Assembly (NCBI RefSeq): GCF_901873445.1
Contig: NZ_CABFLN010000017.1
Location: forward strand, 1-30,489
Source: Gemella haemolysans
GTDB lineage: Bacteria; Bacillota; Bacilli; Staphylococcales; Gemellaceae
Direction of reading: 5' to 3'
Length of the DNA stretch: 30,489 nucleotides
This document shows positions 1 to 30,489 of the stretch, in pieces; positions within the stretch are counted from its first letter, which is position 1; every line of letters starts with the position of its first letter. The translations under genes and the position numbers were made by a program. The notes below the pieces were generated by a model that had not been told where the DNA came from, ran no database searches, and saw only the letters and a program-made list of their open reading frames with translations.

Positions 1-77
1 ACCGAACACAGAAGTTAAGCTCTTTAGCGTCGAATGTAGTTGGGCTTACGCCCTGTGAGACTAGAACGTTGCCAGGC
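1..77 (+). rRNA. rrf: 5S ribosomal RNA, 3' part
   Basis: The window opens inside a 5S rRNA. ACCGAACACAGAAGTTAAGC and the downstream CCTGTGAGA and GTTGCCAGGC segments match the 3' two thirds of Bacilli 5S rRNA. The 5' end lies outside the window. It is followed after 9 bases by tRNA-Val, so it is the tail of an rrn operon that reads into the tRNA cluster. Confidence 0.93.
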
Positions 78-86
78 TTTTGATTC

Positions 87-162
87 GGAGGTTTAGCTCA
101 GCTGGGAGAGCACTTGCCTTACAAGCAAGGGGTCAGCGGTTCGATCCCGTTAACCTCCACCA
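87..162 (+). tRNA. tRNA-Val(TAC)
   Basis: Cloverleaf with acceptor GGAGGTT/AACCTCC, anticodon stem CTTGC/GCAAG and loop CTTACAA (anticodon TAC). The CCA end is encoded. First tRNA after 5S. Confidence 0.97.
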
Positions 163-167
163 TTTAT

Positions 168-243
<76 letters not shown>

Positions 244-251
244 TTTATTTA

Positions 252-327
252 GAGCCATTAGCTCAGTTGGTAGAGCATTTGACTTTTAATCAAAGGGTCG
301 AAGGTTCGAGTCCTTCATGGCTCACCA
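252..327 (+). tRNA. tRNA-Lys(TTT)
   Basis: Acceptor GAGCCAT/ATGGCTC, anticodon loop CTTTTAA (TTT), CCA encoded. Confidence 0.97.
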
Positions 328-334
328 TTCTTTT

Positions 335-419
335 GCGGGTGTGGCGGAATTGGCAGACGCACTAGACTTAGGATCTAGCGCCTCACGGCGTGGGGGTTCG
401 ACTCCCTTCACCCGCACCA
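335..419 (+). tRNA. tRNA-Leu(TAG)
   Basis: Class II tRNA with a long variable arm. Acceptor GCGGGTG/CACCCGC, anticodon stem CTAGA/TCTAG with loop CTTAGGA (TAG), CCA encoded. Confidence 0.97.
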
Positions 420-432
420 TTTCTGAATATTC

Positions 433-507
433 GCGAAAGTAGTTCAGGGGTAGAACATCACCTTGCCAAGGTGAGGGTCGCGGGTTCAAATCCCGTCTTT
501 CGCTCCA
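433..507 (+). tRNA. tRNA-Gly(GCC)
   Basis: Acceptor GCGAAAG/CTTTCGC, anticodon loop TTGCCAA (GCC), discriminator T, CCA encoded. Confidence 0.97.
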
Positions 508-521
508 ATAGTTAATATAGT

Positions 522-608
522 GCCGGGGTGGCGGAACTGGCAGACGCACAGGACTTAAAATCCTGCGGTAGCAATACCGTACCGGTTCGATTCCGGTCCT
601 CGGCACCA
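522..608 (+). tRNA. tRNA-Leu(TAA)
   Basis: Class II tRNA with a long variable arm. Anticodon stem CAGGA/TCCTG with loop CTTAAAA (TAA), CCA encoded. Confidence 0.97.
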
Positions 609-616
609 TTATATTA

Positions 617-693
617 GCGCCCATAGCTCAATTGGATAGAGCGTTTGACTACGGATCAAAAGGTTAGGGGTTCGACTCCTCTTGGGCGCGCCA
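617..693 (+). tRNA. tRNA-Arg(ACG)
   Basis: Acceptor GCGCCCA/TGGGCGC, anticodon loop CTACGGA (ACG, expected to be edited to ICG by TadA), discriminator G, CCA encoded. Confidence 0.97.
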
Positions 694-703
694 TTAGAGT
701 ACA

Positions 704-780
704 CGGGAAGTAGCTCAGCTTGGTAGAGCACTTGGTTTGGGACCAAGGGGTCGCAGGTTCGAATCCTGTCTTCCCGACCA
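704..780 (+). tRNA. tRNA-Pro(TGG)
   Basis: Acceptor CGGGAAG/CTTCCCG, anticodon stem CTTGG/CCAAG with loop TTTGGGA (TGG), CCA encoded. Confidence 0.97.
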
Positions 781-804
781 TTTAAATATTAACATTATTA
801 AAAA

Positions 805-880
805 GGGGCCTTAGCTCAGCTGGGAGAGCGCCTGCTTTGCACGCAGGAGGTCAGCGGTTCGATCCCGCTAGGCTCCACCA
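805..880 (+). tRNA. tRNA-Ala(TGC)
   Basis: Acceptor GGGGCCT/AGGCTCC with one G-T pair, anticodon loop TTTGCAC (TGC), CCA encoded. Confidence 0.97.
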
Positions 881-907
881 TTTTGAATAATGAATTTAGC
901 CTTTATT

Positions 908-984
908 GGCGGCGTAGCTCAGCTGGCTAGAGCGTACGGTTCATACCCGTAAGGTCGGGGGTTCGATCCCCTCTGCCGCCACCA
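908..984 (+). tRNA. tRNA-Met(CAT), elongator
   Basis: Acceptor GGCGGCG, anticodon stem TACGG/CCGTA with loop TTCATAC (CAT), CCA encoded. It closely resembles the Bacillus elongator tRNA-Met. Of the three CAT tRNAs here, it is the one directly after Ala, the usual place for elongator Met in this cluster type. Confidence 0.92.
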
Positions 985-1013
985 ATAATAGTTAGTGAAT
1001 TCTCTAGGAACAC

Positions 1014-1090
1014 GGACTCTTAGCTCAGTTGGTTAGAGCTATCGGCTCATAACCGATCGGTCGCAGGTTCGAGTCCTGCAGAGTCCACCA
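1014..1090 (+). tRNA. tRNA-Ile2(CAT), read as AUA after lysidine modification
   Basis: Acceptor GGACTCT/AGAGTCC, anticodon stem ATCGG/CCGAT with loop CTCATAA, CCA encoded. The body resembles Bacilli tRNA-Ile2, whose C34 is changed to lysidine by TilS so that it decodes AUA. Assignment rests on similarity and cluster position; the raw anticodon reads as Met. Confidence 0.85.
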
Positions 1091-1098
1091 TTTATCAA

Positions 1099-1191
1099 GG
1101 AGGAATACCCAAGTCCGGCTGAAGGGATCGGTCTTGAAAACCGACAGGAGTGTAAAAGCTCGCAGGGGTTCGAATCCCCTTTCCTCCTCCA
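1099..1191 (+). tRNA. tRNA-Ser(TGA)
   Basis: Class II tRNA with acceptor GGAGGAA/TTCCTCC, anticodon stem TCGGT/ACCGA with loop CTTGAAA (TGA), and a long variable arm. CCA is encoded, but the discriminator base (1188) is T where Bacillus and Staphylococcus tRNA-Ser carry G. Confidence 0.95.
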
Positions 1192-1201
1192 TTTTTATTA
1201 T

Positions 1202-1275
1202 CGCGGGATGGAGCAGTCTGGCAGCTCGTTGGGCTCATAACCCAAAGGTCGATGGTTCAAATCCATCTCCCGCAA
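1202..1275 (+). tRNA. Initiator tRNA-fMet(CAT)
   Basis: It has the initiator hallmarks: start CGCGGGA with an unpaired C1-A72 and three G-C pairs in the anticodon stem (GGG/CCC) around CTCATAA. The gene ends in CAA followed by a T run, so CCA is not encoded and must be added. Confidence 0.96.
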
Positions 1276-1288
1276 TTTTTAATAACTA

Positions 1289-1364
1289 GGTCCCGTGGTG
1301 TAGCGGTTATCACGCCTGCCTGTCACGCAGGAGATCGCGGGTTCGATTCCCGTCGGGACCGCCA
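1289..1364 (+). tRNA. tRNA-Asp(GTC)
   Basis: Acceptor GGTCCCG/CGGGACC, anticodon stem CCTGC/GCAGG with loop CTGTCAC (GTC), discriminator G, CCA encoded. Confidence 0.97.
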
Positions 1365-1390
1365 TTTTTTTTATGTAAAAATTAAATATT

Positions 1391-1466
1391 GCCTCGATAG
1401 CTCAGTTGGTAGAGCAATGGATTGAAGCTCCATGTGTCGGCAGTTCGACTCTGTCTCGAGGCACCA
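1391..1466 (+). tRNA. tRNA-Phe(GAA)
   Basis: Acceptor GCCTCGA/TCGAGGC, anticodon stem ATGGA/TCCAT with loop TTGAAGC (GAA), CCA encoded. Confidence 0.97.
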
Positions 1467-1470
1467 TGTT

Positions 1471-1543
<73 letters not shown>

Positions 1544-1557
1544 TTTTTTTATGTTTT

Positions 1558-1641
1558 GGGAAGATAGCGAAGAGGCTAAACGCGGCGGACTGTAAATCCG
1601 CTCCTTAGGGTTCAGTGGTTCGAATCCACTTCTTCCCACCA
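1558..1641 (+). tRNA. tRNA-Tyr(GTA)
   Basis: Class II tRNA with acceptor GGGAAGA/TCTTCCC, anticodon stem GCGGA/TCCGC with loop CTGTAAA (GTA), long variable arm, CCA encoded. Confidence 0.96.
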
Positions 1642-1646
1642 TTCTT

Positions 1647-1717
1647 AGGGACGTAGTTTAACGGTAGAACAAAGGTCTCCAAAACCTTTGGTGTGGGTTC
1701 GATTCCTGCCGTCCCTG
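1647..1717 (+). tRNA. tRNA-Trp(CCA anticodon)
   Basis: Acceptor AGGGACG/CGTCCCT, anticodon stem AAGGT/ACCTT with loop CTCCAAA (CCA), discriminator G. The next bases are TTC, so the CCA end is not encoded. Last tRNA of the cluster. Confidence 0.95.
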
Positions 1718-1720
1718 TTC

Positions 1721-1756
1721 AAAGTGTAATCATTTATGATTATGCTTTTTTTTTTT
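1721..1756 (+). terminator. Terminator of the rRNA-tRNA operon
   Basis: Stem TAATCA/TGATTA (1727-1732, 1737-1742) with loop TTTA and further AG/CT pairing across a mismatch, followed by eleven T residues. The stem is AT-rich and not strong, but the T run and its place just after the last tRNA support it. Confidence 0.7.
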
Positions 1757-1853
1757 ATGTAAAATAGTAATTTTAAATATATATTCTTAGGAAATATTCT
1801 TTGAAATTGCTAAAATAAGTGGATTATTTAGTTATTTTCTTTGGGAAATATTT

Positions 1854-1882
1854 TTGACAAAATATATTAATTATGTTATTGT
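1854..1882 (+). promoter_or_regulatory. Promoter of the noc-parAB operon
   Basis: A perfect -35 TTGACA (1854-1859) is followed after 17 bases by TATTGT (1877-1882) as a -10. A Noc-box-like half site, GGGAAATA, lies at 1843-1850 directly upstream of the -35. The start is expected near 1889, before an AGGAGG ribosome binding site at 1904-1909. Confidence 0.65.
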
Positions 1883-1915
1883 ATAAGTGTAGAAGAGGGT
1901 AATAGGAGGTAAAAT

Positions 1916-2800
1916 ATGAGTGAAAGTGTAAAACCATTTAGTAAACTGTATGATTTAACACAAAGAGCAGAAAAAGTTGGTATTTCTGATGATGATGTTC
2001 TTAGAGAAATCTTAGTAGAAAAGATTGTACCTAATAAATATCAACCTAGAAGGGAATTTACAGAAGGGAAGATTAAAGAATTGGCAGAGTCTATTAAACA
2101 AAATGGATTACTCCAATCTATAACAGTACGTGATATAGGGAATGGATTTTATGAACTTATTGCTGGTGAAAGAAGATTAAGAGCAATTAAGTATTTACAA
2201 TATTCTACAACTAAGGCAATTGTAAAAGAATTAACTGAAGAGCAAATGGCAACTTTAGCTTTGATTGAAAATATTCAAAGAGAAGAATTAACACCAATAG
2301 AAGAAGCTTATGCATATCAAGAACTTCTAAGTATAAATAAACTTACGCAAGATGAACTTGCGAAGTCATTAGGTAAAACACAGGCTACTGTTGCGAATAA
2401 GTTACGTTTATTAAAATTAAGTGATAGAGTAATTGATGCTATTAATACTAAGAAAATTACTGAGCGACATGGGCGTGCTATGGTAAAATTAGATGTTTCT
2501 GCACAAGAGAAATTATTAGTTCAGATTTTATCACAAAATTTAAATGTTTCTCAAACTGAAGAAAAAATTGATACTTATCTAAAGATTAAAAAAGATATTA
2601 AAGTTTTTAATACTGTCGTTAATTATGATGGTCAGAAAGTTATAGCTAAACTTACAAAAGAAATAGCAAAATTAGAAGAAAAATATAATGTTAGTCTTAA
2701 TAAAGAAGAAGAAGAAAATATGGATAGTATAGTTATTAAAGTTACTATACCAAGATATGTTAATAAAGAGGTAAAAGATGAAAATTTTAGCGATATGTAA
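1916..2800 (+). CDS. noc: Nucleoid occlusion protein Noc (ParB family)
   Basis: Noc is a ParB-family CTPase/DNA-binding protein that spreads from Noc boxes, contacts the membrane through an N-terminal amphipathic helix, and keeps the division septum off the nucleoid. The ParB N domain is at about residues 30-120, with the CTP-binding GERR motif. A helix-turn-helix follows (LTQDELAKSLGKTQATVANK), then ITERHGRAM, where Noc proteins have ERH and Spo0J has GHGR/AHAR. The N-terminal stretch SKLYDLTQ could be the membrane helix. At 294 residues the length is normal. ATG follows AGGAGG by 6 bases. Its end overlaps parA by 23 bases. Noc is favoured over a second ParB by motif and by its place upstream of parA-parB. 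Confidence 0.9.
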   Translation: MSESVKPFSKLYDLTQRAEKVGISDDDVLREILVEKIVPNKYQPRREFTEGKIKELAESIKQNGLLQSITVRDIGNGFYELIAGERRLRAIKYLQYSTTKAIVKELTEEQMATLALIENIQREELTPIEEAYAYQELLSINKLTQDELAKSLGKTQATVANKLRLLKLSDRVIDAINTKKITERHGRAMVKLDVSAQEKLLVQILSQNLNVSQTEEKIDTYLKIKKDIKVFNTVVNYDGQKVIAKLTKEIAKLEEKYNVSLNKEEEENMDSIVIKVTIPRYVNKEVKDENFSDM

Positions 2801-3536
2801 TCAAAAAGGTGGAGTAGGAAAAACAACTACGTCAATAAATTTAGCAGCTTCTCTAGCTCATTTAAAGAAAAAAGTATTGTTAATAGATACTGATCCACAA
2901 GCTAATGCTACGAGCGGTGTAGGTGTAGATAAAGCAGCGATAGAACAATCAATTTATAACATACTTGTTGATGAAGTTAATATTAATGATGTTATTTTAA
3001 AAACAGCTTATGAGAACTTAGATATAGTTCCATCTAGTATAGCTTTAGCAGGTGCAGAAGTTGAACTAGTTTCAGCGATTAGTCGTGAACAACGTATGAA
3101 AAATGCAATCTCAGAAATTAAAGAAAAATATGACTATGTGGTAATCGATTGTCCACCGTCTTTAGGTCTAATTACGTTAAATTCTTTAACTGCAGCTAAT
3201 GGGGTAATAATTCCTGTACAAACTGAATATTATGCCTTAGAAGGGCTTAGCCAGCTTATGAATACATTTAATATAGTTAGAAAACACTTGAACTCTAAAT
3301 TAGATATTTTCGGTGTATTACTTACTATGACTGATAGTAGAACAAATATATCTAATCAGGTAGCAGAGCAAGTTAGAGAACACTTTAAAGATAAAGCATT
3401 TAACACAGTTATTTCAAGAACTGTACGTTTAAGTGAAGCGCCAAGTTTTGGTGAACCAATTATTGAATATGCTAAAAATTCTAATGGTGCAAAACAATAT
3501 TTATCATTAGCTAAAGAGGTGATTGAGCGTGGCTAA
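2778..3536 (+). CDS. parA: Chromosome partitioning ATPase ParA/Soj
   Basis: Deviant Walker-type ATPase that works with ParB in origin segregation and, in Bacilli, also regulates DnaA. The P-loop KGGVGKTT is at residues 10-17, Walker A' is DTDPQANAT near 38-46, and Walker B is VVIDCPPSLG near 120. The length of 252 residues is typical for chromosomal Soj (about 253). It begins inside the end of noc, with ribosome binding site AGAGG before the ATG, and runs into parB; the three genes are almost certainly translationally coupled. Chromosomal rather than plasmid ParA is favoured by the short N-terminus and the noc/parB context. Confidence 0.96.
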   Translation: MKILAICNQKGGVGKTTTSINLAASLAHLKKKVLLIDTDPQANATSGVGVDKAAIEQSIYNILVDEVNINDVILKTAYENLDIVPSSIALAGAEVELVSAISREQRMKNAISEIKEKYDYVVIDCPPSLGLITLNSLTAANGVIIPVQTEYYALEGLSQLMNTFNIVRKHLNSKLDIFGVLLTMTDSRTNISNQVAEQVREHFKDKAFNTVISRTVRLSEAPSFGEPIIEYAKNSNGAKQYLSLAKEVIERG

Positions 3537-4389
3537 GAAATTAGGTAAAGGTTTAGGACGTGGACTTGATGCTATCTTTGCTACTGAAAATGTAGAATTA
3601 ACTACTGATAATGATAAAATTGTAGAAATTTCGTTAGAAGAGATTAAGAAAAATCCATATCAACCACGTACTTATTTTAATGAAGAGAAGTTAAATGAAT
3701 TAAAAGAATCAATTGAAAAAAATGGATTATTACAACCTATTATTGTAAAAAAAGCTGTAAAAGGTTATTATATTATAGCAGGGGAGCGCCGTTATAGAGC
3801 TTTTGAACTGCTAGGTAAGAAAGAAATTCCAGCTATTATTAAAGAAATGATAGATGAAGAAATGATGATTTTTGCGGTTCTAGAGAACTTGCAACGTGAG
3901 GATTTATCAGCACTAGAAGAATCAGAAAGTTATAAAAATCTGATGGATAAAATGTCATTAACTCAAGAAGAACTTGCTAAAAAACTTGGGAAAAGTAGAC
4001 CATATATCGCGAATAGTTTACGACTATTAAAATTACCTACAGAAATAAAAAATAAGCTTGAGCAAGGGCTAATAAGTGCAGCTCATGCAAGAACTTTACT
4101 TTCATTAAAAACAAAAAAAGCTATGGAAGAAGTTTGTGCTTTAGTAATTGATAGAAAAATGTCAGTTCGCGAGCTAGAAGAATATGTAGTGAAGTTATTA
4201 AAACCTAAAGAGATTAAGAAACCAAAAACTAAGGATATATTTATAGAAGAACAAGAAAACAATCTTAAAAAACTGCTAGGAACTTCTGTAACGATTAAAC
4301 AAGGTCGTAATAAAAAAGGTAAGATAGAAATTGAGTTCAAAGATAATGATGAATTTGAACGTATTATTTCATTATTCAAGGATGAGTAA
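3529..4389 (+). CDS. parB: Chromosome partitioning protein ParB/Spo0J
   Basis: ParB is a CTP-dependent clamp that loads at parS sites and spreads, working with ParA and SMC loading. From the chosen start the protein begins MAKKLGKGLGRGLDAIF, the standard Spo0J N-terminus. Next come NPYQPR, the CTP-binding AGERRYRA, ENLQREDLS, a helix-turn-helix (LTQEELAKKLGKSRPYIANS) and a C-terminal dimer domain. I chose GTG at 3529, 9 bases after AGAGG; a TTG at 3523 is in frame but sits only 3 bases from that site. It overlaps the parA stop by 8 bases. At 286 residues the length is typical. I saw no convincing parS site in the window. Confidence 0.95.
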   Translation: MAKKLGKGLGRGLDAIFATENVELTTDNDKIVEISLEEIKKNPYQPRTYFNEEKLNELKESIEKNGLLQPIIVKKAVKGYYIIAGERRYRAFELLGKKEIPAIIKEMIDEEMMIFAVLENLQREDLSALEESESYKNLMDKMSLTQEELAKKLGKSRPYIANSLRLLKLPTEIKNKLEQGLISAAHARTLLSLKTKKAMEEVCALVIDRKMSVRELEEYVVKLLKPKEIKKPKTKDIFIEEQENNLKKLLGTSVTIKQGRNKKGKIEIEFKDNDEFERIISLFKDE

Positions 4390-4391
4390 TT

Positions 4392-5255
4392 ATGAATTTT
4401 ATTGAAAAGATAAAAACATCAGTAAGCAACACTGACTTACTAATCACAGTTTTAGAAAAAATATTACTTATAATTGTAATTTTTATTATTGCATCAGTTT
4501 TAGTACGTATATTTAATAGAATTATTGATTATATAATGATAACTAGAGATAATGCTAATAAGAAGTTTAATATAAAGTTTAATGAGAAACGATCAGAAAC
4601 TTTACATAAACTTGTAAGAAGTGCAGTTCGTTATACAATATACTTTATTGCATTTTTCCAAGTATTGTCAATCCTAGGAGTTAATACTACGAGTATTGTT
4701 GCTAGTGCAGGTATAGCATCGGTAGCTATTGGTTTTGGTGCACAGAGCTTAGTTAAAGATATTATATCTGGATTTTTCATTATTCTTGAAGGACAATTTG
4801 ATGTAGGAGATAACGTGAAAATATATAACCAAGCAGCTTTTATTGCAGGTGGTTATGTAATGTCACTTGGTTTACGTTCTACTAAGATCCGTTCTAAAAA
4901 TGGTGAAGTTTACTTTATTCCAAATGGAACTATTAATCAAGTTGTAAATTACTCATTAATGTACAACTTAGCTTTAGTAGAGTTACCGATAAAAATTGAT
5001 GAATCTATTGAAGAGATAGAAGACCGAGTAAACAAAGTGATTAATAATGCAAATAATAAAAAAGAATATCATGATTTATTATATAAAAACGATAAATTAC
5101 ATATTGATTATATAGAAAAAATTGCTGACAACGTTGTTACGATTCATGTTATTGGAAAAGCAAAAGTTGGGAAAAAACAAGATGTGGAAACAATGTTAAG
5201 ACGTGATTTTTATAGAGAGTTTGAATCTTTATTAACATCGAATGAAGAAAAATAG
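4392..5255 (+). CDS. Small-conductance mechanosensitive channel family protein (MscS/YkuT-like)
   Basis: Membrane channel expected to open under membrane tension and release solutes on osmotic downshock. Predicted helices lie at about residues 17-45, 80-100 and 102-135. The third has the small-residue-rich MscS pore pattern (SIVASAGIASVAIGFGAQSL), followed by VKDIISGFFIILEGQFDVGD, which leads into the cytoplasmic beta domain. The length of 287 residues fits the short YkuT/YggB class. It starts 2 bases after the parB stop, so it is in the same operon; MscS beside parB also occurs in staphylococci. The specific channel type cannot be told from sequence alone. Confidence 0.9.
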   Translation: MNFIEKIKTSVSNTDLLITVLEKILLIIVIFIIASVLVRIFNRIIDYIMITRDNANKKFNIKFNEKRSETLHKLVRSAVRYTIYFIAFFQVLSILGVNTTSIVASAGIASVAIGFGAQSLVKDIISGFFIILEGQFDVGDNVKIYNQAAFIAGGYVMSLGLRSTKIRSKNGEVYFIPNGTINQVVNYSLMYNLALVELPIKIDESIEEIEDRVNKVINNANNKKEYHDLLYKNDKLHIDYIEKIADNVVTIHVIGKAKVGKKQDVETMLRRDFYREFESLLTSNEEK

Positions 5256-5266
5256 GAGGTTGGATT

Positions 5267-5452
5267 GTGGAATACGAATTAAATGATATAGTTGAAATGA
5301 AAAAACAACACCCTTGTGGCACGAATAGATGGCAAATTACACGTATGGGGGCAGATATAAAGATAAAATGTCTAAAGTGTGATAACAACATTATGATGCC
5401 AAGACGTGAATTTAATAAGAAAATTAAAAAAATAGTAGAAAAACACTCATAA
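5267..5452 (+). CDS. DUF951 family small protein
   Basis: A 61-residue soluble protein of the DUF951 family, common in Firmicutes near parB or ychF. Function is unknown. It shows the family pattern: an N-terminal DIVEMKKQHPCG, then RMGADIKIKC and CLKCDN. The three cysteines (HPCG and CLKC) could bind zinc, which is inference. It starts with GTG at 5267, 7 bases after AGGAGG (5254-5259), which overlaps the stop codon of the MscS gene. A strong hairpin terminator follows at once, so it is the last gene of the noc operon. Confidence 0.88.
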   Translation: MEYELNDIVEMKKQHPCGTNRWQITRMGADIKIKCLKCDNNIMMPRREFNKKIKKIVEKHS

Positions 5453-5456
5453 TATG

Positions 5457-5496
5457 AAAAGCTAGTGAATCAATTTAGAGATTTACTAGCTTTTTA
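5457..5496. terminator. Bidirectional terminator
   Basis: Long stem of AAAAGCTAGTGAATC pairing with GATTTACTAGCTTTTT, ending in T residues on the plus strand and preceded by A residues that serve the minus strand. It separates the convergent DUF951 and VTT genes. Confidence 0.88.
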
Positions 5497-5502
5497 TTAA
5501 TA

Positions 5503-6051
5503 TTATTTATTAAACCTTTTTGCTACTTTAGAACTAATGAAGCCAAAAGCTAAAACAATAATTATACCGTATAAAAATTCTGTACTTCCAATATTGTTAA
5601 GAGTTGTACCGAAGTGTAACCAAATCAGTTTCCCTGGAATAAGGCCAATAAGATTTCCGATGAAATATTTTTTAAAAGATATTCTAGTTAAACCATAAGA
5701 GTAACAGATAACACTGTTAGGAAGAACTGGAATTAGTCTATAAATTATTAAAACTAAAGTTAATTTATTTTCACTAATACCGAAGATTGTATCATATTGT
5801 TTTTTCGATAGTTTTTTTGCTAAGTATTTTTCTACATAATCACTAGCAAAGTATCTTGCAATAAAAAACATTGCACTAGTATATATCATTGCAGAAATTA
5901 TCGATAGGATAAACCCGTGCGTAAAGCCAAAAAGATATCCCCCAATTGCAGAAAATATCCCCGGTGGAAATAAAAATATTGGTAATATTGATGCTAATAG
6001 TAAATAGATTATAGGTGCAAAATCACCAAATTGAGCTATAAATTCTTGCAT
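5503..6051 (-). CDS. VTT/DedA-like membrane protein (TVP38/TMEM64 family), copy 1
   Basis: Integral membrane protein of the VTT (SNARE-associated/DedA) superfamily; relatives are linked to lipid scrambling or proton-coupled transport, but the substrate here is unknown. Seen in sequence: an N-terminal hydrophobic hairpin with LFPPGIFSAIGGYLFGF, the conserved G-x-x-x-G-type region and RLIPVLPNSVICYSYGLT, which matches the family core R-x-x-P-x-x-P. I start at ATG 6051, preceded by AGAAGGAG, giving 182 residues; an upstream in-frame ATG at 6153 has no such site. It is a paralogue of the gene at 25687-26286 (shared FAPIIY, KQYDTIFG/KQHDRIFN, RLIP). A -10-like TATAAT lies on the minus strand at 6082-6087. 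Confidence 0.85.
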   Translation of the reverse strand: MQEFIAQFGDFAPIIYLLLASILPIFLFPPGIFSAIGGYLFGFTHGFILSIISAMIYTSAMFFIARYFASDYVEKYLAKKLSKKQYDTIFGISENKLTLVLIIYRLIPVLPNSVICYSYGLTRISFKKYFIGNLIGLIPGKLIWLHFGTTLNNIGSTEFLYGIIIVLAFGFISSKVAKRFNK

Positions 6052-6135
6052 AGGTTCTCCTTCTGATAAAATAATATTCTTATTATACCATAAATATGAG
6101 GGAATAATCGACTTAAAACCTATGATGTAATAAAT

Positions 6136-6198
6136 AACAATTTCCCAGAACAAATTTTAATTTCAAAGTGAAAATACTAGTTTGGTCTGGGAATTGTT
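6136..6198 (-). repeat. Long imperfect inverted repeat between two minus-strand genes
   Basis: Arm AACAATTTCCCAGAACAAA (6136-6154) pairs with TTTGGTCTGGGAATTGTT (6181-6198). The loop holds a second small hairpin, TTTCA/TGAAA. On the minus strand it lies between the dioxygenase gene and the VTT gene, so it may end or process the upstream transcript, but no clean T run follows. It could also be a small mobile-repeat remnant. Confidence 0.6.
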
Positions 6199-6243
6199 AA
6201 TTTAAAGTAACTTATTTAGAAAATACTTACTAGATTATTTATA

Positions 6244-7092
6244 TTAAATATCTTTTATTAAATGAATTTCAATTCCATTAGGATCATTAATGATGATTTT
6301 ATCGTCATATTCAGAGATGATTTTAGCGTTGTTATTTTTTATATTTTCTACAACTTTGTTGTAAGCAACATCATCAATAAATAGAATTTCAAAATGATCT
6401 AAACCTGGTGTACCTTTTTGTCTAAGACTTAGATTAGGACCTCCCCAATGATTAACAGCTAGATGATGGTGGTAATTACCATAAGCAATCCAACTCGCAC
6501 TAGCCACTGTGAATTTATCACTAAATCCTAGTACTTCTTGATAGAAGTTAGAAGAAACGGTAGAGTTTTGAACACTTAAATGAACGTGCCCAATAATAGT
6601 TCCTACTGGTAAAGTATAAGGCACTACAGTTTCAGAGATATCAAGTAGGTGTGTAGCATCGATAGGATCTGTTACTCCTATGATTCTTCCATCTTCTCTT
6701 ATATCCCAAGTACTTTCAGCTTTATCATAATATACTTCTATTCCATTTCCTTCAATATCGTTTAAATATAGTGCATTACTGTATCCATGATCTGAACCAC
6801 CATCTAAAGGTATATTAGAATCTATAAAGTGACGTAAGATATTAGCTAGACTTTGTTCATCTGGAACTAGGTAGGCTATGTGATATAGTCCGTAAGAACG
6901 TACAAGAGGACCATCGACTTTTTTCATGTGAAGAAGTGGAGTATTATCAGAAGTACCTAAAGTAGCTTCAGTTTCGTTTCTAGAAATTACAGTCATACCC
7001 ATAGCTTCTGTGTAGAATTTAAGTTGTCTTTCAAAGTTTACAACATTAAGTGTTGCAGTTCCAAGTTTAATATTTGAATTATATTTTTTCAT
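6244..7092 (-). CDS. VOC-family extradiol-type dioxygenase (CatE-like)
   Basis: Two-domain vicinal-oxygen-chelate protein of 282 residues, resembling Bacillus CatE/YfiE (catechol-2,3-dioxygenase or glyoxalase-like). Each half has the beta-alpha-beta-beta-beta pattern. The C-terminal half keeps the expected metal ligands: a His in IGHVHLSV (169/171), His in GLDHFEI (232) and Glu in GIEIHL (275). The N-terminal half has YHIAYLV and GIEVYY. In Bacilli such genes are often induced by quinones or catechol through MarR-type repressors; the inverted repeat at 7198-7219 fits such an operator. The ATG at 7092 has a weak ribosome binding site (AAGGATGG). The natural substrate is not known. Confidence 0.85.
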   Translation of the reverse strand: MKKYNSNIKLGTATLNVVNFERQLKFYTEAMGMTVISRNETEATLGTSDNTPLLHMKKVDGPLVRSYGLYHIAYLVPDEQSLANILRHFIDSNIPLDGGSDHGYSNALYLNDIEGNGIEVYYDKAESTWDIREDGRIIGVTDPIDATHLLDISETVVPYTLPVGTIIGHVHLSVQNSTVSSNFYQEVLGFSDKFTVASASWIAYGNYHHHLAVNHWGGPNLSLRQKGTPGLDHFEILFIDDVAYNKVVENIKNNNAKIISEYDDKIIINDPNGIEIHLIKDI

Positions 7093-7150
7093 AGTTAATT
7101 ACCATCCTTTTAAAAATTTTTTTTCGTAGAACTTTATCTCTTGTAATATA

Positions 7151-7219
7151 TTTTACATACTATAATATATTTTGTAAAGTACTTACTTTTATAATAGTTA
7201 GTATCTTTTAGTATACTAA
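7151..7219 (-). promoter_or_regulatory. Promoter and putative operator of the CatE-like gene
   Basis: On the minus strand TTTACA is followed after 17 bases by TAAAAT, ahead of the gene at 7092. Upstream lies the inverted repeat TTAGTAT-N8-ATACTAA (7198-7204, 7213-7219), of the kind bound by MarR-like dimers. A near-duplicate AATATATTTT motif also occurs at 7145 and 7163. Repressor identity is unknown; no regulator gene is adjacent. Confidence 0.4.
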
Positions 7220-7368
7220 TGAATAAAATTAAGGATTATTAACAAAAATATTTTTAAATAGCATAATAATAAATGATAAGTTTTGCGTTTTATGTTATAA
7301 TAATTAAGTTGAGTAGGCAAGGCCTAAGTAATATAAGAAATTAATGAAGAAAAGGAGTGATTGATACT

Positions 7369-8469
7369 ATGGCATTAACAGCCGGAATAGTAGGATTACC
7401 AAACGTAGGAAAAAGTACACTTTTTAACGCAATTACAAAAGCAGGAGCATTAGCAGCGAACTATCCTTTCGCCACAATTGATCCAAACGTAGGAATTGTA
7501 GAAGTACCAGACCACAGACTAAATAAATTAACAGAATTAGTAGAACCTAAAAAAACAGTACCAACATCATTTGAGTTTACTGATATTGCTGGTATCGTAA
7601 AAGGTGCCTCTAAAGGAGAAGGATTAGGAAATAAATTCTTAAGTCACATCCGTGAAGTAGATGCAATTTGTCAAGTCGTTAGATGTTTTGAAGATGAAAA
7701 CATTACACACGTTGCTGGTGGAGTAGATCCATTATACGATATTGAAGTTATTAACTTAGAGTTAATCTTAGCTGACTTAGAAAGTGTTGAAAAACGTATC
7801 GGACGTGTTGAAAAACAAGCTAAACAAAAAGATAAAGATGCAGTTGCAGAATTTGCTGTACTTTCTAAAGTACGTGATATCCTTAAAGAAGAGAAACCAG
7901 CTAGACTTTTAGAATTAGATAAAGAAGAGCAAAAAATCGCAAAAGGATTACACTTATTAACAATGAAACCTATGCTTTATGTTGCTAACGTAAGTGAAGA
8001 TGATTTACTAGACGTTGATGCTAACAAACACGTAGCAAGTGTACGTGAATTTGCTGCAAGCGAAGGAAGCCAAGTAATCGTAGTTTGTGCGAAAATCGAA
8101 GAAGAAATGGCTTCATTAGAAGATGAAGAAAAAGCAATGTTTTTAGAAGAACTAGGAATCGATGAAAGTGGATTAGATAAATTAATCAAAGCAAGTTACA
8201 GCTTATTAGGATTAGCAACATACTTTACAGCAGGTGTACAAGAAGTACGTGCATGGACATTCAAAAAAGGTATGTTAGCTCCTGAATGTGCTGGAATTAT
8301 CCACTCAGACTTTGAACGTGGATTTATCCGTGCTGAAACTGTAAGTTATGATGACTTAGTTGAATACGGAAGTATGCCAAAAGCTAAAGAAGCAGGTCGT
8401 GTACGTCTTGAAGGTAAAGAATACGAAGTAAAAGACGGCGACATTATGTTATTTAGATTTAATGTATAA
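7369..8469 (+). CDS. ychF: Redox-regulated ATPase YchF (Obg-like, ribosome-associated)
   Basis: Universal Obg-family P-loop NTPase that prefers ATP and binds ribosomes; it is implicated in translation and stress response. The G1 loop GLPNVGKST is near residues 8-16, G3 DIAGIVKGAS is near 66-75 (DxxG variant), a coiled-coil insert spans about 130-200, and a C-terminal TGS domain follows. At 366 residues it has the family length. I start at ATG 7369, 11 bases after AAAGGAG, giving MALTAGIVGLPNVGKST as in Bacillus YyaF; a GTG at 7357 overlaps the ribosome binding site. An extended -10 (TGTTATAAT, 7294-7301) lies upstream. A terminator follows, so it is monocistronic. Confidence 0.97.
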   Translation: MALTAGIVGLPNVGKSTLFNAITKAGALAANYPFATIDPNVGIVEVPDHRLNKLTELVEPKKTVPTSFEFTDIAGIVKGASKGEGLGNKFLSHIREVDAICQVVRCFEDENITHVAGGVDPLYDIEVINLELILADLESVEKRIGRVEKQAKQKDKDAVAEFAVLSKVRDILKEEKPARLLELDKEEQKIAKGLHLLTMKPMLYVANVSEDDLLDVDANKHVASVREFAASEGSQVIVVCAKIEEEMASLEDEEKAMFLEELGIDESGLDKLIKASYSLLGLATYFTAGVQEVRAWTFKKGMLAPECAGIIHSDFERGFIRAETVSYDDLVEYGSMPKAKEAGRVRLEGKEYEVKDGDIMLFRFNV

Positions 8470-8478
8470 TAAAAATAG

Positions 8479-8521
8479 AATTCTATATTTTCTCATTAAG
8501 TGAGAAGATATAGAATTTTTA
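8479..8521 (+). terminator. Terminator after ychF
   Basis: Stem AATTCTATATTTTCTCA (8479-8495) with TGAGAAGATATAGAATT (8501-8517), one mismatch, then TTTTTAT-type tail. Confidence 0.85.
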
Positions 8522-8540
8522 TATTCTCTATAAAATATGT

Positions 8541-8567
8541 TATAATTATTTTTATATAAAAGAGGTG
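8541..8567 (+). promoter_or_regulatory. Extended -10 promoter and ribosome binding site of the lipase-like gene
   Basis: TATGTTATAAT ends at 8546 (TG one base before TATAAT), with TTTATA 17 bases upstream as a weak -35. AGAGGTG at 8561-8567 lies 8 bases before the ATG at 8576. Confidence 0.55.
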
Positions 8568-8575
8568 ATTTGACT

Positions 8576-9868
8576 ATGTTAAGATTTTTCCACAATCCAT
8601 TACTTGTAGCTAAATTAACAGAGTATGAGTATTTAATTAAAGGAAATAAGAAACAGAGTACAGCAGAATATAAAATAAAAAGAATTATAAAAGATATAAC
8701 TGGAGAAGTTTTTGAGGATATTGAAGTATATAATAGTGGGCTATCCGTTCCTAAGATTACGAAAAATGGGTTTCAAGCTACAGCAATTTACATTCCAGAG
8801 CTTAATGAACTTCTGGTAATTTATAGAGGTAGTGAGAGTGAGGATATTAGTGACTGGTTTTATAATTATACAGGAATTGTGTCTGGTGAAAATACTAGCC
8901 AAATTGATTCTGCGTGTAAATTTACTAAGTTTTTAAAAAGAAAGATTGTAAACTTTGATTCTTGCTATAAAGTAGCTGCTGGACACTCTCTTGGAGGTCA
9001 TATAGCAATTACTGTTGAACTATTAAAACAGACATATCAACGAGTTTACACATTTAATACAGCTTTACCTCAGTTAAAACAACTAAGAAAATACGATAAA
9101 AAATTTAATAAAAAACTGGAAGAGTATTTTTTAGAAAAAGATTTAGAAGAGACTAATAAGCTTCAAGAATTCACTTCTAATTATTATGCAAAAAATGCTC
9201 ATCATATTTATAATTTTGTAAGGAAAAATGATTTTATACAATCGTTAAATATGACGGTAGGGACATTTCATGTAGGAAAAACTATTGAATTTCCCGCGAT
9301 AATAAAGAATTTTGTAGAACCAGAAGAATTTTTAACAGAAGAAGATACTTATGAGTTAGATAAAATCTTTGGGGATTTTTATAATAGATTAATTGAAAAA
9401 AATATCACATCAGATGATGTAGTAGAAAATCAAAAACAGGTGACGGATGAATTTATAGGATTGATTGTAGAGAAAATTAAAACACCAATTCAACAACAAA
9501 TTAGTAACTTCTCTTATAAAAAAGGAATAAAAACTTCTAGTGAAGTAGGAATTACAGATTCATACAGAACGTTTAAGGCAATTTATAATTACTTATTGTA
9601 TTTAGCACACTCAGGAATCATATCAGATGATGTAATAAATTGTAATGATAGTAAAAAAGCGACAACACTTTATGAAAAAGTAATAGGAGATGCGAGTAAA
9701 TCAAATCTTAAGAATTTATTAAAACCATTACAGGAATTTTACACATTAACTAAGGCAATTTATACGCTAACTCATGCTAAAGGTTTAGACGATGTAGGAA
9801 ATTGGTCAGAAATAGCTGAAGCACATGATTTACCATCTTTCTACGATGTACTAGAAAAAGTGAAATAA
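8576..9868 (+). CDS. Lipase class 3-like alpha/beta hydrolase
   Basis: A 430-residue protein with an alpha/beta-hydrolase core. The nucleophile elbow AAGHSLGGH puts the Ser at residue 138; a likely Asp is in VRKNDFI (219) and a likely His in GTFHVG (232), an order and spacing like class 3 lipases. The motif LLVIYRGSES fits the oxyanion-side strand. The roughly 190 C-terminal residues are mostly helical with no motif I recognise. There is no signal peptide, so it is probably cytoplasmic; similar proteins are annotated as DUF2974/Mbeg1-like in Firmicutes. ATG 8576 is preferred over a TTG two codons upstream because of the AGAGGTG spacing. Monocistronic between two terminators. Substrate unknown. 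Confidence 0.75.
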   Translation: MLRFFHNPLLVAKLTEYEYLIKGNKKQSTAEYKIKRIIKDITGEVFEDIEVYNSGLSVPKITKNGFQATAIYIPELNELLVIYRGSESEDISDWFYNYTGIVSGENTSQIDSACKFTKFLKRKIVNFDSCYKVAAGHSLGGHIAITVELLKQTYQRVYTFNTALPQLKQLRKYDKKFNKKLEEYFLEKDLEETNKLQEFTSNYYAKNAHHIYNFVRKNDFIQSLNMTVGTFHVGKTIEFPAIIKNFVEPEEFLTEEDTYELDKIFGDFYNRLIEKNITSDDVVENQKQVTDEFIGLIVEKIKTPIQQQISNFSYKKGIKTSSEVGITDSYRTFKAIYNYLLYLAHSGIISDDVINCNDSKKATTLYEKVIGDASKSNLKNLLKPLQEFYTLTKAIYTLTHAKGLDDVGNWSEIAEAHDLPSFYDVLEKVK

Positions 9869-9870
9869 TA

Positions 9871-9907
9871 AAAGTCAACATGAAAATGTCATTCATGTTG
9901 ACTTTTT
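9871..9907. terminator. Bidirectional terminator
   Basis: Perfect stem AAAGTCAACATGAA (9871-9884) with TTCATGTTGACTTT (9892-9905), T tract on the plus strand and A-rich start on the other. It serves the lipase-like gene and the convergent penicillin-binding protein gene. Confidence 0.9.
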
Positions 9908-9910
9908 TGT

Positions 9911-12229
9911 TTAATCTGAATTATCACCAGGTGCAACTGGTTTCAAGATAGGAGGTGGAGTAGATGGAGTTGTGACAGGAGCTGAATTATTATTCGTTTC
10001 TTTTTTTTCTTTGTCTTCCTTCTTCTCTTTATCCTCTTTTTTAACAATTACTTTTGCTGGATCTTCGAATGAAACACTTTTATCTATATTAGAACCTAAT
10101 TTGGCTAACGTTTTTTCTTTAGATAATTCTTTAAATCCAATAGGGATAAGATCTTTTGTTCCACCTTTAGCATTGTTATAAGAATTAATGCTAGAGTCAG
10201 TAACTGAGCTAGGACGAGTGAACGCTGTGTCGGGAGAAAGTATGTTTTTATCCAATGAGTATATAGCATTCATTATTGCAATCCAGCTTCTTTGCGCATA
10301 ATCATAACTAGGCACTTTTGCAGGATTGTCATAACCATTCCATAGGCCAACAGTTACTTTAGTAGTACCACCAACAACCCAAAGGTCTTTGTAGTATTCA
10401 GATGTACCTGTTTTAACAAACAGATTTTTAGAGCTGAATTTCAGTTTACCTGGCATATCTCTAGATGTACCATAACTCTTATTAATAACATCTCCAAGCA
10501 TATCAACAATTAAGTAACTTGTTGATTCCTCATAGATTTTAACAGGTGAAAAATCTGCTTTATAAATAAGATCACCATCATTATTTTCAATTTCTTCAAT
10601 GATGTGTGCTTTTTTATGTTCACCTTTATTACCAAAAGTAGAGAATGCACTAGTATTTTCTGTTACAGAAAGTCCATACGTCATACCACCGATAGCTGTA
10701 GCTAGATTTTCTTTATCACTGTTTGTAAGACCACCAATATCCATTTTCTCTAAGTAATTTTTTACAGGTTCCTCTTTTTGGAAGGCAGAATACAATCTTA
10801 TTGTTGCTAAGTTAAGAGATCCTGCTAATGCTTGTCTTGCCGGAAGATATCCATGTTGTGACATGTCGTAGTTTTCAGGGCGCCAACCATTGTAATTGAA
10901 GCGTTTATCTAGAAGAGTTGAATTAGGTGTAATGTAACCTTTATCTACTGCTGGACCATAAACTAATAATGGTTTTATCGTAGAACCTGGAGAACGACGA
11001 GTTCTTGTAGCATGGTTAAGTTGCTGTTTGTTGTAATTCATCCCCCCGATAAAAGCTAAAATTTTACCACTATTATTTTCTATTACTGAGGCTCCAATTT
11101 CTAATGGGTAAACAGTTCCTCCTTGAGAATATGTAGGATAAGAAGCAAATTGTTTTTTCGTTTCTTGAAGAGTGTCATAAAGTTTCTTATTAAGTGTTGT
11201 TTTTACTTTATATCCTCCAGTAATAAATTTAATTCGACTTTTTTCGATTAGCTCATTTCTATAGTCTGAATTAGTCCTGAAATCTTCTTGTCTATTATTT
11301 CTTGTTGCTGTTTGTTCAGCTAGAATTTCTGCAACTGAACTAGTAACCTCATCACGAATATATGGATAGTCAGTGTATTCAGAATATTTTTGTTTAGTAA
11401 ATGCACCTTTAATATCAAATTTCTTAGCTTCTTCCATTTGCTCTTTTGTGATGAAATCATTTGCTAGCATTCTTTCAAGTACATATTTTTGTCTATCTAA
11501 TCCAGTTTGAAGTTCTTCATCTGAGCGAATATTTCCAGCTGCATCAAAAGGTGTGTATTTATAGGGCGATTGAACAAATCCGATTAAATATGCAGCTTGT
11601 GCAATGTTTAAATCTTTAGAATGGACACCGAAAACCCCTTGAGCAGCAGTTTCTATACCACTGATATTTTGCCCTAAACTATTTTTTCCGAATGGAGCAA
11701 CGTTTAGATAATTCTCAAGAATTTCATTTTTTGAGAAGTGACTATCTACACGTAGTGCTAATAGTATTTCTTTAGCTTTTCTTTCGTAAGATCTAGAATT
11801 ATCAAGAAGCTGATTTTTTACTAATTGCTGAGTAATAGTACTTCCTCCAGATGTTCTAGCTCCTGTAGCTTCACTATGTGTTGCCCTAAGTATAGCAAAA
11901 ATATTAATTCCACTATTAGAGTAGAAGTTAGAATCCTCACTTGCAATTATTGCATTTTTGACATTGTCTCCTAAATCTTCGTAAGTAACAGTTTGTCTAA
12001 TTAATTCGGAGTTTATTGTACCTAATTTTTCACCACTCCCAAAGTATACTTCACTGTTCTTACTAATGTTATTTATTTGTTCCTTCATTTCTTTTTGAGT
12101 TAAAACAGGTTGATCTTTTACAAGGCCACCTACATACCCAATAGCAAGTCCCATACTAAGACTGATTAGCAGTCCAAGTGAAAGAAGAAGGGCTTGAGTC
12201 ATAGAAGTTAATATCTTCTTAAATTTCAT
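9911..12229 (-). CDS. Class A penicillin-binding protein (glycosyltransferase/transpeptidase)
   Basis: Bifunctional peptidoglycan synthase of 772 residues. A short cytoplasmic tail and one membrane helix (about 10-35) come first. The GT51 domain has catalytic Glu98 in ASEDSNFY and the SGGSTITQQLVKN motif (128-139). The transpeptidase has SxxK as STIK (416-419), SxN as SLN (471-473) and KTGT (606-609). In the GT51 motif EDxxFxxHxG the usual His is Asn here (NFYSNSG). The tail is Lys/Glu-rich then Pro-rich (KEDKEKK, then PSTPPP), probably extracellular. It is transcribed divergently from the CAP-domain gene. The precise orthologue (PBP1a, 1b or 2a class) cannot be fixed by eye. Confidence 0.95.
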   Translation of the reverse strand: MKFKKILTSMTQALLLSLGLLISLSMGLAIGYVGGLVKDQPVLTQKEMKEQINNISKNSEVYFGSGEKLGTINSELIRQTVTYEDLGDNVKNAIIASEDSNFYSNSGINIFAILRATHSEATGARTSGGSTITQQLVKNQLLDNSRSYERKAKEILLALRVDSHFSKNEILENYLNVAPFGKNSLGQNISGIETAAQGVFGVHSKDLNIAQAAYLIGFVQSPYKYTPFDAAGNIRSDEELQTGLDRQKYVLERMLANDFITKEQMEEAKKFDIKGAFTKQKYSEYTDYPYIRDEVTSSVAEILAEQTATRNNRQEDFRTNSDYRNELIEKSRIKFITGGYKVKTTLNKKLYDTLQETKKQFASYPTYSQGGTVYPLEIGASVIENNSGKILAFIGGMNYNKQQLNHATRTRRSPGSTIKPLLVYGPAVDKGYITPNSTLLDKRFNYNGWRPENYDMSQHGYLPARQALAGSLNLATIRLYSAFQKEEPVKNYLEKMDIGGLTNSDKENLATAIGGMTYGLSVTENTSAFSTFGNKGEHKKAHIIEEIENNDGDLIYKADFSPVKIYEESTSYLIVDMLGDVINKSYGTSRDMPGKLKFSSKNLFVKTGTSEYYKDLWVVGGTTKVTVGLWNGYDNPAKVPSYDYAQRSWIAIMNAIYSLDKNILSPDTAFTRPSSVTDSSINSYNNAKGGTKDLIPIGFKELSKEKTLAKLGSNIDKSVSFEDPAKVIVKKEDKEKKEDKEKKETNNNSAPVTTPSTPPPILKPVAPGDNSD

Positions 12230-12321
12230 TGTAATCTCCTTAGATTGTATACTATTAGCTATATTATATCATAATTTTAAAGGAAAAACTAAATTATACT
12301 ATATCCAATTTACCTATTTTT

Positions 12322-12350
12322 TTGAAATAAATTTAAAAATATAATATAAT
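12322..12350 (+). promoter_or_regulatory. Promoter of the repeat/CAP-domain gene
   Basis: TTGAAA (12322-12327), exactly 17 bases, then a perfect TATAAT (12345-12350). An AAAGGA ribosome binding site follows at about 12375. A minus-strand TATAAT (12263-12268) for the divergent penicillin-binding protein gene lies in the same intergenic gap. Confidence 0.8.
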
Positions 12351-12397
12351 CAAATGGAATGTATTTATTTTTAGAAAGGAATCAGGAAGAATAATTT

Positions 12398-14539
12398 ATG
12401 AGAAAAAACAAAGTTAAATTAGGATTAAGTTTGCTAACAGTATTAGCTACACCAGTCGTGGTTAATACTGTAGTAAGTCATGATGTTAATGCAGAGTATA
12501 GAGGATCTATATTCTATGACAATAACAAACCGGCGAACTGGTGGTATAGTGATGGGAAAGATTGGTATTTCTTCCAAAATGGTAGGAAGTTGACAGGATA
12601 TGGGAAAGATAATGCCGGAGTCCATTACTTTGTAAATGGGAAATATGCAGAAGAGAAAAAAGCTCCAACAAGAGGATATGTTAATGGAGTATATTATGTA
12701 GATGGGAAAGTAGCGAACTGGTGGTATGATGACGGAACAGATTGGTACTTCTTCCAAAATGGTAAGAAGTTGACAGGATATGGGAAAGATAATGCCGGAG
12801 TCCATTACTTTGTAAATGGGAAATATGCAGAAGAGAAAAAAGCTCCAACAAGAGGATATGTTAATGGAGTATATTATGTAGATGGGAAAGTAGCGAACTG
12901 GTGGTATGATGACGGAACAGATTGGTACTTCTTCCAAAATGGTAAGAAGTTGACAGGATATGGGAAAGATAATGCCGGGACACATTACTTTGTAAATGGA
13001 AAATATGCGAACTGGTGGTATGATGATGGAACAGATTGGTATTTTTTCCAAAATGGTAAGAAATTTACAGGATATGGGAAAGATAATGCCGGAACGCATT
13101 ACTTTGTAAATGGAAAATATGCTATCGCTAAGGTAGATAACAAAAATACAAAACGTATCAACGTCCGTACAGAAACAATTAAATTTAAAACTGTAACTAG
13201 ATATAATAATCAACTTGCTAAAGGTACAAGAAATGTATTAACAGCAGGAAAAAATGGTTCTTATAAAGTTGTTCGTGATGATATTTATGAAGGTAATAAA
13301 CTTGTGAAACAAGGTACTGAACAAAATATCGATCGAATTGAAGCTGTGAACGAAGTTGTTGAGATTGGAACAAAAGTAAAACAAACAACAAAACGTGTTA
13401 ACGTCCGTACAGAAACAATTAAATTTAAAACTGTAACTAGATATAATAATCAACTTGCTAAAGGTACAAGAAATGTATTAACAGCAGGAAAAAATGGTTC
13501 TTATAAAGTAGTACGTGATGATATTTATGAAGGTGATAAACTTGTAAAACAAGGTACTGAACAAAATGTTGATCGTATCGAAGCTGTGAACGAAGTTGTT
13601 GAAATTGGTACAAAAGTTCCTCAAGCAACAACTGATACATATTTCGTATTAGATACTGAAAATAATTGGTTTGTAACTTCAGAACAAACTGATGCATTAA
13701 CTAAACTTTTTGGCACAGCAAATGGTAATGTTGATGTTACATCTGTAGTAGAAAAATTAAAAGACCCTGAAAATTATAAATTATTCAATAAGTTAAACTT
13801 AGGTCAATACTTTAACAAAGTAAATAATCCTGCTGGTGTACAAAAAATAATCAATGACTATGCGTTGAAAAACCAACTAGAAATTAATAAAAAATTTATT
13901 GATTTAGCTAATGTTGAAAGAGTGAAAGCTGGTCTTACTCCTGCTGTTAGTGCGTTTGACAACGTATTCAATAATGTTAAAATTGATAAATTTGTTCAAG
14001 ATATGGTAAATGAAAGAGCAAAAGAAATGGCAGATTATGGTAGTTCTCGTTATTTAGGTAAAAAAGAAGGTAAACATAAACGCCCTGATGGTCGAAGCTG
14101 GTATACTGTATATTCTGATAAAGGAATTGATTTAACAGGTACTAGTCCTGATAATCACCGATATAATATTGCTGGTGAAAATGCACTACAAGGTAACTGG
14201 GGAGATTTGTACTTCCTAACAACTCTTGATGCAATTATTAAAGATGTATTTGATGGATGGATGTCTAGTCCAAGACATAGAGCATTAATTTTAAATGATG
14301 TTCCTCATCCAATTTTTGCATTCAGCTATAGACAAGGATTAAAAGATTATCTAGGTTCAAAAAACAAACCTACAGTAGCAATGTTACACGTTACTAGTTG
14401 GTTTAACCCATTAGATTATCCTGTTTCCAAAGAAGAATATGAAAAATGGAGACTAGATCCAAAAAACAAAGATAATGTATTTGCTAGTGATGAATACTAT
14501 AACTTCTTAAAAGCTAATACTAAAAACAAAGTAATATAA
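12398..14539 (+). CDS. Secreted protein: aromatic cell-wall-type repeats, two G5-like domains, C-terminal CAP/SCP domain
   Basis: 713-residue exported protein. The signal peptide is residues 1-32, with likely cleavage after VNA. Residues about 33-245 are four copies of an aromatic repeat (ANWWYDDGTDWYFFQNGKK, then HYFVNGKYA), resembling choline/glucan-binding repeats, so attachment to a wall polymer is likely. Residues about 252-325 and 331-406 are two near-identical G5-like domains (TETIKFKTVTRYN ... RIEAVNEVVEIGTK). Residues about 490-670 form a CAP/SCP (YkwD-like) domain with HKRPDG, AGENAL and WMSSPRHRALI, which carry the usual His and Glu. There is no LPXTG anchor. Role unknown; adhesion or immune interaction is inference. 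Confidence 0.85.
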   Translation: MRKNKVKLGLSLLTVLATPVVVNTVVSHDVNAEYRGSIFYDNNKPANWWYSDGKDWYFFQNGRKLTGYGKDNAGVHYFVNGKYAEEKKAPTRGYVNGVYYVDGKVANWWYDDGTDWYFFQNGKKLTGYGKDNAGVHYFVNGKYAEEKKAPTRGYVNGVYYVDGKVANWWYDDGTDWYFFQNGKKLTGYGKDNAGTHYFVNGKYANWWYDDGTDWYFFQNGKKFTGYGKDNAGTHYFVNGKYAIAKVDNKNTKRINVRTETIKFKTVTRYNNQLAKGTRNVLTAGKNGSYKVVRDDIYEGNKLVKQGTEQNIDRIEAVNEVVEIGTKVKQTTKRVNVRTETIKFKTVTRYNNQLAKGTRNVLTAGKNGSYKVVRDDIYEGDKLVKQGTEQNVDRIEAVNEVVEIGTKVPQATTDTYFVLDTENNWFVTSEQTDALTKLFGTANGNVDVTSVVEKLKDPENYKLFNKLNLGQYFNKVNNPAGVQKIINDYALKNQLEINKKFIDLANVERVKAGLTPAVSAFDNVFNNVKIDKFVQDMVNERAKEMADYGSSRYLGKKEGKHKRPDGRSWYTVYSDKGIDLTGTSPDNHRYNIAGENALQGNWGDLYFLTTLDAIIKDVFDGWMSSPRHRALILNDVPHPIFAFSYRQGLKDYLGSKNKPTVAMLHVTSWFNPLDYPVSKEEYEKWRLDPKNKDNVFASDEYYNFLKANTKNKVI
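12529..13125 (+). repeat. Tandem coding repeats, 180-bp period with one shortened unit
   Basis: Four GAACTGGTGGTAT-containing units begin near 12534, 12714, 12894 and 13008. The first two steps are 180 bp; the last is 114 bp because the EEKKAPTRGYVNG linker is missing. Positions 12586-12798 and 12766-12978 match base for base at offset 180, over 200 identical bases. Confidence 0.93.
13151..13615 (+). repeat. Duplicated G5-like domain, 240-bp period
   Basis: Two coding units start near 13151 and 13391. About 110 bases (13160-13268 and 13400-13508) are identical at offset 240; differences resume further on, mostly at third codon positions. This indicates a recent duplication or gene conversion. 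Confidence 0.92.
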
Positions 14540-14660
14540 TAAAAAATAATGAAAAGATTAGTATACACTGTAGAATAAATTGCAGCTAATATGTTGTATC
14601 AGAAATTTAGTAAAGGCTGAATATGTTCTAAAAAATCTTTTTTAGTATTTTATAAATTTT

Positions 14661-14722
14661 AATGAACGATGTTAAAAACATGATTCTATAAAAATCTGGT
14701 TTTTAGTGTCGTTCATTTTTAT
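14661..14722 (+). terminator. Terminator after the CAP-domain gene
   Basis: Long stem: AATGAACGATG plus TTAAAAAC (14661-14679) with GTTTTTA plus GTGTCGTTCATT (14699-14717), then TTTTTAT. A smaller CTAAAAA/TTTTTAG hairpin lies upstream at 14628-14645. The rest of 14540-14810 shows no gene and no T-box. Confidence 0.8.
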
Positions 14723-14766
14723 CTTTAAATATAAGAAAAAGATAAAAGAAAAAGTAAAAAATATGA

Positions 14767-14772
14767 TATAAT
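14767..14772 (+). promoter_or_regulatory. Extended -10 upstream of tyrS
   Basis: TATGATATAAT ends at 14772 (TG one base before TATAAT). The A-rich region 17 bases upstream has no good -35. The transcript probably includes tyrS, rpiA and sufT. Confidence 0.5.
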
Positions 14773-14810
14773 TGAGGTAAGTGTATTAAAAATGATATGG
14801 AGGCATTTTA

Positions 14811-16064
14811 ATGAGTAAATTATTAGAAGATTTAAAATATAGAGATTTAGTTTATCAGCAAACTGATGAAGAAGGAATTAAAGAATTATTAGAAAAAGAA
14901 AGTGTGTCAATTTACTGTGGTACGGATCCAACTGGTAACTCATTACACATTGGACACTTACTACCATTTTTAACATTAAAAAGATTTCAACAACATGGGC
15001 ATAAGCCTGTCATTCTAGTAGGTGGAGGAACTGGTATTATAGGTGATCCTTCAGGACGCAGTGAAGAACGCCAATTACAAAGTCTTGAGGTAATTGAAGA
15101 TAACGCTCGTCGCCTTGAAGGACAACTTCGCAATATTTTCCGAGGAGATGACAATATTGAATTCGTAAATAACCGAGACTGGTTAGGAAAAATATCTATG
15201 ATTGAATTTTTACGTGATTACGGAAAATTAGTAAATATTAATTACCTGCTAGCGAAGGATTCTATTTCAAGTCGATTAGATAATGGATTATCTTTCACAG
15301 AATTCAGTTATACAATTTTACAAGGTATGGATTATGCTTATTTAAATGAACACCATAATGTTAAATTACAAATTGGTGGTTCGGATCAATGGGGTAACAT
15401 TACTACTGGATTAGAAATTATGAGAAAACTTCGTGGTGATGTAGAAGCATACGGATTTACTATCCCATTAATGTTAAAATCAGATGGAACTAAATTCGGT
15501 AAATCAACTGGTGGAGCAGTATGGCTAGATCCAGAACAAACGACACCGTATGAGTTTTATCAATTCTGGTTCAATACAGCAGATACAGAAGTAGTACCTG
15601 CACTTAAAAAATTCACATTCTTAGAAAAAGACCAAATTGAAGCATTAAGAGAAAGTTCAGAAAAAGAGCCGCACTTACGCCTTGCTCAAAAAGCATTAGC
15701 AGAAGAAATGGTGAAAATTGTTCATGGTGAAAAAGCATTAGAAAGTGCATTAAACATTACAAAAGCATTATTTTCAGGAAACATTAAAGAACTAACTCAC
15801 GATGAATTAAAAGCAGCTGTTAAAGGTATGCCAAAATCTGAATTAGAGAAAAAAGAATACAATATCGTAGATTTCCTAGTTGAAAGTAATCTAGTTCAAT
15901 CAAAACGTCAAGCTCGTGAAGATGTAAACAATGGAGCTGTTTATGTGAATGGTGATAAAGTTACAGACTTAGAGTATGTTGTAGAAGCTAAAGACAGACT
16001 TGAAGATAACTTCACTGTACTTAGACGTGGTAAGAAAAAATATTTATTAGTAGAATATAAATAA
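14811..16064 (+). CDS. tyrS: Tyrosyl-tRNA synthetase
   Basis: Class I aminoacyl-tRNA synthetase charging tRNA-Tyr. The HIGH motif is at residues 46-49 (TDPTGNSLHIGHLLPF) and the KMSKS equivalent is KFGKS at 228-232. Tyr-binding residues appear in SYTILQGMDY and QIGGSDQWGN, and a C-terminal S4 RNA-binding domain covers about 350-417 (SKRQAREDVNNGAVYVNG). At 417 residues it has normal TyrS (TyrS1 type) length. ATG 14811 has GGAGG 8 bases upstream. Unlike many Bacilli tyrS genes, I see no T-box leader in the roughly 90 bases before it. rpiA follows after 37 bases with no terminator. Confidence 0.98.
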   Translation: MSKLLEDLKYRDLVYQQTDEEGIKELLEKESVSIYCGTDPTGNSLHIGHLLPFLTLKRFQQHGHKPVILVGGGTGIIGDPSGRSEERQLQSLEVIEDNARRLEGQLRNIFRGDDNIEFVNNRDWLGKISMIEFLRDYGKLVNINYLLAKDSISSRLDNGLSFTEFSYTILQGMDYAYLNEHHNVKLQIGGSDQWGNITTGLEIMRKLRGDVEAYGFTIPLMLKSDGTKFGKSTGGAVWLDPEQTTPYEFYQFWFNTADTEVVPALKKFTFLEKDQIEALRESSEKEPHLRLAQKALAEEMVKIVHGEKALESALNITKALFSGNIKELTHDELKAAVKGMPKSELEKKEYNIVDFLVESNLVQSKRQAREDVNNGAVYVNGDKVTDLEYVVEAKDRLEDNFTVLRRGKKKYLLVEYK

Positions 16065-16101
16065 TTTAAGAGTAATATATATACAAAAGAGGGGATTCGA
16101 A

Positions 16102-16776
16102 ATGAATTTAAAAGAAGTTGTTGGTAAAAAGGCTGTAGATTATGTAAAAGATGGTATGATCGTTGGTTTAGGGACTGGTTCGACGGTATTTTATTTTGTG
16201 CATGCACTAGCTGATAAAGTAAGAGAGGGATTGAATATAGAAATGGTATCAACGTCTATCCAAACGGTTGAACTAGCTAAAAGCCTTGGTCTTACAATCA
16301 AAGAATTAGAAGAAATTGATCACATTGATCTTGCTGTTGATGGAGTAGATGAAATTGATAAAGATTTTAATGCGATAAAAGGTGGAGGAGCAGCGTTATT
16401 TAGAGAAAAAATAGTTGCTGATATTGCTCGTGAAGTAATCTGGATCTATGACGAAAGTAAAGATGTAGAAAAACTGGGGAACTTTAACCTACCTGTAGAG
16501 ATATTGCCATTTGGATATAGTCATACTATTAGAAAAATGGAAGAAGCGGGCTTAAATCCAGTGTTAAGATTAAAAGATGGAGCTACTCTTATAACAGACA
16601 ACAATAATTATATTGTAGATTTACACTTGGGTTATGGATTTGATATTAAAGCTGTAAAAGAAAAACTTGAAAGCATAGTTGGAGTAGTAGAATATGGACT
16701 ATTTTTAAACATGTGTAAACTATGCATAAAAGGAACAGAAGATGGAGCTGTAATTATAGAAAATCCAAATAAATAA
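16102..16776 (+). CDS. rpiA: Ribose-5-phosphate isomerase A
   Basis: Interconverts ribose 5-phosphate and ribulose 5-phosphate in the non-oxidative pentose phosphate pathway. The phosphate-binding loop GLGTGSTV is near residues 22-29. Catalytic-site residues correspond to Asp80 and Asp83 (AVDGVDEID), Lys93 (KGGGAALF) and Glu102 (REKIVAD). At 224 residues the length is standard. Ribosome binding site GAGGGG precedes the ATG. It lies between tyrS and sufT with short gaps and no terminator, so it is probably cotranscribed with both. Confidence 0.97.
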   Translation: MNLKEVVGKKAVDYVKDGMIVGLGTGSTVFYFVHALADKVREGLNIEMVSTSIQTVELAKSLGLTIKELEEIDHIDLAVDGVDEIDKDFNAIKGGGAALFREKIVADIAREVIWIYDESKDVEKLGNFNLPVEILPFGYSHTIRKMEEAGLNPVLRLKDGATLITDNNNYIVDLHLGYGFDIKAVKEKLESIVGVVEYGLFLNMCKLCIKGTEDGAVIIENPNK

Positions 16777-16816
16777 ATTTGAGTAGCACTAAAAATTAAA
16801 GGAAAGAGGCGAGAAA

Positions 16817-17134
16817 ATGGAAACATTAAAAGATAGAGTAATAGAAGCATTAGAAAATGTAATAGACCCTGAACTTGGTATCGATATTATGAACCTAGGG
16901 TTAGTATATGATGTTAAGATGAGTGATGATAATAAGCACGCTATCGTCGATATGACACTGACATCTATGGGTTGTCCTTTAGCTCCAATTATCATCGAGC
17001 AAGTTGAGACAGCAATGTTAGGTGTTGATGAGATAGAAAAAGTAGATGTAAATCTAGTTTGGGAACCAGCATGGACAAAAGACAAAATGTCACGTTATGC
17101 TAAGATTGCCCTTGGAGTAATCGATTACGAATAG
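16817..17134 (+). CDS. sufT: MIP18/DUF59-family iron-sulfur assembly factor (SufT/YitW-like)
   Basis: Small cytosolic protein of 105 residues from the MIP18 (DUF59) family, which assists iron-sulfur protein maturation. The family signature DPELGIDIMNLGLVYDV is at residues 17-33 and the conserved Cys53 is in TSMGCPLAP. The C-terminal NLVWEPAWTKDKMS is typical of SufT/PaaD-like members. It is the last gene of the tyrS-rpiA group, with AAAGAGG upstream of the ATG and a strong terminator after it. The exact role (SufT rather than PaaD) is inferred from context: there is no phenylacetate pathway nearby. Confidence 0.9.
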   Translation: METLKDRVIEALENVIDPELGIDIMNLGLVYDVKMSDDNKHAIVDMTLTSMGCPLAPIIIEQVETAMLGVDEIEKVDVNLVWEPAWTKDKMSRYAKIALGVIDYE

Positions 17135-17145
17135 AATATTAATAC

Positions 17146-17197
17146 AAAAAGCAATTTCAAAATTGATTTTAAAAAGAATTTTGAAGTTGCTTTTTTG
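17146..17197 (+). terminator. Terminator after sufT
   Basis: Stem of AAAAGCAATTTCAAAATT with AATTTTGAAGTTGCTTTTTT, one mismatch, ending in a T run. Confidence 0.9.
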
Positions 17198-17278
17198 TTA
17201 TTAAAAAAATCACATATTGATGAGTTTGAGAAATTTATAAAAAAATAGTTATTACAGTAGAATGAAATATATTAAATA

Positions 17279-17287
17279 TGTTATAAT
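17279..17287 (+). promoter_or_regulatory. Extended -10 promoter of the DUF402-nadK-rluA operon
   Basis: TGTTATAAT (17279-17287) is a consensus extended -10; no good -35 is visible 17 bases upstream. AAAGGAGG at 17313-17320 serves the first gene. Confidence 0.5.
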
Positions 17288-17324
17288 TAAAAAGACATTA
17301 AAAATGAGTATGAAAGGAGGAACT

Positions 17325-17885
17325 ATGTACAGAGGAGAAAAGCCTAAAAAAGGTGATGTAGTAAAAATTATAGCGTATAAACATGATGGATCTATTCATA
17401 GAATTTGGCACAAGAATGTTGTACTAGAAGCGGATGAACAAGTTCTGATTTTAGCAAACAACAGAACTCTTGTGACAGAAAGTGATGGAAGAACATGGGT
17501 TACAAAAGAGATAGCACTAGTTTATTTCCATAATGAATGTTGGTTTAATATAATTTGTATGTTTAGAGAAGATGGAGTTCACTATTATTCGAATTTAAGT
17601 AGTCCATTTGCATATGACGTAGATGGAGTAAAATATATTGACTATGATTTAGATATAAAAAAATATCCAGATGGAAAATATTTCTTACTAGATGAAGACG
17701 AATATAATCAAAATAAAGCACGTTATCAGTATGGTGAAAAAATAGATAAAATATTAAAATATAATGTAAACAAACTTCAAGAATGGATTGATAAAAATCA
17801 CGGAGCGCTTGCACCAGATTTTGCAGATGTATGGTTAGAAAACTATGAAAAAATAATGGGTGAAGATCAAAATGTTAGAAGGTAA
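17325..17885 (+). CDS. DUF402 nucleoside tri-/diphosphate phosphatase (Ntdp-like)
   Basis: A 187-residue DUF402 protein resembling Staphylococcus aureus Sa1684/Ntdp and Bacillus YgaC, which hydrolyse nucleoside tri- and diphosphates using divalent metals. Family features are [11 protein letters not shown] near the N-terminus, [22 protein letters not shown], then the acidic [15 protein letters not shown] and LLDEDEY segments that carry the metal and catalytic residues. I chose ATG 17325 just after AAAGGAGG; an upstream in-frame ATG at 17262 would add 21 residues not expected in the family and precedes the -10. It overlaps nadK by 14 bases, so the two are coupled. Confidence 0.85.
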
Positions 17886-18684
17886 ATTTAGTGTAGAAGT
17901 CAGACATGACGAAATATCAGAAAAGATTGGTTTGAAGTTAAAAGAGTTTCTTTTATCTAGTGATATGAAAGAAGATAAAGAGAATCCTGACTATGTTTTT
18001 GCGGTTGGTGGAGATGGAACTGTGCTGCGAACATTTAATAAGTATATGGATAATTTAGATAATATCAAATTCTTATCTATTCACACAGGGCACTTAGGAT
18101 TTTATACAGACTACTCAGTTCAAAATTATGAAAGAATCTTTTTTGATATGTTAGCTTTAAAACCGAAAATTGAAGAATATCCTTTATTAAGAGTAAAAGC
18201 ATATTGTTCAAATGGAGATTTAGTTTCAGATTATTATTCTTTAAATGAAATTACAGTTAATAATCATACTGGAAGCACGTATTCGGCTAAGGTATATATT
18301 AATGGTGTCCATTTTGAAAGTTTTAGAGGTGATGGGCTATGTATTAGTACGCCTACAGGTTCAACTGCATATAACAAGAGTTTAGGTGGAGCGGTAATTC
18401 ACCCACAGTTACCATTATATCAAGTGACCGAAATCGCAGCATTAAATAATCTTGTTTATAGAACATTAGGAAATCCTTTAATACTATCTCAAGATGACGA
18501 ACTTATGATAAAACCGATAGATAAGGAAAATCATCGTATTACAGTAGATCATATGCACTTTAATTATGACAGTGTTTCAAAAATAAAAATTACTCTAGCA
18601 AAGGATAAGAAAGTTTCTTTTATTCGTTATAATGATGACAGTTTTTGGCAACGAGTGAAGAGATCATTTATAAAAAATGACTAA
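17872..18684 (+). CDS. nadK: NAD kinase
   Basis: Phosphorylates NAD to NADP. The GGDGT motif (residues 46-50 with Asp48 catalytic) is followed by the second signature [21 protein letters not shown] and the NAD-contacting [23 protein letters not shown]. At 270 residues it matches the short Firmicutes NadK class (about 265-270). ATG 17872 lies 9 bases after GGGTG and inside the end of the DUF402 gene; an in-frame GTG at 17860 is possible but lacks a good ribosome binding site. It overlaps the pseudouridine synthase by 8 bases. The nadK-rluA order is common in Bacilli. Confidence 0.96.
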
Positions 18685-19558
18685 TATTATTTTGAAATAT
18701 GTAGTTAAAAATGAACAAGTATTAAGGGAATTTCTTCTAGAAAACAATATTTCAAGAAAAACTCTTATTAGAATAAAGTTTGATAATGATGGCAGTATAA
18801 AAGTAAATAGCAAGGAAGAAAATGTCAGATATATCTTAAAAAAAGGCGATATTGTAGAAATTACTCTTCCTAGTGAAAATTATAGTGACTTTGTCAGATT
18901 TATAGATAAACCTATCGAAATTGTATATGAAGATGCTTATTTTTTAATTGTGAACAAAGAAATTAATCTACCTTCAATACCATCTAGGAATGCCGAAGAT
19001 GAGTCATTGTTAGAGAGAGTAAATTACTATTTTAGAGAGAAAAATATTAATTCAATTCCTCATATAGTAACGCGCCTTGATAAAAACACATCTGGTTTAG
19101 TATTAATAGCTAAACACCGACATATCCATGCATTATTTAGCAATATGGAGATAGATAAGTATTACACGGCGTTAATAAATGGGAAAATAAAAGATTATGG
19201 TATTGTTGAAGCTCCTATACGTCGAGTGAGTTCTAGTATTATAGAACGTGAGGTGGGAGAAGGCGGAGAGTATGCTAAAACTGAATATTGGTTAGAAAGA
19301 CATGTCTTTAACAATAATATTAGTATTGTTAAATTAAAACTCTATACAGGAAAAACTCACCAAATAAGGGTGCATATGAAGTATCTAGGATATCCATTAC
19401 TTGGTGATGAGCTCTATGGAGGAGATGTTAGCTTAATAAGTAGGCAAGCACTTCATTGCAGTAACTTAGCGTTTATTCATCCAATTTCTGGAGAAAAAGT
19501 AAATGTATATACAAATTTACCGAATGATATGAACAATATAATTAAACATAATGAGTAA
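18677..19558 (+). CDS. RluA-family pseudouridine synthase
   Basis: Converts specific uridines in rRNA or tRNA to pseudouridine. An S4-like N-terminal part is followed by the catalytic domain. The RluA signature is TRLDKNTSGL with catalytic Asp135; the later TGKTHQIRVHMKYLGYPLLGDELYGG is the conserved motif II/III region. At 293 residues it fits the RluD/YjbO type found after nadK (B. subtilis YjbO). ATG 18677 overlaps the end of nadK. The target uridine cannot be told from sequence. Its stop codon lies within the stem of the terminator that ends the operon. Confidence 0.92.
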   Translation: MTNIILKYVVKNEQVLREFLLENNISRKTLIRIKFDNDGSIKVNSKEENVRYILKKGDIVEITLPSENYSDFVRFIDKPIEIVYEDAYFLIVNKEINLPSIPSRNAEDESLLERVNYYFREKNINSIPHIVTRLDKNTSGLVLIAKHRHIHALFSNMEIDKYYTALINGKIKDYGIVEAPIRRVSSSIIEREVGEGGEYAKTEYWLERHVFNNNISIVKLKLYTGKTHQIRVHMKYLGYPLLGDELYGGDVSLISRQALHCSNLAFIHPISGEKVNVYTNLPNDMNNIIKHNE

Positions 19559-19581
19559 TTATTTTTACTTGTTATGTTTTT
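19544..19581 (+). terminator. Terminator overlapping the end of the pseudouridine synthase gene
   Basis: AACATAA and AGTAA pair with TTACT and TTATGTT across an internal TG/TG mismatch, followed by six T residues. The stem includes the stop codon. The rest of 19582-19780 is very AT-rich with no gene I can support. Confidence 0.65.
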
Positions 19582-19780
19582 TATTATATATTTTCAGTAA
19601 TATTTTTGGAAGAATTGTAGTAATTTATATAATTAATTATTGAGAGAAAAGGACTAAGAAGTTGAATTTTATAATTTATTATATTAGTATTATCATATTT
19701 TTTAAAAATTAAATAATAAAATAGAAATGAAAACGATAAAAAAAGTCAGATTAATTACTTTATTTTCATTAAGAACTTAT

Positions 19781-19813
19781 GTTATAATTTTATTCAAATA
19801 ACAAAAGTTATTT
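19781..19813 (+). promoter_or_regulatory. cysK promoter with start-site palindrome
   Basis: Extended -10 TATGTTATAAT ends at 19788. At the expected transcript start lies the perfect palindrome AAATAAC-AAAA-GTTATTT (19796-19813). It could be an operator or an RNA 5' hairpin. Confidence 0.5.
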
Positions 19814-19841
19814 ATTATAAAGTCAGAAGAGGAGGGATTTT

Positions 19842-20750
19842 ATGATTTCATCATCATTAAAATTCGTGGGTAACACACCCGTATATCAACTAGATAACAC
19901 AAATATTTTTGTGAAACTAGAAAAATATAATCTAGGAGGAAGCGTTAAAGATAGAGCTGTGCTTGGTATGTTAGAAGAGGCTATTTCTCAAGGTGCGGTT
20001 AATAAAGATACTATCCTTGTTGAGCCAACTAGTGGTAATACAGGTATAGCTGTAGCTATTTTAGCTTCTGTTTTAGGATTAAAAGCTGTGGTAATTATGC
20101 CGGAAAGCATGAGTATTGAAAGACGTAATATTATTAAAGCATATGGAGCACAATTAATTTTAACACCAAAAGAATTAGGAATTAAAGGTTCAATCGAAAA
20201 AGCTGCAGAAATTCGTGAGAAATATAGCAATGCAATTTCTCTAAGTCAATTCGATAACCCTGCTAACCCAGGGTATCACCACAAAACAACAGGACGTGAA
20301 ATATTAGAACAAGTACCTAATATTGATATCTTTGTTGCTGGAGTTGGGACTGGAGGAACATTTACAGGTGTTGCTAAATATTTAAAAGAAAATAAACCAG
20401 AGGTATTAGCAGTTGCTGTAGAACCAGCAGAGTCACCAGCTATTAGTGAAGGACATGGAGGATCACACAAAATTCAAGGTATTGGAACAGGATTTATTCC
20501 AGAAAACTTCCAAAAAGAATATATGGATGAGGTTTATACAGTAACAAGTGATGAGGCAATAGAAGAAACTAAAAATTTCTTGCGTTCTACTGGAATAGGT
20601 ATTGGTATTTCATCAGGAGCAGCAATAGTTGGAGCTAAGAAAGTAGCAGAAAAATACCCTGGTAAAAACATTGTAACTATCTTACCTGATGGGGTTGATA
20701 AATATTTATCTGTCCTTGACTTCAAAGATGTTACACATGTAGAAGTGTAA
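19842..20750 (+). CDS. cysK: Cysteine synthase (O-acetylserine sulfhydrylase)
   Basis: PLP enzyme making cysteine from O-acetylserine and sulfide. The PLP lysine is Lys36 in GGSVKDR, the substrate loop PTSGNTG is at 63-69, the phosphate-binding GTGGTFTG is near 168, and a C-terminal GIGISSGAA follows. At 302 residues the length is standard. ATG has AGGAGGG upstream. cysE starts one base before the cysK stop ends (TAATG), so the two are coupled and probably expressed together, giving a two-gene serine-to-cysteine pathway. Cystathionine beta-synthase or CysM function is less likely because the gene is paired with cysE. Confidence 0.96.
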
Positions 20751-21280
20751 TGGGTTATTTTGATAATTTAAATTACAATTTAAATCGAGTTTTAAAAGAC
20801 GATCCTGCAGCAGAGTCGAAACTTATGATTTATCTTACATATCCTCACATAAAGGCGCTAAACTATCATTACTTTTCACATAAATTATACAAAAAAGGTT
20901 GGCATACAATGGCTCGTCTTTTATCAAAAAGAGCAAGAAGGTTAACCGGAATAGAGATACATCCTGGAGCAAAAATCGGTAAAGGCTTGTTTATTGATCA
21001 TGGGATGGGAGTAGTTATCGGAGAGACAGCAGTAGTCGGAGATAATGTAACTATGTATCATGGAACTACTTTAGGGGGAACCACATTAGATCCGATAAAA
21101 AGGCATCCTACTATTGGGGATAATGTTATGATAGGTGCTGGAGCAAAAGTTTTAGGAAATATTACAATTGGTAAAGATTCTAAAATTGGAGCTAATGCAG
21201 TAGTAAAACATAGTATTCCAGATGGGACTATAGTTTATGAAGCAAGACCTGTAGTAAGATATTTAGAAGAAGAAAAATAA
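20750..21280 (+). CDS. cysE: Serine O-acetyltransferase
   Basis: Acetylates serine to O-acetylserine, the CysK substrate. The protein is a left-handed beta-helix hexapeptide-repeat enzyme. A short helical N-terminus precedes [32 protein letters not shown], which holds the active-site His (HG), then [10 protein letters not shown] and further hexapeptide turns. At 176 residues it is the short form lacking the long N-terminal helical domain of enterobacterial CysE. The C-terminal tail that binds CysK in other species is not a clear ...I terminus here (ends LEEEK). Translation is coupled to cysK; a strong terminator follows. Confidence 0.96.
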
Positions 21281-21321
21281 AAGCTAGGTTCCAAGTGATT
21301 TTACTTGGAATTTAGCTTTTT
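21281..21321 (+). terminator. Terminator after cysE
   Basis: AAGCTA and TTCCAAGT (21281-21296) pair with ACTTGGAA and TAGCTT (21303-21318), followed by T residues. Confidence 0.9.
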
Positions 21322-21371
21322 CAAATGTACAATATAAATAATATTCATCATTAAGATTGGAGGTGAAGTTG

Positions 21372-22079
21372 ATGACTGAGATAAAAAATTTAATTTTTGA
21401 TTTAGATAATACTTTGTATGACTTTAGTCATATATGGAAAAAATCTAATAGACTAGTATTTGAATATTTAGAATATGATAAATTGATTAGCTATGATGAG
21501 TTTTTTAAGTTATATAAGAGTATCAATAATAAATTAGTAGAAGAAATAGTTCAAGGGAAATTACGTTTAGTAGAACTAAGAAATAAGCGGTTAAAATTAA
21601 CTTTAGAAAAATTAGGGTTAGATCTTACGGAAGAAGAGTGTAAGTTTTATTATGACAAGCAGTTCGAATTTATCTCAGCATTGATTGAACCGGATGAAGA
21701 GGTGAATTTGTGGATTAATAAAAATAGAAATAAGTACAATATGATTATCTTGACGAATGGAAAATCAAAAGAACAAAGAATGAAACTGAAAAAATTAGGT
21801 TTAGAAAATGTTTTTAAGTTATATATATCCGGTGAAAAACATATTAGTAAGCCAAAAGAGGGAGCATTTCTAAATGTGTTAGAATCTGAGGAAATATTAC
21901 CTGAGGAGACTATGATGATTGGTGATTCCTTATATCATGACATAAATCCAGCTAAGAAATTAGGGATGAAAACATGTTTAGTTGAAAAAAAATGGCATTT
22001 TGATGATGAGTTAAAAGTTTATACAGGGTATAAAGTTAAGAACATTAAACAACTTTTTACAGAATTAGATAAGGTGTAA
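21372..22079 (+). CDS. HAD-superfamily (subclass IA) hydrolase, possible nucleotidase
   Basis: A 235-residue HAD phosphatase. Motif I is FDLDNTLYDF (Asp10 nucleophile, Asp12), motif II is ILTNGKSKEQR, the motif III lysine is in SKPKEGAF and motif IV is MIGDSLYHDI. A helical cap at about 18-90 marks subclass IA. It resembles YjjG/pyrimidine 5'-nucleotidase-like members, but the substrate is not deducible. ATG 21372 is 6 bases after GGAGGTG; a TTG at 21357 overlaps that site. It sits alone between the cysE terminator and its own terminator. Confidence 0.88.
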   Translation: MTEIKNLIFDLDNTLYDFSHIWKKSNRLVFEYLEYDKLISYDEFFKLYKSINNKLVEEIVQGKLRLVELRNKRLKLTLEKLGLDLTEEECKFYYDKQFEFISALIEPDEEVNLWINKNRNKYNMIILTNGKSKEQRMKLKKLGLENVFKLYISGEKHISKPKEGAFLNVLESEEILPEETMMIGDSLYHDINPAKKLGMKTCLVEKKWHFDDELKVYTGYKVKNIKQLFTELDKV

Positions 22080-22131
22080 AAATATTATTATTTTTCTGAA
22101 TATAACGAAAGTATAAAAAAAATAAGGTGTT

Positions 22132-22177
22132 AAATAAAGTTTATAAATAGTTTTATTTATAGGCTTTATTTTATTTT
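22132..22177 (+). terminator. Terminator after the HAD gene
   Basis: AAATAAAG and TATAAATA pair with TATTTATA and CTTTATTT across a small TT/GG internal loop, followed by T-rich sequence. Confidence 0.7.
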
Positions 22178-22239
22178 TATGTAAAGTTGAAGCTTTGATA
22201 AAAAAGTAAAATATTTCTTTGTTTCTCTAATTTATGATG

Positions 22240-22268
22240 TTGATTGAATGAATTTGATTTGTTATACT
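22240..22268 (+). promoter_or_regulatory. Promoter of the rhodanese lipoprotein gene
   Basis: TTGATT (22240-22245), 17 bases, TATACT (22263-22268). AAAGGAG at 22288-22294 precedes the ATG. Confidence 0.75.
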
Positions 22269-22301
22269 ATGTATGAAAACAATAACAAAGGAGTTAAAAT
22301 T

Positions 22302-23030
22302 ATGAAATACAATAAATTATTAGTTGTCAGTATGGCAGCCGTTTTATCTTTATCTTTAGCAGGTTGTTCTTCAGCTTCGAATAGTAGCTCAAGCAGTAAC
22401 AATGGGACAGTTGCTGTAAAAGAACTAAAAGGAGAAGAATTAAATAAAATTGAAAAAGATGACAAAGAAAAAGAAAAATACCTTGTTATCGATGTAAGAG
22501 ATGCTAAAGAATACAAAGAGGGGCATGTAAAACACGCTATTAATATTCCATTAGCTGATATTGAAAAACATGCGGAGCACTTAAGCGCATGGAAAGATAA
22601 AGAAGTAGTAACAGTTTGTAATACTGGTAAGAAAAGTAAAGAAGCTGCTGATAAACTTGTAAAAGCAGGATTCAAAAAAGTTTCTAATGCACAAGGTGTC
22701 AAAGACTATAAAGACTATGAAATAGTTAAATTTACAACATTGTTAGCAAGTGACTTCCAAGCGGCAATCGATAAAAAAGAAGGAACATTTATTGATGTTC
22801 GTGAAGCTAAAGATTACGAAAAATCTCATGTAGCAGGAGCTAAAAATATTGATGTAAAAAATGTTGATAAAGATTTAGCAGCACTATTACCAGCAGATAA
22901 AAATGCACCAGTTTATACGTATTGCTATAGCGGAAATCGTTCTTCAAAAGCAGCACAAAAAGCTGTAGAACTTGGTTATACAAATGTGTATAACGCATGG
23001 GATGGTACAAAAGAACACGAATACAAATTT
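22302..23030 (+). CDS. Double-rhodanese lipoprotein, catalytic cysteines present
   Basis: Predicted lipoprotein of 243 residues with lipobox LSLAGC (Cys22), so it should sit on the outer face of the membrane. After a Ser/Asn-rich linker come two rhodanese domains: about 40-140 with IDVRDAKEYKEGHV and catalytic-loop Cys106 (CNTGKKS), and about 145-240 with IDVREAKDYEKSHVAGA and Cys208 (CYSGNRS). It probably handles sulfur (thiosulfate or persulfide), but the acceptor is unknown. I start at ATG 22302, after AAAGGAG; the in-frame ATG at 22248 precedes the -10. The stop codon is at 23031-23033. It is a paralogue of the next gene. Confidence 0.88.
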
Positions 23031-23107
23031 TAAAGAGATATTATAAAAAACAGTGAAAAATAAAACTGTTTGTTAGAAAAAAAATTATTTATAAGTTATA
23101 CTAATAG

Positions 23108-23162
23108 AAGACAAGGTTCTACATAAATATACAAAAAATTTAAGGTATTACCTTGTCTTTTA
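23108..23162 (+). promoter_or_regulatory. Leader hairpin before the second rhodanese-like gene
   Basis: AAGACAAGGT (23108-23117) pairs with ACCTTGTCTT (23150-23159), followed by TTTATT, terminator-like. A local AAGGT-ATT-ACCTT hairpin (23143-23155) uses the same right arm, so the two cannot form together. A weak TATACT (23097-23102) lies upstream. It could be the terminator of the first gene or an attenuator of the second. Confidence 0.5.
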
Positions 23163-23188
23163 TTAAATAAGGAGAGGAAGAAAAACAA

Positions 23189-24049
23189 ATGAAATATAAT
23201 AAGTTTTTAGCTGTAAGTATGTCAGCAGTGTTATCATTAGCTTTAGTAGGATGTTCAACTACTTCATCTGTAAAAGAATTAAAAGGTGAAGAGTTAAACA
23301 AAATTCAAAAAGATGATAAGGAAAAAGAAAATTATCTAGTTGTAGATGTAAGAGATGAGGCGTCTTATAAAGAAGGACACCTTAAACATGCAATTAACAT
23401 TCCATTATCAAAAATAGAAAAAAGCATCGAAGAAATCCGTACGTGGAGAGAGAAGAAAGTAGTTGTTTATAGTGATAAATCTGATACAACAAAAGATGCT
23501 GTAGAAAAACTAACAAAACAAGGATTTAAAGATGTATCTGGAGCTCAAAATGTAAAAGATTATAGCTATGATCTTGTGAAATATTCATCATTAAGTAGTG
23601 GTAAATTCCAAGATGCATTATTAGATACAGCTTCAAACAATGTATTCTTAGATGTAAGAGATAAAGCTGATTTTGAAAAAGGTCACGCAGCAGGTGCTAA
23701 AAACATTGATGTTAAAAAATTAGATGATTTAAAATCAATTTTACCAGAAAATAAAGAACTACCGATATATGTGTACAGTTCTACTGGAAATAGTTCTTCA
23801 GTAGTTGCTCAAAAACTTATTGATTTAGGATATAAAAATGTATTTAATGCAATTGATGGAACTAAAGAGCACAGCTATAAATTTGAAATTGCAGATTGCT
23901 GTAAAGATCCAAGCGCTGCAGTAAAAGGTTCAGAGCATAAGGAAGGGCACTGTGAACATTGTAAAGATGGACATGGTGAACACAAAGGTCACGAAGGACA
24001 CAATCACTCTTCAGAGAAGAAAGATGATCATTCAGGGCATAATCATTAA
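23189..24049 (+). CDS. Rhodanese-like lipoprotein with Cys-to-Ser active sites and His/Cys-rich tail
   Basis: A 286-residue paralogue of the preceding gene, sharing most of MKYNK-LxVSM, VKELKGEELNKI-KDDKEKE and KNIDVK. The lipobox is LALVGC (Cys22). Both rhodanese loops have lost the nucleophile: Ser95 (YSDKSDT) replaces Cys106 and Ser197 (YSSTGNS) replaces Cys208 of the neighbour. It should therefore be inactive as a sulfurtransferase. A tail absent from the paralogue (residues 233-286) carries 11 His and 4 Cys (DCCKD, HCEHCKDGHGEH, HEGHNH), which looks like a metal-binding segment. AGGAGAGGA precedes the ATG. A role in metal capture or delivery is inference; a structural partner for the active paralogue is an alternative. 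Confidence 0.85.
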   Translation: MKYNKFLAVSMSAVLSLALVGCSTTSSVKELKGEELNKIQKDDKEKENYLVVDVRDEASYKEGHLKHAINIPLSKIEKSIEEIRTWREKKVVVYSDKSDTTKDAVEKLTKQGFKDVSGAQNVKDYSYDLVKYSSLSSGKFQDALLDTASNNVFLDVRDKADFEKGHAAGAKNIDVKKLDDLKSILPENKELPIYVYSSTGNSSSVVAQKLIDLGYKNVFNAIDGTKEHSYKFEIADCCKDPSAAVKGSEHKEGHCEHCKDGHGEHKGHEGHNHSSEKKDDHSGHNH

Positions 24050-24061
24050 TATTTAACGTAC

Positions 24062-24120
24062 AAGGGTGACTCAAAATAGAAATTTCAATTAGAGATATTG
24101 TTATTGAGTCTCCCTTTTTT
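24062..24120 (+). terminator. Terminator after the rhodanese-like gene
   Basis: AAGGG-T-GACTCAA (24062-24074) pairs with TTGAGTC-T-CCCTT (24104-24115), followed by six T residues, with a loop of about 29 bases. Confidence 0.8.
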
Positions 24121-24185
24121 ATATGTAAAATCGATTGTGAAATTAGAATAATTTAAGAGAGTTTATTAAAGGAAAAATTTCAGAG

Positions 24186-25676
24186 ATGAAAAACAAAATA
24201 ATATTTTTTACAAGAGTACCGAAGGTGGGTACGACAAAAACAAGGTTATATGACTTTGTTTCACTAGAAAATGCTATCGAAATTCAAAAAAAATTAATGA
24301 AATTGAATTATAGACTTTTAAAAGAAAGCGGAGAAGAATTAGTAGTTTATCACGATGGTCAAAATAGTGATGATAATACGATGAAGGATATTCTAGAAAA
24401 GAGGAAATTTTCTTATCAAGAAGGAAAAACACTTGGTGATAAGATGTATAATGCTATTGAAGCAGAATTGAAAACTAGTGACAAGGTGATTTTATTAGGT
24501 TCTGATATCTATAATCTAAAAAAAGATATGATTAATACTGCTTTTGAGAAATTAGATAATTTTGATATTGTTATAAATCCTAGTATTGACGGTGGGTACT
24601 TTTTAATAGGAATGAAGAAAGCTACTAAGGAGGTATTTAATCTCCCTAGTTATGGTGACAATAGTGTTTTAGAGAATTTACTTTCTGTTTGTAAAGAGCA
24701 GAAATTAAGCTATTATCTAGGTGAAAGTGGACTTGATATCGATACAAAAGAAGACCTTCTACTTGCGGAAACAGGATATGAGAATATTGAGTTATTAGGT
24801 GCGGGAGAATATAATATTAATTTTACCTTTGACGATAAGAATTTTAAAAAAGTTCTTAGAATAAATATGAAGAGTCAGATGAATCTTGAGAATCAAATAG
24901 AGTATGAATATGAGACTCTACAATTGTTGAAAGATAGTGGAGTTACACCAAAACCGTATGAACTAGTGACGGAAACAAGTTTATTGCCATATAAATATTT
25001 AACGATGGAGTTTTTAGAAGGTAGAACACTTAATTACAAAACGGATATGGATATTGCAGCTTATTTATTAAGTAAGGTTCACAATACACCATATGGTGAC
25101 AACAATTTAATCAATGCAGCGAATCCATTTCAACTGATGTTTGATGAATGTAGACAAATGTCGGGTGAATATTTATCTTGGGATAAGGCTGATAAAAAAG
25201 TTAGCTCGTATATCAATACTTTCTTAGAAAAATGTCAGACGCTTATACCTGAAAAATATAGTATAGCTAATCCATGTATTATAAACACCGAACTAAATTC
25301 AGGAAACTTCCTGATTGGAGAAGGAAAAGAAGATAGTTATGTTATTGATTGGGAGAAGGCATTAATAGGAGAGTGTGAACAAGATTTAGCTCATTTTCTG
25401 GCACCGACGACAACATTTTGGAAGACGGATATTATTTTATTGAAAGCAGAAATTGATGAATTTTTAGAAGAATATAGTAAATATCGTACATTTGATAAAG
25501 AACGATTTGAAAGATATTTAATATTTAATTGTCTAAGAGGTGTGACATGGTGTAGTATGGCGTTTAAACAGTATAGTGAAAATGATAAAATGTTGATGGA
25601 TGATAGTACATTTAAAAAAATAGCCTCATATATTGAATTAGAATTTTTAGAAAAAGTATCAGCATACTTTAAATAG
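24186..25676 (+). CDS. Fusion of TIGR04282/DUF2064 glycosyltransferase-like domain and APH/choline-kinase-like domain
   Basis: A 496-residue two-domain cytosolic protein. Residues about 1-195 match the GT-A fold family TIGR04282 (DUF2064): FFTRVPKVGTTKTRL (8-21), LLGSDI with Asp107, NPSIDGGYFLIG (131-142) and DIDTKEDL (184-191). Residues about 200-496 resemble choline-kinase/aminoglycoside-phosphotransferase proteins: GAGEYNINF, VLRI with the N-lobe Lys/Arg region, TMEFLEGRTL hinge, and IDWEKA with metal-binding Asp388. The catalytic loop HxDxxxxN reads NTELNSGN (367-374), so His is Asn and the catalytic Asp is Glu. Nucleotidyl or glycosyl transfer coupled to phosphorylation of a small alcohol or sugar is a guess. 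A VTT gene follows after 10 bases. Confidence 0.8.
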   Translation: MKNKIIFFTRVPKVGTTKTRLYDFVSLENAIEIQKKLMKLNYRLLKESGEELVVYHDGQNSDDNTMKDILEKRKFSYQEGKTLGDKMYNAIEAELKTSDKVILLGSDIYNLKKDMINTAFEKLDNFDIVINPSIDGGYFLIGMKKATKEVFNLPSYGDNSVLENLLSVCKEQKLSYYLGESGLDIDTKEDLLLAETGYENIELLGAGEYNINFTFDDKNFKKVLRINMKSQMNLENQIEYEYETLQLLKDSGVTPKPYELVTETSLLPYKYLTMEFLEGRTLNYKTDMDIAAYLLSKVHNTPYGDNNLINAANPFQLMFDECRQMSGEYLSWDKADKKVSSYINTFLEKCQTLIPEKYSIANPCIINTELNSGNFLIGEGKEDSYVIDWEKALIGECEQDLAHFLAPTTTFWKTDIILLKAEIDEFLEEYSKYRTFDKERFERYLIFNCLRGVTWCSMAFKQYSENDKMLMDDSTFKKIASYIELEFLEKVSAYFK

Positions 25677-25686
25677 GAGGAGAGTA

Positions 25687-26286
25687 ATGACTGAGTTTAT
25701 TCAAAGTTTTGGTGTACTAGCACCAATTATTTATGTATTAATGTTTATGTTCTTACCGGTATTTTTCTTTCCGGTTCCAATACTTGCAGTTGCTGGAGGA
25801 GTAGCGTTTGGTTTTGTCGAGGGAAGTTTACTAACTTTTGTTGGAGCTTCATTGAATTGTTATATTATGTTTGTAATTTCTCGTCGTTTTGGACGCGAAT
25901 GGGTGAAAAACTACCTTAAGAAAAAAATGACACCGAAGCAACATGATAGAATCTTTAATGTTAGTGATGAGAAGTTGATGATGAGTCTAGTAATTTTGAG
26001 ACTTATTCCTTTAGTGCCATATAATATGATAAATTATGGATATGGTTTAACTAATATAAGTTTAACAAAATATATGATAGCGAGTGTACTTGGAATAATT
26101 CCAGGAACAGTAGTATTTTTAAACTTTGGAGCTACTAGTACAAATGTCTTTAGTAAAGAATTTTTAATAGCCTCATTATTAGTAATTTTATTAACTGTTG
26201 GTTCTATCTATTTATCTAAGTTAGTAGAAAAAAGAGAACAACAAAAGAAAGCAGAAAATAACAAAGAAAACTCTCAAGAGATTTAA
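25687..26286 (+). CDS. VTT/DedA-like membrane protein (TVP38/TMEM64 family), copy 2
   Basis: A 199-residue integral membrane protein and a clear paralogue of the gene at 5503-6051: FGVLAPIIYVL, FFPVPILAVAGGVAFGF, KQHDRIFNVSDEKLMMSLVILRLIPLVPYNMINYGYGLT and IPGTVVFLNFGA align block by block. The VTT core arginine and prolines are kept. The C-terminus is charged and Lys/Glu-rich (EKREQQKKAENNKEN). AGGAGGAG precedes the ATG and overlaps the stop region of the fusion gene, so the two are cotranscribed and may act on the same compound. Lipid or small-molecule transport is inferred from the family. The end of the gene forms the left arm of its terminator. Confidence 0.88.
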   Translation: MTEFIQSFGVLAPIIYVLMFMFLPVFFFPVPILAVAGGVAFGFVEGSLLTFVGASLNCYIMFVISRRFGREWVKNYLKKKMTPKQHDRIFNVSDEKLMMSLVILRLIPLVPYNMINYGYGLTNISLTKYMIASVLGIIPGTVVFLNFGATSTNVFSKEFLIASLLVILLTVGSIYLSKLVEKREQQKKAENNKENSQEI

Positions 26287-26307
26287 TGTCTTGAGAGTTA
26301 TTTTTTT
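26269..26307. terminator. Bidirectional terminator overlapping the end of the VTT gene
   Basis: AACTCTCAAGA (26269-26279) pairs perfectly with TCTTGAGAGTT (26289-26299), then ATTTTTTT. The stop codon lies in the loop. The convergent LiaF-like gene ends at 26306. Confidence 0.88.
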
Positions 26308-26989
26308 ATATATGAATTATTTCAACTTCTCCAAAAGTTACCGAACCATTTAGAATGATTTTTACATCTTTACCGATGTTGTGAGAGTTTTTTTGAACTT
26401 TTCCTAAGAAGTTATTTGTATTATTTTCGATTGTCCATTCTTTTGGTAAATAAACTTTCAGATTACCAAAAGAAATCGAAACATTAAGTTCAAAGTTTTT
26501 TATAGGGTAAGTATCTAATTTTTCAAAGTAGATAGTAGTAGTCCCGAATGTCGTAGAAGCAGAGAATGAATCAGATTTACTAATATCAATATACTGTGTA
26601 TTTTCGCCAAAGGTTACATCAGAATAATCATAGCCATTTTCTATCTTTTGATGTTTTTTACTTTTATGGAATTTTTTGAATTCTCTATATTTATATTTTC
26701 TAGGTACAAACATAGATATACCAAGACTAAGAAAAACTGCCACAAAGAATATTTTCCATCCTGATATGTTTGCAAAGTGATAATTTTTATTGTACACATA
26801 GAATAATAATGCAAGTGGGAATATTGTTCCAAAAGAATCAAAATCCATTAAACCTCGAACAGCAAAAAATCCAAGTACAACAGTACATATAGCGAGAAAA
26901 ATTGATCCGTTTGGGAAAATACTAAAACCATCAAGTAGAGTAGTTATAGCAACTAGTATAAAAAATAATCCAATAAAACTTCGTCTCAT
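26306..26989 (-). CDS. LiaF-domain membrane protein, likely partner of the adjacent LytTR regulator
   Basis: A 227-residue protein. Four predicted membrane helices lie in the first roughly 105 residues (starting RRSFIGLFFILVAITTLL), followed by a basic linker (KYKYREFKKFHKSKKHQK). The C-terminal domain is a beta-rich LiaF/DUF2154 type with repeated SFG/TFG turns (DVTFGENTQ, TTFGTTTIYF, SFGNLKVYLP, VTFGEVEI). LiaF in Bacilli restrains the LiaRS cell-envelope stress response; here there is no LiaRS. The gene starts 6 bases after a LytTR gene, so by analogy to LytTR regulatory systems (HdrRM, BrsRM) it may hold the regulator inactive at the membrane. That function is inference. Confidence 0.85.
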   Translation of the reverse strand: MRRSFIGLFFILVAITTLLDGFSIFPNGSIFLAICTVVLGFFAVRGLMDFDSFGTIFPLALLFYVYNKNYHFANISGWKIFFVAVFLSLGISMFVPRKYKYREFKKFHKSKKHQKIENGYDYSDVTFGENTQYIDISKSDSFSASTTFGTTTIYFEKLDTYPIKNFELNVSISFGNLKVYLPKEWTIENNTNNFLGKVQKNSHNIGKDVKIILNGSVTFGEVEIIHI

Positions 26990-26995
26990 TTATTT

Positions 26996-27448
26996 TTACC
27001 TCATTTCTTTTAATTTATCTTTCAATATTTTATAGTAATGTCTTGAAATATGAACCTGCTTTTTAGAATTTGAAAAAGAAGCGGTACTAGAACCAGAAAA
27101 AGATTTTTCTAGCGAATAAATTACTTTTGTATTTATTATAGAGCTCTTAGAAATTCGACAATAATAAAATGGAATCATCTTTTCTAATTCATACAATTTA
27201 AACTTCACTTCGAAGAATTCATCTGTAGTATGAGCATATACCTTATTATCAGAAGTTTCAAAAAATAATATTGATTCGAGTGGGATGAAATATTCTGAGT
27301 CACCTTTATAGAAAATTATTTTTTGAGAATTTAATAAAGCTTTTTCAACTAGTTCTTTAATTAATATTACATCATTATTTAAGTCAGGTGTCTTAATAAC
27401 AAGTTCGATGTCTTTAAGCGTTGAATCTAATTCTATGTTAATTTTCAT
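26996..27448 (-). CDS. LytTR-family DNA-binding regulator
   Basis: A 150-residue protein with no receiver domain. Residues about 50-150 form a LytTR DNA-binding domain: YFIPLESILFFETSDNKVYAHT, FKLYELEKMIPFYYCRISKSSIIN, and VHISRHYYKILKDKLKE at the end. The N-terminal 45 residues are of unknown fold. Small stand-alone LytTR proteins paired with a membrane inhibitor form LytTR regulatory systems in streptococci; the next gene encodes a membrane protein with a LiaF domain. The ATG at 27448 has GAAAGGAG upstream. The promoter carries the 21-bp-spaced direct repeat expected of a LytTR target, so autoactivation is likely. It is not a two-component response regulator, since the REC domain is missing. 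Confidence 0.9.
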   Translation of the reverse strand: MKINIELDSTLKDIELVIKTPDLNNDVILIKELVEKALLNSQKIIFYKGDSEYFIPLESILFFETSDNKVYAHTTDEFFEVKFKLYELEKMIPFYYCRISKSSIINTKVIYSLEKSFSGSSTASFSNSKKQVHISRHYYKILKDKLKEMR

Positions 27449-27478
27449 ATTGTCTCCTTTCTAAATGTTTATAGGTAT

Positions 27479-27507
27479 ATTATATATTATTTCAACGTAA
27501 AAATTAA
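27479..27507 (-). promoter_or_regulatory. Promoter of the LytTR-LiaF operon
   Basis: On the minus strand TTAATT (plus coordinates 27502-27507), 17 bases, perfect TATAAT (27479-27484). The weak -35 fits an activator-dependent promoter. Confidence 0.7.
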
Positions 27508-27517
27508 TAGCTTTTAG

Positions 27518-27548
27518 GTAAGTGGTAAAAAACCAGTTGTAAGTGGTA
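27518..27548 (-). promoter_or_regulatory. Putative LytTR binding site (direct repeat)
   Basis: GTAAGTGGTA occurs at 27518-27527 and 27539-27548, starts 21 bp apart (two helical turns), reading TACCACTTAC on the gene's strand. It ends 10 bases upstream of the -35 of the LytTR operon. LytTR proteins bind pairs of about 9-bp direct repeats with this phasing. Confidence 0.7.
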
Positions 27549-27570
27549 TAAATATGGAATATGAGAACAC

Positions 27571-27584
27571 TTGTGATTTCACAA
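27571..27584. promoter_or_regulatory. Short perfect dyad between the LytTR site and selC
   Basis: TTGTGA-TT-TCACAA, a perfect 14-base palindrome, 35 bases upstream of the selC -35 and 22 bases beyond the LytTR repeat. It may be an operator; no known regulator is assigned. Confidence 0.3.
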
Positions 27585-27619
27585 ATAGAATAGTATTCTG
27601 TATACGTTAACATATCATC

Positions 27620-27648
27620 TTGCATTTTTGCAATATTTATTGTATAAT
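27620..27648 (+). promoter_or_regulatory. Promoter of the selenocysteine tRNA gene
   Basis: TTGCAT (27620-27625), exactly 17 bases, TATAAT (27643-27648). The tRNA begins 12 bases after the -10. Confidence 0.85.
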
Positions 27649-27660
27649 ATAAACATACTT

Positions 27661-27757
27661 GGGAGTGGATGAGTTCTGGTGTGCTCTCTAGTCTTCAAAA
27701 CTAGTATGAGGGGTTAAGAGCCTCTTGGGTGGGTTCGATTCCCACACATTCCCGCCA
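27661..27757 (+). tRNA. selC: tRNA-Sec(TCA)
   Basis: A 97-base tRNA-like gene with encoded CCA. The anticodon stem CTAGT/ACTAG frames loop CTTCAAA, so the anticodon is TCA (27695-27697), reading UGA. The long acceptor (GGGAGTGG against ACATTCCC, eight positions with one G-A mismatch at the bottom), T arm GTGGG-TTCGATT-CCCAC, extended D arm and very long variable arm (GAGG ... CCTC) are the marks of bacterial tRNA-Sec; discriminator G is followed by CCA as in E. coli selC. A serine tRNA would have a shorter acceptor and tRNA-Ser(TGA) is already present at 1099. A T run follows directly. Confidence 0.92.
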
Positions 27758-27782
27758 GTTTTTTTATTTTTTAGATATATAA

Positions 27783-27818
27783 AAGCCATCATGGAGTGAT
27801 TTTCATGATGGCTTCTTT
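27783..27818. terminator. Bidirectional terminator between selC and the ECF operon
   Basis: AAGCCATCATG (27783-27793) pairs perfectly with CATGATGGCTT (27804-27814). T-rich on the plus strand, TTTTAT on the minus strand; it touches the end of the convergent transporter gene. Confidence 0.85.
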
Positions 27819-28475
27819 CTATTTATTTAGTACTAATAATAGAGATAAAAGTATAGAGAAAAGTAATATAATAAATATACTTTTGTTTTTATCGATTATA
27901 TATTTATTATAGTGAGTTCGTTTTTTAAAGTCTTCATAGGCATGTACTGTCATCGCTTCAGATATTTGAGGCTGCCAAGTTAAAGCTATAAATATAGCTT
28001 TTGCATAGTAGTAAGGTGACCAAAAAGGTAAGAAGATACCCCTAAGTCGACTTGATTTTGTAATCATTTGGGTTTCGTATTGTATTCTTGGCAATGCTTG
28101 AATAACTACTAGAAGACCATAGACTACATTAGATGAAAGTCCATGTTGTTCAAGATATTTTAATAGTTCCACTAGAGAAATGTATGTTGCTAAAATTAAA
28201 CCTAATCCTGCAAAACTATATGTTCTAGTAAAAATTAAAAGAGCGTATTTATAATTAGAAGTTTGAACAATAATAGCCCAGGCAGAACCTATTGCAGGTA
28301 GAAGTGGTAGGAATAGAAAAATTAGTAACTTATTCCAATATTTTGACGAAACTAATAAAACTATTGTTGTACATATTATAGTAATATTTAGAGCTAGTAA
28401 TTTACTAAACGAAATCCAAATAGTTAATAACATTATTATAAGAGTAAGAGTAGGACTAATTATTTTCTTTTCCAT
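27819..28475 (-). CDS. ykoC: ECF transporter T component (YkoC-like)
   Basis: Transmembrane EcfT/CbiQ-family subunit of 218 residues that links the substrate-binding S component to the ATPases. Several hydrophobic helices run through the N-terminal half and one at the C-terminus. The coupling-helix motifs appear as SRLRG (near 143) and AMTVHAYED (near 175), the T-family Ala/Arg/Gly-type signatures. Its start overlaps the ATPase gene by 20 bases, with GGAGG upstream. As the third gene in ykoE-ykoD-ykoC order it should serve a thiamine-precursor transporter. It is not the general EcfT, since the operon carries its own S and A components. Confidence 0.85.
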   Translation of the reverse strand: MEKKIISPTLTLIIMLLTIWISFSKLLALNITIICTTIVLLVSSKYWNKLLIFLFLPLLPAIGSAWAIIVQTSNYKYALLIFTRTYSFAGLGLILATYISLVELLKYLEQHGLSSNVVYGLLVVIQALPRIQYETQMITKSSRLRGIFLPFWSPYYYAKAIFIALTWQPQISEAMTVHAYEDFKKRTHYNKYIIDKNKSIFIILLFSILLSLLLVLNK

Positions 28476-29826
28476 AATTATCCTCCGTTATACAATGTAA
28501 AGTATTATTTGAGATTTCAATATGGTAATCACTTCTATTATTTAGCGGTTCTAATCTATGACTAACAATAATAAATGATTGACCTACAAGCTCCTTATTC
28601 TCTTCTATCCAATCCATGATGAATGAACAGGCCCTTTCATCTAGATGAGTAAAAGGTTCATCTAACAGCAACAGCTCAGTTTTTTGACTTAATAAACACA
28701 TAAGTTGAATAAGTTTTCTTTGGCCACCGCTATAATAATATAAACTTTTATCGAGTTCTTTTTCTAAATCAAATTCTTCTAAAAGCTTTTTTTGCCACAC
28801 GTGAGCATGTTCCCAAATATCTTTTTGCATAGATATTTCTTCTCGTGGCATTAAACTAATGAATTGCTGAAAGGCGTCTTGTAAGCAAGTACTTAGTTTT
28901 CTATATAACTTTCTTGATTTTTTCACTTTGGTATCTTTAAAATAAATATTTCCCTTATATTTTTTTAGCTGGGAGATAGCATGTAGTAGTGTTGTTTTTC
29001 CTGTTCCGTTATCTCCTGTTAGTGTGGTAATTCCTTTGTGTATTGTAAAGTTTGTTGTGTTTAATAATTTTTTGTTCCCTTGAGTAATAATGACTTCTTT
29101 AAGTTTAAGTAATTCTTCTGTTTGTAAGTTTTTAGCTAGATTTATAGTTGTAGTTTTTATGCTTGGGTTTTCTATTAATTCCAAACTCCCATTAGAAAGA
29201 TAATAGAAAGTATCTGCATAGTTTAAATACAGTTGATATTCGTGATCGCAAACTATTATTGTCACACCTTGATTGTTTAAGTCTTTAAGTAAAGTTAATA
29301 GAGAGCTACGAGTTTTCTTATCAACATTTGCAAAAGGTTCATCTAATATTAATATTTCACTCCCCATCGCTAAAGCAACAGCAAATGCTGCACGTTGACG
29401 TTCTCCTCCAGATAATGTATGGATATGTTTCTTTGCGAGTTCTTTTGTTTTAGTGATTGATAGAGCATACTCTAGTTTTTCATTAATAACCTGTGTTTCT
29501 AGACATAGATTTTCTAAAGCAAAGATTATCTCTTCTTCTAAAGTAGGCATAACAAACTGATTAATAGCGTGTTGCATCACATACCCTATGTGCCTAACAT
29601 GTTCTTGCATAGGTATATCAACTATATTTTTTTCTTTGTAAGTTATGAGTCCGTCGTATTTTTCCTTATTTAATTTACAAATTGTTCGAAGTAGGGTAGA
29701 TTTGCCACTACCGATATTTCCTGTTAAAACTAGCCAACTGTGCTCTTTTATCTTTAGATTAACATTATCAAATAAGACTTTATCTTTAATTTTTAGAGAA
29801 AAATCAACGATTTCTATAATGTTCAT
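28456..29826 (-). CDS. ykoD: ECF transporter ATPase with two fused ABC domains (YkoD-like)
   Basis: A 456-residue ATP-binding subunit carrying both nucleotide-binding domains in one chain. Domain 1: Walker A GNIGSGKS (36-43), signature LSGGE (138-142), Walker B ILILDEP, switch His in CDHEYQ. Domain 2: Walker A GDNGTGKT (271-278), signature YSGGQ (365-369), Walker B LLLLDEP, switch His in VSHRLEP. Fused ABC pairs of this type are the A component of YkoEDC, ThiXYZ-like and similar dedicated ECF systems. It overlaps the S-component gene by one base (TAATG) and the T-component gene by 20 bases, so translation is coupled. Confidence 0.92.
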   Translation of the reverse strand: MNIIEIVDFSLKIKDKVLFDNVNLKIKEHSWLVLTGNIGSGKSTLLRTICKLNKEKYDGLITYKEKNIVDIPMQEHVRHIGYVMQHAINQFVMPTLEEEIIFALENLCLETQVINEKLEYALSITKTKELAKKHIHTLSGGERQRAAFAVALAMGSEILILDEPFANVDKKTRSSLLTLLKDLNNQGVTIIVCDHEYQLYLNYADTFYYLSNGSLELIENPSIKTTTINLAKNLQTEELLKLKEVIITQGNKKLLNTTNFTIHKGITTLTGDNGTGKTTLLHAISQLKKYKGNIYFKDTKVKKSRKLYRKLSTCLQDAFQQFISLMPREEISMQKDIWEHAHVWQKKLLEEFDLEKELDKSLYYYSGGQRKLIQLMCLLSQKTELLLLDEPFTHLDERACSFIMDWIEENKELVGQSFIIVSHRLEPLNNRSDYHIEISNNTLHCITEDNYGKENN

Positions 29827-30383
29827 TACTCATTACCGCTTTTTTGAACTTTATTAACGATATTTAGAATAAGTTTTACACAGATAACGCCAAAAATCAC
29901 CACTGAGATAAAACGAACAACTAATAATGCTAGAATTAATCCTATAGAATAAGCTTCGTAACCAAGTTTGAAATATTCAAAGACAAAGCTAGAAAGTGTA
30001 ATACCTATTGCAGATAGGAATAAAGATCTAGAATCATAACGTTTATACTTAGTAACTAAAAATCCGAACTCTGATCCTAATCCTTGTACTATACCTGATA
30101 TGATAACTCCAGCTCCGAAAAATGAACCGTATAGCATCTCAGCCAATGCCCCTAGAACTTCACCTAAAGTTGCACTCCCTGGTTTTTTAACCAATACAGC
30201 AGCGACAGGTGCAGCCATAACCCAAAGCCCGAATAGAATCTCATTTGCGAAAGGTTGGTAACCTAGCGGAGTAAGTGCAGCCTCTAATCCAGCGTAAACC
30301 CATCCTGCAGCAAGAAATATGCCTCCAAATAAGAAACCTATTAAGGCTAAAATAATAATGTCCTTTGTAGACCATTTTTTCAT
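29826..30383 (-). CDS. ykoE: ECF transporter S component, YkoE family (thiamine/HMP-type)
   Basis: A 185-residue membrane protein with about five or six helices. The N-terminal WSTKDIIILALIGFLFGGIF and the mid-region EVLGALAEMLYGSFFGAGVIISGIVQGLGSEFGF match the YkoE substrate-binding family, whose members import hydroxymethylpyrimidine or thiamine. First gene of ykoE-ykoD-ykoC. The ATG has AGGAGG upstream. In Bacillus these operons are under a TPP riboswitch; here an insertion-sequence end starts about 30 bp before the gene, so no riboswitch can be seen. Substrate is inferred from family and gene order. Confidence 0.87.
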   Translation of the reverse strand: MKKWSTKDIIILALIGFLFGGIFLAAGWVYAGLEAALTPLGYQPFANEILFGLWVMAAPVAAVLVKKPGSATLGEVLGALAEMLYGSFFGAGVIISGIVQGLGSEFGFLVTKYKRYDSRSLFLSAIGITLSSFVFEYFKLGYEAYSIGLILALLVVRFISVVIFGVICVKLILNIVNKVQKSGNE

Positions 30384-30413
30384 AAGAAAAACCTCCTGTT
30401 ATTTTATCTTCAT

Positions 30414-30489
30414 GGTACTGCACCCAAAAAGTTGGACAAAATATTAAGTTATTTTTGTTTAGTATTTTAAACTTTAAAGTCAGTAAATT
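30414..30489. mobile_element. Terminal sequence of an IS150-like (IS3 family) element, cut by the window edge
   Basis: TACTGCACCC followed by GTTGGAC within 30416-30437 closely resembles the IS150-type terminal inverted repeat. No transposase is visible because the window ends 75 bases in. The element would lie to the right; the possibility of a solo remnant remains. Minus-strand TTTACT-17-TACTAA (30482-30487, 30459-30464) could act as an outward promoter towards ykoE. Confidence 0.55.

Follow-up and report, generated by a model that had tools for sequence, protein, structure and literature searches.

An apparently orphan selenocysteine tRNA gene of Gemella haemolysans and the UGA-containing reductases that it probably serves

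Gemella is a human oral coccus. A stretch of 30,489 nucleotides from Gemella haemolysans (contig NZ_CABFLN010000017.1; the whole stretch analysed is called the window below) carries a gene for a selenocysteine tRNA (tRNA-Sec) with no partner genes in sight. The locus raises the question whether this tRNA takes part in selenocysteine (Sec) decoding with partners encoded outside the window, is left over from a lost system, or has been put to another use. The features of the locus are as follows.

27620-27648, plus strand: promoter-like element, TTGCAT, 17 nt and TATAAT, ending 12 nt before the tRNA-Sec gene
27661-27757, plus strand: tRNA-Sec gene (selC), with acceptor strand, D-arm, anticodon UCA, variable arm, 5-bp T-stem, and G followed by an encoded CCA
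27668 facing 27746, plus strand: eighth acceptor pair, non-standard, G (acceptor position 8) facing A; same letters in 12 of 12 family genes
27695-27697, plus strand: anticodon TCA, reading UGA (ARAGORN; gene position 35)
27783-27814, no strand assigned: terminator-like hairpin of 14 pairs, between the tRNA-Sec gene and the convergent gene 27819-28475

A preliminary description of the DNA had called a tRNA-Sec gene with a TCA anticodon at 27661-27757 and proposed to check it with a covariance model. ARAGORN made the same call on the plus strand. RF01852 was the top Rfam family at the site and, with 68.7 bits, passed its gathering score of 47. In the predicted fold the acceptor has seven standard pairs and a D-arm is formed; the anticodon stem and the T-stem are 5 bp each, and the variable-arm stem is 8 bp. 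The gene ends with G and then an encoded CCA. The long variable arm and the encoded CCA of the earlier description were thus both found. Its long acceptor holds for the seven standard pairs, but the eighth is G opposite A. Passing the RF01852 cut-off is by itself no proof of a Sec tRNA, because 5 of the 14 control genomes also had a match to this model above the threshold, whereas selA passed its own in one of the 14 and selB in two. The weight is carried by the UCA anticodon and the partner genes.

In bacterial tRNA-Sec an acceptor/T stack of 8 + 5 bp is typical, and the 8-bp acceptor stem is held to be an identity element. The stack of the Gemella tRNA consists of seven standard pairs and the G opposite A, followed by five T-stem pairs; the eighth pair is where it differs from the tRNAs of other bacterial Sec-decoding systems. 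We compared 12 tRNA-Sec genes, namely that of the window, those of nine Gemella genomes and two from a second genus of the same family (here g148). Because G8 faces A in every one of them, SelA and SelB of this family may recognise a tRNA-Sec with a 7-bp or G.A-capped acceptor rather than an 8-bp stem, a suggestion from sequence that we regard as rather unlikely. The G opposite A is the sole detail of the gene that could reward a specialist.

The TTGCAT-17-TATAAT element was present as described earlier, but to call it strong was an overstatement. Its -10 hexamer is a perfect TATAAT, the -35 hexamer TTGCAT matches TTGACA at only 3 of 6 positions, and a consensus promoter scan of 27300-28000 did not list the element. 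TTG-N20-TATAAT occurs three times in the window, both strands taken together, and a single sighting is weak evidence. What counts is conservation: TTGNNN-17-TATAAT is kept upstream of all 12 family genes, ending 12-16 nt before the gene. On the plus strand of 27300-28000 one terminator-like hairpin was found, compared with a mean of 0.2 (sd 0.4) in shuffled sequence.

The absence of selA, selB and selD from the window was upheld: none was found among 20 window proteins scanned against NCBIfam (10 in one run, and 10 in another in which only matches with E of 1e-30 or better were considered), and the other open reading frames, out of 34, were judged by eye. We also looked for in-frame TGA. After frames overlapping ordinary open reading frames were dropped, a single TGA-containing frame of 90 aa or more was left (286-624, minus strand). 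It spans a tRNA array and is not credible as a gene. The earlier description had likewise called no gene with an in-frame TGA.

The Sec machinery was then sought, with curated cut-offs, in nine whole Gemella genomes and 14 named control genomes, a sample to which the window's own genome does not belong. The tRNA-Sec, selA, selB and selD were each over the cut-off in all nine Gemella genomes. The corresponding numbers among the controls were 5 for RF01852, 1 for selA, 2 for selB and 2 for selD. In every Gemella genome SelA and SelB have their full length and SelD contains a single in-frame TGA, within the motif CGGU. By their coordinates, selD, selB and selA succeed one another on the same strand in a stretch of about 7 kb or less. 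In having all four components Gemella resembles other bacteria with the Sec-decoding trait, but its tRNA gene stands apart from selD-selB-selA. In six of the nine genomes selD lies downstream of the tRNA-Sec gene, at 6.1, 7.1, 16.9, 22.8, 23.9 and 25.6 kb; in one it is 173 kb away, and in two it is on another contig. Since the window stops 2732 bases past the tRNA-Sec gene and selD is at least 6.1 kb off in the congeners, the Sec genes are not expected inside it. The orphan look of the tRNA is most likely an edge-of-window effect.

The preliminary description had allowed for a Sec system elsewhere in the genome. This agrees with the four components of the congeners, of which the nearest compared (G001) has 93.4% identity over 13,386 aligned window bases, in two G001 stretches. 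For the window's own genome, we infer from these relatives that it carries selA, selB and selD as well as UGA-containing reductases.

The gene order around selD was read in one genome alone (G008), where it is selD, yedF, a DUF3343-like gene, selB, a cysteine desulfurase gene and selA. In the NCBIfam search YedF and a cysteine desulfurase family were over the cut-off; the desulfurase did not reach that of the model for the Sec lyase SclA. The DUF3343-like protein, which matched nothing in NCBIfam, was named by resemblance. Lin et al. 2015 (PMC5322559) describe DUF3343 genes in the neighbourhood of yedF or of genes for Sec lyase, and link YedF to SelD. The G008 copies are similar to these in having selD next to them and a cysteine desulfurase gene nearby. 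They differ from them in lying between selD and selB, with a desulfurase that does not reach the SclA cut-off.

Genes that could use such a tRNA were found in the same genomes. We counted only frames with a full site motif and dropped, as chance, looser matches that held multiple Us or lay in another frame. GrdB, full-length and with one TGA, was found in six of the nine Gemella genomes; GrdA, likewise with one TGA, was found in these six as well. PrdC with one TGA was found in seven, which also have PrdB with TGA. Every genome has at least one pair, GrdA/GrdB or PrdB/PrdC: two have the Grd pair only (G004 and G006), three the Prd pair only (G002, G007 and G008), and four have both. The UGA codons fall at the sites CFVU in GrdA, UGTC in GrdB and PrdB, and CQDU in PrdC, so that those of SelD and of these four reductases are all at CxxU or UxxC sites. 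A 2022 review (PMC9312934) gives FdhA, SelD, GrdB, GrdA and PrdB as the five bacterial selenoproteins with the widest distribution, mentions a CxxU form of PrdC, and lists CxxU/UxxC-type motifs for GrdA, GrdB, PrdB and PrdC. In three genomes (G003, G008 and G009) the PrdB matches contain two TAG besides the TGA, outside the 241-aa frame with one U that is found in each. Beside the UGA forms, three genomes (G002, G003 and G007) encode another PrdB-like protein, in which Cys occupies the Sec site, and another PrdC, without TGA. Other parts of the two enzymes were seen in G005: PrdB, PrdA, a PrdD and both subunits of glycine reductase component C exceed their cut-offs there, and a GrdE-like protein does not reach that of its best model.

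The Gemella tRNA-Sec is probably used by these Stickland reductases, whose genes contain an in-frame UGA. The grd and prd selenoenzymes of the Stickland reactions are best known from Clostridia. The Gemella proteins are similar to them in that GrdA, the GrdB family and PrdC are over their cut-offs and UGA stands at the CFVU, UGTC and CQDU sites, but the host is a coccus of the Bacilli. In a sample of 398 genomes from the class, seven had a full-length GrdB with TGA, G001 among them. A GrdB/PrdB-family match with E of 0.001 or better was found in 30 of the 398 (over the cut-off in nine), and 29 of these 30 also had selA over the cut-off when the listings were compared by eye; the match of the single exception has no TGA. 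The analysis thus places UGA-containing genes for glycine and D-proline reductase in Gemella. We found no account of selenocysteine or of Stickland reductases in Gemella in open-licence literature, judged by titles, abstract openings and passages, and one may be in print elsewhere. In passages of related papers, Gemella is mentioned as one taxon among others or in connection with its proline racemase.

The preliminary description had also proposed a search for UGA-containing genes with a bacterial SECIS. In the congeners, SECIS-like hairpins were looked for in SelD and the four reductases. The 45 nt after each UGA were folded and compared with 300 synonymous recodings; the genomes are related, and the tests are thus not independent. 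The number of recodings as stable or more stable was 0 to 14 for SelD (nine genomes), 1 to 5 for GrdB (six genomes) and 0 to 2 for PrdC (seven genomes). The folding models therefore support SECIS-like hairpins in three of the five families. The hairpin predicted for PrdB is weak, with 26 to 83 recodings as stable or more stable in seven genomes. For GrdA, a SECIS within 45 nt of the UGA was considered and rejected, 18 to 145 of the 300 recodings being as stable in six genomes.

Serine charging, conversion by SelA, selenophosphate synthesis by SelD and delivery by SelB make up the established bacterial Sec pathway. The corresponding course of events in Gemella would begin with transcription of the tRNA-Sec from its own promoter and its charging with serine. 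SelA would convert the Ser-tRNA to Sec-tRNA with selenophosphate supplied by SelD, and SelB would bring the product to the UGA codons of SelD, GrdA, GrdB, PrdB and PrdC. Gemella could thereby run glycine reductase reactions, D-proline reductase reactions, or both. We infer that UGA is decoded as Sec in Gemella.

We consider it very probable that 27661-27757 is a functional tRNA-Sec kept across the genus and serving the UGA codons of these five proteins. Two other readings, both raised in the preliminary description, have to be weighed against it. If the tRNA were a remnant of a Sec system lost by the window's strain, the lack of any Sel protein among the 20 scanned window proteins would be explained, and loss of Sec does occur in the family. 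The order contains selA over the cut-off in 12 of 157 genomes, namely the nine Gemella and three of six g148 genomes, all in Gemella's family. Both the tRNA-Sec and selD are over the cut-off in the same two g148 genomes (G409 and G413). In three others (G408, G410 and G411; 97, 99 and 96% complete), the tRNA-Sec, selD and selA are all below it; their best RF01852 matches, 42.2 to 42.9 bits, are near the second-best matches of Gemella (42.2). One of the three, G410, keeps a 109-aa open frame (C1:30904-31182) that matches the C-terminal part of SelA, positions 364-454 of 455, and looks like a case of recent loss. These same three genomes speak against a relic in the window, since at 96% completeness or more they are without selD and intact selA and also without a tRNA-Sec over the cut-off. 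The sequence of the gene argues in the same direction. The 12 family genes amount to two distinct sequences that differ in a single column (gene column 57 of 97 nt, in the variable-arm loop); the window gene is identical to that of six of the nine Gemella genomes and one column off in the other three, and its TTGNNN-17-TATAAT is in place. With selA, selB and selD present in all nine congeners, we regard a relic as very improbable. One genome counts against simple co-occurrence: G412 of g148 (72% complete) has selA over the cut-off and neither selD nor tRNA-Sec, which is likely a result of assembly incompleteness. The g148 pattern rests on searches for tRNA-Sec, selA and selD in six genomes. 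With selD and tRNA-Sec over the cut-off in two of the six, this genus is a small natural system in which to study how the Sec trait is lost.

A tRNA repurposed to suppress stop codons or to insert another amino acid at UGA would also have the UCA anticodon, and the unusual G opposite A at the eighth acceptor pair might be taken as a sign of such a change. This reading hardly accounts for full-length SelA and SelB in all nine Gemella genomes, or for congener UGA codons at CxxU/UxxC sites in SelD and in the four reductases, for which the review (PMC9312934) lists such motifs; we give it the least chance of all, slightly below that of a relic. Neither reading suits a gene that is all but invariant and accompanied in every Gemella genome by selA, selB, selD and UGA-containing reductases. 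The functional tRNA-Sec that we prefer fits these observations; the presence and co-occurrence of the genes, the places of the UGA codons and the conservation were all seen directly in the congeners.

The earlier remark that Sec use is uncommon among cocci of the Bacilli holds for the order outside Gemella's family, but not for the class: 86 of its 398 sampled genomes have selA over the cut-off, and among the Bacilli as a whole Sec is thus no rarity.

Other genes of the window were noted in passing. A LytTR-domain gene (26996-27448) adjoins the tRNA-Sec gene, and a match to it was found at all nine Gemella tRNA-Sec loci and at neither of the two second-genus loci, of which one spans just 1.7 kb. 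An array of 18 tRNA genes includes two for tRNA-Thr(TGT) whose bodies are identical (168-243 and 1470-1544). At 1916-4389 a ParA-like gene lies between two genes of the ParB family (Noc-like, scoring under the Noc cut-off), an arrangement known near replication origins. Upstream of the tRNA-Sec gene, 22248-26286 contains two genes that each encode two rhodanese domains, a gene for a DUF2064-APH fusion and one for a VTT-domain protein. A link of this set to selenium supply would be speculation. Judged by eye, G008 has similar genes in the same order.
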